Source of the DNA: Solirubrum puertoriconensis
Lineage (GTDB): Bacteria; Bacteroidota; Bacteroidia; Cytophagales; Hymenobacteraceae
Assembly (NCBI RefSeq): GCF_001483135.1
Contig: NZ_LNAL01000008.1
Coordinates: forward strand, 186,001 to 250,000
Reading direction: 5' to 3'
DNA: 64,000 nt
The translations under genes were made by a program, and so were the position numbers. The number at the start of each line of letters is the position of its first letter. Within the stretch, counting starts at the first letter, position 1. The notes beneath the pieces were generated by a model. The model was given only the letters and a program-made list of their open reading frames with translations, made no database searches and had not been told where the DNA came from. Positions 1 through 64,000 of the stretch are shown piece by piece.

Positions 1-192
1 CAAGGACCGGGCTTCGATTACAACAACCTGCTCGACCCTACTGCCCCCGAGAACCTCGAAAACCCCGGCGGCCGCGGCATCTTCCTGATTCGCCACTTGG
101 CCGACGAAGTGGAGTTCACCAAGGACGGCCGCAAAGTAGAACTTACGTTCTTCTTGCCGCCGAGCTCGGGCAACGGCCACGCTACTGCCTAA
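1..192 (+). CDS. C-terminus of an anti-sigma-type ATP-binding protein (partial)
   Basis: Only the last 63 codons are inside the window, and the gene begins to the left of it. The visible part contains GRGIFLIRHLADEV followed by a strand of the type VELTFFL. This matches the G2 box and final beta strands of the GHKL/HATPase fold of RsbW/SpoIIAB-like serine kinases, which bind ATP and anti-sigma partners. The stop codon lies two bases before a possible GTG start of ybeY, so the two are probably co-transcribed. The family call rests on a short fragment. Confidence 0.7.
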   Translation, partial: QGPGFDYNNLLDPTAPENLENPGGRGIFLIRHLADEVEFTKDGRKVELTFFLPPSSGNGHATA

Positions 193-194
193 CC

Positions 195-710
195 GTGTCA
201 TCTTACCCTCTCGACACCGCCATGCAAGACGATACCCAGCTACCGCCTTCCCACGACGACGAGGCCTACGACCCGTTGCACGATGCGCCGGGTATCGAGT
301 TTGTGGTAGAGGATGTAGACTTTGAGCTGGCCGACGCCACCGCCCTTACCGATTGGATTGAGCGCGTAGCGGCCGTGCACGAGCACAAAATTGTGCAGCT
401 CACCTACATTTTCTGCTCCGATGAGTACTTGCACCGCGTAAACGTGGAGTACCTCGACCACGACACGTACACCGACGTTATTACCTTTGACAACGCCGAT
501 GACGCCGACATCATCGAGGGCGACGTATTCATTTCGGTGGAGCGGGTGCGCGAAAACGCCCAATCGCACAACGTGAGCTTCCGCGACGAACTGCACCGCG
601 TGATGATTCATGGCGTGCTGCACCTGCTGGGCTACAAAGACAAAGATCTGCTGAGCCAGACGGCCATGCGCAAGAAAGAAGACGACTGCTTGTCGCTGCG
701 CACCTTCTAG
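195..710 (+). CDS. ybeY: Endoribonuclease YbeY (rRNA maturation factor)
   Basis: YbeY is a zinc-dependent single-strand endoribonuclease acting in 16S rRNA 3' maturation and 70S ribosome quality control. The zinc-binding block HGVLHLLGYKD is visible about three quarters through the protein, and the YLxHDTYTDVITFD strand typical of the family precedes it. The coordinates use a GTG start that nearly abuts the preceding gene. An in-frame ATG at 222 would give about 162 residues, still slightly longer than the usual 140-155 because of an acidic N-terminal extension, and is equally plausible. A strong terminator follows, so this ends its transcription unit. Confidence 0.93.
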   Translation: MSSYPLDTAMQDDTQLPPSHDDEAYDPLHDAPGIEFVVEDVDFELADATALTDWIERVAAVHEHKIVQLTYIFCSDEYLHRVNVEYLDHDTYTDVITFDNADDADIIEGDVFISVERVRENAQSHNVSFRDELHRVMIHGVLHLLGYKDKDLLSQTAMRKKEDDCLSLRTF

Positions 711-732
711 CTCATTTTAGCTGCTGCTATTA

Positions 733-766
733 CGAAAAACGCCCGCTTAGCCGCGGGCGTTTTTCG
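733..766. terminator. Bidirectional intrinsic terminator after ybeY
   Basis: A 14-bp perfect stem (CGAAAAACGCCCGC with its complement) with a 6-nt loop is flanked by A and T runs, so it can work on both strands. It lies 22 bases after the ybeY stop. Confidence 0.85.
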
Positions 767-890
767 TGTGGGCCTTATGTCGGCGGCGCTTAGGCAACCT
801 CAACCACCTAGGGTTAGGAACTATCCGGTCTTGCTCTTACTCTTGTAGTTGTTCGGCACTTAGGCAGGCCTGGGTCCGGCTTTTTCAGCT

Positions 891-1619
891 ATGTCCGTCT
901 CTCCATCTTCGCTGCCCATCATTCAGGGCGAGGTGCTCGATTTTTACTTAAGCCAGGGCTACTACCGAATGCATCAGGACCTGTTTACCTGCCGGTTCCT
1001 GCCCATCGACGAAGGCCTGTACACGGTGCACTGGCTGCGCCTCGACCTAGGGCGCGTATCGTTTGGCACGGAGCAGCGGCGCCTGCTGCGCCAGAACAAG
1101 CGGTTTACGGCCGTGGTGCGCCCGTTCCGACTTACCGCCGAGTACGAGGAGCTGTATGCCCGCTACCGCAGCACCGTCACCTTCGATGCGCCCGAAACAG
1201 TGGAGGCTTTTTTGCTGGCTGGCGCGCAGCACAACGTATTCACCACGCAAGTAATCGAGCTGCGCGACGGGGAGCGGCTGATTGCCGCCGGCATTTTCGA
1301 CAGCGGCGAGCAAAGCTTGGCGGGCATCATGAACTTCTACGACCCCACGTACCGCAAGCACAGCCTGGGCAAGTACCTGATGCTGCTCAAGATCATCTAT
1401 GCCTTGCAGGAGGAAAAAGCTTATTACTACCCCGGCTACGTGGTGCACAACTACCCCAAGTTCGACTACAAGCTGTACCCGTGCCCGGCCGCTACAGAGG
1501 TATACGATTGTGCCAGCGGCTATTGGCTGCCTTTTTCATGGGATACAGTAGCAGCTCAATCGGCTGAATTGCTGAAGGATTGGCCGCCCAAGTTCGGGGA
1601 AGAAGCGGAGGCGGAATAA
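891..1619 (+). CDS. Arginyl/leucyl-tRNA-protein transferase-like protein
   Basis: The 242-residue protein resembles the Ate/Bpt family, which transfers amino acids from charged tRNA to protein N-termini on a GNAT fold. The best indicators are the central block LIAAGIFDSGEQSLAGIMNFYDP, split here as LIAAGIFD and GIMNFYDP, then SLGKYLMLLKI, and the C-terminal YYYPGYVVHNYPKFDYK, equivalent to the GYxIxxxPKMxYK segment of Bpt/Ate1. The N-terminal cysteine cluster of classical enzymes is not evident, with a single Cys near residue 28, so the substrate and even the activity are uncertain. The start is the ATG at 891 and no other start is better. A plain GNAT acetyltransferase is the alternative. 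Confidence 0.7.
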   Translation: MSVSPSSLPIIQGEVLDFYLSQGYYRMHQDLFTCRFLPIDEGLYTVHWLRLDLGRVSFGTEQRRLLRQNKRFTAVVRPFRLTAEYEELYARYRSTVTFDAPETVEAFLLAGAQHNVFTTQVIELRDGERLIAAGIFDSGEQSLAGIMNFYDPTYRKHSLGKYLMLLKIIYALQEEKAYYYPGYVVHNYPKFDYKLYPCPAATEVYDCASGYWLPFSWDTVAAQSAELLKDWPPKFGEEAEAE

Positions 1620-1717
1620 GGCGCTTCTGTTCCCTAGGTAGGTAATGCCAGCTGTCACCGAAGACAGCCATATTGAGCTCGTTATCAGCTAATCACCTAA
1701 AAAAGCGGCAGAGTGCG

Positions 1718-1725
1718 TATCTTTG
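1718..1725 (+). promoter_or_regulatory. Bacteroidota-type -7 element upstream of mnmG
   Basis: TATCTTTG is a full match to the TAnnTTTG -7 consensus of Bacteroidota housekeeping promoters. Transcription would begin near 1731, about 130 bases before mnmG. A terminator-like hairpin sits within that leader. Confidence 0.65.
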
Positions 1726-1768
1726 CGCACGTTCTGAGCGGGTTAGACCACAAGTCACTTGATATACG

Positions 1769-1808
1769 AAAACCGTTTCTGCCGAGCGTGGAAGCGGTTT
1801 TGTGTTTT
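1769..1808 (+). promoter_or_regulatory. Terminator-like hairpin in the mnmG leader
   Basis: AAAACCGTTTC (1769-1779) pairs with GAAGCGGTTTT (1791-1801) over 11 bp with one G-T pair, followed by GTGTTTT. A second short inverted repeat, GTTTTG/CAAAAC, follows at about 1803-1817. The structure lies between the promoter at 1718 and the mnmG start. It could attenuate mnmG or end a small RNA of about 75-80 nt. Neither has been shown. Confidence 0.45.
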
Positions 1809-1861
1809 GGCACAAAACGCGGGCTAACGCTGTTCATACCCTCCGAAACAACCCTCCAGCT

Positions 1862-3727
1862 ATGCTGACTCAGGAATACGATGTAATTGTGGTAGGCGCC
1901 GGCCACGCCGGTTGCGAAGCAGCGGCGGCCGCGGCCAACCTAGGCTCGAAGGTGCTGCTCATCACGATGAACATGAACACCATCGCGCAGATGTCGTGCA
2001 ACCCGGCCATGGGCGGGGTGGCCAAAGGCCAGATCGTGCGCGAGGTGGATGCCCTAGGTGGCCAGAGCGGCATCATCACCGACAAAACCATGATTCAGTT
2101 CCGGATGCTGAACCGCTCGAAGGGCCCCGCCATGTGGAGCCCCCGCGCGCAAAGCGACCGGATGCGTTTTGCCGAAGAGTGGCGCCTCACGCTGGAAGGC
2201 ATTGCAAACGTTGATTTCTGGCAGGAAGCCGTAACCGGCCTGCTGGTAGAAGGCGACGTGTGCGTAGGTGTGCGCACGCAGCTCGGCATTGAGTTCCGCT
2301 CGAAAACGGTGGTGCTCACCAACGGCACTTTCCTGAACGGCCTCATCCACATCGGCGAGAAGAACTTTGGCGGCGGCCGCGCCGCCGAAAGCAAAAGCAC
2401 CGGTATTACGGAGCAGCTGCGCGACCTAGGATTTGAAACCGGCCGCATGAAGACGGGCACGCCGCCCCGCGTGGATGGCCGCACGCTCGACTACGCGCGC
2501 ATGGAGGAGCAGCCCGGCGACGAAGAGCCAAGCAAGTTCTCGTACCTCGATACGCCGCGCCTCGCCAAGCAGCGCCCCTGCTACATCACCTACACCAACG
2601 AGAAGGTGCACGACATTCTGCGCACCGGCTTCGAGAAGTCGCCCATGTTCCAGGGCCGCATTAAGGGCCTAGGTCCGCGCTACTGCCCGTCGGTGGAGGA
2701 CAAAATCAACCGCTTCGCCGACAAGGACCGCCACCAGATTTTCGTGGAGCCCGAAGGCTGGAGCACGGTAGAGGTGTACGTAAACGGCTTTAGCTCGTCG
2801 TTGCCCGAAGACGTGCAATACAACGCGCTGCGCCAGATTGCCGGCTTCGAAAACGCGAAGATGTTCCGGCCGGGCTACGCCATCGAGTACGATTTCTTCC
2901 CGCCTACGCAGCTGCACCTCACGCTTGAAACCAAGCCGGTGCGCAACCTCTACTTCGCGGGCCAGATTAACGGCACCACGGGCTACGAGGAAGCCGCTTG
3001 CCAAGGCCTGATGGCCGGTATCAACGCCCATTTGCGCGTGCGCGAGCAGGAGCCGTTTGTGCTGCGCCGCTCCGAGGCCTACATCGGTGTGCTCATCGAC
3101 GACTTGGTGAACAAAGGCACCGACGAGCCCTACCGCATGTTTACCTCGCGCGCCGAGCACCGCATTTTGCTGCGCCAGGACAACGCCGACCTGCGCCTCA
3201 CGCCCTTGGCCCACAAACTGGGCTTGGCTTCGGATGAGCGCCTGCAGCGCGTGGAGCAAAAGCGCCAGCAAACCGCCGACGTGCTGGAGTACCTCAACAA
3301 GAAAGCCGTGGAGCCGGGCGAAATCAACGGGCTGCTGGTGGAGCTGGGTTCGGCCCCGATCAGCGAGAAAACCCGCGCCGTAAACCTGCTGCGCCGCCCG
3401 CAAATCGAACTTACCGATTTGCAGCGCGCTTTGCCCGAGCTCAGCCAGTACCTAGGCACCTACGGAGCTGAGGCGCTGGAGCAGGCGAGCATCCACGTGA
3501 AGTACGAAACGTACATCGAGAAGGAAAACCAGCAGGCCAAGCGCATGGGCGAGCTGGAAGATGTGCGCATTGTGGGCCGCCTCGACTACAAGCAAATGCC
3601 CGCCCTGTCGCACGAAGCGCGCGAAAAGCTGCTGCGTATTCAGCCCGAAACCATTGGGCAGGCCTCGCGCATCAGCGGTATTTCGCCGGCCGATATTTCG
3701 GTGCTGATGGTGTACCTGGGCAAATAA
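1862..3727 (+). CDS. mnmG: tRNA uridine-5-carboxymethylaminomethyl synthesis enzyme MnmG (GidA)
   Basis: This is the FAD-dependent subunit which, with the GTPase MnmE, installs cmnm5 or nm5 groups on wobble U34 of tRNAs. The N-terminal FAD Rossmann motif GAGHAG is at residues 12-17. Family signatures SCNPAMGGVAKG, GPRYCPSVEDK and GTTGYEEAACQG are all present. The C-terminal helical domain for tRNA and MnmE ends in PADISVLMVYLGK. With the ATG at 1862 the product is 621 residues, the usual family length; upstream in-frame sequence is leader. mnmG (gidA) lies next to oriC in many bacteria, and a DnaA-box-rich region begins 3 kb downstream. Confidence 0.98.
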   Translation: MLTQEYDVIVVGAGHAGCEAAAAAANLGSKVLLITMNMNTIAQMSCNPAMGGVAKGQIVREVDALGGQSGIITDKTMIQFRMLNRSKGPAMWSPRAQSDRMRFAEEWRLTLEGIANVDFWQEAVTGLLVEGDVCVGVRTQLGIEFRSKTVVLTNGTFLNGLIHIGEKNFGGGRAAESKSTGITEQLRDLGFETGRMKTGTPPRVDGRTLDYARMEEQPGDEEPSKFSYLDTPRLAKQRPCYITYTNEKVHDILRTGFEKSPMFQGRIKGLGPRYCPSVEDKINRFADKDRHQIFVEPEGWSTVEVYVNGFSSSLPEDVQYNALRQIAGFENAKMFRPGYAIEYDFFPPTQLHLTLETKPVRNLYFAGQINGTTGYEEAACQGLMAGINAHLRVREQEPFVLRRSEAYIGVLIDDLVNKGTDEPYRMFTSRAEHRILLRQDNADLRLTPLAHKLGLASDERLQRVEQKRQQTADVLEYLNKKAVEPGEINGLLVELGSAPISEKTRAVNLLRRPQIELTDLQRALPELSQYLGTYGAEALEQASIHVKYETYIEKENQQAKRMGELEDVRIVGRLDYKQMPALSHEAREKLLRIQPETIGQASRISGISPADISVLMVYLGK

Positions 3728-3745
3728 TCATGATTTTTGCGCGTC

Positions 3746-3790
3746 GAATGCTGAATGCGGCAGGTAACCAACCGGCCGCATTCGGCATTT
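3746..3790 (+). terminator. Long hairpin after mnmG
   Basis: GAATGCGGC (3753-3761) pairs with GCCGCATTC (3775-3783). The stem extends outward to about 16 bp with two wobble pairs. Only short T runs follow, so it is a probable but not textbook terminator. Confidence 0.55.
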
Positions 3791-3815
3791 CGCATTTAAC
3801 ATTTCGCGAGCAAGG

Positions 3816-4712
3816 GTGTCTTTAGAACACGTGGAACAGTGTCCGGTGTGCGGGCAAAGGAATTTTCGGCCGAAGATGACGGTGGAGGATTACTCCGTCA
3901 GCCACGAGCAGTTTGCCATTGTGCAATGCACCAACTGCACGTTGCTGCTCACCAACCCGCGCCCCGACGCGGCCAGCATCGGCCGCTACTACGAAAGCAC
4001 CGCCTACGTTTCGCATTCCGACACCCGCCAAGGGCTCATCAACCAGCTCTACCGGGTTGCGCGCTCGTTTACGCTGCGCCGCAAAGTTGCCCTCATCAAC
4101 CGCTTTGTACCTAAGCCGGGCCGCGTGCTCGATTACGGTTGCGGCACGGGCTATTTCCTGGCGGCTTGCCAAAAAGCCGGTTGGCAAATTGCCGGCGTCG
4201 AGCCCAATGCTACCGCCCGGCAGCTAGCCGAGCAGCACACCGGCCAGCCCATCAGCGCCGGCGACCTAGGGCAGTTTGAGTCGGCCTCGTTCGATGTCAT
4301 TACGCTCTGGCACGTGCTCGAACACGTACACGAGCTCAACGCTACGCTCGCCGAGCTGACGCGCCTGCTCAAGCCCGAAGGCGTACTGATTGTGGCCGTG
4401 CCCAACGCCGCCAGCCCCGATGCGCAGTACTACCGCGAGCAGTGGGCCGCCTACGATGTGCCCCGCCACTTGTACCATTTCACCGACAAAACCATCGACC
4501 TGCTTTTCGGCAAGCACCAGCTGCAGCTGCGCCAAACCCTGCCCTTGCCGCTCGATGCCTACTACGTGAGCATGCTGAGCGAGAAGTACCGCGCCGAGCG
4601 CGACGGTGGCCTAGTAGCCGCCGTGAAATCGGGGTACAAATCCAATACCCAGGCCAAGCAAAAAGGCGGGCAATACTCAAGCCTGATCTTTGTAGCGGGC
4701 AAAAACACCTAG
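3816..4712 (+). CDS. Class I SAM-dependent methyltransferase with N-terminal zinc-finger-like module
   Basis: The 298-residue protein starts with two Cys pairs (EQCPVCGQ and VQCTNCTLLL, residues about 8-45), typical of a metal-binding module fused to methyltransferases of the type-11/type-12 group. The SAM-binding motif I is VLDYGCGTGYFLAAC, followed by VEPN (motif II) and FDVITLWHVLEHV (motif IV region). The start is GTG at 3816. The substrate is unknown; related proteins often act on surface sugars or lipids, which is inference. It stands alone between mnmG and an Ig-like lipoprotein gene. Confidence 0.85.
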   Translation: MSLEHVEQCPVCGQRNFRPKMTVEDYSVSHEQFAIVQCTNCTLLLTNPRPDAASIGRYYESTAYVSHSDTRQGLINQLYRVARSFTLRRKVALINRFVPKPGRVLDYGCGTGYFLAACQKAGWQIAGVEPNATARQLAEQHTGQPISAGDLGQFESASFDVITLWHVLEHVHELNATLAELTRLLKPEGVLIVAVPNAASPDAQYYREQWAAYDVPRHLYHFTDKTIDLLFGKHQLQLRQTLPLPLDAYYVSMLSEKYRAERDGGLVAAVKSGYKSNTQAKQKGGQYSSLIFVAGKNT

Positions 4713-5008
4713 CAATACCCAGCATTTTGGAGCAGGGGAGAGCAATTGCTAAGCACATGATTGCACCCGGCCATACGTGCTCCTGAACAGCTGCTCGGTT
4801 ACAGTGACCTAGGGCGTAAGGCGGTGCAAGCCCGGGCGCATTTTAAGCGCGCCGTATTCGCTTTGTATTTTCGCCCGTGTGGCGGCGCCTGTGCGTACAA
4901 GCGCTGCTGGCCGGAAGTACTTAGCCTAGGGGCTGCGCGTTAGCTTCGGCAACGGCAGGCCACGCGGCTAGGTAGCCCGCATGTGTGCCTTTCATTCCCC
5001 GATCCTTC
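4713..5008. other. Intergenic region with a weak promoter
   Basis: No gene is supported in these 296 bases. TATTTTCG at 4866-4873 matches seven of eight positions of the Bacteroidota -7 element and could serve the lipoprotein gene downstream. Two copies of CCTAGG lie at 4808 and 4925. Confidence 0.5.
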
Positions 5009-6631
5009 ATGTTCGTACGCCCCCATTTGCTGTTGTTGCTGCCAGTTGGGCTTTCGGTAGCGGGTTGCGCAGCCATAAGCCAGCCCGAGGGCGGCGCCCG
5101 CGATACCGTAGCGCCCAAGTTTGTGAGCAGTTCGCCCAAAAACGGGTCTACCAACGTGTCGCAGCAAAGTATTCGGCTGGAATTTTCGGAGCCGGTGCAG
5201 CTGAAGGACCTGACGAAAAACCTCATCATCACGCCTAGCCTGGCCGAGGGCAACGAGTACAAAATTCGGGAGGAGCGCAATGCCATTGAGTTGCGCTTCG
5301 ATAAACCGCTCGACCCCAACACCACCTACGTGTTCAACTTCGGGGAGGCCGTGGTTGATATCACCGAGAGCAACAAGGCCGCCAACGTAGTGCTGGCGTT
5401 TAGCACCGGCGCGGCCCTCGACTCAGGCTCGGTAAGCGGCACGGTGGTGCAGTTGCTCACGGGCCAGCCCGAGGCCGATGCTGTTATTGCTTTGTACCCG
5501 GCCCGCGACACGGCTGATATCCGCCGCGCCCGGCCGTACTACCTAGGGCGCACCGACAAAAACGGGGCATTTAAGCTAAGCAACCTGCGCGCCGACAGCT
5601 ACCGCCTCTACGCCTTGGTCGACAGAAACCAGAACACCCGCTACGAGGAGCCCGAGCGCATTGCCTACCTGCCCCAGCCCGTGCAGGTGCAGCCCCGCGC
5701 CGATTCGTTGCGGTTGTTTACAGTACGGCCCGATGCGCGCCGGCCGCTTATCCAGGCGCAGCAACCGGGGGGCGCCCAGTTCCGCATCAGCTACAACGAA
5801 GGCCTGCGCCAGCTAACCTTGGCAGCCCTAGGTCGGCAGCCTACCCCCGAGCTAAACCAACTTGTTTCGTTGGCCGAGAAGGGACGTATCGCTGTTCTTC
5901 ACCGCGCGGCTGCGCTGCCAACGGGCCGTTACCTCGTTTCGGCTACGGATAGTGCCGGCAATGTGGGTGTTGATACTGTGAATGTGCGCTTCGAGGGACA
6001 AACAGCGCCGGTGCGCAAGGGGCCACAGTACCAGTTACCCAACAACCAACGCGAAACTCCCGCTACCGGTCAGCTACGCCTGCAGTTCAACGAGCCGCTG
6101 CGCTTGGCTACCAACAAGCCCTTCGCTACGTTAATCGAAGACTCCACTACGCGGCGCCCGTTGCGTGCCCCCGCCGACGGGCAACTCAGCCCCGACCGCA
6201 CCCAGCTTATCATCAATTTGAACACGCGGGCCCGCCGCGTCATCAGCATTGTGCCCGATAGCACCGCCATTACCGGTGTTACTGGTTTGTCGTTGGGGCT
6301 GCGGCCCGTGCGGCTGCGCGTCACCGAGCAAGCCACCACCGGCAGCCTGTCGGGTACCGTACAAACCGCAGCCAAGCGTTTCGAGCTACAGTTGCTCGAC
6401 GACAAATACCAGTTGATAGCGTCGCTGCAAAATCCGCGCACCTTTCGCTTTGACAACCTAGCGCCTGGCAACTACCGCCTGCGCGTACTCGTCGATGCTA
6501 ACAACGACGGCCGCTGGCAAGGCGCCGACCCGGGCTTGCGCCGCCCCGCCGAGCCCGTGTGGCTTTACCAGCAACCGCTAACGGTGCGTGCCAATTGGGA
6601 GGTCGAAGACATTCGCCTCAGCTTCAAGTAA
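5009..6631 (+). CDS. Ig-like (SbsA/Big_5-type) domain lipoprotein
   Basis: The 540-residue protein has a lipoprotein signal (hydrophobic LLLLLPVGLSV then lipobox VAGC), so it is probably anchored in an envelope membrane. Residues about 35-130 form a bacterial Ig-like domain of the SbsA type: VAPKFVSSSPKNGSTNV, then LEFSEPV and NTTYVFNFG. Later segments, FKLSNLRADSYRLYALVDRNQN and FRFDNLAPGNYRLRVLVDANNDG in pieces, resemble carboxypeptidase-regulatory-like/SdrD-B folds. The ATG at 5009 gives the signal peptide directly behind the start; an upstream in-frame GTG at 4985 would add eight residues. Homologues are widespread in Cytophagales, and their function is not known to me. Confidence 0.82.
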   Translation: MFVRPHLLLLLPVGLSVAGCAAISQPEGGARDTVAPKFVSSSPKNGSTNVSQQSIRLEFSEPVQLKDLTKNLIITPSLAEGNEYKIREERNAIELRFDKPLDPNTTYVFNFGEAVVDITESNKAANVVLAFSTGAALDSGSVSGTVVQLLTGQPEADAVIALYPARDTADIRRARPYYLGRTDKNGAFKLSNLRADSYRLYALVDRNQNTRYEEPERIAYLPQPVQVQPRADSLRLFTVRPDARRPLIQAQQPGGAQFRISYNEGLRQLTLAALGRQPTPELNQLVSLAEKGRIAVLHRAAALPTGRYLVSATDSAGNVGVDTVNVRFEGQTAPVRKGPQYQLPNNQRETPATGQLRLQFNEPLRLATNKPFATLIEDSTTRRPLRAPADGQLSPDRTQLIINLNTRARRVISIVPDSTAITGVTGLSLGLRPVRLRVTEQATTGSLSGTVQTAAKRFELQLLDDKYQLIASLQNPRTFRFDNLAPGNYRLRVLVDANNDGRWQGADPGLRRPAEPVWLYQQPLTVRANWEVEDIRLSFK

Positions 6632-6650
6632 GCTACTCACGCTGTGTGCT

Positions 6651-6682
6651 AGCCCCGGTGCCCTAGGTGCCGGGGCTTTTTT
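6651..6682 (+). terminator. Intrinsic terminator before the candidate origin
   Basis: A 12-bp stem (AGCCCCGGTGCC with its complement, two G-T pairs) with loop CTA is followed by TTTTTTG. It stops transcription from the lipoprotein gene before it enters the DnaA-box-rich region. Confidence 0.85.
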
Positions 6683-6689
6683 GTGCCTC

Positions 6690-7260
6690 ACGGAGCTGCA
6701 ATAGTCAATCTATATTCGGGGAAGTAACTACGCTCTGATTTTCAGCAGCATTGTTTTGCCCTGATATTCAGTTATCCACGAATCCACAGGGCATTGTGGA
6801 CTACTTAGGCCCGTTTCGGGGCCTTGGGCACACCTCCGGGGATAAGCCGTGGAAAACGACTGTATAACCAGTGGACAGCGGTGGAGAACTTTCGGAAAAG
6901 TTTTTTTGGTGTTTAGCGCCTCGTACCACTGCCAAACCGGTGTGAATAGCCGTGGACAACTTCCCCACGGTTTTGGCACTATCCACTATGCACACCCATG
7001 TGAATTCACACGGCTGTGAACAATTCTGTGGATTGTCGAAAAGCCTGTTAAGTAGCTGATCAATAAACTACTACTTTTCACATACCCTGTGGAAAGGCAG
7101 TGTATAAATGCGTTCTTGTGCACATGTTATCCAGCACTGTGCATAAGGCCCATTTTTATCCACTTATGCACCGCCCTAACAACTGAAGACAAAAAAGATT
7201 CTTAAAATTTTATTTAGTGAAAAGTTATTAGGCAGGTGGATAAGTTGGGGCCGAATTGAA
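6690..7260. other. Candidate chromosomal replication origin (oriC)
   Basis: The stretch between 6632 and 7458 is non-coding and dense in sequences close to the DnaA box TTATCCACA. One-mismatch boxes are TTATCCACG at 6772-6780 (+), TTATGCACA at 7138-7146 (-), TTATCCACT at 7156-7164 (+) and TTATCCACC at 7235-7243 (-). Many weaker ones (GTGGAC, GTGGAAA, TGTGGATTG, CTATCCACT, TTATCCAGC) fill the space between. An A+T-rich segment at about 7190-7232 resembles an unwinding element. TGTGAATTCACA at 6999-7010 is a 12-bp palindrome. mnmG, a frequent neighbour of oriC, is 3 kb away, and a parS site lies at 29.6 kb. No dnaA gene is in the window. The boundaries are approximate. Confidence 0.8.
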
Positions 7261-7458
7261 AAGCGTTGGAACGAAGCCGCGGGCTGAAAAGGCCGAACCG
7301 AAGCCCGCTCGGATAATGCCGGCGCGAAAAGCGGGTTAGCAGGCGAACGGATAGGTACTGGGCGAAAAGCAGAAGCCTAACGTGCCCGCCTCTCAGCGGG
7401 CAAATCATTTGCGCGGCGGTTTTGCGTATACAGCCACTCATTGCTGCCGCGCCGCACT

Positions 7459-7950
7459 ATGCCATTCGATTACACTCTCGATTTTCACCACGTCGATTTC
7501 CGAGCACAGCCCGAACTCTACCGGGTAGGCAAGGGTGAGCAAGGAGTTTTGCTCGTAGAGCCGTATAAGAGCGAGATCCTGCCCTTCTGGCGCTTTCGTA
7601 CGCCCGCGGTAGCACGCGAATCGTCGGAAGTGATTTACGGGCTGTTTCTGGCGTATTTGGAAAAATCAGACTTTGTAGGTGCCGATATGGCCCGAAAGTT
7701 CTTGCAGATGGGCTTTACCCGCGCCCGCCGCTACGCCAACCACCGCGGCGGCAAAAAGTACGATGGCCCCGTGCCCGACGATAAAAAAGGCCAAAGCGGA
7801 GCCCACGGCCGCGCCGAATTGCCCCGCACTGCCGAAGACCCCGTAAAAGCGGAGGCTGCTGCCATCTTCAAAGCCAAGTGGGACGAAGCCAAGCAGCACC
7901 CCGAGTACCTACGTCAAAAAGCCGAGTTCGAAGCGCGCTACGGCAAATGA
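7459..7950 (+). CDS. DUF4385 family protein
   Basis: The 163-residue soluble protein carries the conserved start of the DUF4385 family: FDYTLDFHHVDFR, ELYRVGKGEQGVLLVEPYK, then DFVGADMARKFLQMGFTRARRYANH in two parts. No function is established for the family to my knowledge. The charged C-terminal third (residues about 100-163) is probably helical. The start is the ATG at 7459, because an upstream TTG at 7441 would add residues outside the conserved core. It immediately follows the candidate oriC and is transcribed away from it. Confidence 0.85.
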   Translation: MPFDYTLDFHHVDFRAQPELYRVGKGEQGVLLVEPYKSEILPFWRFRTPAVARESSEVIYGLFLAYLEKSDFVGADMARKFLQMGFTRARRYANHRGGKKYDGPVPDDKKGQSGAHGRAELPRTAEDPVKAEAAAIFKAKWDEAKQHPEYLRQKAEFEARYGK

Positions 7951-8105
7951 GTTGCGGATTGTCCGTTGCCGGTAGTAATTCGTGATGAAGCAGCCAGTCA
8001 CACAAGCTCACCGCTCACAACCAATAACCACCAACTCGAAGCTGACAACTGCAACCAACGCCTACCTTTACCCGACTACCAACCCTACAAACCTCCCTCC
8101 CCGAT

Positions 8106-8585
8106 ATGAATACGACCCAACCCCGCAGCACCGAGGAAAACGAAATCGTGTTGGGCCAAGGCATGGGCCCGCTGAAGTTTGGTGCCAGCATGGACGAAGT
8201 ACGCGCCCTGATGGGTGAGCCCGAAGAAATCGAAGAGTCGGAAGACGACGACGAGTTCGAGCACCAAGCTTGGAATTACCTCGAAGAAGGCTACTCGCTG
8301 TACTTCGACCGCGAAGACGATTACCGCCTCTCTTGCATCGAAACCGACCACCCCGGCATGCGCCTCTACGGCGAGCCAATTCATAGCAAGTCGCTCGAGC
8401 AAGTGCAGGAACTGATGCGCCGCCACGGCCACGGCGCCGGCGAAGTTGAAAAGGTGGATACGGGCGAAGTGCGCCTCTCCTACGAGAAGGAGATGATTGA
8501 CCTTTACTTTGATGAGAACGAGCTGCAGTTCGTGAACTTCGGCGTTTTCATCAACGACGACTTAGAGGTGCAGTGGCCTGCATAG
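8106..8585 (+). CDS. Acidic hypothetical protein with a GxGxxxFGxxxxEV motif
   Basis: The 159-residue acidic cytoplasmic protein is not recognised by name. It opens with IVLGQGMGPLKFGASMDEVRALMGEPEE (in segments), a motif found at the start of several unrelated small bacterial proteins, some of them immunity-like. It then has a strongly acidic run, EEIEESEDDDE, and alternating strands consistent with a small alpha/beta fold. No signal peptide or membrane segment is present. It lies between the DUF4385 gene and a convergent phosphate transporter, and a perfect DnaA box follows its stop by eight bases. Confidence 0.7.
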   Translation: MNTTQPRSTEENEIVLGQGMGPLKFGASMDEVRALMGEPEEIEESEDDDEFEHQAWNYLEEGYSLYFDREDDYRLSCIETDHPGMRLYGEPIHSKSLEQVQELMRRHGHGAGEVEKVDTGEVRLSYEKEMIDLYFDENELQFVNFGVFINDDLEVQWPA

Positions 8586-8593
8586 GCGCCTAG

Positions 8594-8637
8594 TTATCCA
8601 CAAAAACGACGTTTTTGAGTGTTGATAAGTTGATAAG
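8594..8637. promoter_or_regulatory. Perfect DnaA box with adjoining repeats
   Basis: TTATCCACA at 8594-8602 is a perfect consensus DnaA box. It overlaps the perfect palindrome CAAAAACG-A-CGTTTTTG (8601-8617), which is followed by the tandem repeat TTGATAAG (8622-8629 and 8630-8637). This may be an outlying part of the origin or a DnaA-responsive site. Confidence 0.6.
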
Positions 8638-8727
8638 TGTTTGAAAACAAAAGAGCAACGCCTCAAAACCAATCGTTTTTTAGCAAAGCCCGTATAGATT
8701 CGTTACGGCGCCGAGCAACCGCCAAAC

Positions 8728-8760
8728 AAAAAGCCGCTCCATTTCTGGAGCGGCTTTTTT
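8728..8760. terminator. Bidirectional terminator between convergent genes
   Basis: AAAAAGCCGCTCCA pairs with TGGAGCGGCTTTTT around a TTTC loop. It serves both the acidic hypothetical gene (+) and the phosphate transporter gene (-). Confidence 0.9.
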
Positions 8761-8786
8761 GTGTCTTTCGAAGAATGCGGCTGAGC

Positions 8787-10187
8787 TTACAGCAGTGTGC
8801 GGAATAGCAGGAACAGCACGCCCGAGAGGGCCATTGTTACGGGCAGCGTAAGCACCCAGGCCAGCGCAATGTTGCGCACCATGCCGGGGTTGAGGTTGCG
8901 GATACCGCGGTTGGCTACCATCGAGCCAGCAATGGCCGACGACAGCACGTGCGTGGTTGAAGAGGGCAGGCCCGAAGCCGTGCTCAGGCCAATCATGGTG
9001 GCGGCAATAAGCTCCGAGGAGGCACCTTGCGCGTAAGTGAGGTGCTCTTTGCCGATACGCTCGCCAATGGTTACCACAATGCGCTTCCAGCCAATCATGG
9101 TGCCGATACCTAGGGACAGTGACACGATCAGCACTACCCATTTCGGGGCGTAGTCGGTGAAACTGCGCATGTCTTTAATGCCTTCTTCGTAGGCTTTGCG
9201 GTCGGCGGGGCTGAGGCTTACCCGGTCGCTATCCATCAGCTTTTTGGCCCGGTTGTACGTCAGCAGAATGGCCTTGCGGATCTGGAAACGGTCAGATTCG
9301 GGCAGCTGCTTCACGTCGGTTTTGCCGGCGAAAATGCGGTCGAGGTTACCCGTTTGCTGGTTGATGTCGGCCAGGGCTTTCTGCTCGTCGGGAGCTAGTT
9401 CAGCGGGGTTGATCTTGCGCATTACCTGCTCTACGCGCACAAGCGAGTCGCGCATGTCGAGCGGGTTCTTCGATTCGTCCAGTGCAAACTTGATGGGCAC
9501 GATGCCGATCAGGATCAGCATAATCAGGCCCACACCCTTCTGGCCGTCGTTGGAGCCGTGGAAGAAGCTTACCAGCGTGCAAGTGGCAATCAGGATCAGG
9601 CGAATCCAGAGGGGTGGTGGCTTCCGCTTGTGTGGCTCCTTGAAGATGGCCTTCGACTTTACAAACCGCTTCAGGATGAACATCACCAAAATGGTAAGCG
9701 TAAAGCCAAACAGCGGGCCAATCAGCAGGGCAATGCCCGTTTCGGTGGCCTTGCTCCAGTTAACAGCCGCGCCGTTCGAGTCGGGCAGCAACGAAAAGGC
9801 AATGCCCACCCCCAAGATGGAGCCGATAAGTGCATGCGACGACGAGGCCGGAATGCCGTAGTACCAGGTACCCACGTTCCAGATAATGGCGGCTAGTATC
9901 AGCGCGCCTACCATGGCTATGCCGTGGTAAATGTTCTGATCGACCAAACTTTCGACGGGCAGCAGGTATACAATGCCCATGGCCACGGTGATGCCGCCGC
10001 CAAATACGCCGATGAAATTCCAGAAAGCCGACCATACTACGGCTATCCAGGGCCGTAGCGTATTCGTGTAAATTACTGTTGCTACTGCGTTAGCAGTGTC
10101 GTGAAAGCCGTTGACGAATTCGAACGCGCAAGCGGCTATCAGACACACCAGCAGCAGCAGGAGCACTTGGGGCTCTAAGCCAAGCAT
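8787..10187 (-). CDS. PiT-family inorganic phosphate transporter
   Basis: This is a low-affinity phosphate (or metal-phosphate) symporter of the inner membrane. Two homologous halves are visible: an N-terminal repeat with FVNGFHDTANAVAT and GIPASSSHALIGS, and a C-terminal repeat with GSNDGQKGVG and GLPSSTTHVLSS. A roughly 130-residue hydrophilic segment lies between them. The protein is about 466 residues from the ATG at 10187; in-frame sequence upstream of it contains the promoter and is not coding. No phoU-like gene is adjacent. Confidence 0.95.
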   Translation of the reverse strand: MLGLEPQVLLLLLVCLIAACAFEFVNGFHDTANAVATVIYTNTLRPWIAVVWSAFWNFIGVFGGGITVAMGIVYLLPVESLVDQNIYHGIAMVGALILAAIIWNVGTWYYGIPASSSHALIGSILGVGIAFSLLPDSNGAAVNWSKATETGIALLIGPLFGFTLTILVMFILKRFVKSKAIFKEPHKRKPPPLWIRLILIATCTLVSFFHGSNDGQKGVGLIMLILIGIVPIKFALDESKNPLDMRDSLVRVEQVMRKINPAELAPDEQKALADINQQTGNLDRIFAGKTDVKQLPESDRFQIRKAILLTYNRAKKLMDSDRVSLSPADRKAYEEGIKDMRSFTDYAPKWVVLIVSLSLGIGTMIGWKRIVVTIGERIGKEHLTYAQGASSELIAATMIGLSTASGLPSSTTHVLSSAIAGSMVANRGIRNLNPGMVRNIALAWVLTLPVTMALSGVLFLLFRTLL

Positions 10188-10223
10188 ATTGGTGAGGGTT
10201 AGTGAGCAAAAAGTTTGGCCGCC

Positions 10224-10231
10224 CAAAAGTA
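10224..10231 (-). promoter_or_regulatory. -7 element for the phosphate transporter gene
   Basis: TACTTTTG on the minus strand is a full TAnnTTTG match 36 bases upstream of the ATG at 10187. Confidence 0.65.
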
Positions 10232-10358
10232 CGGGCCACCGAAAAGGGCACAAGATTATGAAATTGTTACTCGATGCGCCCGCACCTCGGTGTAAAGAAC
10301 AGGCCTTGTACCATTGCTTCTACAAAAAGTTTAGTCGACAGCCTTTTATCGGAAGCCG

Positions 10359-10366
10359 TACTTTTG
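10359..10366 (+). promoter_or_regulatory. -7 element directly before glyS
   Basis: TACTTTTG ends only five bases before the glyS ATG at 10372. The predicted transcription start therefore falls at or next to the start codon, implying a leaderless or nearly leaderless mRNA. Confidence 0.65.
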
Positions 10367-10371
10367 CCCCT

Positions 10372-11889
10372 ATGAGCAACCCGACGCAGAAACCAACCCT
10401 CGAAAATACCCAGCTGAAAGACATTGTAGCCCACGCCAAGGAATACGGCTTCGTGTTCCCGTCGTCGGAAATCTACGACGGCCTGGCCGCCGTGTACGAC
10501 TACGGCCCCAACGGCGTAGAGCTCAAAAACAACTTAAAGCGCCTGTGGTGGGAAGCCATGACGCAGCTCAACCCCAACGTGGTGGGCATTGACGCGGCCA
10601 TCTTCATGCACCCGCTCACGTGGCACGCCTCGGGTCACGTTGCCGGCTTCAACGACCCGCTCATCGACAACCTCGACAGCAAGAAGCGCTACCGCGCCGA
10701 CGTGCTGGTGGAGGAGAAAGCAGCTCAGTACGAAAACAATGGCGAGGTGGAGCGCGCGCAAGAGTTGCTGCAGCACCTAGGCCGCCTGCTCACCGACAAC
10801 GACCTAGCCGGCGTAAAGCAGCTCATCATCGACGAGAAGATTACCTGTCCCGTATCGGGCACCGGCAACTGGACGGACGTGCGCCAGTTCAACCTGATGT
10901 TCTCGACGCAGGGCTCGGCCGTGGAAAGCGACGCCGCCCAGATTTACCTGCGCCCCGAAACGGCCCAGGGTATTTTCGTGAACTTCCTGAACGTGCAGAA
11001 GTCGGCCCGCATGAAGGTGCCCTTCGGCATTGCGCAAATTGGTAAAGCCTTCCGCAACGAGATTGTAGCCCGCCAGTTCATCTTCCGGATGCGGGAGTTC
11101 GAGCAGATGGAGATGCAATTCTTCGTGCGCCCTGGCACCGAGATGGAGTGGTACCAGCAGTGGAAGGAAACCCGCCGCCGCTGGCACGAGGCCCTAGGTC
11201 TGCCCAGCGCCAAGCTGCGCTTCCACGACCACGAGAAGCTGGCCCACTACGCCAACGCCGCCGTCGACATCGAGTTTGAGTTCCCCTTCGGGTTCAAAGA
11301 AATCGAGGGCATTCACTCGCGCACCGACTTCGACCTGACCCAGCACCAGGAGCTGTCGAAGAAAAAGCAGCAGTACTTCGACGCCGACGTGAACCCCGAA
11401 ACCGGCAAGCCCTACGGCAATTACGTGCCCTACGTGGTAGAAACCTCCGTAGGGGCCGACCGCCTGTTCCTGGCCACGCTTTGCAACGCCTACACCGAGG
11501 AAACCCTGACCGAGGGCGAAGGCGAAGCCCAACAAACCAAGCAGCGCACTTACCTGAAGCTGCACCCAGCGGTGGCGCCCATCAAGGCGGCCATATTCCC
11601 GCTGGTGCGCAAGGATGGTTTGCCTGAAAAAGCCCAGCAGATTTTCGACGAGCTGCGCCACGACTTCCGCATCATTATGGAAGAGCGCGACGCCATCGGC
11701 AAGCGCTACACCCGCCAAGACCTCATCGGCACGCCGTTCTGCATCGCCGTCGACCACCAGACCTTGGAAGATGAAACCGTAACCGTGCGCCACCGCGACT
11801 CGCGCGAGCAAACCCGCATGCCCATTGCAGAGCTGCGCCAGTACATTGGCCAGGCCGTAAGCTTCCGCCGCATTTTTGAGCAGCTGTAA
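10372..11889 (+). CDS. glyS: Glycyl-tRNA synthetase (single-chain, alpha2 type)
   Basis: It charges tRNA-Gly with glycine. The 505-residue class II synthetase has the GlyRS opening EYGFVFPSSEIYDGLAAVYDYGPNG (given here in parts EYGFVFPSSEIY and VYDYGPNG), motif 2 with GKAFRNEI, and motif 3 VGADRLFLA. The C-terminal HGTP anticodon-binding domain begins around LHPAVAPIKAAIFPL. It belongs to the eukaryote/archaea-like alpha2 type rather than the bacterial alpha2beta2 type. The ATG at 10372 was chosen because the promoter lies immediately upstream; further in-frame sequence overlaps the divergent pit promoter. Confidence 0.97.
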   Translation: MSNPTQKPTLENTQLKDIVAHAKEYGFVFPSSEIYDGLAAVYDYGPNGVELKNNLKRLWWEAMTQLNPNVVGIDAAIFMHPLTWHASGHVAGFNDPLIDNLDSKKRYRADVLVEEKAAQYENNGEVERAQELLQHLGRLLTDNDLAGVKQLIIDEKITCPVSGTGNWTDVRQFNLMFSTQGSAVESDAAQIYLRPETAQGIFVNFLNVQKSARMKVPFGIAQIGKAFRNEIVARQFIFRMREFEQMEMQFFVRPGTEMEWYQQWKETRRRWHEALGLPSAKLRFHDHEKLAHYANAAVDIEFEFPFGFKEIEGIHSRTDFDLTQHQELSKKKQQYFDADVNPETGKPYGNYVPYVVETSVGADRLFLATLCNAYTEETLTEGEGEAQQTKQRTYLKLHPAVAPIKAAIFPLVRKDGLPEKAQQIFDELRHDFRIIMEERDAIGKRYTRQDLIGTPFCIAVDHQTLEDETVTVRHRDSREQTRMPIAELRQYIGQAVSFRRIFEQL

Positions 11890-11908
11890 GCCCTAGGTGC
11901 TAGCAAAG

Positions 11909-11944
11909 CAAAGAGGCCCCGGACGAGTGTCCGGGGCCTCTTTG
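11909..11944. terminator. Intrinsic terminator after glyS
   Basis: CAAAGAGGCCCCGGAC pairs perfectly with GTCCGGGGCCTCTTTG around a GAGT loop. It can work on both strands, ending glyS (+) and the hypothetical gene at 11975 (-). Confidence 0.92.
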
Positions 11945-11974
11945 TGTTTTGAACGGTGGCTAGCCAGAATACTA

Positions 11975-12415
11975 CTACGCCAAGCGGTGCGAAGCAACGT
12001 AGCTAAAGCGTGCTTGCCCGGGCCGGAACGTGCTGCCGGTTGGGTAGCTGCCAATGCTGTACTGGTACTGCCCCTCGCTGGGTAGCGAAGCCATAAACAT
12101 GGGCTGCGCAGCACGGTTGGGCTGCGGCCCTAGGTGCACCTCGGTAAGCCACTGCTCGTAGGAGAGGGACGCCGGGGCACTACGCCGCAGGTTAAGCAAC
12201 AGCTTGCCTACGTGCTGCGCCAGCATGTGCTCGAGGGCACCGTGGTACCCCCCGCCAAAAGACAAGTGGCGGTAGCTAGCGGAAGCGGTAAGCGGTAGCG
12301 TATCGGACACGGCACCGCGGCGGGGTGCTGCATTCGGAGTAAAATACCATGTCATTGCGTGCATACAAGCCGCCGAGCAAGGGTGGGTTGCGTAGGCTGG
12401 CAGAAAACTAAGCAC
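11975..12415 (-). CDS. Hypothetical protein
   Basis: A possible gene of up to 146 residues that I do not recognise. No gene on the other strand competes for the space, and it ends against a bidirectional terminator. The downstream two thirds (LSYEQWLTEVHLGPQPN, QYQYSIGSYPTGSTFRPGQ) look like genuine globular protein. The first 20 residues are less convincing, so a later ATG around residue 18 or 21 may be the start. It has no clear signal peptide. It could be a lineage-specific gene or chance. Confidence 0.5.
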   Translation of the reverse strand: MLSFLPAYATHPCSAACMHAMTWYFTPNAAPRRGAVSDTLPLTASASYRHLSFGGGYHGALEHMLAQHVGKLLLNLRRSAPASLSYEQWLTEVHLGPQPNRAAQPMFMASLPSEGQYQYSIGSYPTGSTFRPGQARFSYVASHRLA

Positions 12416-12520
12416 TTATACGCGCTTTACAACATTGTGAGTTACAAATACTTGCACTATTGATGCTTTTTCGGCGCTAGGTGCAATCGGCCCCGGAAAA
12501 ATAGCCCCACAGGCATTGCG

Positions 12521-12528
12521 TACCTTTG
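12521..12528 (+). promoter_or_regulatory. -7 element for the MMPL exporter gene
   Basis: TACCTTTG, a full TAnnTTTG match, ends 23 bases before the ATG at 12552. Confidence 0.65.
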
Positions 12529-12551
12529 CCCCAATTTTCCTGACGTAGCCG

Positions 12552-15014
12552 ATGTGGAGTAAGCTTGCCCTGCTGATTATCAAGAACCGCCGCCTGCTGG
12601 TTGGGCTGCTGGCTGTTATCACCGTATTCATGGCCTGGAAAGCCAAGGACGTGGAAATGACCTACGACTTTGCCCAGGTGGTGTCGCCCGACGACCCGGA
12701 CATGGTGTACTTCCAAGAGTTTAAAAAAACTTTCGGCGAAGACGGCAACGTGCTGGTGCTGGGCATGCAGGACAGCTCGGTGTACAAACTGGGCAACTTC
12801 AACGAGCTACGCATTCTTACCGATACCCTGGGCAAGGTGCAGGGCGTAAGCGGGGTACTTTCGGTAACCAAGCTGATACAGCTCACCAAGGATACCGCCG
12901 GGCAGCGCTTTGCCGCTACGCCCATCTTCCGCACGTTTCCGCAAACGCAGAAGGAGCTCGACTCGCTGATGCAGATCGTGAACCGGCAGGAGTTCTACAA
13001 AGGGCAGCTCATCAGCCCCGCTACTGGGGCCACGCTGCTGGCCCTTACCGTGGACCCCAAGTACCTGAACTCCTCTAGGCGGCAGGCCGTGATGCAGGAC
13101 ATCCTGGGCCATGCCGAGCGGTTCACCCAGAAAACCGGCATTAAGCTGCACTACGCCGGCCTGCCCTACGTGCGCTCGACGATGACGAGCAAAGTGGCCA
13201 GCGAAATGAAGTTCTTCCTCATGCTGGCGGCGCTGGTTACCAGCGTTACACTGCTGGTGTTTTTCCGCACGTGGTCGGCGGTGGTGTTTCCGCTGCTCAT
13301 TGTGGGTGTGGCGGTAATCTGGTGCGTGGGCACCATTGTACTGCTCGGCTACAAGATTACGCTGCTGACGGGCCTGATACCGAGTATCCTCATTGTTATT
13401 GGTATTCCTAACTGCACGTACCTGCTCTCGCGCTACCATTACGACTACCGCATTTCGGGCAACCAGGTGCTGGCCATGGTGCGCGTGGTACGCAAAATTG
13501 GTTTGGTAACGCTAATGAACAACACGGCCACGGCCACGGGCTTTTTCGTGTTTTGCTTCACCAACATTGCCATTCTGTACCAATTTGGTTGGGTAGCTAC
13601 CATTAGCATTTTCGCGGCGTTTTTCATCTCGATCATCCTCATCCCGATCGTATTTACCTACCTGCCGCCCCCCACGCCCAAGCAGCTCGAGCACCTCGAT
13701 GCCAAGCCGCTTACCAAGCTGCTCGAGTTTTTCGATTACTTGGTGCTGGAGCGCCGCGGCTTTGTGTATGGCACAGCAATCGTGCTGTGCGCCCTAGGTG
13801 CCCTGGGGGCCAGCCGGCTGCAATCGGTAGCCTACATGGTCGATGATCTGCCCAAGAACTCGTCCGTCAATGCCGATCTGAAGTTCTTCGAGCAGCATTT
13901 CAACGGCATTATGCCGCTCGAAATCGTGATAGATACCGGCAAGAAGCGTGGCATTCTGAAGCTGAAAAACCTTGAGCGCATCGACCGCCTCGAAAACTAC
14001 CTGCGCACGCAGCCGGTGCTAACCTCGCCCATCAGCATCGTTACCTTCTTGAAAGCCTCCACGCAGGCTTTTTATAACGGCGACCCGGCTTACTACCGCC
14101 TGCCCGATAACTCCGAGCGCAACTTTATTCTGAGCTACCTAGCCCGTTCGCAGGGCAAAGAAGGCTCGGGTATGGACAGCAAGCTGCTGCGCTCCTTCAC
14201 CGACTCGACGGGCCAGAAAGCGCGCATCTCGCTCAAGATTGCCGACATCGGCTCGCGCAACCTCGATACGCTGCTGCTCAATAAAATTGAGCCCAAAATC
14301 AAGGAAATATTCAACGGTACGGGCATGGAGGTGAAGATGACCGGCACCACCATCCTGTTTACCAAAGGCAACGAGTACATCATCGGCACGCTGCGCAACA
14401 GCCTTATTCACGCTTTTGGTTTGGTAGGCCTCATCGTGCTGGTGCTGTTCCGCTCCATTCGCTCGGTGTTCTTCACCTTGCTGCCCAACTTCGTTACGCT
14501 GCTGCTCACGGCCGGCCTCATGGGCTACTTCGGCATTGCCCTGAAGCCCGCCACGGCCCTGATTTTCTGCATTGCCCTAGGTATCGACGGCGACAACTCC
14601 ATTCACCTGCTGGCCAAATTCCGGCAAGAAATGGCTACCAACGGCCGCCGCGTGCGGGCTGCTATCAGCACCACGCTTTCCGAAGCCGGTACCAGCATGA
14701 TTTACACCAGCATCGTGCTCTTTGTGGGCTTCAGCATCTTCGCTTTCTCGGAGTTTGGCGGCACCAAAGCCCTCGGGCTGCTGATGTCGGCCTCATTGCT
14801 GATTACTAATTTCTCGAACCTGATTTTGCTGCCGGCGCTGCTGGTAACCTTTGAGCACGGCAAGGAAGAAACCATCGACCGTGCCCTCATTCAGCACTAC
14901 GACGATCAGTACCACGAAGAAGACGACGACTTGGAGCTAAACCTGGATAAAATGACCGTGCAGCCGCGCTTGTCGCGCAGCGCCGACTCGAACAACCCCG
15001 GTGCCAACATCTAG
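12552..15014 (+). CDS. RND/MMPL-family exporter
   Basis: An 820-residue inner-membrane protein of the RND superfamily (COG1033-like predicted exporters). It has two MMPL-type halves. Each has one N-terminal membrane helix (residues about 12-30 and 400-420), a large periplasmic domain, and a bundle of five helices (about 222-375 and 620-790). LGIDGDNSIHLLAKF in helix 10 carries the acidic residues seen in proton-coupled members. The C-terminal 50 residues form an acidic cytoplasmic tail. Relatives export lipids or hydrophobic compounds, but the cargo here cannot be told. It appears to be monocistronic. Confidence 0.88.
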   Translation: MWSKLALLIIKNRRLLVGLLAVITVFMAWKAKDVEMTYDFAQVVSPDDPDMVYFQEFKKTFGEDGNVLVLGMQDSSVYKLGNFNELRILTDTLGKVQGVSGVLSVTKLIQLTKDTAGQRFAATPIFRTFPQTQKELDSLMQIVNRQEFYKGQLISPATGATLLALTVDPKYLNSSRRQAVMQDILGHAERFTQKTGIKLHYAGLPYVRSTMTSKVASEMKFFLMLAALVTSVTLLVFFRTWSAVVFPLLIVGVAVIWCVGTIVLLGYKITLLTGLIPSILIVIGIPNCTYLLSRYHYDYRISGNQVLAMVRVVRKIGLVTLMNNTATATGFFVFCFTNIAILYQFGWVATISIFAAFFISIILIPIVFTYLPPPTPKQLEHLDAKPLTKLLEFFDYLVLERRGFVYGTAIVLCALGALGASRLQSVAYMVDDLPKNSSVNADLKFFEQHFNGIMPLEIVIDTGKKRGILKLKNLERIDRLENYLRTQPVLTSPISIVTFLKASTQAFYNGDPAYYRLPDNSERNFILSYLARSQGKEGSGMDSKLLRSFTDSTGQKARISLKIADIGSRNLDTLLLNKIEPKIKEIFNGTGMEVKMTGTTILFTKGNEYIIGTLRNSLIHAFGLVGLIVLVLFRSIRSVFFTLLPNFVTLLLTAGLMGYFGIALKPATALIFCIALGIDGDNSIHLLAKFRQEMATNGRRVRAAISTTLSEAGTSMIYTSIVLFVGFSIFAFSEFGGTKALGLLMSASLLITNFSNLILLPALLVTFEHGKEETIDRALIQHYDDQYHEEDDDLELNLDKMTVQPRLSRSADSNNPGANI

Positions 15015-15087
15015 CCGTACAGCATACTGTTTCTGAGCCTTTTTGCCCACACTTTTGTTTGCTTTCGATAACCAACTTTCCTAGGTC

Positions 15088-15111
15088 ATACTAGCTTCTT
15101 AGGGCTAGTAT
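15088..15111 (+). promoter_or_regulatory. Perfect 8-bp hairpin in the ileS leader
   Basis: ATACTAGC (15088-15095) and GCTAGTAT (15104-15111) are exact complements with an 8-nt loop, 29 bases before ileS. It may affect ileS mRNA stability or translation. It is too short to be a T-box. Confidence 0.4.
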
Positions 15112-15139
15112 CTCTTGGCCGCCGGCCGGGAGCTAGGAA

Positions 15140-18100
15140 ATGAGGTACGATACTAAACCGATGAGATACCCCGAATTTAAGCAGCCCTTCAACTACGCCC
15201 AGGTAGGCGCCGATATCCTGCAGTGGTGGCAGGAAAACGGCATTTTCGAGAAAAGCGTGAGTACCCGCGAAGGGCGCCCGAGCTTCGTGTTTTACGAAGG
15301 TCCGCCCTCGGCCAACGGTGCGCCCGGCATTCACCACGTGATGGCCCGTACGGTAAAGGACATCTTCTGCCGTTACCAAACGCTCAAGGGTTTTCAGGTA
15401 AACCGCAAAGGCGGCTGGGACACCCACGGCTTGCCCATAGAGCTGCAGGTAGAAAAGGAGTTGGGCATTACGAAGGAGGATATCGGGAAGAAGATTACGG
15501 TTGAGGAGTACAACCAGCGCTGCCGCGAAACGGTGATGCGCTTTAAGCACCAGTGGGACGAGCTGACGGAGAAGATGGGCTACTGGGTCGACCTCTCCGA
15601 CCCGTACATCACCTTTGAGCCGGAGTACATCGAAAGCTGCTGGGCCTTGCTCAAGAAGCTCTACGACAAGGGCTTGCTCTACAAGGGCTACACCATTCAG
15701 CCGTACTCGCCGGCGGCCGGCACGGGCTTGTCGTCGCACGAGCTGAACCAGCCCGGCACCTACAAGGACGTGAAGGACACGACCATTGTGGCCGAGTTCG
15801 AGGTGAAGCGCGACGAGCAGTCGGAGAAGCTGTTTGCCCTGGCCGATGGCCTGCCGGTGTTCATCCTGGCCTGGACGACTACACCCTGGACCTTGCCGGC
15901 CAATACCGGCCTGGCCGTGGGCAAGAACATCCGCTACGCCGTGGTGCGCACCTACAACCCCTACACCCGCGAGCCGCAGGTGGTAGTGCTGGCCAAGGAT
16001 TTGCTCAGCCGTCACTTCTCCGAAAAAGGGGCCGAAGCCTCGTTGGAAGAGTACAAAGCGGGCGACAAAGTGCTGCCCTGGCGGCAACTAGCCGAGTTTA
16101 GCGGCGGCGAGTTGGTGGGTATCAGCTACCAGCGCTTGTTTAGCACCGAAGCCGGCTTCCCGGCCTTTGAAGGGGAGGAGCGCGCCTTCCGCGTAATCCC
16201 CGGCGACTTCGTGACCACCGAAGACGGTACCGGCATCGTGCACATATCGCCCACGTTCGGCGCCGACGACTTCCGGGTAGCCCAGCAGAACGACATTCCG
16301 GCCCTGCTGGTGGCCGACGATCAGGGCAAACTTGGCCCCATCGTCGACCGCACCGGGCGCTACGCGGCCCAAATGGGCGAATTTGGCGGCCGTTGGGTGA
16401 AAAACTACGACGGCCACGACGATTCGGCGGCCGACTACCGCACCCTTGATGTCGACATCAGCGTGCGGCTGAAGGAGCGCGGCCGGGCCTTTAAGGTGGA
16501 AAAGTACGAGCACACCTACCCGCACTGCTGGCGTACGGATAAGCCCGTGCTGTACTACCCGCTCGACTCGTGGTTTATCAAGACTACGGCCGTGAAGGAC
16601 CGCCTCATCGAGCTCAACAAAACCATCAACTGGAAGCCCGAAAGCACCGGTACCGGCCGCTTCGGCAACTGGCTTGAGAACCTCGTTGACTGGAACCTGA
16701 GCCGCTCGCGCTACTGGGGCACGCCGCTGCCCATTTGGCGCACGCAGGATGGCTCGGAGGAAATCTGCATCGGCTCGATTGCCGAGTTAAGCGCCGAAAT
16801 TGACAAGGCCGTAGCCGCCGAGGTGATGACGCATAACCCCATCAAGAGCGGGGAAATGACCGATTTGCACCGGCCCTACGTCGACGACATCTTCCTGGTG
16901 TCGCCCTCTGGGCAGCCGATGTACCGCGAAACCGACCTCATCGACGTGTGGTTCGACTCGGGTGCCATGCCCTACGCGCAGTGGCATTACCCCTTCGAAA
17001 ACCACGACACTTTCGAGCGCAATTTCCCGGCCGATTTCATTGCTGAAGGTGTCGATCAGACCCGCGGCTGGTTCTTCACGCTGCACGCCCTAGGGGTGAT
17101 GCTCGAGGATTCGGTAGCGTTCAAAAACGTCATTGCCAACGGCTTGGTGCTCGATAAGAACGGCAACAAGATGTCGAAGCGCCTCGGCAACGCCATCGAC
17201 CCGTTCAAAACCATCGACCAGTACGGCCCCGATGCCACCCGCTGGTACATGATTGCCAACGCCCAGCCCTGGGACAACTTGAAATTCGACCTCGCGGGCA
17301 TCACGGAAGTGCAGCGCCGCTTCTTCGGCACGCTGTTCAACACCTACTCGTTCTACGCCCTCTACGCGAACCTCGACGAGTTCCAGGCCCGCGAATTCGA
17401 CCGTGTGCCCCTCACCGAGCTATCGGAACTGGACCGCTGGATTCTCTCGAAGCTGCAGTCGCTCATTCTCGAAGTGCGCGGTCATTTCGACAACTACGAC
17501 CCCACGAAAGCGGCTCGTGCCATCCAGGATTTCGTCACCGATCAGCTCTCCAACTGGTACGTGCGTCTCTCGCGGGGCCGCTTCCGCAAGGGCGAACTGA
17601 CTGCCGACAAGAAAGCCGCGTTCGAAACGCTGCAGGAATGCTTGGTGGTGGTAGCGCAATTGATGTCGCCAATTGCGCCCTTCTTCGGCGAGTGGCTGTA
17701 CCGCAACATGACCAACGGCATGCGTGCCGAGGCCATGGCGAAAACCACGCCGCTGCGCCACGAGTCGGTACACCTCTCCGAGCTGGTAGAAGCAGAAGAA
17801 CATCTGATTGACAAGGCTTTGGAAGAGCGCATGGACCTGGCCCAGCGCATCAGCTCGCTCACGCACTCGCTGCGCAAGAAATCGGTGCTGAAGGTGCGTC
17901 AGCCGCTGCAGCGCATTCTGGTACCGGTGCTCACCGAAACCACCCGCGAGCAGGTAGGGAAGGTAGAGGACCTGATTTGCGCCGAGGTAAACGTGAAGCA
18001 CGTGGAGTTCCTCGACGATACCAGCGGCGTGCTGGTGAAATCGGTGAAGCCCAACTTCAAGCGCCTAGGTCAGCAATTCGGTCCGCGCCTGAAGGCGGTA

Positions 18101-18565
18101 GCCGCCCGCATTCAGCAGATGACGCCAGAGGAGATCAGCCAGCTTGAAAAAGTCGGTCAGCTGGCGGTAGAGGTTGAGGGTCAGCCGGTAACGCTTTCGC
18201 CGGAAGACGTGGAAATCCGCACCGAAGACCTGCCGGGCTGGCTCGTGGCCACCGATGGCCCGCTGACGGTTGCTCTCGACGTGACCCTCACCGACGAGCT
18301 GCGCCACGAAGGTATAGCCCGTGAGTTGGTGAACCGCCTGCAGAATTTGCGCAAGGATTCGGGCCTCGAGGTGCAGGATAAAATTCGCGTGACCCTAGGT
18401 GCCAATCAGCCCGAGCTGGTGCAGGCCGTGGAGGCGTTTGGCGAGTACATCCGCACCGAAACGCAGGCCTTATCGCTCGATCTGACCAACGGTCTGGCCG
18501 ATGGCGCCGTGCTCGAATTTGACGAGTACAGCGTGCCGGTGCGCCTCGAAGTTGTAAAAAGCTGA
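15140..18565 (+). CDS. ileS: Isoleucyl-tRNA synthetase, type 2-like, with altered signature motif
   Basis: It charges tRNA-Ile and has the CP1 editing domain (WTTTPWTLPANTGLAV around residue 245). At 1141 residues it is much longer than E. coli-type IleRS and lacks the C-terminal zinc-finger cysteines, both traits of the eukaryote-like IleRS2 group. The KMSKR motif is intact (NKMSKRLGN). The class I HIGH signature is rearranged: residues 63-66 read G-I-H-H instead of H-x-G-H. That GxHH form is known from IleRS2 enzymes with very strong mupirocin resistance. A second in-frame ATG at 15161 (MRYPEFKQ) could be the true start. Confidence 0.97.
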   Translation: MRYDTKPMRYPEFKQPFNYAQVGADILQWWQENGIFEKSVSTREGRPSFVFYEGPPSANGAPGIHHVMARTVKDIFCRYQTLKGFQVNRKGGWDTHGLPIELQVEKELGITKEDIGKKITVEEYNQRCRETVMRFKHQWDELTEKMGYWVDLSDPYITFEPEYIESCWALLKKLYDKGLLYKGYTIQPYSPAAGTGLSSHELNQPGTYKDVKDTTIVAEFEVKRDEQSEKLFALADGLPVFILAWTTTPWTLPANTGLAVGKNIRYAVVRTYNPYTREPQVVVLAKDLLSRHFSEKGAEASLEEYKAGDKVLPWRQLAEFSGGELVGISYQRLFSTEAGFPAFEGEERAFRVIPGDFVTTEDGTGIVHISPTFGADDFRVAQQNDIPALLVADDQGKLGPIVDRTGRYAAQMGEFGGRWVKNYDGHDDSAADYRTLDVDISVRLKERGRAFKVEKYEHTYPHCWRTDKPVLYYPLDSWFIKTTAVKDRLIELNKTINWKPESTGTGRFGNWLENLVDWNLSRSRYWGTPLPIWRTQDGSEEICIGSIAELSAEIDKAVAAEVMTHNPIKSGEMTDLHRPYVDDIFLVSPSGQPMYRETDLIDVWFDSGAMPYAQWHYPFENHDTFERNFPADFIAEGVDQTRGWFFTLHALGVMLEDSVAFKNVIANGLVLDKNGNKMSKRLGNAIDPFKTIDQYGPDATRWYMIANAQPWDNLKFDLAGITEVQRRFFGTLFNTYSFYALYANLDEFQAREFDRVPLTELSELDRWILSKLQSLILEVRGHFDNYDPTKAARAIQDFVTDQLSNWYVRLSRGRFRKGELTADKKAAFETLQECLVVVAQLMSPIAPFFGEWLYRNMTNGMRAEAMAKTTPLRHESVHLSELVEAEEHLIDKALEERMDLAQRISSLTHSLRKKSVLKVRQPLQRILVPVLTETTREQVGKVEDLICAEVNVKHVEFLDDTSGVLVKSVKPNFKRLGQQFGPRLKAVAARIQQMTPEEISQLEKVGQLAVEVEGQPVTLSPEDVEIRTEDLPGWLVATDGPLTVALDVTLTDELRHEGIARELVNRLQNLRKDSGLEVQDKIRVTLGANQPELVQAVEAFGEYIRTETQALSLDLTNGLADGAVLEFDEYSVPVRLEVVKS

Positions 18566-18574
18566 GCCACAGTA

Positions 18575-18605
18575 GCCGGACGGCATGCTAATTTCGCCGT
18601 CCGGC
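18575..18605 (+). terminator. Hairpin after ileS
   Basis: GCCGGACGGC and GCCGTCCGGC form a perfect 10-bp stem with an 11-nt loop just after the ileS stop. No clear T run follows, so termination may be incomplete. Confidence 0.5.
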
Positions 18606-18790
18606 ATACCGGCGCACAAAATGCCGCCGGAATAGTCTGAAAAGGTCAAAAATCCCCATTTTCAAGCCCGAAAGGGCAAACTCATCAGCACAAAGCTCGA
18701 CAGAATCTTGTGCTAAGCTAGTCTAAGGTTGGGGTGCAGTGGTGTGCCATTTGCAGTCCAATTCGGCCCGGCGGCTAAATCGGCGAATTC

Positions 18791-19429
18791 ATGAAATACT
18801 GGAAGTACTACCTGCTCGCGTTGCTGGTAATTGTTATCGACCAACTCTCGAAGTGGGCCGTGCATACCTACATGCAACCGGGCATGCCGGGCGAAATTCC
18901 GCTGCTGGGCGACTGGTTTAAGCTGCACTACACGCTGAACCCAGGCATGGCATTTGGCGTGGAACTGCCGCCGCCCTACGGCAAGATTTTGCTCACGAGC
19001 TTCCGGTTGGTAGCCGTTACCGGCATTGCGTACTACATCTACCGCTTGCGCAAAAACGGCATGCCTAATGGCCTAATCTGGTGCGTGGCCGCCATATTGG
19101 GAGGGGCCATCGGCAACCTTATCGACTCGATCTTCTACGGGTTGATCTACGATAACGCGCCGTTTGGTTCGCCCACGCCGTGGTTCCACGGGCAGGTTAT
19201 CGACATGCTCTACCTCGACTTGTATGAGGGCTTCTTGCCCGACTCCTGGCCGCTGATTGGCAACATGCACCTGTCGCTCTGGCCCATTTTCAACATCGCC
19301 GACGCGGCCATTTTCATGGGCGTGGTATTCATTTTGCTTAACCAGAACCGCTTTTTTCACCCGCATCCGCAGCCAGCCCACCACGCTGAACACCGTTCTG
19401 ATGCCGAAGCTGCTACCGAAGTAGCCTAG
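18791..19429 (+). CDS. lspA: Lipoprotein signal peptidase (signal peptidase II)
   Basis: It cleaves the signal peptide of diacylglyceryl-prolipoproteins in the inner membrane. Four hydrophobic segments are visible. The catalytic aspartates are Asp112 in GGAIGNLIDSIFYG and Asp171 in FNIADAAIF. The 59-residue spacing is larger than in E. coli because of an inserted periplasmic loop, common in Bacteroidota. The tail is His-rich (HPHPQPAHHAEH). It follows ileS, as in many bacteria, but the DksA-like gene often found between them in this phylum is instead at 34.7 kb. Confidence 0.97.
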   Translation: MKYWKYYLLALLVIVIDQLSKWAVHTYMQPGMPGEIPLLGDWFKLHYTLNPGMAFGVELPPPYGKILLTSFRLVAVTGIAYYIYRLRKNGMPNGLIWCVAAILGGAIGNLIDSIFYGLIYDNAPFGSPTPWFHGQVIDMLYLDLYEGFLPDSWPLIGNMHLSLWPIFNIADAAIFMGVVFILLNQNRFFHPHPQPAHHAEHRSDAEAATEVA

Positions 19430-19473
19430 GTACCTAGGATTATGTTAAGTAGCTGAGCTTAGCCACTTTTTTG

Positions 19474-19510
19474 CAACAGCCCGCGCCAAAACGCGGGCTG
19501 TTGAATTTTT
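19474..19510 (+). terminator. Intrinsic terminator after lspA
   Basis: CAACAGCCCGCG pairs with CGCGGGCTGTTG around a CCAAAA loop and is followed by AATTTTT. Confidence 0.9.
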
Positions 19511-19576
19511 ACGCCGAACGTTGCCGTTCTTGCAACTGCGCAGCTGTGTGCTGGCGCTTTTTACCTTACTTGACCT

Positions 19577-21583
19577 TTGAAGCCGCTGCTCGACATCCGC
19601 GACCTGACCATTGATTTTGCCTCGCAATACGGCACCACGCGCGCTGTCGAAGGAATTTCCTTTCAGCTGAACGCGGGCGAAACGGTGGCCATAGTGGGCG
19701 AGTCGGGTTCGGGCAAATCGGTGACGTCGTTGGCGCTGCTGGGGCTGATTCCGATGCCGCCGGGCAAGCTAAGTGGGGGAGAAGCACGCTTTCAATCGCA
19801 GACCCTAGGTGCCGAGGTCGATTTGCTGCGCCTATCGGAGGAAGAGCTGCAACGGGTGCGCGGCAACGAAATCTCGATGATTTTTCAGGAGCCGATGACC
19901 TCTCTGAACCCCGTGCATACCTGCGGGGAGCAAGTGGTGGAGGCTTTGCTGCTGCACACTTCATTGAGCAAGCGGGAAGCCGCGGCGCGCACCATCGAGC
20001 TATTCACGGAAGCGCAGCTGCCACGACCCGAGAAAATCTTCAAGTCTTACCCGCACGAAATTAGCGGCGGGCAGAAGCAGCGGGTGATGATTGCCATGGC
20101 CATGGCCTGCCAGCCCGCCATCCTCATTGCCGACGAGCCCACCACGGCCCTCGACGTAACGGTGCAGGCCCGCATTCTGCAGCTCATCGACGATTTGCGC
20201 CGGCAGCGCAATACGGCCGTGCTTTTCATTACCCACGACCTAGGCGTGGTAGCCGAAATTGCTGACCGCATTTTAGTGATGTACCGCGGCAAGGTGGTGG
20301 AGCAGGGGAGCGTACTCGAAATCTTCACCAACCCGAAGCACCCCTACACCAAAGGACTGCTGGCTTGCCGGCCAAAATTGTCGTTGGGCAAAAAAAGATT
20401 GCCCACGGTGGCCGATTTCATGCGGCAAGATGCCGCTGGAGCCTTCTTCAGCACTGGAGATGCTGCGCTGCAAAGTCCTGCAAACGAAGTAGCTGCTGCA
20501 GTATACGAACCCCCTCAGAACGCCGACGAAATTGCCAAATTGTTCCCCGTGGAACATACCCCCGATGTTCCACAATCGGCCGATGCGTTGGTGGGCTTTG
20601 AGCAAGCCCCGCTGCTCGAAACGGGGGTGCCGGTGCCAAGTGCCGCTGCTGCGCCCGTCGTAACAGTGCCGGCCGAGCCAGCTGCGGCCGATGTGGTTTC
20701 GGGTAATGCCCTAGGTGCAGATGTAGCCAAAGGCCAGGCCAGGCCAGCAGGAGAGGTGCTGCTGCGCGTACAGGATCTGCGTGTGCACTACCCAGTGCGC
20801 AAGGGTTTCTGGGGCCGGGCTACCGAAGTGGTGCGCGCCGTGGATGGCGTGAGCTTCGACATTTACCGCGGCGAAACCGTGGGGTTGGTAGGGGAGTCGG
20901 GTTGCGGCAAAACCACCCTAGGGCGTACGCTGTTGAGGTTAGTGGAACCAACCAGCGGCAGCATTCTGTTTGAAGGAACCGACTGGGCAAAGCTGCGGAC
21001 GGGCGAGTTGCGCCGCCGCCGCCGCGATTTCCAGATGGTGTTTCAGGACCCCTACGCCGCCCTCAATCCCATGTTAACAGTGGGTGAGGCCATTTTGGAG
21101 CCAATGCGCGTGCACAACGTAGGAGGGACCCGCCAGCAGCAAAAAGACCGCGTATTGGAGCTGCTGCGCACCGTAGGCCTGAAAGAAGAGCACTACCTCC
21201 GCTACCCGCACGAGTTCAGTGGCGGCCAGCGCCAGCGCATTTGCATTGCGCGGGCATTGGCGCTGCAGCCCAAGTGCATCATCTGCGACGAATCCGTGTC
21301 GGCGCTCGATGTATCGGTGCAGGCGCAGGTGCTCAACTTGCTGAACGATCTAAAACGCGACTTCGGCATTACCTACCTGTTCATTACCCACGATTTGTCG
21401 GTGGCGCGCTTTATGAGCGACCGGCTGCTGGTAATGAACCAAGGGCAGATTGTGGAGCAGGGTCCGGCGGCTGAGCTCTACGACAATCCGCAGCATGAGT
21501 ACACCAAGCGCCTGTTGGCTGCCATCCCGAAGGATGAGCCGGCTGATATTCGTGCGGCCGTGGCTCGCCGTCAATTGGCGTAG
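19577..21583 (+). CDS. Fused double ABC ATPase of an oligopeptide-type transporter
   Basis: A 668-residue cytoplasmic protein with two complete ATPase domains, corresponding to DppD and DppF fused as in GsiA/YejF. Domain 1 has Walker A GESGSGKS, signature SGGQKQR and Walker B ILIADEPT. Domain 2 has [15 protein letters not shown] and CIICDES. Each ends with the oligopeptide-type segment [11 protein letters not shown] or [11 protein letters not shown]. The linker (residues about 275-395) is Ala/Pro/Val-rich and variable. The start is TTG at 19577, as no ATG is suitably placed. No permease or binding-protein gene is adjacent, so the partners are encoded elsewhere. Confidence 0.92.
20541..20556. 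other. Degenerate parS-like sequence inside the ABC ATPase gene
   Basis: TGTTCCCCGTGGAACA differs from the consensus TGTTCCACGTGAAACA at two positions, one in the central CACGTG core. It may be a weak ParB site or chance. Confidence 0.2.
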
Positions 21584-22024
21584 CACCGGCACGGCAGCCG
21601 GATTGACTAATAATTATTTAACCGTTGGCTTAATCAGCCACACCCCAAGCCGTAGCTTGTGATGCGTTGCTGAGCGCATTAGAGCTGTTTCACGAGCACA
21701 TTGTAGCTCGGCTGTGGTTGATGTTCATCGAAACATCAGAGTGGCTAAAAAGCCCTTAAAACCGCATAAATACCTCTCGGCTGCTTGCCGCGTATCATCT
21801 AGCAGCGGTCATTACCGTCGAAATATTCAGAAGTTCTGTTTTTTCGCACAACCTAAGTCGGCACTTTGCCGAACAACTACTGCCCGCAGGCCCATAGGTC
21901 TGTAGGCAGTTCCCATCCACCTGTGGGCAAGCCCGGTACCCAACCCAGCGGCTACCCACTGTTTCAAGCTAACTCGCCGCCCGTCAGAGATACCCAAAAG
22001 CAGCCCGGCGGCGACCCTTTTCGA
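21584..22024. other. Non-coding region before rnr
   Basis: No gene is supported in these 441 bases. A small inverted repeat, TGATGTT (21719-21725) and AACATCA (21732-21738), is present. CACTTTGC near 21859 weakly resembles a -7 element for rnr. There is no clear terminator for the preceding gene. Confidence 0.4.
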
Positions 22025-24601
22025 ATGAGAAGAAACCATGACTCGGCCGATGCGCCGCGCCCCTCGCGCGACCCGGCCCGCCGCCGTGACGCAGCCGCTC
22101 CGGCCCCCCTATCGAAGACCCAAGTGTTCCGGATTTTTTCCGAGAACCCGGGCAAGGTGTTCAGCTACCGCCAGATTTCGCGCCGCCTAGGTGTCGTGAG
22201 CAAAGAGCAGCGCGAGGAGGTGTTTCACTACCTCAAGGACCTGAAACGAAGCGGGCACATTGCCTTGCTCCAGAACGACGATTACCGCCTAGTGGAGCTG
22301 CCGGGTCGCTCCTTCAACGAGCGCCCCGACAACGACAAGCCCGCCCGCGACCGTGGCCCCAAGCGCGGCAAATTTGACCCCGGCTTTGTGGCCGAATTGG
22401 GCGAAGAGCCCGTGACGCACCGCCGCCGCACGCCCGGCTTCGACTTCCCTGGTACCACCGACCGCACCCATCGCCCCGGCAACTACCGGCACCGCGAGAG
22501 TGGGTTTGGTGGGCAGGAAATCACTGGCACCGTCGACCTGGCCAACAACAAGTACGCCTACATAGTAAGCGAAGAGCTCAGCGAAGATTTGCGCGTGTAC
22601 ACCGACCGGCTTGGCTTTGCCCTCGACGGCGACACCGTGCGGGTACGCCTAGGCAAGGCCCGCGACGGCCGCCCCTCCGGCGACGTAGTGGAGGTGGTAG
22701 AGCGCCGCAAGGAAGAAGTAGTCGGCCGCCTGATGATGCAGGCCGGCTTCGGCTTTGTGCAACCCGACAACAAGCGCATCTACTTTGATGTGTTTGTGCC
22801 CGGCCACGCGTTTGCCGATGCCAAGAACGGCGACAAAGTGCTCGTGAAAATCACCGAATGGCCCGACGAGTTTGGCCGCCAGCCGGTGGGCGAAGTGCTG
22901 CGCAGCTTTGGCGCGGCCGGTGAGCACGAAGCCGAGATTCACGCCATCATGGCGGAGTTCGGTTTGCCCTTCGAGTTCCCCGAAGAAGTGGAGCGCGAGG
23001 CCAACGAAATTCCGGCCAACATCTCGGCCGAGGAAATTGCCAAGCGCCGCGACTTCCGCGACATCACCACCTTCACCATCGACCCCGTTGATGCCAAAGA
23101 CTTCGACGATGCCCTCTCCTTGCGCAAGCTCGAGAACGGCAACTGGGAAGTAGGTGTGCACATCGCCGACGTGACGCATTACGTGCTGCCGGGCACCCGC
23201 CTCGAGAAGGAAGCCCACTGGCGCGCCACCTCGGTATACCTCGTCGACCGCACCATTCCGATGCTGCCGGAGCGCCTCTCCAACGGCCTATGCTCGCTGC
23301 GCCCCCACGAGGACAAGCTGACCTTCTCGGCCGTGTTCGAACTCGATGAGCAAGGCAAGCTGTACGACGCGTGGTTTGGCCGCACCGTGATTCACTCCGA
23401 CCGCCGCTTCACCTACGAGGAGGCACAGGAGCGCATCGAGTCGGGCGAAGGCGATTTTGCCGATGAAATCAACCTGCTCAACCGCATTGCGCACCAGCTG
23501 CAGGCGGCTCGCTTCCGCAAAGGCGCCATCAGCTTTGAAGCGCCTGAGGTGAAGTTTAAGCTCGACGAGCACGGCAAGCCGGTGGGCGTGTATGTGAAGG
23601 AGCGCAAGGACGCGCACAAGCTAATTGAGGAGTTTATGCTGCTGGCCAACCGCAAGGTGGCCGAGTTTGTGTACCGCCTCAAGAAGACGAAGCCGCGCTT
23701 CACGATGGTGTACCGCACCCACAACGCGCCCGACCCCGAGCGCCTCGAGAACTTCGCGCAGTTTGCCCGCCAGTTTGGCTACGACCTGAACCTTGGCGAG
23801 GAAGCCAATGTGAGCAAGGAGCTGAACAAGCTGACAGCCGAGGTAGAAGGCAAGCCCGAGCAATCGGTGATTCAGGCCCTGGCGGTGCGCTCCATGGCCA
23901 AAGCCATTTACACCACCGAAGCCCTAGGTCACTTCGGCCTGGCCTTCGACCACTACTCGCACTTCACCTCGCCCATCCGCCGCTACCCCGACATGATGGC
24001 GCACCGCCTGCTCGAGCACTACCTGCAAGGCGGCAAGAACGTGGATGCCGAGGAGCTGGAAGAGGACTGCAAGCACTCCTCGGAGCGCGAGAAGCGGGCC
24101 GCACAAGCCGAGCGCGCCAGCATCAAGTACAAGCAGGTCGAGTTCATGGCTGAGCACGTAGGCGAGGAATTCACCGGCGTGGTATCGGGCCTTACCGAGT
24201 GGGGCCTGTACGTGGAGATGGGCGAAACCAAGAGCGAAGGCATGGCTCGTCTGGCCGATATTCAGGAGGACTTCTTCGAGCTAGACAAGGAGAACCTGCG
24301 CATTATTGGCCGCAACACGGGCCGCATCATTCGCTTCGGCGACGAGGTGCGCGTCATCATCAAAGCCGCTAACCTGCTCGACCGCACCATCGACCTAGAG
24401 TTGGTGTCGCTGCCGCGCAACGCCGGCCGTGCTGCCCGCCCCCGCGAGGAGTTCGGCGACCGGGCCCCGCGCCAGCGCCCCGGCGGCCGCGGCGTGGCTG
24501 GTGGCACCGGCGGCGGTGGCCGCTCGCGCCGCGAAGGCGGCCGCTCAGCTTCCGATAAGCCGAAGCCTAAAGGCAAAGGCCGCAGCCGCTACCACGGCTA
24601 A
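22025..24601 (+). CDS. rnr: Ribonuclease R
   Basis: A processive 3'-5' exoribonuclease that degrades structured RNA and acts in RNA quality control. From the ATG at 22025 the product is 858 residues. An N-terminal winged-helix segment (about 30-100: LSKTQVFRIFSENPGKVF) is followed by a cold-shock/OB region, then the RNB catalytic domain with the metal-binding block IDPVDAKDFDDALS, and an S1 domain (FTGVVSGLTEWGLYVEMGE). The C-terminal 60 residues are a Gly/Arg/Lys-rich tail likely to bind RNA. In-frame sequence upstream of 22025 is not conserved-looking and was excluded. Confidence 0.96.
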   Translation: MRRNHDSADAPRPSRDPARRRDAAAPAPLSKTQVFRIFSENPGKVFSYRQISRRLGVVSKEQREEVFHYLKDLKRSGHIALLQNDDYRLVELPGRSFNERPDNDKPARDRGPKRGKFDPGFVAELGEEPVTHRRRTPGFDFPGTTDRTHRPGNYRHRESGFGGQEITGTVDLANNKYAYIVSEELSEDLRVYTDRLGFALDGDTVRVRLGKARDGRPSGDVVEVVERRKEEVVGRLMMQAGFGFVQPDNKRIYFDVFVPGHAFADAKNGDKVLVKITEWPDEFGRQPVGEVLRSFGAAGEHEAEIHAIMAEFGLPFEFPEEVEREANEIPANISAEEIAKRRDFRDITTFTIDPVDAKDFDDALSLRKLENGNWEVGVHIADVTHYVLPGTRLEKEAHWRATSVYLVDRTIPMLPERLSNGLCSLRPHEDKLTFSAVFELDEQGKLYDAWFGRTVIHSDRRFTYEEAQERIESGEGDFADEINLLNRIAHQLQAARFRKGAISFEAPEVKFKLDEHGKPVGVYVKERKDAHKLIEEFMLLANRKVAEFVYRLKKTKPRFTMVYRTHNAPDPERLENFAQFARQFGYDLNLGEEANVSKELNKLTAEVEGKPEQSVIQALAVRSMAKAIYTTEALGHFGLAFDHYSHFTSPIRRYPDMMAHRLLEHYLQGGKNVDAEELEEDCKHSSEREKRAAQAERASIKYKQVEFMAEHVGEEFTGVVSGLTEWGLYVEMGETKSEGMARLADIQEDFFELDKENLRIIGRNTGRIIRFGDEVRVIIKAANLLDRTIDLELVSLPRNAGRAARPREEFGDRAPRQRPGGRGVAGGTGGGGRSRREGGRSASDKPKPKGKGRSRYHG

Positions 24602-24622
24602 GCTAGCTTATTGCTGATAACT

Positions 24623-24663
24623 AAAACCGCTCTGTTGGCCTAGTGCCAGCAGGGCGGTTTTGC
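24623..24663 (+). terminator. Intrinsic terminator after rnr
   Basis: A 17-bp stem with two wobble pairs runs from AAAACCGC at 24623 to GCGGTTTT ending at 24661, with a CTAGT loop. Confidence 0.85.
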
Positions 24664-24664
24664 A

Positions 24665-24766
24665 TGTAGCGTGGGCTTCAGCCCGCGTTTGCTTGAACTG
24701 TGCCGTTGAACTGAAAACGCAGTAACAAAGTCGTTCGCTCAAACGCGGGCTGAAGCCCACGCTACA
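24665..24766. repeat. REP/MITE-like element: 27-bp perfect inverted repeat
   Basis: The 27-base arm at 24665-24691 is repeated as its exact complement at 24740-24766, separated by 48 bases. Each arm contains the smaller palindrome GGGCTTCAGCCC or its complement, so the element can form a cruciform or a long hairpin. It lies between the rnr terminator and the prenyl synthase gene. Its design resembles paired REP/BIME sequences mobilised by RAYT transposases. No transposase is in the window, and the copy number in the genome cannot be judged here. It occupies most of the 307-base gap 24602-24908. Confidence 0.75.
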
Positions 24767-24908
24767 TTGCGTCGCATTCATGCTTGTGCTGGGGCGCGGA
24801 CTGCAACCGAAGGGAGCGTAGCCGGAGCTTGCGTTACATCACGCTGCGTGCAACCACCCGTGCCACCTAGGCGTCGTACCTTGCACCCGACGACTTACTG
24901 CCGCCTCT

Positions 24909-25883
24909 GTGGATCTTTCTGTATTCTCAAACACCCTTACCTCTGCCCTGGCCGAGTTGCATTACGGCAACCAACCCCAGGAACTCTACGAGCCCATTCG
25001 CTACTCCATGAGCATGGGTGGCAAGCGCATTCGGCCGCTGCTCACGCTCCTAGGTGCCCAGCTCTTCACCGATGATTGGCAGCGTGCCCTGCGCCCTGCT
25101 ATGGCCGTGGAGGTTTTCCATAACTTCACCCTGCTCCACGACGACATCATGGACCAAGCGCCGCTACGCCGCGGCCAGCCCACGGTGCACGTCAAGTGGA
25201 ACCCCAACGTAGCCATCCTCTCCGGCGACGTAATGCTGGTGCGGGCCTACGAGCTGCTCTTCGACATCGAGCCCGCGCTGCTGCCCGAGGCCCTGCGCCG
25301 CTTCAGCCAAACGGCGGCCGAAGTGTGCGAAGGCCAGCAGCTCGACATGAACTTCGAGAAGGAAGCCCACGTCAGCATAGCGCAGTACCTCGATATGATT
25401 CAGCTGAAGACGGCCGTGCTGCTGGGCTTTGCTTTGGAGCTGGGCGCCCGCCTAGGCGGTGCCTCTCCTGCCGACGCCGACCACCTGCGCCGCTTTGGTA
25501 CCGACATTGGCGTGGCCTTCCAGCTGCGCGACGATTTACTCGACGTGTACGGCGACGCCGCCACCTTCGGCAAGCGCGTCGGCGGCGACATCGTGTCGAA
25601 CAAGAAGACCTACTTACTGCTTACCGCCCTGGAGCAGGCCAACGAAGCCCAACAAGCCACGCTGCAGCGCTGGATAGGTAACAACGCCCCCGAAGCCGCC
25701 GAGGCCAAGGTGGCGGCCGTAAAGGGTATTTACGACGAGCTGCAGATTCGCACCCGCACCGAGGCGCTCATCAACGAGTACTTCCAGGATGCCTTAGCGC
25801 ACCTAGAGGCCGTGCAAGCCCCCGCCGAACGCAAGCAGCTACTGCGCGGTTTAGCCTTGCAGCTGATGGAGCGCGAAAACTAA
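24909..25883 (+). CDS. Trans-isoprenyl diphosphate synthase (polyprenyl synthetase family)
   Basis: It condenses isopentenyl diphosphate with allylic diphosphates. Both Asp-rich motifs are present: DDIMD (LLHDDIMDQAPLRRG) and DDLLD (LRDDLLDVYGD), plus GGKRIRP and the C-terminal GGDIVSNKKTYLL. A Phe lies five residues before the first motif, a position where bulky side chains limit chain length, suggesting a C15-C20 product; this is inference. The 324-residue protein starts at GTG 24909. Possible roles are in carotenoid, quinone or geranylgeranyl-lipid synthesis, and the neighbours do not settle it. Confidence 0.9.
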   Translation: MDLSVFSNTLTSALAELHYGNQPQELYEPIRYSMSMGGKRIRPLLTLLGAQLFTDDWQRALRPAMAVEVFHNFTLLHDDIMDQAPLRRGQPTVHVKWNPNVAILSGDVMLVRAYELLFDIEPALLPEALRRFSQTAAEVCEGQQLDMNFEKEAHVSIAQYLDMIQLKTAVLLGFALELGARLGGASPADADHLRRFGTDIGVAFQLRDDLLDVYGDAATFGKRVGGDIVSNKKTYLLLTALEQANEAQQATLQRWIGNNAPEAAEAKVAAVKGIYDELQIRTRTEALINEYFQDALAHLEAVQAPAERKQLLRGLALQLMEREN

Positions 25884-25933
25884 CGGCCGGCGCCGAGGCT
25901 TCTTTTTGTTTCTGACCCCCTCTCTTAATCATC

Positions 25934-26575
25934 ATGGCTATTGACCTTGTGCTGCTGCTGATTCTCGTCACCAGCGGCATTTCCATTTACGCCTGGCAAA
26001 ATCATTCGCTGCTCGAGCGTTGGATTTTCAGCCCGTACCGCGTGCAGAAAAACCGCGAGTACCACCGCTTCCTCACGTCGGGCTTTCTGCACGCCGACTG
26101 GATGCACCTAATCTTTAACATGTTTTCGTTTTACTCGTTCGGGCAACTCGTGCTCAACCGCATGCAGGTTGAGTTTGGTGGCCTGAACGGCATGTGGGTG
26201 TTTCTGCTGCTCTACATCGGCGGCATCATCGTGTCGGATGTTCCCACGTTCTTCCGCCACCGTCGCGATGCGCACTACGGCAGCCTGGGTGCTTCGGGCG
26301 GGGTGGCTTCGGTCATCTTTGCGGCAGTGCTCTTTTACCCAGTAGCACCCGAAGGCGGCGGCATCCTCATCTTTCCCATTCCGTTTCGCATTCAGCCGTT
26401 TGTATTCGGCTTCCTGTACCTGGCTTACTCCTACTACCAGGGTCGCCGCATGGGCGACAACATCAACCACGACGCGCACTTTTATGGCGCACTCTATGGC
26501 GTAGTGCTCACCATGCTCATGAACCCTCAGGCTGGGCTTGAGTTCTGGCAGCAAATAAGTGATAAGTACTTGTAA
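25934..26575 (+). CDS. Rhomboid-family intramembrane serine protease
   Basis: A 213-residue integral membrane protein. The catalytic serine is in GASG (Ser121) and the catalytic His182 is in NHDAHFYGALYG. HADWMHLIFNMFSF corresponds to the conserved rhomboid HxxxNM block. Six hydrophobic segments fit the minimal six-helix rhomboid core. Its substrate is unknown. It follows the prenyl synthase gene by 50 bases, so read-through is possible. Confidence 0.93.
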   Translation: MAIDLVLLLILVTSGISIYAWQNHSLLERWIFSPYRVQKNREYHRFLTSGFLHADWMHLIFNMFSFYSFGQLVLNRMQVEFGGLNGMWVFLLLYIGGIIVSDVPTFFRHRRDAHYGSLGASGGVASVIFAAVLFYPVAPEGGGILIFPIPFRIQPFVFGFLYLAYSYYQGRRMGDNINHDAHFYGALYGVVLTMLMNPQAGLEFWQQISDKYL

Positions 26576-26588
26576 ATCAGTATTTTAA

Positions 26589-26606
26589 TATCAATAAGTA
26601 TTGATA
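26589..26606. repeat. AT-rich palindrome after the rhomboid gene
   Basis: TATCAATA-AG-TATTGATA is a perfect 8-bp inverted repeat in an AT-rich spacer. It could be an operator for the gene at 26682, but no regulator is apparent. Confidence 0.4.
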
Positions 26607-26681
26607 AATATATCCAATGTGTAGAGCTTTCGTAAAGAGAGGCAAACTGAACGCTCCTTTCTTACCTAAGCCAAACACCAC

Positions 26682-26960
26682 ATGAACTTCCTTGCTAAAT
26701 ATCCCCTGCGCCCAGCCGTAACGGCGTGCCTGATGACGCTGCTCACCTTATGCACGTCGGCTTGCAGCCGGCGTTCGTCGAGTGGCGGCCTTACCATCTT
26801 CGGGGCTGTCATCCTGATTCTCGATATCCTGGCCCTGATCGACATTCTGCGTCAGCCGTGGTCGTTGGGTAAGAAGATTCTCTGGGTAGCCATCATTTGG
26901 TTCCTGCCTCTCCTAGGTCTTATCCTGTACTATCTGGTGGCTGGGCGCGGCAAATCATAA
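26682..26960 (+). CDS. Small PLDc_N-type membrane protein
   Basis: A 92-residue protein with an N-terminal signal-like hydrophobic segment ending in a Cys (TLCTSAC) and two further membrane helices, ILILDILALIDILRQPWSLGKK and ILWVAIIWFLPLLGLILYYLVAGR. The second half matches the PLDc_N (cardiolipin synthase N-terminal) family of short two-helix proteins, which lack any phospholipase domain. The function is unknown. It is bounded by a palindrome upstream and a strong terminator downstream, so it is likely monocistronic. Confidence 0.8.
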   Translation: MNFLAKYPLRPAVTACLMTLLTLCTSACSRRSSSGGLTIFGAVILILDILALIDILRQPWSLGKKILWVAIIWFLPLLGLILYYLVAGRGKS

Positions 26961-26975
26961 GTTAGCCTGCTGATT

Positions 26976-27020
26976 AAACACAAAGGCCCGCTGCACATAG
27001 CAGCGGGCCTTTGTGTTTTA
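26976..27020. terminator. Strong bidirectional terminator
   Basis: An 18-bp perfect stem (AAACACAAAGGCCCGCTG with its complement) with loop CACATAG separates convergent genes. Confidence 0.93.
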
Positions 27021-27079
27021 AAGTACATCTCTGGCTTAGTAGCTCAAAGCCTGCTCTAGGTTATGCAGCTAGTTGGGAA

Positions 27080-27712
27080 CTACTGCACCGGGCCGAAAAG
27101 GCGCTGCTTCTCGAGCCGAGCAGTTTGGCGTAGTACCTCTCCTAGGTTCGTAATTTCAGTCACCTGCCAATAGTCGCCGCGGTTGCGCATTTGCAGCTCC
27201 AGCACCAGCGTAGTGTCCAGCTTCGGCTGTGTAAACTCAAGCCCCACCAAGGCTTGCTCGCCCTGCTCCTTCAGGTATTTTACGCCTTTAAAGCTGCTTT
27301 CGGGGCTTACCACCCTGCTAGCTAAGCCTGCCAACGAAAACTTCACCACGCGCTCAAATTCATTGTTGGCGTTGGCATCGAATGAACCTGTTTCCACAAA
27401 GTGCTGCACCTCTTTGCGGGCAGCTTTGGCCAGTTGCGGCTTAGCCAAGTTTAAGGCGCCGCGCATCATCATTCCGCTCGTGTTTGCACTGATCAGGCTG
27501 AGCACTTGGTCTTGCTCGGCTACCTGATCAACGAGGCTACCGGCAACGCTTTCCACGTCTACGTATTTCTCGAAGCTGGCAACGTCGTGATCGTGCACAG
27601 CCTTCGCGGCTTTAGCTAGGGCAAATTTTGGTCCTGTAGTCACCGTGCGGTAGTACAAATAGCCACCTACGGCTAATACAACCACCAGTATCAAAAGAAG
27701 AATACGCTTCAT
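27080..27712 (-). CDS. Membrane-anchored DUF2939-like protein
   Basis: The 210-residue protein has an N-terminal membrane anchor (MKRILLLILVVVLAVGGYLYY) and a periplasmic domain. The segment ALAKAAKAVHDHDVASFEKYVDVESVAGSLVDQV, quoted here in parts as KAVHDHDVASFEKYVDV, resembles the DUF2939 opening in which a small helical pair precedes a VD motif. The ATG at 27712 puts the anchor at the N-terminus; 71 in-frame upstream residues overlap the divergent promoter region and are excluded. The function is unknown. Confidence 0.78.
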   Translation of the reverse strand: MKRILLLILVVVLAVGGYLYYRTVTTGPKFALAKAAKAVHDHDVASFEKYVDVESVAGSLVDQVAEQDQVLSLISANTSGMMMRGALNLAKPQLAKAARKEVQHFVETGSFDANANNEFERVVKFSLAGLASRVVSPESSFKGVKYLKEQGEQALVGLEFTQPKLDTTLVLELQMRNRGDYWQVTEITNLGEVLRQTARLEKQRLFGPVQ

Positions 27713-27947
27713 ATGCGGAGTTTGGTAAGCAGGTCGAACTCGTCCGTAGCTGGCAAAATAAGGCTTTGCTGCCGCTTCCAGTTCTGCCATACTCAACAGC
27801 GAACCACAATCGGTTTGTGCCCTAAGCTGAAGTATACGGCTTGCCGAATGGCTAAATGCCTGTTGCTCGCGCTGTTTAACGCTTCGTTGTGCGCTCAACA
27901 GCGCTACATAACGGCCTGAAATCATTCAGAAGCCTTGCTACCTGCGT

Positions 27948-28808
27948 ATGAGCTGCATGGCTCGTCGTATTCAGTCGCCGCACCGCCCACGTATTTATGG
28001 CCACCGCGGTTGCCGAGGGTTGCGCCCCGAAAACACCTTGGCCGCGTTTCTGCACGCGCTCGAGTGGCCCATTGATGGGTTGGAACTCGATGTGGTGCTG
28101 TCGGCCGATGGCGAAGTTGTTGTGTCGCACGAGCCGTGGCTTAATCCTGACATCTGCCTGGGGCCTGCTGGGGAGCGGCTCACGCCCGAGCAAGCGCATA
28201 ACTTCAACTTATACCAGCAGCCGTATTCCATTATACAGCGCTGCGATTGTGGCACCCTGCTGCATCCCAACTTCCCGGAGCAAGAGCTAGCGCCTGCCCA
28301 CAAGCCGCTGTTGCGCGAGGTGTTTGAAGCCGTAGCGCTCCGCGCTGCCGCGCTGCACCGACCAATTCCCTTTTACTCCATCGAGCTTAAGAGCGAGCCC
28401 CACACCGATGGTTTGTTTCATCCGGCGCCTGGTGCATTCGTCGAGCGCGTACTCGCAGAGCTGCGCAGCACGTTGGCCGAACCTCAGTCTGAGGTGCTCA
28501 TCATGTCCTTTGATCATCGCGTGGTGCAAGCCGCACGTCAGCTTTCCGGCCTACCGATTTGCTTGCTGGTCGAAGACAACTTGACAGTCGAAGAACACAT
28601 AGCTAAGCTGGGCTTTTTGCCCGACGTGCTAGGCCCCAGATACACGCTCCTCTCTGATGACTTGCTCAGCTTTTGCCGTACAAATGATCTGCCCATCGTA
28701 ACCTGGACGGTGAACGAGCCAGAAGACATAGCCGCAGTAGCTCAGCTAGGTGTCCGTGGTATCACCACCGATTACCCCAACCGCGCAGTCAGTGTACTTG
28801 GGGCGTAA
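27948..28808 (+). CDS. Glycerophosphodiester phosphodiesterase family protein
   Basis: It hydrolyses glycerophosphodiesters to glycerol 3-phosphate and an alcohol. The TIM-barrel motif HRGCRGLRPENTLAAF carries the catalytic His and Arg, GLELDVVLSADGEVVVSHE the metal ligands, and IELKSE the next acidic ligand. TWTVNEPEDI and GITTDYPNR complete the barrel. The protein is 286 residues with no signal peptide, so it is probably cytoplasmic. It is divergent from the DUF2939-like gene. Confidence 0.92.
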   Translation: MSCMARRIQSPHRPRIYGHRGCRGLRPENTLAAFLHALEWPIDGLELDVVLSADGEVVVSHEPWLNPDICLGPAGERLTPEQAHNFNLYQQPYSIIQRCDCGTLLHPNFPEQELAPAHKPLLREVFEAVALRAAALHRPIPFYSIELKSEPHTDGLFHPAPGAFVERVLAELRSTLAEPQSEVLIMSFDHRVVQAARQLSGLPICLLVEDNLTVEEHIAKLGFLPDVLGPRYTLLSDDLLSFCRTNDLPIVTWTVNEPEDIAAVAQLGVRGITTDYPNRAVSVLGA

Positions 28809-29199
28809 CAACACACCGAACAAAAGTGAACAAACGAGCCCAGTCACCGTCAGTGGCTGGCTCATAAGTGTGTTCGTGCAGGGTAGGGAAGGGGGTACAA
28901 GAACGAAGCAAGGTTTTGTGCCCCTATGGGGATAGCACAAGCTCTATAATTCTCAAGACCGCCGAGGGGCCAGCAGTGGCTTATTGCACTCGACGTGTCC
29001 GTTATGGCCTTTGGTGTTACAACGGAGTGATGCAACAAGTGTACATGTGTATGTGTTGCAAATGGTTTGTAACAGTGTTACAAGGCGTGTTTGTTACAGT
29101 TACAAAGGTGTTTTGTATCATTAATTTTTTCACTGTTGTGTTTGATACAATGAAACGTTTTTACATCTTTACAACGCACCCCGTAACGACACACTGTAT
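28809..29199. promoter_or_regulatory. TTACA-rich upstream region of the HTH gene
   Basis: No gene is supported here. From about 29010 the composition turns A+T-rich and contains TGTTACAA (29015-29022), the perfect palindrome TTGTAACA-G-TGTTACAA (29067-29083), the near-palindrome TTTGTTACAGTTACAAA (29090-29106) whose centre is 23 bp from the first, and the inverted pair TTGTATCA (29113-29120) / TGATACAA (29143-29150). Two palindromes about two helical turns apart suggest an operator array, most simply for autoregulation by the adjacent HTH protein. Confidence 0.6.
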
Positions 29200-29574
29200 A
29201 TGGCTCACCAAGGCGAAATCTTGCAGGAAGCAATCAAAAACAGCGGTATTTCGATTAGCAAGTTGGTACAGGAACTGGGTATTACACGTCCTACCATTTA
29301 CCGTAAATTCAAAGAGACAACCTTGGATTACAGTTTTGTTAAGCGTGTTGGTGAAGTGATACAACACGACTTTACGGACGAACTTGATACACCTGTACAG
29401 TCTCAATTACAGTTTACACCTCCAGCTGTAAAGCACTCTTCTGTAACACGCAGTGTGTCATTACAATCTGTAGATCAGGATCCTGTGAAAGCCTTAATGG
29501 CACTGCAGGCGAAGTACATAGCGCTTCTGGAAGCATATAATGAGCTCCTGTTAAAAGTCTATGGACCGAAGTGA
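29200..29574 (+). CDS. XRE-type helix-turn-helix DNA-binding protein
   Basis: A 124-residue protein with an N-terminal helix-turn-helix (residues about 5-45: ISISKLVQELGITRPTIYRKF). A short linker follows, then a C-terminal helical stretch (DPVKALMALQAKYIALLEAYNELL) suited to dimerisation by coiled coil. It resembles small Cro/CI-like regulators of Bacteroidota. Its codon usage is clearly more A+T-rich than that of its neighbours, and TTACA/TGTAA words recur inside the coding sequence. The start is the ATG at 29200. A perfect parS lies nine bases after the stop. Its target is unknown; autoregulation through the upstream palindromes is inferred. Confidence 0.82.
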   Translation: MAHQGEILQEAIKNSGISISKLVQELGITRPTIYRKFKETTLDYSFVKRVGEVIQHDFTDELDTPVQSQLQFTPPAVKHSSVTRSVSLQSVDQDPVKALMALQAKYIALLEAYNELLLKVYGPK

Positions 29575-29582
29575 ACAAACGA

Positions 29583-29598
29583 TGTTTCACGTGGAACA
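29583..29598. other. parS centromere-like site (perfect consensus)
   Basis: TGTTTCACGTGGAACA reads TGTTCCACGTGAAACA on the minus strand, an exact match to the canonical 16-bp parS bound by ParB of chromosomal ParABS systems. It lies between genes, 22 kb from the candidate oriC; parS sites normally cluster around the origin. parA and parB are not in the window. Confidence 0.82.
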
Positions 29599-30318
29599 TT
29601 CTAGTGTTGCGCCACGAGTAAAATCTGTGTCGCTCGTTACACAACTACCCTGCACTTGGTAAGAAAGAGCAAGCAGGTTGTCCAAAGCAGGTGAGTGAGA
29701 AAAGCTCATGTTGCCTTGGGACACCAATACCCGTTTGATGTGGATGTGAAAGGCGGAGTCAGCACCACTTACTGACATGGTTCATCCTGGTCACTTAATT
29801 GCTGCTAAGCACTAGACAGCACTGGCCTAAGGGGGTGTAAGAAGAGCTATTAGCTATTTCGAGCAGTAGAATCTATAACGGCCAAAAAGGCAGTCCGGGA
29901 AACAGTTTCAACTAAAACCTTAGTGAATAAGCCGAGTGATAGGCTCAGCAATACACGCTCAGCCACGAGGTTGTAGCGAGGAACGTTGCAAGAAGGTAAA
30001 GGGGGGGGGGAGGGAGGCTCTTAAGTGAACTAGGCAGAAGAACTAGTCAGAGAGCAAGACGATTGTTAAGCTCGGAAGGAGGGCAGCAGTTGAGTATGCT
30101 CATCATCCGTAGGCAAGGCGTGAGCTAGAGCTGCGTCTTGTTAATACTTTGCGCAGTCAAGCTTAGCCGGGGCAACAACCGATTCCAGGAGCCATTGGAA
30201 TAGGGCAAACTCAAACGCCTCGAGAGGGCAGGGTGACATGGTCAAAGCTCTGCCTGCTCACCTAGGATCAGGTGAGTAATAACAAAGAATGGTAGCTTGA
30301 TCGAAAACGGGCCGTGGC
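29599..30318. other. Non-coding region with a ten-G run
   Basis: About 720 bases show no credible gene on either strand. The composition is mixed and unlike the coding DNA around it. A run of ten G at 30001-30010 is followed by AGGGAGG. A hairpin-forming CTCACCT/AGGTGAG pair lies at 30257-30276. I found no match to the conserved blocks of RNase P RNA, tmRNA or tRNA. It could be decayed DNA, an unrecognised RNA, or part of the parS/segregation locus. Confidence 0.5.
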
Positions 30319-30669
30319 CTAGAGAAACACTATCTCTTGCACTATGTCCTCGCCTACCTCGCTGTTGATGATTTCAGCGACGCGAGTTTTAGCCATGAAA
30401 AGCTCGTGCTTGAGCGGAGCCGAGGTAAGCCGTACAAACAGCTTGTTGTTCCGAAAGTAGACCTCCTGGGTCTTAAGGGCAACAGCGCGCCCCATAATCC
30501 TCTCCCACGACGAGACTACATACACCTCGTTCATCTTGCCCTGTAAGCGGTAAGCCTTCAGCAACGCCTGGATGCCCTCCTTAAGAGGGACAACATCGGC
30601 CTTACGGGAAAACTCGGAGGCGTTGCGTGATTTCAAGGTGGAGTAGGTAAAATAGTGCGCGGAGGGCAC
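30319..30669 (-). CDS. DUF721 (DciA-like) protein
   Basis: A 116-residue protein with the DUF721 core. A helical start (PLKEGIQALLKAYRLQGKMNEVYVVSSWERIMGRAVA, quoted from position 28 on as two pieces PLKEGIQALLKAYRL and VVSSWERIMG) leads into the strands LFVRLTSAPLKHELFM. It ends in VQEIVFL. DUF721 includes DciA, the loader or partner of the replicative helicase in bacteria without DnaC/DnaI. The pairing with recF is typical of many bacteria. The start is GTG at 30669, with a full -7 promoter element 35 bases upstream. Confidence 0.85.
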   Translation of the reverse strand: MPSAHYFTYSTLKSRNASEFSRKADVVPLKEGIQALLKAYRLQGKMNEVYVVSSWERIMGRAVALKTQEVYFRNNKLFVRLTSAPLKHELFMAKTRVAEIINSEVGEDIVQEIVFL

Positions 30670-30703
30670 GCCAATGCCTATTTAGGTAAGCGGGTGTGCA
30701 GCG

Positions 30704-30711
30704 CAAAGGTA
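30704..30711 (-). promoter_or_regulatory. -7 element for the DciA-like gene
   Basis: TACCTTTG on the minus strand lies in the 55-base gap between recF and the DUF721 gene, allowing transcription independent of recF. Confidence 0.6.
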
Positions 30712-30724
30712 GCTCAACCCAAGG

Positions 30725-31834
30725 CTAAAGCGGTTGTACTGATCCTTTATCTACTCGAAACCGCGTGATATGTTCCGACAGTCCGGCTAGGGCACGGTCA
30801 GTGCGCTCCAAGTGCGTATCAGTGAGGAAAACCTGGCCGAAGGTGTGATTGGCTACCAACTGGAGGAGGCGCGTAATGCGGCGTTCATCTAGGCGGTCGA
30901 ATATGTCGTCGAGCAGAAGCAGGGGCTTGTGCTGCTTCTGGGTTGCCATAATCTCGAAGTGGGCCAGCTTCAGCGCTATAGCATACGACTTTTGCTGACC
31001 TTGCGAGCCAAAACTCTTTACCGGCGCCTCGTCCATCAAGAACACATAATCGTCCTTGTGCGGACCGGTAGTAGTTCGCTGCAGGGCTAGGTCCTTGCGC
31101 TCGTGCTGGCGGAGCATTTGGGCGAAGTCTTGGCCAGGCAACTGACTCTTGTACTCAAGTGTTACTTGCTCGCGGCTATCAGCCAACTCTTGGTAGTGAC
31201 GCTGAAATACAGGCGTAAACTGCTCCAGAAACTCCTGCCTTCTAACCACTAACTGCTCGCCCGCTGGTATCAGCTGCTCATCGAGAACTTGGAGGTAGTC
31301 ACGGTCGAAAGTGTGCCGCTCGGCGAACTGCTTGAGCAGCGCATTACGTTGCTTAAGCAGAAAGCTGTACTGGATAAGCAGCTCCAAGTAAGCATAGTCG
31401 AGCTGCGAAATAATACTATCGAAATACTTCCGTCTGTCTTCGCTTCCCTGTCGTATAAGGTCGGTATCGTAGGGCGAGATGAGAACGACCGGGTATTGGC
31501 CAATGTGGTCGGAGATTCGGTCGTAGGGCTGCTTGTTGTGCGTAACCAGCTTTTTCTGATTTGTGCGCAAGCTGCATTGGATAATGTCGGGAGCAGAAGA
31601 GGAGGGAAGCAAGAAGCTGCCCTTTACCAAGAAGAAGTCGGCACCTTGCTTCATGCACTGGGCATCAGAGGCAGCGAAGGCGCTCTTGGTCATAGAGAGG
31701 TAATGAATAGCGTCGAGCAGGTTTGTCTTGCCGCTTCCGTTCTCTCCGATAAAGCAGTTGATGTGAGGCGAAAGAGTTAAGCTGGCCTCGTCGTAATTCT
31801 TGAAAAAAAGGAGTTGCAGCGAGTCCAGCGTCAT
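30725..31834 (-). CDS. recF: DNA replication and repair protein RecF
   Basis: An SMC/ABC-like ATPase that helps load RecA at gaps with RecO and RecR. Walker A is GENGSGKTNLLD near residue 33, preceded by the family opening LQLLFFKNYDEASL. The signature region is SFGSQGQQKSYAIALKLA, and the Walker B/D-loop LLLLDDIFDRLD. The 369-residue length is normal. The ATG at 31834 was chosen because the 21 upstream in-frame residues overlap the divergent pdhA promoter. It is followed by the DUF721 gene on the same strand. Confidence 0.96.
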   Translation of the reverse strand: MTLDSLQLLFFKNYDEASLTLSPHINCFIGENGSGKTNLLDAIHYLSMTKSAFAASDAQCMKQGADFFLVKGSFLLPSSSAPDIIQCSLRTNQKKLVTHNKQPYDRISDHIGQYPVVLISPYDTDLIRQGSEDRRKYFDSIISQLDYAYLELLIQYSFLLKQRNALLKQFAERHTFDRDYLQVLDEQLIPAGEQLVVRRQEFLEQFTPVFQRHYQELADSREQVTLEYKSQLPGQDFAQMLRQHERKDLALQRTTTGPHKDDYVFLMDEAPVKSFGSQGQQKSYAIALKLAHFEIMATQKQHKPLLLLDDIFDRLDERRITRLLQLVANHTFGQVFLTDTHLERTDRALAGLSEHITRFRVDKGSVQPL

Positions 31835-31870
31835 GAAAAGCGGAGGTTTCGGAGTTGCAATGCTTTTACG

Positions 31871-31878
31871 TACTTTCG
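31871..31878 (+). promoter_or_regulatory. Probable -7 element for pdhA
   Basis: TACTTTCG matches seven of eight TAnnTTTG positions and lies 31 bases before the pdhA ATG. Confidence 0.5.
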
Positions 31879-31909
31879 CATTCCAAAACCCGAACAAGAA
31901 GAGCTACTA

Positions 31910-33004
31910 ATGGCGGATACGAAGGTAAAGGCTGCTTCGAAGGCATCCAATTCGGTAGGCAAAGCCAAGAACGGCGCCCAGCAGCAAGGCCAGGCGCCAG
32001 AGGCTGCCGCCGGCAACGCCGAGTTCAATAAAGACACTTACCTCAACTGGTACGAGAGCATGATGCTTATGCGCCGGTTTGAGGAAAAAGCTGGTCAGCT
32101 ATACGGTCAGCAAAAGATTAAAGGTTTCTGCCACCTCTACATCGGGCAGGAAGCTTGCGTAGCTGGTGCCGTTTCGGCTCTGCAGAAAGACGATAAGTGG
32201 ATTACCGCTTACCGTGACCACGCGCACCCGCTGGCCCTAGGTACTTCGGCAAATGCCCTGATGGCAGAGCTGTTCGCCAAGGAAACCGGCTGCTCGAAGG
32301 GCAAAGGCGGCTCCATGCACATGTTCGATAAGAACGTAAACTTCATGGGCGGCCACGGCATTGTGGGTGGCCAAGTGCCCCTAGGTGCCGGTATTGCCTT
32401 TGCCGAGAAGTACAACAAAACCGGCAACCTGTGCATCTGCTACATGGGCGATGGTGCCGTGCGCCAAGGTGCTCTGCACGAGGCCTTCAACATGGCCATG
32501 CTCTGGAAGCTGCCGGTAATCTTCGTAGTAGAGAACAACGGCTACGCTATGGGTACGTCGGTAAGCCGTACCTCGAACGTGACGGACCTGTACACCCTCG
32601 GCGAAGCCTACGACATGCCGTCGGAGCCGGTTGATGCTATGCAAGTAGAGGAAGTACACCGCGCCGTGGCTCGCGCAGCCGAGCGTGCCCGGGCTGGCGA
32701 AGGCCCAACTTTCCTCGAATTCAAAACTTACCGCTACAAAGGCCACTCCATGTCGGACCCGGCCAAGTACCGCACCAAGGAAGAAGTAGAAGGCTACCGC
32801 CAACGCGACTCGATTGAGAACGTGCGTGCTGTCATCCTGGAGCGCCAGTACGCCACCGAAGATGAGCTGAACGCCATCGACGAAAGGATTAAGGCAGTGG
32901 TGGCCGAGTCGGTTGAGTTTGCCGAGAACTCGCCCTTCCCGCCCGCCGAGGAGTTGTTCCAAGACGTTTACGTGCAAGCGGATTATCCTTACATCCGCGA
33001 GTAA
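31910..33004 (+). CDS. pdhA: Pyruvate dehydrogenase E1 component, alpha subunit
   Basis: It carries out thiamine-diphosphate-dependent decarboxylation of pyruvate in the PDH complex, together with E1 beta, E2 and E3. The TPP-binding motif GDGAVRQG...VENNGYAMGTS is intact (GDG to NN about 27 residues), and the regulatory-loop segment YRYKGHSMSDPAKYR is present. The protein is 364 residues, with an Ala/Lys/Gln-rich N-terminal extension of about 38 residues before the catalytic domain (YLNWYESMMLMRRFEEKAGQ, in parts). The beta subunit is not adjacent. The start is ATG 31910; upstream sequence is promoter. Confidence 0.95.
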   Translation: MADTKVKAASKASNSVGKAKNGAQQQGQAPEAAAGNAEFNKDTYLNWYESMMLMRRFEEKAGQLYGQQKIKGFCHLYIGQEACVAGAVSALQKDDKWITAYRDHAHPLALGTSANALMAELFAKETGCSKGKGGSMHMFDKNVNFMGGHGIVGGQVPLGAGIAFAEKYNKTGNLCICYMGDGAVRQGALHEAFNMAMLWKLPVIFVVENNGYAMGTSVSRTSNVTDLYTLGEAYDMPSEPVDAMQVEEVHRAVARAAERARAGEGPTFLEFKTYRYKGHSMSDPAKYRTKEEVEGYRQRDSIENVRAVILERQYATEDELNAIDERIKAVVAESVEFAENSPFPPAEELFQDVYVQADYPYIRE

Positions 33005-33059
33005 CTACTGCTTACGCAAAGCTGGGTAGCCGTGCAGGCTGCCACCCTTTTCTTCTCTC

Positions 33060-33836
33060 ATGTCGAAGATTCCCTATACGCGCAACTCGCCGCAAGCGCG
33101 CCAGAACCAGCCGCAACAGCAGCCCGAGTCGGGTCAGCCGGACCCCAATGCGCCCGCTGCCCATCCCTTGCTGGAAGACCCTAACGCCTTGGCTGCGCGC
33201 CTAGGTGAGTCGGAGGATTTTGTTCGCCGTAACAAGAACATCCTGTTCGGCATCTTAGCCGCGGTGGTGTTGCTGGTGGTAGGCGGCTTTGGCTACTACA
33301 CCTGGCGCAGCTCGCAAGACGAGAAAGCCCAAGCGGCCATGTTCCAAGCCGTACACTACTGGGAAGCGGACTCGCTGAAGAAAGCAATGAAGGGCGACGG
33401 GCAGTACGCCGGCCTCGAGGCAGTAGCTAACGAGTACAGCGGCACCAAAGCGGCTAACCTTGCCAACTTCTATGCGGGTGCTGGTGCCCTGAAAAACGGC
33501 GAGTACCAGAAAGCTATCGACTACCTCGAAGACTTTAGCTCGGAAGATTTGCTGGTACAGGCCCGCGCTTACGCCCTCATCGGCGACGCCAACATGGAGC
33601 TGAAGAAATACAAGGAAGCTGCTAACTACTACCAGAAGGCAGCCGACTACAAAACCAACGATTACTTTACTCCGGCATACCTCATGAAGCTGGCTTTAGC
33701 TCAGGAGTTGCAAAAGGACTACGCCGCGGCTGAACAGACATACGCCACCATCGTGAACGATTATCCGACCTCGTCGGAAGTAACCGATGCCAAGGTGTAC
33801 CAAGCCCGGGCCAAGGCCATGCTGGGTAGTAAGTAA
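33060..33836 (+). CDS. YfgM-like tetratricopeptide-repeat membrane protein
   Basis: A 258-residue protein. Residues 1-55 are a Pro/Gln-rich disordered cytoplasmic segment, residues about 60-82 one membrane helix (NILFGILAAVVLLVVGGFGYY), and the rest a TPR domain (YQKAIDYLEDF, YKEAANYYQKAADY, YAAAEQTYATIVNDYP). The topology matches the YfgM family of membrane-tethered chaperone-associated TPR proteins, though Bacteroidota members have no assigned role that I know. It lies downstream of pdhA by 55 bases. Confidence 0.85.
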   Translation: MSKIPYTRNSPQARQNQPQQQPESGQPDPNAPAAHPLLEDPNALAARLGESEDFVRRNKNILFGILAAVVLLVVGGFGYYTWRSSQDEKAQAAMFQAVHYWEADSLKKAMKGDGQYAGLEAVANEYSGTKAANLANFYAGAGALKNGEYQKAIDYLEDFSSEDLLVQARAYALIGDANMELKKYKEAANYYQKAADYKTNDYFTPAYLMKLALAQELQKDYAAAEQTYATIVNDYPTSSEVTDAKVYQARAKAMLGSK

Positions 33837-33857
33837 GCTTTGCGTTTGAAGACCAAG

Positions 33858-33896
33858 GCGCCGCTCTCGTAACCGGGAGCGGCGCTGCTGTTTTTA
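33858..33896 (+). terminator. Intrinsic terminator after the TPR gene
   Basis: GCGCCGCTCTCG pairs with CGGGAGCGGCGC over 12 bp (one wobble) around TAAC, followed by TGCTGTTTTTA. Confidence 0.85.
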
Positions 33897-33926
33897 GGGC
33901 AGCCAAGGATTGTTGCTCCAGAAGCA

Positions 33927-33934
33927 GATATTTG
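33927..33934 (+). promoter_or_regulatory. Probable -7 element for ribH
   Basis: GATATTTG matches seven of eight consensus positions, 25 bases before the ribH ATG. Confidence 0.45.
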
Positions 33935-33959
33935 CGCCACAAATCAACCAGCCTTAGGT

Positions 33960-34436
33960 ATGGCTACCTCTCTGAAGAACTTAAGCGATTATACTTCCGA
34001 CCAGTTTATTGACATCAGCGATAAACGTTTTGGGTTGGTAGTGGCCGAGTGGAACCGCACAATTACCGATACGCTTTGCCAAGGTGCCTACGAAACGCTG
34101 CTAAAGCACGGGGCTAAGGACGAGAACATCTACCGTAATACCGTGCCCGGCAGCTTTGAGCTCGGCCTAGGTGCGCAGTTGCTGGCACAGCATGAGGAGA
34201 TTGATGCCGTGATTTGCCTAGGTGTCATCATTAAAGGCGAAACGCGTCACGACGAGTTTATCGCGCATGCTGTTGCCCAAGGACTCATGAACGTAGGGCT
34301 GAAGTTCAATAAGCCCGTCATCTTTGGCGTACTCACCACCGAGAATGAGGAACAGGCCTGGGACCGCGCCGGCGGCAAGCACGGCAACAAAGGTGTAGAG
34401 GCCGCGGTTACGGCCATCCACATGTTGGGATTCTGA
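33960..34436 (+). CDS. ribH: 6,7-dimethyl-8-ribityllumazine synthase
   Basis: The penultimate enzyme of riboflavin synthesis, condensing 5-amino-6-ribitylaminouracil with dihydroxybutanone phosphate in an icosahedral or pentameric shell. The markers are VVAEWNRTITDTL, VPGSFELGLGAQLLA, the phosphate/catalytic segment CLGVIIKGETRHDEFI with the catalytic His, and FGVLTTENEEQAWDRAGG. The length of 158 residues is typical. No other rib gene and no FMN riboswitch is nearby. Confidence 0.97.
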   Translation: MATSLKNLSDYTSDQFIDISDKRFGLVVAEWNRTITDTLCQGAYETLLKHGAKDENIYRNTVPGSFELGLGAQLLAQHEEIDAVICLGVIIKGETRHDEFIAHAVAQGLMNVGLKFNKPVIFGVLTTENEEQAWDRAGGKHGNKGVEAAVTAIHMLGF

Positions 34437-34477
34437 ACCTTGGCAAGCTCGACAAGGTTTGAGTGACAGTAAAGTCT

Positions 34478-34485
34478 TAGCTTTG
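34478..34485 (+). promoter_or_regulatory. -7 element for the DksA-like gene
   Basis: TAGCTTTG is a full TAnnTTTG match with TTTG at 34458-34461 as a possible -33 element. It predicts a leader of about 175 bases before the DksA-like gene. Confidence 0.5.
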
Positions 34486-34667
34486 TACTACGAACGCCGG
34501 GCTTATTGGTCGGCCGGAGCAACTTGGAACATTGAGCATTGCAACTGTAGGGCACTATTCCCGAGCGGCTTGCGTTGCCAAAAAACGAGTCCAGCGTAGT
34601 TCCGCAGCTAAGATGCGCTTGGTAAGTTATTTATTTTCAACTGCTTACACCATTTTCCTGCCTCACC

Positions 34668-35051
34668 ATGAGTGAAGAATCACTACGCTACTCCCGGGAA
34701 GAGCTGGCCGAGTTTGAAGCCATTATTCAGGAAAAGCTGGCCGCCGCCCGGAAAGAAGTAGCGTTCATCAAAGAAACGCTGAGCCGCCGCAACGACTCTG
34801 GTACCGATACCACCGCTTCGCCCTCGAAGGTGTTGGAGGATGGTGCCGACACTGCCGAGAAGGAAAGCCTCAACCAACTGGCTTCGCGCCAGATGAAGTT
34901 TATCCAGCAGCTCGAAAACGCCCTCATCCGCATCAAGAACGGTACCTATGGCGTCTGCATCGGTACTGGTAAGCTTATTCCGAAGGAGCGCCTGCGGGCC
35001 GTGCCGCACACGCAGCACTCCATCGAAGCCAAAATGGCGCGCCGCGACTAA
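34668..35051 (+). CDS. TraR/DksA-family RNA polymerase-binding protein with degenerate zinc finger
   Basis: A 127-residue protein. Its first two thirds form the acidic coiled coil (YSREELAEFEAIIQEKL and LNQLASRQMKFIQQLENAL) that in DksA enters the RNA polymerase secondary channel and acts with ppGpp. The C-terminal element reads YGVCIGTGKLIPKERLRAVPH, and only one of the four canonical zinc cysteines remains. Degenerate fingers of this kind are common in the Bacteroidota branch. A long leader precedes the gene, so post-transcriptional control is possible. Confidence 0.9.
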   Translation: MSEESLRYSREELAEFEAIIQEKLAAARKEVAFIKETLSRRNDSGTDTTASPSKVLEDGADTAEKESLNQLASRQMKFIQQLENALIRIKNGTYGVCIGTGKLIPKERLRAVPHTQHSIEAKMARRD

Positions 35052-35074
35052 GCCTCGGCCGTTGTTTTTCTAGC

Positions 35075-35145
35075 CGCCCGGATTTGCGCGGTCGTCTTCG
35101 CTCCAGTTGGAGGGAGGCCGTTCGCCAGATCCGGGCGCTGTTTTC
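35075..35145 (+). terminator. Branched hairpin after the DksA-like gene
   Basis: CGCCCGGAT (35075-35083) pairs with ATCCGGGCG (35129-35137), with an inner hairpin CTCCA/TGGAG (35101-35112). CTGTTTTCG follows. Confidence 0.6.
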
Positions 35146-35247
35146 GCTAGCCCTTTTGTGCACGAAAACATTTCTTCTGACGTTTGTCAGCTTTACACAA
35201 GCCACATCATAGCCCGGCAGCGATGCCGTGCGTCTGAATATTCCCAC

Positions 35248-36957
35248 ATGGGTAAGAAGCAGCAATCATTTGGTGGCCCCGGCAACCGCCGGCCCGGCCG
35301 CCCCGACTCCGCTAACAACCGCGGAGGCAAACCATTCAATTCTTTCGGCGACGACCGCCGCTCCGGTGGTGCTCCGCGCCGCGAAGGCGGCAACGATTTT
35401 CCTTCGCGCCCGCCGTTTGGCCGCCCAGCTGGCAAACCCGGCTTCGGCAACAACCCCGAGCGTCGTTTCAGCCGCCCTGCTGGCGACGAGCGCCGTTTTG
35501 AGCGCCCGCGCTACAACAAACCCGCCGAGCCCGACGGGGCAGCCGACTTCATGCGCGGCCGTTTCAACAATCCCGATTTTCGTAAAGACGAGCGCCCCAA
35601 CAACGAGGAACGGGCTCCACGTCGCAGCTTCGATCGTCGTCCGGAGGGCAACGACCGTCCGCGTCGTTCGTTCGGAAACGAGCGCGGCGGCTTTGGTGCA
35701 CGTGACAACAACTTTGGTGGAGAGGGGCGCTTCGGCCGCGATGAGCGTCCGGCACGCCGCTTCGAGCGCGATGGTGACACGCCGCGTCCAAGCCGTGGCA
35801 ACCGTGGACTGGGCAACGACGAGCAACGCTTTGTTGGTCGTGATGAACGCCCCGCACGCCGGTTCGACCGCGACGAACCGCGCCCGGAACGCCGCTTCAA
35901 CAACAATGAGCAGCGCTCGGAGCGTCCGGAGCGCCGCTTCGGCAACAACGAAGAGCGTGGTGGAGCCGGTCGGTTCGGCCGCCCTTCCGATGACAAGCCG
36001 CGTTTCGGCGGTGCCAACCGCTTTGAGCGCCCGCAGCGCGACGACCGCCCAAGCCGTGGCGAGCGTACGGAGCGCTTTGGCCGAGAAAAACGCCCCAGCT
36101 TTGATCGTAAACCCCGCAACCCAAAGGGCAACCGTTTTGGGCAGGAAAACAACGAGCAGCAAGAAGCACCGGCTTATAAGAACCTTAAGTATTACGAAGA
36201 GGACAAGACGCGTGGCAACAAGCGCCGGCGCGATGAGCCGGAAAACGATGATACCGTACGCCTGAACCGCTACATTGCCAACGCCGGCATCTGCTCGCGC
36301 CGCGAGGCCGATCAGCTGATTGATGCGGGCGAAATCCGCGTAAACGGCGAGGTGGTAACGGAGCTCGGTTACAAAGTGAAGCCGAGCGACACCGTACACT
36401 ACGGCAAAACCAACCTGAAGCGTGAAAAGCAGGTGTATGTGCTGCTGAACAAGCCGAAGGACTTCCTGACCACTACCGAAGACCCAGAGGGCCGTAAAAC
36501 CGTGATGGACCTAGTGAAGAACGCCTCGAAGGAGCGCATCTTCCCGGTAGGTCGCCTCGACCGCAATACCACGGGCTTGCTGCTGTTCACCAACGACGGC
36601 GAAGTAGCCCAAAAGCTTAGCCACCCTTCGCACCGCAACAAAAAGGTGTACCAGGTAGAGCTCGACAAGGAGCTTGCCGAAGAGCACCTGACGCAGATTG
36701 CTGCTGGCTTGGAGCTGGAAGATGGCAAAGCTGAGGTAGACGACGTAGCTGTAGTAGCTGGCAACCGCCGTTTTGTGGGTGTTGAAATCCACATCGGTCG
36801 AAACCGCATTGTGCGCCGCATTTTTGAGCACCTAGGCTACGAGGTGAAAGCCCTCGACCGTGTGCAGTACGCTGGCTTGACCAAGAAGGACCTGCCCCGC
36901 GGCAACTGGCGCTACCTCACCGAAAAAGAGGTAATCCGCCTGAAATATTTCATGTAA
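35248..36957 (+). CDS. RluB/RsuA-type rRNA pseudouridine synthase with very long disordered N-terminus
   Basis: The C-terminal 235 residues form a complete pseudouridine synthase of the RsuA/RluB/E/F group. An S4 domain (VRLNRYIANAGICSRREADQLI, in parts VRLNRYIANAG and CSRREADQLI) begins near residue 337, and the catalytic Asp is in GRLDRNTTGLLLFTNDG. NRIVRRIFEHLGYEV completes the family signature. Residues 1-335 are low complexity, rich in Arg, Phe, Gly, Asn and Asp, with repeats such as ERRFGNNE and DERPARRF. This IDR should bind RNA and may drive condensates. The start is ATG 35248. The target is probably a 23S or 16S uridine. Confidence 0.93.
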   Translation: MGKKQQSFGGPGNRRPGRPDSANNRGGKPFNSFGDDRRSGGAPRREGGNDFPSRPPFGRPAGKPGFGNNPERRFSRPAGDERRFERPRYNKPAEPDGAADFMRGRFNNPDFRKDERPNNEERAPRRSFDRRPEGNDRPRRSFGNERGGFGARDNNFGGEGRFGRDERPARRFERDGDTPRPSRGNRGLGNDEQRFVGRDERPARRFDRDEPRPERRFNNNEQRSERPERRFGNNEERGGAGRFGRPSDDKPRFGGANRFERPQRDDRPSRGERTERFGREKRPSFDRKPRNPKGNRFGQENNEQQEAPAYKNLKYYEEDKTRGNKRRRDEPENDDTVRLNRYIANAGICSRREADQLIDAGEIRVNGEVVTELGYKVKPSDTVHYGKTNLKREKQVYVLLNKPKDFLTTTEDPEGRKTVMDLVKNASKERIFPVGRLDRNTTGLLLFTNDGEVAQKLSHPSHRNKKVYQVELDKELAEEHLTQIAAGLELEDGKAEVDDVAVVAGNRRFVGVEIHIGRNRIVRRIFEHLGYEVKALDRVQYAGLTKKDLPRGNWRYLTEKEVIRLKYFM

Positions 36958-36994
36958 GCACGCAACCCCAGCCACGCGCTTGGGGCTCTTACCG

Positions 36995-37029
36995 ACGGCG
37001 GTCTGGCTCTAAACAAGCCGGACCGCCGT
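36995..37029 (+). terminator. Strong hairpin between the pseudouridine synthase gene and coaX
   Basis: ACGGCGGTCTGGCT pairs with AGCCGGACCGCCGT (one wobble pair) with a 7-base loop, ending 11 bases before the coaX ATG. No T run follows, so it may influence coaX translation rather than terminate. Confidence 0.5.
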
Positions 37030-37040
37030 TAGTCGGTACT

Positions 37041-37781
37041 ATGACCACACTGGTTCTCGACATTGGCAACACAGCGGCTAAGTATGGCTGCTTCCGCGGC
37101 TCGGCTTTGGCCGAAAGCGGCAGCGTAGCTACGCCTGCCGAACTGCGTGCCGTGGCCGAGCAAGCCAAAGCGGAACACGTACTGCTGGCATCGGTAGCAG
37201 GCCCAGCCGAGCCTTGGGCCAATGCCCTAGGTGGGGTGGTGAGCGGAAAAGTGGTGGTGTACGAATCGGGCAAAACCCCGGTGCCAATTGCCAATGCGTA
37301 CGCTACGCCGCACACCCTAGGTGCCGACCGCCTAGCAGCGGCAGCAGGAGCCGCCTACCTATTGCCTGGCCGGCCGGTGGTGGTAATTGATGCAGGCACT
37401 TGCATTAAGTGCGACTTAGTGCTGAATAATATCTTTGTGGGAGGTAGCATTGCTCCAGGTTTGCGCATGCGCCTGCAGGCCATGCACCACTATACGGGCC
37501 GCTTGCCCGAACTGCTGCTGCCGAGCACAAGCGAGGCTGCAGCACTGGCGTTGTGTGGCACCGATACGCGTACGGCCATGCTCAGCGGGGCCCTCAACGG
37601 GGCCGTAGCCGAGGTAAATGGTTTTGTGAGCAGCTACCGTCAGCAACACCCCAACTTAGCAGTAGTGCTAGCCGGTGGCGATGCTGCCTTTTTTGAATCG
37701 CGCCTTAAAGGCCACATCTTTGTACTGACCGAGCTAGTTTTGCTTGGTCTTCACCGAATACTGGTGCATAATGTCGGGTAA
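37041..37781 (+). CDS. coaX: Type III pantothenate kinase
   Basis: It phosphorylates pantothenate, the first step of coenzyme A synthesis. The ASKHA-fold markers are VLDIGNTAAKYG (phosphate-binding Asp), LGADRLAAAAGA and VVIDAGTCIKCDLV. The 246-residue length is typical. The last four codons overlap the start of the following outer-membrane protein gene, implying translational coupling. panC and panD, which supply pantothenate, are at the right end of this window but not in the same operon. Confidence 0.96.
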   Translation: MTTLVLDIGNTAAKYGCFRGSALAESGSVATPAELRAVAEQAKAEHVLLASVAGPAEPWANALGGVVSGKVVVYESGKTPVPIANAYATPHTLGADRLAAAAGAAYLLPGRPVVVIDAGTCIKCDLVLNNIFVGGSIAPGLRMRLQAMHHYTGRLPELLLPSTSEAAALALCGTDTRTAMLSGALNGAVAEVNGFVSSYRQQHPNLAVVLAGGDAAFFESRLKGHIFVLTELVLLGLHRILVHNVG

Positions 37782-39105
37782 CAAACTGACCGCACTGGCT
37801 CTGCTGAGCCTGCTGGGGGCTGCTTCAGCTGCTTCAGGGCAGGGTCTTGGCAACTCCCCATACTCACGCTTGGGCCTGGGCGACTTCAATCCCAATGTCG
37901 GGGGCGTTCGTCAACAGGGCATGGGCGGCGTGGGCCTCGCGGCTCCCAACGCAATTCAGGTAAACGAACTGAACCCTGCGCTGCTGTATTACACCAGCCG
38001 CACAACCTATGAGGCTGCCTTTACCGGGCAGCTCAAACAGCTCCGCAGCAGCACAGCTTCGCAGCGAACGGGTAGTGCCAACCTCAGCTATATTGCCCTG
38101 GGGGTGCCCATTTCGCGCCGCTGGGCGTTGGCTGCTGGCCTGAAGCCGTTGTCGTCGGTGGATTACGAAACCGTCAACATTCGGTCCGTCGAAGGCAACG
38201 CCGACGCACTGGTGCGCAACGAACTGACTGGTTCGGGCGGTTTGTCGGAAGTATACCTAGGGCATGGCGTGCGGTTGGCCAAAGGACTTAGCCTAGGGGT
38301 TACCACGTCCTACATCTTTGGAACCATCGACCGCTCCGCTTACGCCATTGTGCAGCCGCCGATTGAGCAGCTGGAGCCCGAGGAGACGCTGAAGCGGGTT
38401 GGCCTCGTCGACCGTACGCAGTACACCGACTTTGGCTTCCGGACGGGCCTGCACTACCGCCGCGACCTCAGCAAGAAGATTGCGGCCAATGTGGCAGCGG
38501 TGTACTCATTCAAGACCAACTTGAACGGCCGGCGCACGCTGCAGCAAGAAACTCAGGATGTGAACGGCACCAACTTGCAGGATCCGCGTATTCTGCAGGA
38601 TGAAGTGAAAGGCGAAGCCGTATTGCCGGGCTCGTTGCAATTGGGCGTAAGCCTCGATAACAACAAGAACTGGAGCCTGAGCGCCGATGTTGCTCGGCAA
38701 CAATGGTCGAAGTACCGCGACTTCAACGGCACGCAGCAGGTTTTTAATAATACTTGGCGCGTGGGCATTGGCGGTGAGCTAGCGCCCGATCCGAGTTCGG
38801 TTACCAGCTACTTTCAGCGCGTAACGTACCGCTTTGGCCTAAGTGCTGCCCAGTTGCCCTACCGGCCAGGGGGCCAAGCGCTGTACGACCGGGCCGTTAG
38901 CTGGGGTTTCAGCTTCCCGTTCCCGACCTCGTCGGCGCTGGATGCTACCAATATGAACCTGAGCTTCACGTACGGGCAGCGTGGCAATAGCGATGTTGTA
39001 ACTGAAGGCACTGTTCGGCAATCCAACATCAAGGAAAACTACATGCGCGTGCAGTTGGGCGTATCGCTGAACAGCCGTTGGTTCCTGAAGCGTCGAATTG
39101 AATAG
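37771..39105 (+). CDS. Outer-membrane beta-barrel protein
   Basis: From ATG 37771 the protein is 444 residues with a signal peptide (LTALALLSLLGAASAASGQ). The mature start GNSPYSRLGLGD and repeated amphipathic strands with aromatic girdle residues (YIALGVPISRRWALAAGLKPLS, in parts) are typical of Bacteroidota FadL/PorV-like barrels. The protein ends in a strand without a canonical terminal Phe. The start overlaps the end of coaX by 11 bases, and lptC follows directly, so the three form one operon. The specific substrate is unknown. Confidence 0.8.
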   Translation: MSGNKLTALALLSLLGAASAASGQGLGNSPYSRLGLGDFNPNVGGVRQQGMGGVGLAAPNAIQVNELNPALLYYTSRTTYEAAFTGQLKQLRSSTASQRTGSANLSYIALGVPISRRWALAAGLKPLSSVDYETVNIRSVEGNADALVRNELTGSGGLSEVYLGHGVRLAKGLSLGVTTSYIFGTIDRSAYAIVQPPIEQLEPEETLKRVGLVDRTQYTDFGFRTGLHYRRDLSKKIAANVAAVYSFKTNLNGRRTLQQETQDVNGTNLQDPRILQDEVKGEAVLPGSLQLGVSLDNNKNWSLSADVARQQWSKYRDFNGTQQVFNNTWRVGIGGELAPDPSSVTSYFQRVTYRFGLSAAQLPYRPGGQALYDRAVSWGFSFPFPTSSALDATNMNLSFTYGQRGNSDVVTEGTVRQSNIKENYMRVQLGVSLNSRWFLKRRIE

Positions 39106-39112
39106 GCAAGCC

Positions 39113-39703
39113 GTGAAAGCCACGGAACGCAACACCATTCGCATGGCTTGCGGTGCTCTTATCCTGAGCACTGCCGGAGTGCTGGTTGGCTGCCAAGAAA
39201 AGGCTGCTGAACCTACCCAGAAGGTGGTGTATACCGGCCCAACGATCGAAACCTCCAACGTAACGACGCTCTTCAGCGATTCGGCGCGGTTGCAAGGGCG
39301 GCTTACGGCGGTGGTGGAGCACACCTTTGAAAACGGCGACTTGGTGTACCCCAAAGGCATGAACATCGTGTTCTATGCCAAGGATGGTACTACTGTGGTA
39401 AACACCCTGCGCGGCAACTACGCCAAATATACCCGTGCCGAAAACGTGTACTTCGTGCGGGGCGATGTGCGTGTGCGCAACGAGCAAAAGCAGCAGGGCA
39501 TGCGCTCCGAGGAACTGTATTACGATCGACCGCGGGCGCGCATCTACACCAACAAATTTGTGCGGGTGGAAACGCCTACGGAAATCCTGACGGGCCACGG
39601 ACTAGAAGCCAACGAAGATTTTTCGCGCTACAAAATTCTTAAGCCCGAAGGTGTGTTTACCATAGACCAGAGCCAAGCGCCTGCGGATTCGGTTAAACCC
39701 TAG
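39113..39703 (+). CDS. lptC: LPS export protein LptC (lipoprotein form)
   Basis: LptC bridges the inner-membrane LptB2FG complex to periplasmic LptA. The 196-residue product has a hydrophobic segment and lipobox (LSTAGVLVGC), then a LptC/OstA-type beta-jellyroll: VTTLFSDSARLQGRL, VFYAKDGTTVVNTLRGNYAKY and VFTID near the end. The start is uncertain. GTG at 39113 is used; TTG at 39098 overlaps the preceding stop, and ATG 39143 lies too close to the lipobox. lptB lies separately at 48.9 kb. Confidence 0.85.
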   Translation: MKATERNTIRMACGALILSTAGVLVGCQEKAAEPTQKVVYTGPTIETSNVTTLFSDSARLQGRLTAVVEHTFENGDLVYPKGMNIVFYAKDGTTVVNTLRGNYAKYTRAENVYFVRGDVRVRNEQKQQGMRSEELYYDRPRARIYTNKFVRVETPTEILTGHGLEANEDFSRYKILKPEGVFTIDQSQAPADSVKP

Positions 39704-39711
39704 GTTCCCTC

Positions 39712-39963
39712 ATGAAGCTTCCTTCCTTCGACCGTGGCCTCGTGCGCACGGTACTGTTTTCGGTAGCGGTGGTGGCGTTCATCATTGGTGTGTACGAAAC
39801 GCTGCTCACCAACGACATCCTCCGCAACTACCTGTTCTTCATGGTCAGCATCATCTGTTTGCTGATGTATCGTCGCCTGAAGATTGATGAACAGGAGGCC
39901 ACGCCTGTTGCGCCTGAACCCAAGCGCAAAATCGCCAAGCCCAAGTCCAAAGGCCGCCGCTAG
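39712..39963 (+). CDS. Small two-helix membrane protein
   Basis: An 83-residue protein with two membrane helices (TVLFSVAVVAFIIGVYETL and YLFFMVSIICLLMYRRL) and a basic, Pro/Lys-rich cytoplasmic tail. Similar small proteins follow lptC in Cytophagales, which suggests a role with the LPS transport operon, but no function is known to me. It begins eight bases after lptC. Confidence 0.75.
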   Translation: MKLPSFDRGLVRTVLFSVAVVAFIIGVYETLLTNDILRNYLFFMVSIICLLMYRRLKIDEQEATPVAPEPKRKIAKPKSKGRR

Positions 39964-39993
39964 GCCTGCTTTTGTCTTTTGCCCTAAAAGGGG

Positions 39994-40001
39994 TTATTTT
40001 G
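39994..40001 (+). promoter_or_regulatory. Possible promoter for the PpiD-like gene
   Basis: TTATTTTG matches seven of eight -7 positions, and TTTG at 39971-39974 is placed 19 bases upstream as a -33 element. The ATG is 41 bases downstream. Confidence 0.5.
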
Positions 40002-40042
40002 CGCGTCTTACTGCGTTTTCTTTGCTGCTTACTTTCAACTAA

Positions 40043-42151
40043 ATGGCTTTAATCAACACCATCCGGGAAAAATCAGGCTGGGCCGTTGGCACCGTAGCCA
40101 TCGGGATGCTGCTATTCATCGTGGGCGGTGACCTAATCGGTAACCAAAATGGTTTGTTTAACCGACAAGACACCTCGGTTGGCGAAGTAGCTGGCGACGA
40201 AGTGAACCTCGATGAGTTTAATGCCGCCTTGGAGCAGTCGAAAGAAGCTTTTGCGGCGCAGAACGGCCGCCAGCCCACCGAGCAGGAGCAACAGCAACTG
40301 CGCGACCAGGCTTGGAATCAGATTGTGTTCCAGCGCGCGTTCCAGCCGCAGTTCGAGGCCCTAGGTCTGAAAGTGACCGACGAGGAGCTGACCGACATGG
40401 TGCAGGGCAAGAACATTCACCCCACCATTCAGCAGGCCTTCACCAATCCGCAAACCGGCCAGTTCGACCGCGCCCGCGTGATTGAGTACCTGCGTGCTTT
40501 GGATAAGCTGCCTCCGCAGCAGCAGCAGGCGTGGTTGAGCTTCGAGCAAAACCTGCCGCAGGAGCGCATGGGCAACAAGTACTACGCCCTGCTGAAGAAC
40601 TCCGACTATGTAACCACCGCCGAAGCTCAGCGCTTCGACGCTTCGCAGAACAGCCGCGCCAACTTGCGCTACCTGTTTGTGCCCTACTACAGCATCTCCG
40701 ATTCGGCCGTGAAGGTGAACGACTCGCAGCTGCAAGACTACATTTCGCGCAACAAGGCCCGCTACAAGGTGCAGGATGGCCGCGACATGGAATTTGTAGT
40801 AGTGAACGTAGTGCCTTCGAAGGAAGACTCGGCTGCCGTGCGCCAAACCGTAGATCAGCTGGCCCAGCAGTTCCGCACCGCTCCGAACGATTCGCTGTTC
40901 GTGCGCCTGAACTCCGATCAGCCTTACAACGGCCAGTTTGTGTCGCCGGCCGACCTGCCCGAGAAGCTGCGCCAGCAGCTGCCGCTGCAGCAAGGCCAGG
41001 TGTACGGCCCCTTCGCCGAAAATGGCACCTACTCGCTGTACAAAGTAACCGGTACCAAAGCTGGCGCTACGCAAGCTGCCCGTGCTAGCCACATCCTCAT
41101 CAAGCCCGAGGGCACCACGCCCGAGGCCGATGCAGCTGCCAAGGCTAAAGCACAGGGTATTTTAAACCAAATTAAGGGCGGTGCCGATTTCGCTGCACTG
41201 GCTCGTCAGCACGGTACCGACGGTACGGCGCCCCTAGGTGGCGACCTGGGCTGGTTTACCACGGGCCGCATGGTACCCGAGTTTGAGAAGGCCGTATTCG
41301 GCGCTTCTTCGGCTGGTGTGCTGCCCAACTTGGTAAAGACCTCTTTTGGTTACCACATCATCAAGGTTACGGCGCCCAAAACCAACCAAACCTACCGCGT
41401 AGCAGCCGTGCAGAAGGGAATTACTCCTTCCGACGCTACTAACGAAACGGCTTACCAGCGCGCTCAGGAGCTAAAGGCCAAGGCCACCGACCTCGAGTCG
41501 TTCCGCAAAGCCGTAGCAGCCGACAAAACCTTGCAGAAGCAAGAAGCCCGCGGCGTTGGCAAATCGGATGCCGTAGTTGGCAACGTGCCCAACGCCCGCG
41601 AAGTAGTGCGCTGGGGCTTCAACAAAGAAACCGAGGTAGGCGAGGTTTCGGACGTGTTTCAGGTGAACGACCAATACGTAATTGCTGCCTTGACGGGCAC
41701 CCGTACGGAAGGCACTGCCGACGTAGCGGCCGTGAAGCCCGAAGTTTCGACTTACGTGCGCAACGAGGAGAAAGCCAAGCAGATTATGGCTAAGCTGAAG
41801 GGCAGCACCCTGGAGCAAATGGCCGCTGCGTATGGCGCTAACGCCCAGGTGCGCACTGCCAACGACGTAACCTTAGGTCAGGGCGTAATCCCGGGCCTCG
41901 GCAACGAGCCGGTAGCCGTAGGTACGGCGTTCGGCCTGAAGCCCGGCCAGCGTTCGGCTCCCATCAAAGGTGAGCAAGGCGTACTGGTAGTTGAGCTGGT
42001 GAATAAAAACGAGCCGGCTGCTCCGTCGACCGACCTGAAGGCGGTACGCAACCAACTGCAGCAAATGCGCGGTGCCCGCTCGACCGGTGCCATCTACGAA
42101 ACCGTGCGCCAGAAAGCCGAGGTGAAAGACGAACGCGTGAAGTTCTTCTAA
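40043..42151 (+). CDS. PpiD-like periplasmic peptidyl-prolyl isomerase
   Basis: A 702-residue membrane-anchored foldase. One N-terminal helix (WAVGTVAIGMLLFIVGGDLIG) precedes a SurA_N-like chaperone domain (residues about 50-250) and a parvulin-type PPIase domain (about 345-450: ASHILIKPEG, FAALARQHGTDGTAPLGGDLGWF in parts, FGYHIIKV). A second parvulin-like C-terminal region follows. It assists folding of outer-membrane and secreted proteins. The size and order match PpiD of E. coli. Confidence 0.92.
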   Translation: MALINTIREKSGWAVGTVAIGMLLFIVGGDLIGNQNGLFNRQDTSVGEVAGDEVNLDEFNAALEQSKEAFAAQNGRQPTEQEQQQLRDQAWNQIVFQRAFQPQFEALGLKVTDEELTDMVQGKNIHPTIQQAFTNPQTGQFDRARVIEYLRALDKLPPQQQQAWLSFEQNLPQERMGNKYYALLKNSDYVTTAEAQRFDASQNSRANLRYLFVPYYSISDSAVKVNDSQLQDYISRNKARYKVQDGRDMEFVVVNVVPSKEDSAAVRQTVDQLAQQFRTAPNDSLFVRLNSDQPYNGQFVSPADLPEKLRQQLPLQQGQVYGPFAENGTYSLYKVTGTKAGATQAARASHILIKPEGTTPEADAAAKAKAQGILNQIKGGADFAALARQHGTDGTAPLGGDLGWFTTGRMVPEFEKAVFGASSAGVLPNLVKTSFGYHIIKVTAPKTNQTYRVAAVQKGITPSDATNETAYQRAQELKAKATDLESFRKAVAADKTLQKQEARGVGKSDAVVGNVPNAREVVRWGFNKETEVGEVSDVFQVNDQYVIAALTGTRTEGTADVAAVKPEVSTYVRNEEKAKQIMAKLKGSTLEQMAAAYGANAQVRTANDVTLGQGVIPGLGNEPVAVGTAFGLKPGQRSAPIKGEQGVLVVELVNKNEPAAPSTDLKAVRNQLQQMRGARSTGAIYETVRQKAEVKDERVKFF

Positions 42152-42176
42152 GCCACTGCCGCTACCACAAGTACCG

Positions 42177-42209
42177 AAGGGCCGTATCTTTCAAGGGTAC
42201 GGCCCTTTT
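42177..42209 (+). terminator. Intrinsic terminator after the PpiD-like gene
   Basis: AAGGGCCGTA pairs perfectly with TACGGCCCTT, loop TCTTTCAAGGG, followed by TT. The internal TATCTTTC resembles a -7 element but sits in the loop. Confidence 0.8.
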
Positions 42210-42348
42210 GCTTTGCGCAACGGCGACCGTATTGGTTGGTCTTTGGAATTGCGGAGGCCGAGCTTGAATGAAACCAAAGCGGTGGATGTTGAGCGCCCAA
42301 AGCCACTCCTGTTTGTTGTTGCGAAGCCGCTATTTGTTATTGCCTGCT

Positions 42349-44184
42349 ATGAGCCTGTTGTCTGCGTTGAGGAAGAAAACCTACCTAGGGCTGCTAGGCC
42401 TACTGCTGGCCGCAGGGCCGGCACTGGGGCAGGAGGGAGGAGGCCCCATTGCAAGTGCGCGCGAATACGCCCGCAAAGGAGAGTGGCTGAAGGCGGAAGC
42501 GTTGTTCGAGGGTTTGCCCAAAGACGCGCAGCTAGCCCCCAACGTGCTGCCCGATTACTTGCAGGTACTGCTGGAGCTGAAAAAGTATAAAGACGCGGAG
42601 AAACTCGCCCGCCGCGCCATCAAAAAGAGCCCTGCCGAACCAACCTTAGGTGTTGCCCTAGGTGGTGTGTACGCCGCTGCCGGCGACAGCACCGCCGCTA
42701 ACAAGCAATACGGCCGCGTGGTGGCTAGCCTACGCCCCGAGCAAGTGCTGCCGCTAGCGGCCGAGTTTCAGCAGCGCGGGCTGGTGCGCTGGTCGGAGCA
42801 GACGTATTTGCAGGGCCGCCAGCTAGCTCAAAACCGTACCGAGTACGCGCAGCAACTCATCGACCTGTACAGCCGGCAGAACCGCGTAGAGCCGCTCATG
42901 AACGAGGCGCTTAACTTGGTGGAGCAGGACGAAAAGCAGGTGACGTTTGTGCGCAACATGCTGCAGAACCTAGGGCAGAACGAGCAGGCATTTGCAGCCC
43001 TCGAGAAAGCACTCATCACCCGTACCCAAAGCAACCCCGAGAAAAGCGCCTGGCCCGAGCTGCTGCTGTGGTTGTACCAACAGCGCCGCGACTTTGGCAG
43101 CGCCTTGGTGCAGGCCCGCGCCCTCGATCGACGCCAACGCACTGAAGGCAGTCGTGTGATGGATGTAGCCACCATTGCCCAGCGCAACAAAGACTATGAT
43201 ACTGCCATCGAGGGCTACGAGTACCTGGCCAAAGAATACCGCGGCGGCCGTTTCTATCAGCCCGCCCGCCAAAAGCTAATACAGGCCCGCGAGGAGCAGG
43301 TGCGCAATACCTTCCCCGTCGACCAGGCCAAGCTGCGTGCGCTGGCAGCCGATTACCAACAGTTGCTTACCGAGCTGGGCCGCACGGCCCAGAGTGCTGA
43401 TGTGCTGCGCAACTTGGCCCTGCTGTACGCTTTTCAGCTCGATGAGAAGGACAAGGGCATGCAGCTGCTGCAGGAAGTAATCGACCTGCCCCGTGCCGAC
43501 CCGCAGCTCGTTGACGAAGCCAAAATTGCCCTAGGTGATATTTACCTGCTGCGCGGCGAGCCGTGGGAGGCCACGCTGCTGTACTCGCAGGTAGAGAAAT
43601 CGCGCAAGGACCAGCCGCTGGGCTACGAGGCCAAGTTGCGCAACGCCCGCCTCAGCTACTTTGCCGGCGACTTTAAGCTGGCGCAAAGCCACCTCGATAT
43701 CCTGAAGCTCGCCACCAGCCGCGAAATAGCCAACGACGCCATGCAGCTTAGCCTGCTCATCGGCGACAACACAGCTATGGACACGTCGGGCGTGGCCATG
43801 CGCGCCTACGCCGCTGCCGAGCTGCAGGTGTTCCAAAACAAAATACCGCAGGCCATTAAAGCCCTCGATGACTTACTGACCAAGTACCCCGGTCATGCCC
43901 TCACCGACGAGGCTTGGTACCTGAAGGCCCAGCTGCAGCGCCGCTCCGGTGACTACAACGGCGCCGTGGAAACCCTGCAGCGCATCACGGCCAATCCTAA
44001 GTACGATATTCTCTCCGACGACGCGCTGTTCCTGACAGCCGAGATACAGGAGCAAAACCGCCAAGACCGCGTGCGGGCGCAGGAGCTTTATACCACATTG
44101 CTGACTAAATACCCCGGCAGTATCTACGGCGCCGAGGCCCGTAAGCGCGTGCGCCGCCTGCGCGGCGACGCAGTGCCGCAGTAA
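42349..44184 (+). CDS. Secreted tetratricopeptide-repeat protein
   Basis: From ATG 42349 the protein is 611 residues with a signal peptide (YLGLLGLLLAAGPALGQ) and many TPR-like helical pairs, for example YKDAEKLARRAIKKSPAEPTLGVAL in parts, PWEATLLYSQVEK and YNGAVETLQRI. The final repeats (LTDEAWYLKAQLQRRSGDY) resemble BamD/YbgF-type outer-membrane assembly TPRs. It is probably periplasmic. An earlier in-frame ATG at 42268 would add 27 residues before the signal and is less likely. The partner is unknown. Confidence 0.82.
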   Translation: MSLLSALRKKTYLGLLGLLLAAGPALGQEGGGPIASAREYARKGEWLKAEALFEGLPKDAQLAPNVLPDYLQVLLELKKYKDAEKLARRAIKKSPAEPTLGVALGGVYAAAGDSTAANKQYGRVVASLRPEQVLPLAAEFQQRGLVRWSEQTYLQGRQLAQNRTEYAQQLIDLYSRQNRVEPLMNEALNLVEQDEKQVTFVRNMLQNLGQNEQAFAALEKALITRTQSNPEKSAWPELLLWLYQQRRDFGSALVQARALDRRQRTEGSRVMDVATIAQRNKDYDTAIEGYEYLAKEYRGGRFYQPARQKLIQAREEQVRNTFPVDQAKLRALAADYQQLLTELGRTAQSADVLRNLALLYAFQLDEKDKGMQLLQEVIDLPRADPQLVDEAKIALGDIYLLRGEPWEATLLYSQVEKSRKDQPLGYEAKLRNARLSYFAGDFKLAQSHLDILKLATSREIANDAMQLSLLIGDNTAMDTSGVAMRAYAAAELQVFQNKIPQAIKALDDLLTKYPGHALTDEAWYLKAQLQRRSGDYNGAVETLQRITANPKYDILSDDALFLTAEIQEQNRQDRVRAQELYTTLLTKYPGSIYGAEARKRVRRLRGDAVPQ

Positions 44185-44206
44185 AGTTGGCCAGTATTAA
44201 CTAGGG

Positions 44207-44320
44207 CTACCCGAAGAACACAAACATCAGCACCAGCGCCACGATGAACGCGAGGTACATCAGCCCATCGGTGAGGATGTACTGCTTGTAGCGTCGGTAA
44301 AAATCGCGGAGGCGCTGCAT
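44207..44320 (-). CDS. Small membrane protein of 37 residues
   Basis: Reading the minus strand from ATG 44320 gives MQRLRDFYRRYKQYILTDG, then one membrane helix LMYLAFIVALVLMFVFF and a stop. The basic N-terminus followed by one helix fits a genuine single-pass peptide with the N-terminus inside. TAATTTTA at 44346-44353 on the minus strand is a seven-of-eight -7 element placed 25 bases upstream. It fills the space between the TPR gene and recJ. It is not recognised by name. Confidence 0.6.
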   Translation of the reverse strand: MQRLRDFYRRYKQYILTDGLMYLAFIVALVLMFVFFG

Positions 44321-44409
44321 GGCTGAGGAAGAGCAGAATGGAGCATAAAATTACTTCTGCCGAGGTAGCGTTTCACAAAATCGGGGCTGAAAGCATGCCG
44401 TTTTCTTCT

Positions 44410-44417
44410 TACTTTTG
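44410..44417 (+). promoter_or_regulatory. -7 element for recJ
   Basis: TACTTTTG, a full TAnnTTTG match, ends 20 bases before the recJ ATG. Confidence 0.65.
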
Positions 44418-44437
44418 AAGGTATTGCCCTCCCCACC

Positions 44438-46159
44438 ATGCTAAAACGTTGGATTCGTAAGCCTGCTCCCGACCGCGAGAAGGTCGAGCACCTGTCGGCA
44501 GCCCTGCGCGTAAACGAGTCCATCATTGCCTTGCTGTGCCAGCGAGGCATTTGCACCTTCGAGGAGGCCAAGGCGTATTTCCGCCCGGCCCTGGAGGAAC
44601 TGCCCGATCCCATGCTCATGCGCGACATGGACTTGGCCGTGCAGCGTTTGGTGGAGGCGCTTTTTCAGGAAGAGAAAGTACTCGTGTACGGCGACTACGA
44701 CGTGGACGGCACTACCTCCGTGGCGCTGGTGTACTCGTACCTGCGGTCGTTGTTTGGGCCCGCCCGCATCGACTACTACATCCCCGACCGCTACATCGAG
44801 GGCTACGGCATTTCGACCATAGGCATTGACTGGGCTGCTGCCAACGGCTTTAAGCTGATTGTGGCGCTCGACTGCGGCGTGAAAGCCGTGGATAAGATCA
44901 GCTACGCCCGCGACAAAGGCGTCGATTTTATCGTGTGCGACCACCACTTGCCCGGCGACGAACTGCCGCCCGCCGTGGCCGTGCTCGACCCCAAGCGCCC
45001 CGATTGTCCTTATCCCTACAAAGATCTGTCGGGTTGCGGGGTGGGCTTCAAGCTGATGCAGGCACTGTGCCGCAACCAAGGCTTCGACGAAGCACCTTTG
45101 CACGAGCTGATGGATTTGCTGGCGGTGAGCATCGCGGCCGACATTGTGCCGATTACCGGCGAAAACCGCATGCTGATGTACCACGGCCTGAAGCGCCTGA
45201 ACGATCCCAGCATTGAAACGCGGCCGGGCCTGTACGCGCTACGCCAATTGGCGGGCCTGCGCGAGGGGCCGCTCACGGTAAGCAGCCTGGTGTTTGGCTT
45301 TGCGCCGCGCATCAACGCCGCCGGGCGCCTAGGTGATGCCAAGCGCTCCGTGGCCATGCTGCTCTCCGAAACGGCCGAGCAGGCTTTGGCAACGGCTAGT
45401 GTAGTCGACCAAACCAATACCGAGCGCCGCGGCTTCGATACGCGCATCACCGAAGAAGCCCTGCAGATGATTGAAACCGATCTGGAGCTGCGCAACGCCC
45501 GCTCTACGGTGTTGTTCAAGCAGGACTGGCACAAGGGCGTAATCGGCATTGTGGCCTCGCGCTGCCTCGATAAGTATTACCGCCCCACGGTTATTCTTAC
45601 CGAATCGAACGGCAAAGCCACGGGCTCGGCGCGGTCGGTAGCGGGTTTTGATGTGCACCAAGCCATTCTGGAGTGCTCCGATTTGCTCGAGCAGTTTGGC
45701 GGGCACATGTACGCAGCCGGCCTTACGCTCCCCCTCGAAAACGTGGCCGAGTTTCGCCGCCGTTTCGAGGCCGTGGTTGCCTCGCGCATCAAGGAAGAGC
45801 AGCTGATTCCGCCCGTTGAGATTGACTTGCCGCTGCGCCTGCGCGAAGTGACCTGGAATTTCTACAACCTGCTGCGCCAAATGGAGCCCTTCGGCCCCGG
45901 CAACCCCAGCCCGGTGTTCGAAGCCCAACAGGTGTACGCCGTACCCGGCACCGTGAAAGTGGTAGGCACCTCGCACCTCAAGCTTACGCTGATGCAGGAA
46001 GACTCAAACCAGATCGACGCCATTGGCTTCGGTTTATCGGATCATTACGGGCGCATCGCCAAAGGCCAGCCGTTCAATATCTGCTACACCGTGGATGTTA
46101 ACGAATGGCGCGGGCAAAAATCGCTGCAGCTGCGCCTCAAAGACATAGGCTGGGAATAA
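44438..46159 (+). CDS. recJ: Single-stranded-DNA-specific exonuclease RecJ
   Basis: A 5'-3' exonuclease of the RecF recombination and mismatch-repair pathways. The DHH-family metal sites are YGDYDVDGTTS and VCDHHLPG. DHHA1 follows with HKGVIGIVASR and ATGSARSVAGFDVHQAI, including GGHMYAAGL. The C-terminal OB fold ends in the RLKDIGWE type. The length of 573 residues is normal. recF is also in this window. Confidence 0.97.
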   Translation: MLKRWIRKPAPDREKVEHLSAALRVNESIIALLCQRGICTFEEAKAYFRPALEELPDPMLMRDMDLAVQRLVEALFQEEKVLVYGDYDVDGTTSVALVYSYLRSLFGPARIDYYIPDRYIEGYGISTIGIDWAAANGFKLIVALDCGVKAVDKISYARDKGVDFIVCDHHLPGDELPPAVAVLDPKRPDCPYPYKDLSGCGVGFKLMQALCRNQGFDEAPLHELMDLLAVSIAADIVPITGENRMLMYHGLKRLNDPSIETRPGLYALRQLAGLREGPLTVSSLVFGFAPRINAAGRLGDAKRSVAMLLSETAEQALATASVVDQTNTERRGFDTRITEEALQMIETDLELRNARSTVLFKQDWHKGVIGIVASRCLDKYYRPTVILTESNGKATGSARSVAGFDVHQAILECSDLLEQFGGHMYAAGLTLPLENVAEFRRRFEAVVASRIKEEQLIPPVEIDLPLRLREVTWNFYNLLRQMEPFGPGNPSPVFEAQQVYAVPGTVKVVGTSHLKLTLMQEDSNQIDAIGFGLSDHYGRIAKGQPFNICYTVDVNEWRGQKSLQLRLKDIGWE

Positions 46160-46215
46160 AGCACCTAGGGCGGCCGCGCCGCCGCTTCGCCGCATTTTGC
46201 TAACCATTACCTTAG

Positions 46216-46255
46216 TAGCCCAGGTTCTCAGCCGAACCTGGGCTATTCGCTTTTC
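46216..46255 (+). terminator. Intrinsic terminator after recJ
   Basis: TAGCCCAGGTTC pairs perfectly with GAACCTGGGCTA (46234-46245) around a TCAGCC loop and is followed by TTCGCTTTT. Confidence 0.88.
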
Positions 46256-46272
46256 TATCCTTTCCTAGGTTG

Positions 46273-48135
46273 ATGAAATCAATCCTGCTTAGCGCCGGCC
46301 TCGGCAGCTTGTTGGCTTTTGGCGCCTACGCGCAAACTCCTGCCATCGGCACCTACCGCATTACCGTCGACACGCAGCCCGCTGCCAGCTCCGATCAGTT
46401 GCGCGTCATCATCCAGACGCCGCCCGTGCGCGAAGAGCGCGTGACGTACGTGATGCCGAGCGTGGTGCCCGGCTCGTACTCTAAAAAGGATTACGGCCGC
46501 TTTGTGCAAAGTTTGAAAGCATTCGACGAGCGGGGCAAGGCGCTGAAAGTGACGCGCGAGGGCCAGAACCTGTTTACCATCGACAAAGCCACCAAGCTCG
46601 CCCGCATCGAGTACCTAGTGGATGATACCTGGGATGCCAAGCAGGACGACAGCTACATCTTTCAGCCGGGCGGTACCAACTTCGATGCCCGCTCGCCGTT
46701 CCGCAACTTCGTGCTGAACCACTACGGGCTGTACGGCTACCTCGAGGGCTACAAAATGGTACCTTACGAAGTAACCGTGAAGCACGCGCCCGAGCTCTAC
46801 GCCAGCACCGCGCTGCCGGTGCAGCGCTCGGCCACGCAGGATGTATTTCGGGCCGATAGCTACGTAACCCTGGCCGATGGCCCCATCCTGTACAGCAAGC
46901 CCGATACCACCAGCTTTGTAGCCGGTGGAGCGCGCATTGGTGTGTCGGTAGTATCGGAGCTGGGCAAGGTAAAAGCAGCGCAAATCAGCCAAACCATCCG
47001 GCCCATGGCGGAAGCCCTAGGTCAGTTTTTCGGGAAGATGCCGGTGCCCAACTATCAGTTCCTGATGTACTTTCCCGATTACCAAACCTCGCAGGTAATC
47101 AACCGCAGCACGGGCGGCTTTGGGGCTATGGAGCACTCGTACTCGTCGTTGTACTTTTTGCCCGAGCGCAACACCGAAGCCGAGCTGACGGAAATGGTGC
47201 GCGAGGTGGCCTCGCACGAGTTTTTGCACATGCTGGCCCCGCTGAACATCCACTCCCGCGAAATCGGCGAGTTCGATTTCCGCAACCCCAAGATGTCGCA
47301 GCACCTGTGGCTGTACGAGGGCGTAACCGAGTACTTCGCCCACTTGGTGCAGGTGCGGGCCGGGCTTACCACCGAGGAGCAGTTCCGGAACACCATGCAG
47401 GAGAAAATCCGCGACGCGGAAAAGTACCCCGCGGGCGTGTCGTTCACGGAAATGAGCCGCCGCATTCTGGAGTCGCCCTACGACAAGATGTACGAGAACG
47501 TGTACAAGAAGGGCGCGCTCATCGGATTGCTGCTCGATATCCGCATTCAGGAGCTTACCAAAGGTCAGAAAACCCTGCGCGACGTGCTGCTGACCCTGCG
47601 CGACAAGTACGGCCCCACGCGCTCCTTCGAGGATGCGCAGCTGATACCCGAAGTAGTAGCCCTCACGCACCCCGAGGTGCAGCAGTTCTTCGACCGCTAC
47701 GTGGTGGGTACCGAAGCCCTGCCGCTAACTGAGTACCTCGACAAGATTGGCTGGCGCTACGCCGACAAAGCCCCGGCTCGCATCAAAGCATTCGGGCAGC
47801 TAGGGTTCCGCTACGACGAAGCCAAAAAGGAGTTTGCCGCCGCCGACGTAACGGCCGAAACCAATGCTTTTGGCCTGCAGAACGGCGACGTGATTGTGGC
47901 AGTAAATGGCAAGCCCGTAACGCTCGATACGGCCGAGCAACTGCTGCGCCCCTTGGTAGAGCCCACCACCGATACGCCCGTGCGCCTCACGCTGCGCCGC
48001 GGCGCAGCCACCAAGGAGGCCCAAGCCGCCCCGCGCGAGTTTGATGTAGAAATCCGGAACCACCTGGCTCCCAACCCTACGCCCACGCCGGCACAGCTGG
48101 CCCTGCGTCGGCAGTTGCTCAACAGCAAAAGCTAG
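46273..48135 (+). CDS. M61-family (glycyl aminopeptidase-like) metallopeptidase with PDZ domain
   Basis: A secreted 620-residue protein with a signal peptide (ILLSAGLGSLLAFGAYAQ). The zinc motif HEFLH is at residues about 315-319, with the third ligand in LWLYEGVTEYFAHL, as in M61 enzymes. The N-terminal beta domain (residues about 25-200) matches the M61 N-terminal family. A PDZ domain occupies about residues 500-590 (AFGLQNGDVIVAVNGKPV). It probably cleaves N-terminal Gly or small residues from periplasmic peptides. The start is ATG 46273; a TTG one codon earlier is unlikely. Confidence 0.92.
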   Translation: MKSILLSAGLGSLLAFGAYAQTPAIGTYRITVDTQPAASSDQLRVIIQTPPVREERVTYVMPSVVPGSYSKKDYGRFVQSLKAFDERGKALKVTREGQNLFTIDKATKLARIEYLVDDTWDAKQDDSYIFQPGGTNFDARSPFRNFVLNHYGLYGYLEGYKMVPYEVTVKHAPELYASTALPVQRSATQDVFRADSYVTLADGPILYSKPDTTSFVAGGARIGVSVVSELGKVKAAQISQTIRPMAEALGQFFGKMPVPNYQFLMYFPDYQTSQVINRSTGGFGAMEHSYSSLYFLPERNTEAELTEMVREVASHEFLHMLAPLNIHSREIGEFDFRNPKMSQHLWLYEGVTEYFAHLVQVRAGLTTEEQFRNTMQEKIRDAEKYPAGVSFTEMSRRILESPYDKMYENVYKKGALIGLLLDIRIQELTKGQKTLRDVLLTLRDKYGPTRSFEDAQLIPEVVALTHPEVQQFFDRYVVGTEALPLTEYLDKIGWRYADKAPARIKAFGQLGFRYDEAKKEFAAADVTAETNAFGLQNGDVIVAVNGKPVTLDTAEQLLRPLVEPTTDTPVRLTLRRGAATKEAQAAPREFDVEIRNHLAPNPTPTPAQLALRRQLLNSKS

Positions 48136-48153
48136 CAGGCACCTAGGGCGTAC

Positions 48154-48203
48154 CTACGCACGACGGGGCCGGCAAAAGTACTTGCCGGCCCCGTCGTGCG
48201 TAG
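48154..48203. terminator. Strong bidirectional terminator
   Basis: A 22-bp perfect stem spans 48154-48175 and 48182-48203 between convergent genes. The arms contain GACGGGGCCGGCAA. Confidence 0.88.
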
Positions 48204-48210
48204 CAGCTGG

Positions 48211-48750
48211 TTAGTTGTTGGCAGCATTGGGTACGATGAAAGTCTCGGTGCCCCAGCGCACATAGCCACTGCCCGAAAGCCAACCTTGCTTGGCAACCGT
48301 GGGCAACGATACGTAGGGCGTCCACTTGTAGCGCGTTACGCGCACGTAGGTAAGCTGGCCATTGTGCCGGGTTTCTTCCAGAATGGGGTGTTTGCCTTGG
48401 TAGCCGTAAAACCGATCCAGCGTGGTGCCGTTGCGCCGAATACGGCGTACGTGCTTCCAGAGCAACGTCTGTTTGGCCGTGCGCCCATCGGCTGAGGTGG
48501 TTGCGGTGGTCACCAAGCGTTCTGGCTGAGCGTAGCCCCGCGCTACTACGCGGTGCTTGCCAGCAGCTGGCGCTTTGGTTTTGAAGCCAACGGTGCGGCT
48601 TTGCAACTCTTGGCGCAGCGTATTGGCCGCGTGCACTACCGAGTCGCGCGCGGCGGTGGCTTTCCCTAGGTCTGTAACCACCTGGGCAGTGGCCCAACCG
48701 GGCAATAGGCTAATAGCGGCAACAACACTAGCACGAGTAATCGTAAGCAT
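48211..48750 (-). CDS. Secreted hypothetical protein
   Basis: A 179-residue protein with a signal peptide (ASVVAAISLLPGWATAQ) and a basic, strand-rich mature part (TLLWKHVRRIRRNGTTLDRFYGYQGKHP in parts, YVRVTRYKWTPY). It is not recognised as a named family. It is probably periplasmic or extracellular. It is divergent from lptB and shares its upstream region. Confidence 0.7.
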   Translation of the reverse strand: MLTITRASVVAAISLLPGWATAQVVTDLGKATAARDSVVHAANTLRQELQSRTVGFKTKAPAAGKHRVVARGYAQPERLVTTATTSADGRTAKQTLLWKHVRRIRRNGTTLDRFYGYQGKHPILEETRHNGQLTYVRVTRYKWTPYVSLPTVAKQGWLSGSGYVRWGTETFIVPNAANN

Positions 48751-48840
48751 GCAAATTGATTGTTAGGTGGACTAAAACCGGCTCAAAAACGTTGCCAAGC
48801 TCGGCAATAGACTTTGCGGTAGCATTGTGCGCCGCCCTCT

Positions 48841-48848
48841 TACCTTTG
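48841..48848 (+). promoter_or_regulatory. -7 element directly before lptB
   Basis: TACCTTTG is a full match ending eight bases before the lptB ATG at 48857, which implies a very short or absent leader. Confidence 0.65.
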
Positions 48849-48856
48849 CTGACAGC

Positions 48857-49588
48857 ATGATTCTGCGCGCCGAACACCTCGTCAAGAAATACAAGCAACG
48901 CACCGTTGTAAGTGATATGTCCCTGCACGTGGAGCAGGGCGAAATCGTGGGCCTGCTAGGGCCCAACGGTGCTGGCAAAACCACTTCGTTTTACATGACG
49001 GTGGGCATGGTCAAGCCTAACTCGGGCCGCATCTTCCTCGACGACGAAGACATCACCGGCCTGCCCATTTACCAGCGCGCCCGCCGCGGCATCGGCTACC
49101 TGGCCCAGGAGGCCTCCGTGTTCCGCGACCTCACGGTGGAGGAAAACATCCTATCGGTGCTGGAGATGACCAAGCTCAGCAAACAGCAGCAGCACGATAA
49201 GGTGGAGGAGCTGCTCAACGAGTTCAGCCTCACGCACGTGCGCAAAAACCTGGGGCGCGTGCTATCAGGTGGCGAGCGGCGCCGGACTGAAATTGCCCGT
49301 GCCCTGGCCGTCGACCCCAAGTTTGTGCTGCTTGATGAACCCTTTGCCGGCGTCGACCCCATTGCCGTGGAGGAAATCCAAGGCATTGTGGCCAAGCTGA
49401 AGCACAAAAACATCGGCATTCTCATCACAGACCACAACGTGAACGAGACGCTGAGCATCGTGGACCGGGCGTACTTGCTCTTCGAAGGCAAACTGCTGAA
49501 GGCTGGCACCGCCGAAGAGCTAGCTGCCGACGAAATGGTGCGCCGCGTGTACCTAGGGCGCCATTTCGAGCTGAAGCGCAAAATCTAA
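48857..49588 (+). CDS. lptB: LPS export ABC transporter ATPase LptB
   Basis: The ATPase driving lipopolysaccharide extraction from the inner membrane by LptB2FG. Walker A is [12 protein letters not shown], the Q-loop area [18 protein letters not shown], the signature [15 protein letters not shown] and Walker [14 protein letters not shown]. The C-terminal LptB-type switch [19 protein letters not shown] is present. The product is 243 residues. The ATG at 48857 was chosen over an in-frame start at 48827 because the -7 element lies between them. lptC is at 39.1 kb, and lptF/G are not in the window. Confidence 0.96.
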
Positions 49589-49711
49589 TCCGCTGATTAC
49601 TTGGCTGTGCTGTTGCCCGCGCTCCATTTGCCGCGCTATTTAGCCAGCTACTATGAAGCTCTTGGGCCGAAATCAGCGTAATCAGCCACATCAGACGTAA
49701 ACCGGCAGTTC

Positions 49712-51223
49712 ATGATCGATACCCTGCTCACCTGGATGGTAAAGCCGCGCATGGTGCGCCTCGAGCGCATGCGTTCGGAGCCGCACGCCACTCAGCGCGA
49801 GGTGCTGCAGGATTTGCTTCAGACCGCCCGCCACACCGATTGGGGCCGCATGTACGGCTACGCCGATGGGCTGAATGCCCGCGAGTTTGCCCAGCGGGTG
49901 CCCGTGAGCAGCTACGAGCAGCTGTACCCCTGGATTGAGCGCGTGCTGCACGGCGAAGACGACGTGCTGTGGCCGGGCCGCGTGCAGTGGTTTGCCAAAA
50001 GCAGCGGGACCACCAACGCCCGCAGCAAGTACATACCTGTTACGCCGCAGTCGCTCGAGGACTGCCACTACCGCGCCGGCCGCGACATGGTGGCCGTAGC
50101 CCAAACCTTATACCCAGAGGCGGGCATCCTGCGTGGCAAAACGCTTTCCCTAGGTGGTACGCACGTGCCCAACCCTTTCCGGCCCGACGACCCCGCTTCG
50201 CGCGTGGGCGACGTGTCGGCGCTCATCATGCAAAACCTGCCGGCCTGGGCCGAATCGCGCCGTACGCCGCCGCTTGAGTTGGCCTTGCTCGATGAGTGGG
50301 AAGAAAAGCTGGAGCGCATGGCGCAGCACGTGCTGCACGAAAATGTATCGTGCTTGGCCGGCGTGCCCACCTGGATGATTATGCTGCTGCGCCGCGTATC
50401 GGAGCTGGCTGGCGGCAAGCCCATTCCGGAAGTGTGGCCCAACCTGCGCCTGTTTATGCACGGCGCCGTGGCGTTTGGGCCGTACCGCGAACTGTTCCGG
50501 CAGCTGATACCGGAGGAGCAGATGCGGTATCTGGAGATATACAACGCCTCCGAAGGCTACTTGGCGTTCCAGGATCAGCCCAATTCGCAGGACTTATTGC
50601 TGCTGCTCGACCACGGCATTTACTACGAGTTTATTCCGCTTGAAGAAGTAGGTAAGGAGCACCCGCGCACGCTTACGCTCGAGGAAGTTGAGGTTGGGCC
50701 CAGCTATGCCCTCGTCATCAGCACCAATGCCGGGCTGTGGCGCTACCAAATCGGCGACACGGTACGTTTTACCTCGGTTGCGCCGTACCGCATCCGTATT
50801 TCGGGCCGAACAAAGCACTTCTTGAATGCTTTCGGCGAAGAAGTAGTGGTGGAAAACGCCGATGCCGCCATTGCCGCTGCCGCCACCGCCACTGGTGCGT
50901 TGGTGAAGGAGTACACGGCCGCGCCCATTTACTTCAGCACCGGCGAAGGCTCGCGCGGCGGGCACCAGTGGCTCGTTGAGTTTACGCAGCCACCTACCAG
51001 CGAGGCGCAGTTTAGCCAGGTGCTCGACGAAACCCTGCGCCAGCTCAATTCCGATTACGATGCTAAGCGCCACCGCGATATTGCTTTGCAACCGCCCATG
51101 CTTACTGTAGCCGCGGCCGGTACGTTTGAGCAATGGCTAGCACGCAGGGGCAAACTAGGTGGGCAACACAAAGTGCCGCGCCTAAGCAACAACCGCGAGT
51201 TGCTGGAAGAGCTTTTGCCTTAG
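49712..51223 (+). CDS. GH3-family acyl-acid amido synthetase
   Basis: A 503-residue protein of the GH3 family, the ANL-superfamily adenylating enzymes best known from plants, where they conjugate amino acids to auxin or jasmonate. The ATP-binding motifs are KSSGTTNARSKYIPVT, YNASEGYLAFQ and LWRYQIGDTVRF, followed by GRTKHFLNAFGEEV. Bacterial homologues are frequent in Bacteroidota and their substrate is mostly unknown. The start is ATG 49712. It follows lptB by 120 bases on the same strand. Confidence 0.92.
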   Translation: MIDTLLTWMVKPRMVRLERMRSEPHATQREVLQDLLQTARHTDWGRMYGYADGLNAREFAQRVPVSSYEQLYPWIERVLHGEDDVLWPGRVQWFAKSSGTTNARSKYIPVTPQSLEDCHYRAGRDMVAVAQTLYPEAGILRGKTLSLGGTHVPNPFRPDDPASRVGDVSALIMQNLPAWAESRRTPPLELALLDEWEEKLERMAQHVLHENVSCLAGVPTWMIMLLRRVSELAGGKPIPEVWPNLRLFMHGAVAFGPYRELFRQLIPEEQMRYLEIYNASEGYLAFQDQPNSQDLLLLLDHGIYYEFIPLEEVGKEHPRTLTLEEVEVGPSYALVISTNAGLWRYQIGDTVRFTSVAPYRIRISGRTKHFLNAFGEEVVVENADAAIAAAATATGALVKEYTAAPIYFSTGEGSRGGHQWLVEFTQPPTSEAQFSQVLDETLRQLNSDYDAKRHRDIALQPPMLTVAAAGTFEQWLARRGKLGGQHKVPRLSNNRELLEELLP

Positions 51224-51262
51224 TACCACTAGGCAGCTGTTGCGGCCGCTATATTGGCTTGG

Positions 51263-51787
51263 ATGAGAAAAACGCACGGGCTGGCATATACCACCATGCG
51301 AAGCGGCGTGGTAGTGCTTGTGGCCCTAATGCCTGCTTGCAAGGTGCAGCATGGGCCTATTGGGTTTTGGTCGCGCAACCGGCTCGATGCACAGGAAGAG
51401 CGGCACGGCCCATGGCGTTTTTACTTCGATAGCAACGAAACACAGCTAGTCTCGCGCGGCCACTACTACCACGGTCGGCCCCGAGGCCATTGGCGCTACT
51501 ACACATTCGAGGGCAAGCTCGATCACGACGACCGGTACCGGCACGGCGGGCTGATGCTGGTGCGCCATTTTCATGCAAACGGGCAAATAGCTCGCCGTGG
51601 CCAAGCGCGGCTAAGCAGTGATACCGTGCAGGTACAATACTACTGGTTTGGCATATGGCAGCTTTATGATGACAAAGGCCGCGCAACAGGATGGGAATTG
51701 TACGATAAAGGCTACCGCACGGCACACGGCTTAGGCGTAAGCAAGCCGGATAGAGCTGCCAAGAGCAACCAGGCTCCCAAAGAATAA
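51263..51787 (+). CDS. MORN/YwqK-like repeat lipoprotein
   Basis: The protein is about 174 residues from ATG 51263. A hydrophobic stretch and Cys (VVVLVALMPAC) suggest a lipoprotein signal, in which case the ATG at 51296 is a good alternative start. Repeats of the type GxWRYYxxxGKL (HGPWRFYFDSNE, RGHWRYYTFEGKL, FGIWQLYDDKGR) resemble MORN/YwqK repeats, which form beta-hairpins and mediate contacts. The function is unknown. Confidence 0.72.
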   Translation: MRKTHGLAYTTMRSGVVVLVALMPACKVQHGPIGFWSRNRLDAQEERHGPWRFYFDSNETQLVSRGHYYHGRPRGHWRYYTFEGKLDHDDRYRHGGLMLVRHFHANGQIARRGQARLSSDTVQVQYYWFGIWQLYDDKGRATGWELYDKGYRTAHGLGVSKPDRAAKSNQAPKE

Positions 51788-51808
51788 TCCTATCTACTTT
51801 GCTTGATT

Positions 51809-52102
51809 ATGATTATGTCAGCTATATATTTATCCTATTCGTTCCAACTCCAAAATCCACCTGCATTGCACACTTTTACCTCCACAGAAGTCGCTTCGCA
51901 GCCGTATGTATCGCGCAAGAAGCGTTATCGCCGCCGTACCGTTACCGAGGTCAAAAGCGTCCTGAGTACGCGCACCACCTTGGGTTTACTAGGTTTGCTG
52001 GTGCTGGCACTGCTCATTAGTTTGGGTGTAATTGCTGCCTCATTGGTGAGCGACAATTCGGCCATTGGCTGCACAAGCATCAGCACCAGCGCCGTAGCTT
52101 AG
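51809..52102 (+). CDS. Small hypothetical membrane protein
   Basis: The protein has about 97 residues from ATG 51809; ATG 51815 is also possible. The middle is strongly basic (SRKKRYRRRTVTEVK) and precedes one membrane helix (TLGLLGLLVLALLISLGVIAASLV), so the N-terminal half is cytoplasmic. CTACTTTG just upstream faintly resembles a promoter. Not recognised. A strong terminator follows, which supports a real gene. Confidence 0.6.
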   Translation: MIMSAIYLSYSFQLQNPPALHTFTSTEVASQPYVSRKKRYRRRTVTEVKSVLSTRTTLGLLGLLVLALLISLGVIAASLVSDNSAIGCTSISTSAVA

Positions 52103-52116
52103 TTTTTATTCCTCTC

Positions 52117-52167
52117 CACAAACACACCGGCGGCGCCACCCGAGTGGCGCCGCCGGTGTGTTTGTGG
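52117..52167. terminator. Strong bidirectional terminator
   Basis: A 23-bp perfect stem (CACAAACACACCGGCGGCGC at its start) with a short CCGA loop separates convergent genes. Confidence 0.93.
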
Positions 52168-52181
52168 ATGCACAGAGGAGC

Positions 52182-52961
52182 TTATTCGTCAAACATCCGA
52201 CCCAAGCCGCCGAGCACCGTACCGCTTTCTTTTTGGGCGTTGGCGCCGTTGGGCATCAATGCCTGAATAAGCTTCTTCACGGGCATGCTTTGTAGCCACA
52301 CGCGGCCGGTGCCGCGCAACGTAGCCAACAGCAGGCCTTCGCCACCGAAAATCATCGATTTCAGATTGCCGGCGCGGGTAATGTTGAACTCGATGCCGGG
52401 CTCGAACGCCACTACGCAGCCGGTATCCACGCGCAGCATCTCGCCGTTTAGGCGGCGCTCAATCACGGTGCCGCCAGCATGAATGAAGGCTTTGCCGTCG
52501 CCAGTGAGCTTTTGCAGGATGAAGCCTTCGCCGCCAAACAAGCCCGAGCCGATGCGCTGGTTGAAGTGAATGCCGATTTTGGTACCCCGCGCCGCGGCTA
52601 AAAAGCCGTCCTTCTGCACGATCAGGCCGTTGGGCAGGGTGCTAAGGTCGAGCGGCATGATGGTGCCGGGGTAAGGGGCCGAAAAGCCTACCTTGGCTTT
52701 GCCGTAGCTGCCGGCGTGGGTAAAGTGCGTCATGAACAGCGACTCGCCGGTAATCATGCGGGTGCCGGCCGAGAGCAGCTTGCCAAAAAAGCCTTGGTCG
52801 GGCTCCGAGCCGTCGCCCATGCGCGTATCCCAGGCAATGGGCTCGTCCATGTACACCATGGTGCCGGCTTCGGCTATTACCGATTCGCCGGGGTCTAACT
52901 CTATTTCTACCACTTGAATATCGTGGCCAAGAATGCGGTAATCAACGTCGTGTGAACGCAT
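52182..52961 (-). CDS. AIM24/TIGR00266-family protein
   Basis: A 259-residue soluble protein of the TIGR00266/AIM24 family, a beta-rich tubby-like fold. The hallmarks are [23 protein letters not shown] in parts, [35 protein letters not shown] in parts, and [12 protein letters not shown]. The family is widespread, and its bacterial function is not established to my knowledge. The start is ATG 52961. TATACTTG at 52987-52994 on the minus strand is a seven-of-eight -7 element. Confidence 0.92.
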
Positions 52962-53007
52962 GGCAAAGCACTGGTTAGTGACGCGGCAAGTATAGCGAAG
53001 TCAATAT

Positions 53008-53060
53008 AAAAAGCCGCGCCCGCGCAGCTAGCAAAAGCCTAGGAGCGCGGGCGCGGCAGT
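53008..53060 (-). terminator. Intrinsic terminator for the acidic/basic hypothetical gene
   Basis: GCCGCGCCCGCGC (53013-53025) and GCGCGGGCGCGGC (53045-53057) form a perfect 13-bp stem. On the minus strand it is followed by TTTTTAT. Confidence 0.85.
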
Positions 53061-53080
53061 TCGCATGGTAAGTGAAGATG

Positions 53081-53464
53081 TTACTCTTCAGGGTCGGCAG
53101 CGGTGCCGGAGGGCAACGCAGGGTCGTCTTCGGTTTTCTTGCTGCGCTTGGCTTCGCGCGAGGTACGCCGCATAAAATCTTCTTCCGACTCTTCGGGCTC
53201 TACCGCTTCCTCTTCGAGTGGCAAATCATCTTCGTCTTCTGCTTCGGCATCGGCCATGGCTTTTTCGCCAAACTGGCCTTCGCGGTTCACGAGCTTCTTG
53301 TCGCGCACGTGGCGGTTCAGAAATTCATTGATCTGTTCGATGCTATACGTCGAGGTGATTTCGCCCAGCGGGTTCACCTTTATTTCGAAGCCTTCCAGCT
53401 CTTTGTGCACCCGCGGCTTTTTGGCGGGGTCCTGCTGCTTCTTCTTAACGGGTTTCTTAGCCAT
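53081..53464 (-). CDS. Charged hypothetical protein
   Basis: A 127-residue cytoplasmic protein with a Lys-rich N-terminus (MAKKPVKKKQQDPAKK), a short structured core (LEGFEIKVNPLGEITSTYSIEQINEFLN in parts) and a long acidic tail. The core, GFEIKVNPLGEI with DKKL, looks conserved and may be a small alpha/beta unit; the ends are probably disordered. I do not recognise the family. It has its own terminator and is likely monocistronic. Confidence 0.72.
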   Translation of the reverse strand: MAKKPVKKKQQDPAKKPRVHKELEGFEIKVNPLGEITSTYSIEQINEFLNRHVRDKKLVNREGQFGEKAMADAEAEDEDDLPLEEEAVEPEESEEDFMRRTSREAKRSKKTEDDPALPSGTAADPEE

Positions 53465-53631
53465 GATGCGGTGCGCCTAGGGTTGGTGTATGCCGCGCCC
53501 CGCTGCACTAGTGGTGCAAAAGGGGCAGCCGCGTAGCTTCTCAACTACGTAGTGGCCTTGTTATCGGATGCATTATGCTGTTGCTTACCGAGCGTTGCGC
53601 CCGAGCCAAGCCTAGATTTTTAGGCGCAAAC

Positions 53632-53670
53632 AAAAAGCCCATCGGCAGCAAATTGCCGATGGGCTTTCGA
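53632..53670 (-). terminator. Intrinsic terminator after gltX
   Basis: AAAGCCCATCGGCA and TGCCGATGGGCTTT form a perfect 14-bp stem with a 5-base loop. On the minus strand the exit reads TTTTTG. Confidence 0.9.
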
Positions 53671-53696
53671 AAGATAAGCCAGACTAAAGGGGCCTG

Positions 53697-55253
53697 TTAG
53701 CTTGCCTGTGGTGTAAGGGCCGCTACTGCGGCCTGAATGCGCTCGGCGGTTTCTTCGGCACCTAGGATGCTCATGATAGCCATCAGATCGGGGCCAGCGG
53801 CGGCGCCCGTCACGGCTACGCGCAGTGCTTGCAGCACTTGCCCAATCTTGATGCCTTGGCGCTCCAGTACCTGCGTCAGCAGGGCTTTGATGCCCTCGGG
53901 CGTGGTGTCGGCTGCCGCGGGCAGCTCTTGGGCAAACTCACCTAGGGCGGCGGCTACCTGGGCATTCCACTTTTTGCTGATTACCTGCTCGTCGTAGCCG
54001 GTAGGGCGCTCGAAGAACAAGCGGGCTTCGCGGGCCAGATCGGCTGAGAAGGTGGCACGCTCCTTTACCAGTCCGGCAATTTGCGCGGCTTTGTCGGCGG
54101 GCAAATCGGCCGTAATGCCCTGCTCGTGCAGCGAGGTAACCAGGTACTGGGCCAACTCGCTGTCGGGCTTGGCGCGCAGGTACTGCTCGTTGTACCAGCG
54201 AACTTTGTTTTGGTCGAAGCGGGCCGGCGACTTGCTTACGCGCTCAATCGAGAAAGCCTCAATCAGCTCCGGCATCGAGAAAATTTCCTGCGTGGTACCG
54301 GGGTTCCAGCCCAAGAAAGCCAGAAAATTGATGAACGCCTCGGGCAGGTAGCCGCTCTCGCGGTAACCGCTGCTCACGGTTGGCTCGCCGGTTTCGGCGT
54401 CTTTGCCGTGCCACTCCAGCGGGAACACCGGAAAACCCAGCCGGTCGCCGTCGCGCTTGCTCAGCTTGCCGGTGCCGTCGGGCTTCAGCAGCAGGGGCAA
54501 GTGGGCAAACTGCGGCATGGTGCTTTCCCAGCCTAGGTAACGGTACAGCAACACGTGCAAGGGAGCCGAGGGCAGCCACTCTTCGCCGCGAATCACGTGC
54601 GTGATTTCCATCAGGTGGTCATCCACGATGTTGGCCAGGTGGTACGTCGGCATGCCATCCGACTTCATCAGCACCTTGTCGTCAATCGACGACGAGTGCA
54701 CCACTACCCAACCGCGGATCAGGTCGTTGAAGCGCACCTCTTCCTTGCGCGGCACCTTCAGGCGGATTACGTAGGGCGCGCCGCTCTCGAGCAACTGCTT
54801 TACCTCCTCCTCGGGCAGCGTGAGGGAGTTGCGCATTTGCGTGCGCGTGATGCTGTTGTACTGCGGGCTGGTAACCTTGGCCGCTGTGAGGCGGGCGCGC
54901 ATGGCGTCGAGCTCCTCGGGCGTATCGAAGGCGTAGTACGCGTGGCCGGCCTCGATGAGCTGCATGGCGTACTGCATGTACATGGGCTTCCGCTCGCTTT
55001 GGCGGTACGGTGCGTGCGGGCCGCCTTGCTCGGGGCCTTCGTCAATCTCGATGCCGCACCAGCGCAGCGAATCCATGATGTACTGCTCGGCGCCGGGTAC
55101 AAAACGGTTTTGGTCGGTGTCTTCGATGCGCAGCAGCATCTTACCGCCCAGCTTGCGGGCCAGCAGGTAGTTATATAGCGCAGTGCGCACGCCGCCAATG
55201 TGCAGCGGTCCGGTCGGGCTGGGCGCAAAACGCACCCGAACTTCTCTTTCCAT
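53697..55253 (-). CDS. gltX: Glutamyl-tRNA synthetase
   Basis: It charges tRNA-Glu (and possibly tRNA-Gln in organisms using the amidotransferase route). Class I signatures are FAPSPTGPLHIGG, with the HIGH-like motif, and TGKLSKRDGDRLG, with the KMSKS-like motif. The product is 518 residues. The ATG at 55253 (MEREVRVRFAP) is preferred to a TTG at 55265, which would add four residues. The promoter element is at 55305-55312 on the minus strand. Confidence 0.97.
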   Translation of the reverse strand: MEREVRVRFAPSPTGPLHIGGVRTALYNYLLARKLGGKMLLRIEDTDQNRFVPGAEQYIMDSLRWCGIEIDEGPEQGGPHAPYRQSERKPMYMQYAMQLIEAGHAYYAFDTPEELDAMRARLTAAKVTSPQYNSITRTQMRNSLTLPEEEVKQLLESGAPYVIRLKVPRKEEVRFNDLIRGWVVVHSSSIDDKVLMKSDGMPTYHLANIVDDHLMEITHVIRGEEWLPSAPLHVLLYRYLGWESTMPQFAHLPLLLKPDGTGKLSKRDGDRLGFPVFPLEWHGKDAETGEPTVSSGYRESGYLPEAFINFLAFLGWNPGTTQEIFSMPELIEAFSIERVSKSPARFDQNKVRWYNEQYLRAKPDSELAQYLVTSLHEQGITADLPADKAAQIAGLVKERATFSADLAREARLFFERPTGYDEQVISKKWNAQVAAALGEFAQELPAAADTTPEGIKALLTQVLERQGIKIGQVLQALRVAVTGAAAGPDLMAIMSILGAEETAERIQAAVAALTPQAS

Positions 55254-55304
55254 ACGAAACGACAATATCGGGCCCCAACCAACTGCAGGGGCCTAAGAGC
55301 CGCG

Positions 55305-55312
55305 CAAAGGTA
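55305..55312 (-). promoter_or_regulatory. -7 element for gltX
   Basis: TACCTTTG on the minus strand is a full TAnnTTTG match, 51 bases upstream of the gltX ATG. Confidence 0.65.
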
Positions 55313-55399
55313 CGGAAAGGTGAAATGGGGTGGCGGTGAAATAGTGAGTTTTGACGTTGAAACATCACTCCCATTTCACCGCCCCCCTCAATGCTCGTG

Positions 55400-55585
55400 T
55401 TAATCGCGGTTGCGGAACGCAAGCCAGAGCACCAGCCCGAGCAGCGTTACGCCACCCCGGATAGCCCAGGCCGTGGTTTCGCCCCACTGCTCAATCCAGC
55501 TCAGAAACATGAATTTCATGCCCAAAAAGGGCAACACCAACGACACCAACCCCACCAGAAATAAGCCAAGGCCTAGCTCTTTCAT
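55400..55585 (-). CDS. Small two-helix membrane protein
   Basis: From ATG 55585 the product is 61 residues with two membrane helices, ELGLGLFLVGLVSLVLPFLGM and AWAIRGGVTLLGLVLWLAF, joined by a short loop with SWIEQWGETT. It is not recognised by name, but similar short proteins are common in Bacteroidota. A TTG at 55615 would lengthen it by ten residues. It lies between gltX and ridA on the same strand. Confidence 0.65.
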   Translation of the reverse strand: MKELGLGLFLVGLVSLVLPFLGMKFMFLSWIEQWGETTAWAIRGGVTLLGLVLWLAFRNRD

Positions 55586-55640
55586 AACGGCTTTGTTTAA
55601 AGTACCCGTTGGCAACGCTGCGCGGCCGAGCTTAGTACAC

Positions 55641-56030
55641 CTAGGCCTTTACGGCAATGCACGAAATTTCCACCAGCACATCTTTGGGCAGGCGGGCTAC
55701 CTCCACGGTTTCGCGGGCGGGGTAGGGGCCAGCGCCAAAGTACGAGCCGTAGATTTCGTTGATGGTGCCGAAGTGCCCTAGGTCTTTCACGAAGATGCTG
55801 CACTTCACCACATCCTGCAGTGAATAGCCACCGGCGGCCAGCACGGCCTGCACGTTGCGCATTACCTGGTGGGTTTGAGCTTGTACGTCGCCTTCGCCAA
55901 TAAGCTGTCCGCCGGTAGCATCCAGCGCGATTTGCCCCGATACGTAGATGGTGTTGCCAGCCTGCACGGCTTGGCTGTAGGGCCCGATTGGAGCCGGCGC
56001 CTCGGGCGAGTTGATGATGGTATTTGCCAT
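55641..56030 (-). CDS. ridA: RidA-family reactive intermediate deaminase
   Basis: It hydrolyses 2-aminoacrylate and related enamines released by PLP enzymes, protecting them from damage. The markers are SPEAPAPIGPYSQAVQAG, YVSGQIALD, FGTINEIYGSYF and ARETVEVARLPKDVLVEISCIAV in parts, with the Arg in VARLP near the active site. The 129-residue protein should form trimers. It is divergent from the 3-hydroxyacyl-CoA dehydrogenase-like gene. Confidence 0.95.
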   Translation of the reverse strand: MANTIINSPEAPAPIGPYSQAVQAGNTIYVSGQIALDATGGQLIGEGDVQAQTHQVMRNVQAVLAAGGYSLQDVVKCSIFVKDLGHFGTINEIYGSYFGAGPYPARETVEVARLPKDVLVEISCIAVKA

Positions 56031-56057
56031 GAGAAAGGTAAGAGTGAGCCGAAGCCC

Positions 56058-56065
56058 TATTTTCG
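56058..56065 (+). promoter_or_regulatory. Probable -7 element for the gene at 56088
   Basis: TATTTTCG matches seven of eight positions and ends 22 bases before the ATG. Confidence 0.5.
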
Positions 56066-56087
56066 TGGCCTGAACTTAGCCAAAACG

Positions 56088-56783
56088 ATGCACCTGCTCA
56101 TCCTCGACGGTCACCACCTTGCAACCGAACTCCGCGAAAAGTTCGGCCCCGGGCACCAGTACACCTTTGTGCCCGAAGCCGGCGGGCGCTTGGTCGACGA
56201 GCTTGAGTCGGCCATGCCGCAGCTCGACGAAGCACTACCCACCGCTGATGTAGTGTTTGACTTCGGCAATTACGGCCCTCTCTACGAAGAGAAAGAAGGC
56301 ATTGTCGCGTTTGTGGAGGCCGCTACCGAGTCGCTCGTTTCGCGTTTTGGCGCGGCTAAGCCTTCTTACCCGGTATTTGGCTTTTGCGGCTTGCCCACGC
56401 TGCTCAACCGCAGCTTGCTGGAAGTGAGCCTGTACGACCCGGCCAACGCCGAGCAGCTGGCCGCCACTTGCGCCGCCCTGGATACCGACTACCGGGTGGT
56501 AGAAGACCGTGTAGGTATGGTAACGCCGCGCGTTGTTTGCATGCTCATCAACGAGGCCTGCTACACCCTGCAGGAAGGCACCGCCAGCATCCGCGACATT
56601 GACCTAGGCATGAAGCTCGGCACGAATTACCCCAAAGGCCCATTCGAGTGGGCCAATGCTATTGGGGTTGAGCGCGTATACGAAGTACTGAATACCCTTT
56701 GGGAAGACACCCGCGACGAACGCTACAAGATCTGCCCATTACTCAAGCGCATGGTGCAGCGCGAAGAAAGCTTTGCGCTTTAA
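56088..56783 (+). CDS. 3-hydroxyacyl-CoA dehydrogenase-like protein without the Rossmann motif
   Basis: A 231-residue protein whose C-terminal half matches the 3-hydroxyacyl-CoA dehydrogenase C-terminal domain: RVVCMLINEACYTLQEGTASIRDIDLGMKLGTNYPKGPFEW in parts (VCMLINEACY, GMKLGTNYPKGPFEW). The N-terminal region is only about 115 residues, and the NAD-binding G-x-G-x-x-G motif is absent; it starts MHLLILDGHHLATEL. It is therefore unlikely to be a normal dehydrogenase and may bind acyl-CoA or act with a partner. The stop overlaps the convergent DUF6056 gene stop. Confidence 0.82.
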   Translation: MHLLILDGHHLATELREKFGPGHQYTFVPEAGGRLVDELESAMPQLDEALPTADVVFDFGNYGPLYEEKEGIVAFVEAATESLVSRFGAAKPSYPVFGFCGLPTLLNRSLLEVSLYDPANAEQLAATCAALDTDYRVVEDRVGMVTPRVVCMLINEACYTLQEGTASIRDIDLGMKLGTNYPKGPFEWANAIGVERVYEVLNTLWEDTRDERYKICPLLKRMVQREESFAL

Positions 56784-58273
56784 GGCTGGGTAGTGGCTGG
56801 TGCTTCGGCTGACACTCGGATGCTGTTTTTGCCGAAGAAATCGGCATAGGCTTGGTTGGCCCAGTCGTTGGTGTCGGTTTCCAGGTCCGAAAATAGAATG
56901 GTTGTAGGTGGGGCTTGCAGGCGCTCAACTACCACATCGGCCGGAGTTTGGCCGCGAAGGTAGGCGTAGCGAGCCGTGAGTTGAGCATCGTAACGCGCTG
57001 CTGCGCCGCCCAGCCAATCCTGGTAAGCTTTTACAATGTTGTTGGCATTATCGCGCGGCTCGCGGCCCCGCATCCGGCGCGTGTGCCCCAACGCGAATAC
57101 CCCAACCACCCAAACTACCAGCAGCCAGTACGCTGTCCTAGGTAGCGGCATTGCCTGCACATCATACCTGCGCCAGACATAACACGCCCAAGCGTGCGCA
57201 TGCACAAACCACCACACCAAAAAGAACAAGTACAGGACGTTGCGCGAACGAGCCGGCATGGAGGTGCTGGTTGTCCAGAAGGCTACAAACAGCAGAAAGA
57301 ACAGTATCGCCGGCATTAGCAGCAGCATGAACTCTGGCCGTTGAGCCAAGCGGTTAAGCGGCAGCCCGGGTACTCGGCTCAGGCGGAAGCTCACTGGCAA
57401 CAGCAGTACCGTGATGGCCAGAAGCACACCGTTGCCAACCCAACCAATCAGCGTTCGGTAGGTAGCTAAGGCTGCTTTGTCAGCTGCTTGTAGCATAGTA
57501 AACTGCCGGGCAGACTGCGCTAGCCGCACATAATTGCCTGGTGCCAAAAAGGCCACAGCGCAGGCCACTACCAGCAACGTGCTAAGCGCTACATACACCC
57601 AGGCAATTCGTCGTTGCCGAAGGCTTTGCAGGAGCGTAATGCCAGCGGTGCCAAATAGCATGGGCAAAGCGTTGGTCTCGTTGCCTCCTACCACCACAAC
57701 GGCCAGTACAGCTGTTACGATGAACCACTTCCGGCGCCCTGAAGTTGTTTTGGCAGCACCAAGGCACAGCAAGGCCGCTAACCAACCTAGGGTTAGGTAA
57801 GCGGGCAGGATGTAATTGTAGTTGCTAGTAATCCAGTAAAATGCTTCGGCTGGGCTGGGCATCTGAAACAGGAACAGCAAGGCCAGCACCCCACTGGCCA
57901 GCCATACCGTGCCTTTGCTGAATTGTGCGCCCAGCAATGTCTTCAGCAGCACGTAGCACGCCACGGGCAAGCCAAGCACGTGCAGCAGACACACTGCCCC
58001 ATAGCCTTCCGTAATGTTCCCGTATGCCACTGGGCTCAGCAAGCCCCACAGGGCCGCCGATGTGTAGCGGCCGGTCCATTGCATGTACATGTAGCTTATG
58101 TACCCCCAGTGCCCGTGCTCCTGTACCTGATTGGCCGTCAGAAAGTCGTCGGCCGATGGGTGAGCATACCAGCACAGCGCAGCAAAAGGCAGTATCCCTA
58201 GTACTATGGCTAAGCCTACCACAACGCGACCTAGGGTTGCATAAGCTTTGGTGATGGGCTGACTTTGGCTCAC
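56780..58273 (-). CDS. DUF6056-type polytopic membrane protein
   Basis: A 497-residue inner-membrane protein with about ten to twelve helices. The N-terminal periplasmic loop contains HPSADDFLTANQVQEHGHWG and YMQWTGRYTS, followed by GNETNALP and FLAPGNYVR later. The layout of an acidic pair after helix 1 and many helices is shared with DUF6056 proteins and GT-C glycosyltransferases, so sugar transfer from a lipid carrier is a reasonable guess only. The soluble C-terminus (residues about 400-497) is periplasmic or cytoplasmic. The start is GTG 58273. Confidence 0.75.
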   Translation of the reverse strand: MSQSQPITKAYATLGRVVVGLAIVLGILPFAALCWYAHPSADDFLTANQVQEHGHWGYISYMYMQWTGRYTSAALWGLLSPVAYGNITEGYGAVCLLHVLGLPVACYVLLKTLLGAQFSKGTVWLASGVLALLFLFQMPSPAEAFYWITSNYNYILPAYLTLGWLAALLCLGAAKTTSGRRKWFIVTAVLAVVVVGGNETNALPMLFGTAGITLLQSLRQRRIAWVYVALSTLLVVACAVAFLAPGNYVRLAQSARQFTMLQAADKAALATYRTLIGWVGNGVLLAITVLLLPVSFRLSRVPGLPLNRLAQRPEFMLLLMPAILFFLLFVAFWTTSTSMPARSRNVLYLFFLVWWFVHAHAWACYVWRRYDVQAMPLPRTAYWLLVVWVVGVFALGHTRRMRGREPRDNANNIVKAYQDWLGGAAARYDAQLTARYAYLRGQTPADVVVERLQAPPTTILFSDLETDTNDWANQAYADFFGKNSIRVSAEAPATTQP

Positions 58274-58327
58274 TTCGTAAACAGTAGGCTATCAACAACA
58301 GGATCGAAATCCAGCTTGAAAGTGCAC

Positions 58328-58360
58328 AAAAAAAGCGCTCCGGTTAGGAGCGCTTTTTTC
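58328..58360. terminator. Intrinsic terminator after glmS
   Basis: AAAAAAAGCGCTCC pairs with GGAGCGCTTTTTT around a GGTTA-type loop. It lies between the glmS stop and the DUF6056 gene on the minus strand. Confidence 0.92.
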
Positions 58361-58374
58361 GTTTAGATCGGTGC

Positions 58375-60210
58375 CTATTCCACCGTTACCGACTTAGCCA
58401 AGTTACGCGGCTGGTCGACGTTGCAACCACGCAGAACGGCAATGTGGTAGGAAAGTAGCTGCAGTGGAATAACCGATACCAGCGGCATCAACTCATCCGA
58501 GGTATGCGGTACTTCAACCACAAACTCAGCCATCGGCGGAATTACAGTGTCGCCTTCGCTTACAATAGCGATGATGCGACCTTTTCGGGCTTTTACCTCC
58601 TGAATGTTCGACACGATCTTCTCGTACGAACTGTCGCGGGTAGCAATCACCACTACCGGCATGTTCTCATCGATCAGGGCGATAGGGCCGTGCTTCATTT
58701 CGGCCGCAGGATAACCTTCGGCGTGGATGTAGCTAATTTCTTTCAGCTTCAGGGCGCCTTCCAGAGCTACCGGGAAGTTGTAGCCGCGGCCTAGGTACAG
58801 GAAGTTCGCAGCGTCTTTGAAAATTTCGGAAATCTGACGAATCTCGGTATCGAGCTCCAGCGCCTTTTCCACTTTTTGCGGAATGGTGTGCAGCTCCATC
58901 ATCAGCTCGCGCAGGCGCTGATCCGATAGCGTACCCCGGCGGTGGCCAACAATCATGGCCAGCAGCGTCAGAACAGTTACCTGGGCAGTGAAGGCCTTTG
59001 TGGAGGCCACCCCGATTTCCGGACCAGCGTGGGTGTAAGCACCAGCGTCGGTAGCACGGGCAATGCTCGAGCCTACCACGTTGCAAATACCGAAGATGGT
59101 AGCGCCTTTGCTCTTCGCAAGTTCAATGGCTGCCAACGTATCGGCCGTTTCGCCCGATTGCGAAATGGCAATTACGATGTCGCGCTCCGACAGCACCGGG
59201 TTGCGGTAGCGGAATTCCGAAGCGTATTCCACCTCAACCGGAATGCGGGCTAGGTCCTCAATGAGGTATTCAGCCACCAAGCCAGCGTGCCACGAAGTAC
59301 CGCAAGCCACAATAATGATGCGGTGGGCATTGATGAACTTCTGCTCGAAAGCGCGCACACCGCCCATGTTCAGGTGACCTGCTTCCAGCTCCAAGCGGCC
59401 GCGCATCGAATCCATGATCGACTTCGGCTGCTCGTAGATTTCTTTCAGCATAAAGTGCTCGTAGCCACCCTTCTCAATGCTGTCGAGTTCTAGCTCCAGC
59501 TTCTGGATGTAAGGCGTCTGGGGTACGTCTTCTTTGCTGCGAATGTCGAGCTTACCGTCGCGGATAACCGCAATTTCGTAATCGTTCACATACACAACCT
59601 CGTTGGTGTACTCAATGATGGGAGTAGCATCCGAGGCCAAGAAGAACTCGTTTTCGCCCACGCCGATTACCATTGGCGAGCCTTTACGAGCTGCAATCAG
59701 TTGGTTTGGCTCGTCTTTGCTAAGCACCACAATCGCATACGCACCTACTACTTCGTGCAATGCCAAGCGCACAGCCTCTTCCAACGAGCACTTGTTCTGC
59801 TTCTGGATTTCTTCAATCAAGTTCACGAATACTTCGGTATCCGTGTCAGAGTGAAACTCATGACCCTGCTGAATCAAGTGGGTTTTCAGCGCGGCGTAGT
59901 TTTCAATGATGCCATTGTGAATGATGGCAATCCGCTCCGAAGTAGAGTAGTGCGGGTGGGCGTTAACGTCGTTGGGCTCACCGTGGGTAGCCCAGCGCGT
60001 ATGGCCCATGCCTACATGGGCATGCACATTTTTGTCGGCGATGAAGGCCTCTAGATCGGCAACTTTGCCTTTCTTTTTGAAGACATTCAGCTCGCCGTTG
60101 AGCAAGGCAACACCTGCTGAGTCGTAACCGCGATACTCAAGGCGGCGCAGACCTTTAATAATGATTGGGCAGGCTTCACGATGCCCGATGTAAGCTACAA
60201 TTCCGCACAT
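58375..60210 (-). CDS. glmS: Glutamine-fructose-6-phosphate aminotransferase (GlmS)
   Basis: It makes glucosamine 6-phosphate, the first committed step to UDP-GlcNAc for peptidoglycan and LPS. The N-terminal glutaminase begins MCGIVAYIG with the nucleophile Cys2. Two SIS isomerase domains follow (ACGTSWHAG and SQSGETADTLAA), and the C-terminus is DQPRNLAKSVTVE, as required for catalysis. The length of 611 residues is standard. Only 85 bases separate it from the upstream gene, so a glmS ribozyme is not possible there. Confidence 0.98.
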   Translation of the reverse strand: MCGIVAYIGHREACPIIIKGLRRLEYRGYDSAGVALLNGELNVFKKKGKVADLEAFIADKNVHAHVGMGHTRWATHGEPNDVNAHPHYSTSERIAIIHNGIIENYAALKTHLIQQGHEFHSDTDTEVFVNLIEEIQKQNKCSLEEAVRLALHEVVGAYAIVVLSKDEPNQLIAARKGSPMVIGVGENEFFLASDATPIIEYTNEVVYVNDYEIAVIRDGKLDIRSKEDVPQTPYIQKLELELDSIEKGGYEHFMLKEIYEQPKSIMDSMRGRLELEAGHLNMGGVRAFEQKFINAHRIIIVACGTSWHAGLVAEYLIEDLARIPVEVEYASEFRYRNPVLSERDIVIAISQSGETADTLAAIELAKSKGATIFGICNVVGSSIARATDAGAYTHAGPEIGVASTKAFTAQVTVLTLLAMIVGHRRGTLSDQRLRELMMELHTIPQKVEKALELDTEIRQISEIFKDAANFLYLGRGYNFPVALEGALKLKEISYIHAEGYPAAEMKHGPIALIDENMPVVVIATRDSSYEKIVSNIQEVKARKGRIIAIVSEGDTVIPPMAEFVVEVPHTSDELMPLVSVIPLQLLSYHIAVLRGCNVDQPRNLAKSVTVE

Positions 60211-60295
60211 AGTGTGTCAGAAGAAAGGTAATAGTCAGATGAAAAAGTCGTCGGCACCTAGCAAAGCTCGTGCCGGCTATCCACAATGTTGAGTG

Positions 60296-61795
60296 CTATT
60301 GAGCTCCAGGTTTGGAGTAGTACACACGTAAGCGCACGTTGCTTGCATCAATAGCAGCACGGTCGAGCGAAAGCGGTAGGCTGGTCTCGCCCGAGCGTAG
60401 CTCACGCCGCAAAGTTGGCGACACAATGAAAGCCGCAGGATACGGAGCAGTCAGTTGGTTGGTTACGTACGTTTGAACGTAGGTAGTAAGTAGCGCAGTA
60501 TAGGTGCTGTTAGTACCTGTGGTTGAGCTTTGGCGAATCAGTTGGGCTTCGAGGCGCTGGCCTTGAGAGTTAACGTTTTCACCCAGCACGAACCGTAACG
60601 ACTCGGTTAAGTTGCTAGTCGCTTTCAATACTTGGTTGCGGGTATTGGCCTCGTAGATGTACAATGTTGTTGGTGCCGGATACACAATATTCGAACCCGA
60701 CTTCGACGGCACGATCAGCTCAGCGCGATTGATGATGATGTTTTCGCGTTGTTGCAACGTGCGCAGCTGCTCCAGACCCGGAATAGCCAGTTTGGTTGCT
60801 AACCCCGTACCGTCTTGCGCATAGGTGGTATTGTCCGAACTGCTGGCCGGTACTTCGGCAGCCGTATTGCCGCTAAGTGTGCCAAACGGCGCCCCTGCGC
60901 TGCTCAGGTTGTACTGAATGTTGGTGAAAAACCGAGGATCTGCAACAGAACCGGTGGTGTTTGCATAATTAAAGCGATACACCTTCTGCTCTGTAGCAGG
61001 TGTGCCCGACGCAGTATTTACACGGTAATACACCAAGATTTGTGAACCAACCGACCGATCGAATCCGATTACGGTACCATTAGTGCCCGCTCCGGGAACG
61101 ATGGCCAGCCCACGCCAAACTTTCTGCAGATCTTGCTGCGAAAGCGTTTCCGTGGTGGTGGCCTTCATTAGGTTGAACAGGGTGGTAGCAAAGGGCGTTG
61201 GCTGCGAACCCGAGATTAAAATACGCAAGGGCAATTGCAGACTATCGGCTGTATTGGCTTTGTTGCGAATAATCCGGTTCAGTGGCACCAAGGCGTTTTC
61301 TACGATTGGCTGATCTAGAGGCAGATTGTTCGTAGAGTTGTAGCTAGTACGCTCATCTAGCGGTTTTTGCAGGTCGTACAAGCTCAAGCGCACCGGTTGG
61401 GTAGCGCTGCCATACACCCGGTCAAAGCCAGCTAGCAAAACGATCGAGTCGAGTTGCGGATTTTGCCCACTGAATTTTGAAGGCAATGGGTAAGCCGTTG
61501 CGTCGATGGATGGCTGTACTTCGGAAAACGCACGCGCCTCAAGCGTCCCTCTCGTGTTGGCATCCGTTAAGCGGCCTACCAGGAAGCGGGTGCGCCGCAA
61601 GGTGGGCACAGAGTCCTGCCGAATAGTAGATACCGTTACCGGAAAATCCTCGTACTTGCTGTCGATAGAGGCAGATCCCGGTAAGTCGAGACCAAGCTCA
61701 TTGGGGTCTTCGCACGAGCCGAGCGAAAACAAAGCGGACGCCAACAGCAAGGCCGTCGGCGTCCGCATGTTCAATAGCCTAGTTGGCCAATTCAT
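60296..61795 (-). CDS. DUF4270 family lipoprotein
   Basis: A 499-residue protein with a lipoprotein signal (LLLASALFSLGSC) and the family's opening EDPNELGLDL. Long strand-rich regions (SVPTLRRTRFLVGRLTD, NAEL/INRAELIVP types) recur across DUF4270 proteins. It is likely displayed on the outer membrane and of unknown function. The ATG at 61795 overlaps the stop of the upstream glycogen synthase gene by 17 bases, suggesting coupling; ATG 61768 is an alternative. The order panC, short glycogen synthase, DUF4270, glmS is recurrent in Bacteroidota. Confidence 0.9.
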   Translation of the reverse strand: MNWPTRLLNMRTPTALLLASALFSLGSCEDPNELGLDLPGSASIDSKYEDFPVTVSTIRQDSVPTLRRTRFLVGRLTDANTRGTLEARAFSEVQPSIDATAYPLPSKFSGQNPQLDSIVLLAGFDRVYGSATQPVRLSLYDLQKPLDERTSYNSTNNLPLDQPIVENALVPLNRIIRNKANTADSLQLPLRILISGSQPTPFATTLFNLMKATTTETLSQQDLQKVWRGLAIVPGAGTNGTVIGFDRSVGSQILVYYRVNTASGTPATEQKVYRFNYANTTGSVADPRFFTNIQYNLSSAGAPFGTLSGNTAAEVPASSSDNTTYAQDGTGLATKLAIPGLEQLRTLQQRENIIINRAELIVPSKSGSNIVYPAPTTLYIYEANTRNQVLKATSNLTESLRFVLGENVNSQGQRLEAQLIRQSSTTGTNSTYTALLTTYVQTYVTNQLTAPYPAAFIVSPTLRRELRSGETSLPLSLDRAAIDASNVRLRVYYSKPGAQ

Positions 61796-62591
61796 TATAC
61801 AGGGCGTAGTATGAGCTAAGCAGGTTCTCGTCGTCGGCTACTTGGCCGAGGCGGTGACGTTGGGCATACTCTTGGAAGAGAGCATTCAGGTTTTCGCTGA
61901 AGTCTTCGTCGGAACGCACCACTGAGTCGGCGTATTCCATACCAATCTTTACAAAACCGGTAAAGTCAGCCGATTGCAGAGCGGCCAGCATCGAGTCGTC
62001 GATGTCGAGCATCTTTGCCTTTTCGATGATGTCGCCTTCGAATTTGTAATCAAACTCGTTGTTGTAGACCGTAAAGATCGACTTGGCATCTTTGAAGATG
62101 GGATCTTTCTTGTAAGTCGTCTTCAGGTACAGCGGCATCAAACCGGTCATCCAATCGTTGCAGTGCACGATATCGGGAGCCCAGCCAAGTTTCTTGACGG
62201 TTTCCAGCACCCCTTTGCAGAAGAATATAGCGCGCTCGTCGTTGTCGGCGTGGAACTGGTCGTTCTTATCGCGCAACACCGACTTGCGATGGAAGTAATC
62301 TTCGTTATCGATGAAGTATACTTGCAGTTTCGCGTTCGGGATGGAAGCCACTTTAATAATCAGCGGTTTCTCATCTTCGCCCACGGCAATGTTGATGCCG
62401 GAGAGGCGTACCACCTCGTGAAGACGATTTTTACGTTCGTTGATGATGCCGAAGCGGGGTACGAAAATGCGGATTTCCATCCCCATCTCTTGCATACCCT
62501 GCGGCAGGCGCCGCAGGAACTCCGCTACCCGGGTCGTTTGCAAAAACGGATTGATTTCCGTGGCAGCATAGAGAATTCTCAGCTTCGACAT
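61779..62591 (-). CDS. Short glycogen/starch synthase-like protein (GT5 N-terminal domain only)
   Basis: A 270-residue protein corresponding to the N-terminal Rossmann domain of GT5 glycogen synthases: RILYAATEINPF, RIFVPRFGIINERKNRLHEVVRL in parts, and PDIVHCNDWMTGLMPLYLKT. It lacks the C-terminal sugar-nucleotide-binding domain. The K-x-G-G-L motif that binds ADP-glucose is replaced by FLQTTRVAEF. Strong conservation of this short form in Bacteroidota implies a real role, but glycogen synthesis by it alone is doubtful. It is divergent from panC. Confidence 0.88.
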   Translation of the reverse strand: MSKLRILYAATEINPFLQTTRVAEFLRRLPQGMQEMGMEIRIFVPRFGIINERKNRLHEVVRLSGINIAVGEDEKPLIIKVASIPNAKLQVYFIDNEDYFHRKSVLRDKNDQFHADNDERAIFFCKGVLETVKKLGWAPDIVHCNDWMTGLMPLYLKTTYKKDPIFKDAKSIFTVYNNEFDYKFEGDIIEKAKMLDIDDSMLAALQSADFTGFVKIGMEYADSVVRSDEDFSENLNALFQEYAQRHRLGQVADDENLLSSYYALYNELAN

Positions 62592-62638
62592 ACGGGGTTA
62601 ATGGAGAAGTTAGGAAAAGGAAACACCATTGGGACGCA

Positions 62639-62656
62639 CAAAATTAAACAATTTTG
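62639..62656. promoter_or_regulatory. Back-to-back promoters of panC and the GT5-like gene
   Basis: TAATTTTG on the minus strand (62639-62646) is a full -7 match for the GT5-like gene. CAATTTTG on the plus strand (62649-62656) matches seven of eight positions for panC. The two are only two bases apart, so the transcription units should interfere or be co-regulated. Confidence 0.55.
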
Positions 62657-62707
62657 CCCGATAAATCCACTATGCCAACCCCGGGCTTCCGGGGCCGTCT
62701 GCCTGAC

Positions 62708-63562
62708 ATGGAGATACTTGAAACCGCCGCGGCGTTGCAAGCCCTTACCGAAAAATGGCGCCGAGAGGGCCGCAGCATCGGCTTTGTGCCCACCATGGGG
62801 GCATTACACGAGGGCCATTTGCAGCTAGTGCGCGCCGCCGCAGTCGAAAATGACGAGGTAGTGGTTAGCATATTTGTGAACCCCACACAGTTCAACAACA
62901 GCGAAGACTTCAAATTATATCCCCGGGTACCCGATTCGGACGCAGAAATGCTGCACGGAACGGGTTGCACGGCTTTATTTAGCCCGTCTGTTGAGGAAAT
63001 TTACCCGCGGCCCACGGTGCTTCAATTCGACTTTGGGCTTCTCGAGCGGGTGATGGAAGGGGCACACAGGCCCGGCCATTTCAATGGGGTGGCCACCGTG
63101 GTGAGCAAGCTATTTCACCTAGGGCGTCCGCACCGTGCGTATTTCGGGCAGAAGGATTGGCAACAAGTGGCCGTTGTTCGCCAACTGGTGCAGGATTTGA
63201 GTTTTGACCTGCAATTAATCAGCTGCCCAACGGTGCGCGAAGCCGACGGCTTGGCTATGTCGTCGCGCAACAGACGGCTTTCCGCGCAAGCTCGTGCGGT
63301 TGCGCCTCGCCTCTACGAAGCGTTGCAACTCGCCGTAGAATGCCTTCAGCAAACCAAACAGCCAGCCGAAGCTCAGCAAGCGGCTCTTGAGCTACTAGGT
63401 GCCCATTCTGAAATCGAGGTAGAATACTTGGAGGTAGCCGATGCCCGTTCGTTGCAGCCTTTGCCGGCGAATGCAGCAGTAGGGCAGGAAGCGGTAATTT
63501 GCGTAGCGGCATGGCTTGGCGGCGTGCGCCTGATTGACAACGTAGTACTCTCGCTAACCTAG
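62708..63562 (+). CDS. panC: Pantothenate synthetase
   Basis: It ligates pantoate and beta-alanine with ATP to give pantothenate. Motifs are [15 protein letters not shown] (with the HIGH-type residues), [32 protein letters not shown] and [10 protein letters not shown] (KMSKS-like). From ATG 62708 the product is 284 residues, the usual length. An earlier in-frame ATG at 62672 would add twelve residues. panD, which makes beta-alanine, follows 70 bases later with its own promoter. Confidence 0.97.
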
Positions 63563-63597
63563 GATTACCGTCAGCATCGGAGCGGGTCTTATTTGCG

Positions 63598-63605
63598 TAT
63601 CTTTG
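63598..63605 (+). promoter_or_regulatory. -7 element for panD
   Basis: TATCTTTG, a full TAnnTTTG match, ends 27 bases before the panD ATG. Confidence 0.65.
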
Positions 63606-63632
63606 CCGCCCTATTACCCGCACCGCGTACCC

Positions 63633-63980
63633 ATGCACATTGAGGTTTTAAAATCTAAGATTCACCGCGCCAAAGTCACGCAGGCCGAGCTACACTATGT
63701 AGGCAGCATCACCATTGATGAAGACCTGCTGGATGCGGCCAATATGATCGAAAACGAGAAGGTGACGGTGGTGAACGTCAACAACGGCGAGCGGTTCGAG
63801 ACTTATACCATCAAGGGCGAGCGAGGTTCGGGCATGGTGTGCCTAAACGGGCCGGCGGCTCGGCGCGTAGCCGTTGGCGACATCGTGATTATCTTCTCCT
63901 ACTGCCTGATTGATTTTGCTGTAGCGCGCGAACACAAGCCCACTTTGGTGTTCCCCGATCAGCACAATCGGCTCGTCTAA
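63633..63980 (+). CDS. panD: Aspartate 1-decarboxylase
   Basis: A pyruvoyl-dependent enzyme that makes beta-alanine from aspartate for pantothenate synthesis. The self-cleavage site is the Gly-Ser in YVGSITID (residues 24-25), where the Ser becomes the pyruvoyl group. [19 protein letters not shown] and [18 protein letters not shown] are conserved. The protein is 115 residues from ATG 63633; the in-frame upstream TTG lies inside the promoter. Confidence 0.97.
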
Positions 63981-64000
63981 CCATATTGCTGAGCGTTCGA

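Follow-up and report, generated by a model that had tools for sequence, protein, structure and literature searches.

The window analysed here is a 64-kb stretch (C8:186001-250000) of a 4.80-Mb genome (G000) assembled in 8 contigs, and the candidate under study occupies its positions 6690-7260 (C8:192690-193260). The order of genes to the left is ybeY, an ATE_C-domain gene, mnmG, a methyltransferase gene and a Big_5-domain gene, the product of which is, by its N-terminus, a probable lipoprotein; a DUF4385 gene follows to the right. The intergenic gap covers 6632-7440 (its right end moves to about 7458 with the first ATG of the DUF4385 gene as start) and contains an 83-aa minus-strand open reading frame. 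It encloses the whole of 6690-7260, in agreement with the non-coding stretch described in an earlier sequence-only reading of this DNA. The same reading had placed the candidate beside mnmG, which holds loosely: the neighbourhood is right, but the methyltransferase and Big_5-domain genes lie between. The features of the locus are the following (window coordinates).

1802-3727, plus strand: mnmG (gidA), about 3 kb left of the putative oriC and directed toward it
4985-6631, plus strand: gene of the Big_5-domain protein, immediate left neighbour of the putative oriC
6690-7260, no strand: putative oriC, a cluster of 21 DnaA boxes (at most two mismatches) with a proposed unwinding element
6772-6780, plus strand: DnaA box TTATCCACG, one mismatch, left end of the cluster, position kept in 8/8 genomes
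6837-7124, no single strand: weaker boxes of the middle array (6837, 6848, 6880, 6941, 6951, 7015, 7027, 7088, 7099, 7116), all kept in 8/8 genomes
about 6999-7010, no strand: 12-bp palindrome TGTGAATTCACA between boxes, incompletely conserved within the genus
7138-7146, minus strand: DnaA box TTATGCACA, one mismatch, position kept in 8/8 genomes, TTATACACA in four of them
7156-7172, plus strand: tandem DnaA boxes TTATCCACT (7156, one mismatch) and TTATGCACC (7164), left edge of the core, pointing toward the A+T block, kept in 8/8 genomes
7156-7243, no strand: 88-bp core of tandem boxes, C-rich step, CTAAC, A+T block, GTTATTA and inverted box
7190-7232, no strand: A+T-rich block, proposed DNA unwinding element by composition and predicted stability
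7235-7243, minus strand: DnaA box TTATCCACC, one mismatch, right edge of the core, pointing toward the A+T block, kept in 8/8 genomes
7441-7950, plus strand: gene of the DUF4385 protein, right neighbour, the ATG at 7459 being the likelier start

A cluster of DnaA boxes in non-coding DNA, one of the marks of an oriC, is present at the candidate, where 21 boxes with at most two mismatches span 6772-7243, all within 600 bp, and no denser 600 bp occur in the 64-kb window. Comparison DNA (100 other 20-kb stretches from three genomes) contained at most 9 boxes per 600 bp, and 919 bp resampled to first order with the same dinucleotide make-up (n = 100) yielded 2.25 boxes on average and 6 at most, versus 21. 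The four one-mismatch boxes reported earlier at 6772, 7138, 7156 and 7235 in both orientations were found exactly as described, as was the 12-bp palindrome, and the many weaker boxes mentioned there are included in the total of 21. The next densest place (L018, C8:817701) comprises 9 boxes, namely two one-mismatch and seven two-mismatch sites. Throughout G000, pairs of good boxes on the same strand, at most 30 bases apart, are confined to two places, the candidate and a site upstream of a ribonucleotide reductase gene; G007 shows the same two places and G004 one additional place.

The latter site consists of three good DnaA boxes, lies 157-167 kb from the putative oriC and is conserved across three Hymenobacter genomes (G000 C8:25702-25740, i.e., L224:3701-3740; G004 C1:3011328-3011366; G007 C1:3247124-3247162). 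In G000 it precedes the ribonucleotide reductase small-subunit gene, with at most 6 boxes per 600 bp, and is likely a DnaA-regulated promoter.

An easily melted A+T-rich element, as looked for in or beside the box cluster of an oriC, can be read from the sequence alone: 35 of the 40 bases at 7191-7230 are A or T, and only one of the separate 50-bp stretches in 64 kb is less stable than 7181-7230. Both values bear out the A+T-rich block that had been claimed at 7190-7232. The core around this block measures 87-89 bp in 24/24 Hymenobacter loci (16 at 88, 7 at 87, 1 at 89) and keeps the order of tandem boxes, short C-rich step, A+T block (at least 81% A+T), GTTATTA and back-pointing box, with a CTAA element in 19 of the 24. 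The core pattern, which was written after the core sequences had been seen, occurred neither in 36 other Cytophagales loci nor in 3.96 million strand-bases of control, the control being 99 of the 100 stretches (L074 omitted). The A+T-richest 40 bases fall outside the core in two of 23 Hymenobacter loci (L150, L152). Runs of at least three DnaA-trios within 16 bp of a box were found beside none of the core boxes (7156, 7164, 7235); weak trio runs occur at three other boxes (7127, 7088, 6880), and the repeat near 7088 is lost in the genus alignment.

Within the genus, the stretch was found in 7/7 other genomes with 72-88% identity over 421-639 of 669 bases. An oriented alignment including the own genome revealed 15 box positions kept in 8/8 genomes, several of them changed in sequence yet still boxes. 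This sample of 8 genomes is narrower than the name Hymenobacter; it shares five genomes with the 24 named Hymenobacter loci, and the two sets are not independent.

The place of the cluster was also followed across the order by means of the Big_5 family. The loci considered were the best 80 of 129, i.e., those most like the Hymenobacter proteins, with the lineage taken from record titles, and a stretch of 600 bp counted as a cluster if it had 9 or more boxes, including 3 good ones, a threshold set after a first look at the loci. Among these best 80 of 129, a cluster lies directly 3' of the Big_5-domain gene in 57/60 Cytophagales loci (Hymenobacter 21/24, other Cytophagales 36/36), in one of two unclassified loci and in 0/18 loci of Flavobacteriales/Saprospiria. 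Likewise, mnmG is situated upstream within the flank in 24/24 Hymenobacter, 35/36 other Cytophagales and 0/18 Flavobacteriales/Saprospiria loci of this set and is the indicator gene near which the candidate has a conserved place. The DUF4385 gene is the right neighbour in 23/24 Hymenobacter and 0/36 other Cytophagales loci, again among the best 80 of 129. In the three Hymenobacter exceptions, the cluster follows about 3 kb downstream in two cases and about 10 kb in one. H. rubripertinctus (L157) was at first a candidate for an exception devoid of a cluster and was rejected as such, the cluster lying about 10 kb 3' of the gene on what is taken as the same contig. Loci L155, L183 and L227, from three Hymenobacter species, feature about 3 to 10 kb of extra DNA between the Big_5 gene and the cluster.

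The Big_5 family was matched in 117/117 sampled genomes of the order. Twenty of these 117, drawn from 17 families with one or two genomes per family, were searched, and the cluster was present near the Big_5 gene in 12 genomes (G010, G012, G013, G096, G020, G034, G023, G041, G044, G100, G088 and G069) from 10/17 families and absent at the gene in 8/20, with the cluster of G023 hardly exceeding its own shuffled control. The oriC has thus probably stayed with the Big_5 gene in many lineages and moved in others, which makes this gene a good, not a universal marker.

The check by GC skew that had been set beforehand was carried out in G004 and G007, close relatives whose chromosomes are almost closed, because the own assembly is split into 8 contigs. 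The main contigs of these two comprise 4,103,907 of about 4.2 Mb and 4,362,723 of about 4.6 Mb, respectively, and 40 stretches of 20 kb were sampled from each genome. With the origin set at the candidate, intergenic skew correlated with the chromosome arm at r 0.52 in G004 (permutation p 0.0008; 5.8% of scanned positions better) and r 0.60 in G007 (p printed as 0.0000 in 5000 permutations; 1.4% better), and the orientation-corrected total skew gave r 0.55 and 0.53 (2.4% and 5.5% of positions better). By these two measures, the best origin falls 0.01-0.17 Mb from the orthologous locus, and the check therefore came out in favour of the candidate. Uncorrected total skew fits best 0.25-0.29 Mb (G004) and 0.13-0.17 Mb (G007) from it. 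If the dif-like site is fixed as the terminus, intergenic skew places the best origin of G007 at 3.34-3.42 Mb, where the candidate lies, and that of G004 at 3.62-3.70 Mb, which is 0.5 Mb from the candidate. Among the measures, some move by 0.4-0.8 Mb or more in these genomes. On the own contig C8, the mean intergenic skew is -0.024 to the left (n = 5) and +0.026 to the right (n = 16) of the candidate (p 0.016), in a test that left out the first 6.7 kb and last 16.7 kb of the window as well as the stretch on C7.

A change in strand composition at the candidate is accordingly indicated by intergenic and corrected skew in two relatives and by the own contig, and opposed by gene orientation, fourfold sites and the skew within the window. 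Gene orientation shows no fit at the candidate (r -0.10 and -0.04 in G004 and G007) and fits best about 1.5 Mb away. Gene-strand bias was hence rejected as origin evidence, and the largely co-directional genes at 7.4-52 kb, which had been counted in favour of an origin, lend it no support. The genes at 1-6.6 kb, earlier regarded as a weak point, are indeed head-on; they are not a weakness, since relatives keep them in the same order and on the same strand. Fourfold-site skew was likewise discarded as weak evidence (r 0.09 and 0.10; p 0.27 and 0.26; best fit 0.15-0.7 Mb away). Within the window, the cumulative GC skew passes 7 kb without a turn, declines to about 28 kb and reaches its minimum near 60 kb; the missing turn may be due to plus-strand genes whose coding skew is negative.

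A dif-like site about opposite the candidate was found in the relatives, the own genome being in 8 contigs. The site, of the form GTTATAATTNNTATTATGTTAAGT, is located at C1:1038509 in G004 (L229), C1:1198263 in G007 (L230) and C7:806669 in G000 (L228), where it adjoins a TPR gene and gyrA (Pfam was run on the own genome only). Its distance to the antipode of the candidate amounts to 78 kb, or 1.9% of the genome length, in G004 and 30 kb, or 0.7%, in G007. These sites were picked by sequence likeness with the positions in view, not blind. Seven matches to the pattern exist in G007, and the chosen site (3 mismatches), not the one with the fewest, was taken as the same 24 letters occur in G004; of the two-mismatch alternatives, 1,063,611 is about 165 kb from the antipode and 2,292,672 far off. 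The one other match in G004, at 3,421,454, is not opposite the candidate. Several further families of the order also have sites whose core is similar. Predicted dif sites are described for 19/19 Bacteroidetes strains, 14 of them with the proteobacterial profile, in the available text of one study (PMC3025954).

In the order sample, 11 genomes were searched for dif. Six single-contig genomes with a cluster have the chosen dif-like site 0.1, 0.7, 2.8, 3.3, 3.4 and 5.0% from the antipode, and three with a dif-like site and no cluster have it at 31.1, 32.0 and 5.5%, the last being G038; G015, one of ten single-contig genomes, contains neither a cluster nor a core-like dif site by the rule and was excluded from these counts, as was G034, the contig of which is not the whole genome. 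Several genomes of the order have a second dif match, which was left unused. Together with G004 and G007, 8/8 cluster-bearing chromosomes place the site within about 5% of the antipode, a cut-off set on these same data, with a chance of about one in ten for each. The dif-like site stands 31-32% from the antipode in the single-contig genomes G037 and G030 (L242, L249), where the Big_5 gene is without a box cluster, and this suggests that oriC and the Big_5 gene are parted there.

The single dnaA gene lies at C8:1195116-1196690, 1.0 Mb from the candidate on the same contig, in line with the earlier statement that the window holds no dnaA. Its product matches solved structures including 8btg (C-terminal two thirds) and 1j1v (DNA-binding end) and contains GGRDHSTV, and the own DnaA is therefore expected to read ordinary DnaA boxes. 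No box cluster was found near the gene: in the 10 kb around it, no 600 bp contain more than 3 boxes, and the dnaA neighbourhood was rejected as an origin.

Taken together, positions 6690-7260 are very probably the chromosomal oriC of a Hymenobacter (Cytophagales). The sequence-only reading had already named them a candidate origin, and the skew of the relatives, the dif geometry, the conservation in the genus and the shared place in many Cytophagales support this. The cumulative skew within the window and the 8/20 genomes lacking the cluster lower the confidence very slightly. Computation directly shows the array of boxes with its conservation, the instability of the A+T block and, in the relatives, the skew and dif geometry; we infer that DnaA binds, that the block opens, that helicases load and that the site is active as an origin. 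DnaA would bind the about 20 boxes at 6772-7243, among which those at 7156 and 7164 (rightward) and 7235 (leftward) would bracket the A+T block; DnaA assembled at these bracketing boxes would open the block, helicases would load there, and two forks would then depart. The near-constant spacing of the core suggests an entry of DnaA from both sides. A symmetric opening core is a tentative and rather doubtful extension of this: TAAYRAC-like inward-flanked boxes, a flank read by eye from the core sequences without statistics, may face each other across 87-89 bp, so that DnaA could enter the A+T block from both ends, with one filament per strand and fork.

Other explanations of a box cluster have to be weighed against an oriC at this place. 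Loci that titrate or reactivate DnaA (datA- or DARS-like) are also clusters of DnaA boxes, and the skew resolves positions only to some 0.1-0.3 Mb, which would leave room for a real oriC elsewhere; still, the candidate is the densest place in the sampled DNA, the runner-up having 9 boxes in 600 bp, and it contains the unstable A+T block and lies about opposite the dif-like site in relatives. A locus of this kind is thus very unlikely. A region by which DnaA controls the promoters of the adjoining genes is even harder to credit and highly improbable. The same genome offers a likely case of such control upstream of the ribonucleotide reductase small-subunit gene, but that site offers three good boxes and a maximum of 6 per 600 bp, versus 21, and at the candidate the right neighbour differs between genera (DUF4385 in 23/24 versus 0/36 loci) and yet the cluster persists. 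An oriC adjoining dnaA is the usual arrangement in many bacteria. Here it can practically be dismissed, as dnaA lies far off amid sparse boxes and the sign of the intergenic skew is constant between the sampled stretches at 1.0 and 1.4 Mb of C8.

With the cluster at 6690-7260 read as oriC, the kind of element is known and ordinary, and what is new in detail is the Hymenobacter member and its core, as far as a literature search with DoriC outside its scope reaches. That search found no literature combining Hymenobacter, 'origin of replication' and DnaA, and none on a Hymenobacter origin among the matches listed. The locus provides a well-supported origin for Hymenobacter and, for many Cytophagales, a positional marker of oriC, 3' of the Big_5-domain gene that follows ybeY, mnmG and the methyltransferase gene. 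Such a marker can serve work with oriC plasmids and help to estimate growth rates from read depth. Going by the title of a 2012 report by Xu et al., oriC plasmids are said to replicate in Cytophaga hutchinsonii, a member of the same order as Hymenobacter.

In the available text of two sources, the oriC prediction of Ori-Finder and DoriC builds on clusters of TTATCCACA, an indicator gene and a skew extremum (PMC10225481, PMC6323995). The candidate resembles origins of this type in its box cluster, A+T-rich element and nearby mnmG, and differs in that mnmG is 3 kb off and directed toward oriC, the Big_5-domain gene adjoins and the skew is weak. For one flavobacterium, the accessible part of a further source gives an oriC at mnmG, obtained by Ori-Finder 2022 with skew (PMC12843772). 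The basal unwinding system (BUS), known from Bacillus subtilis among other bacteria, is described as a DnaA box, a spacer and at least three DnaA-trios (PMC8287927). In both systems, the presumed opening stretch comes at most a few bases after the tandem DnaA boxes. In contrast to the BUS so described, the core boxes of the candidate lack a run of at least three trios and face the A+T block from both sides. The two-sided core offers a concrete test case for the mechanism of origin opening: entry may be two-sided in the Hymenobacter core, whereas it is one-sided in the Bacillus-type BUS.
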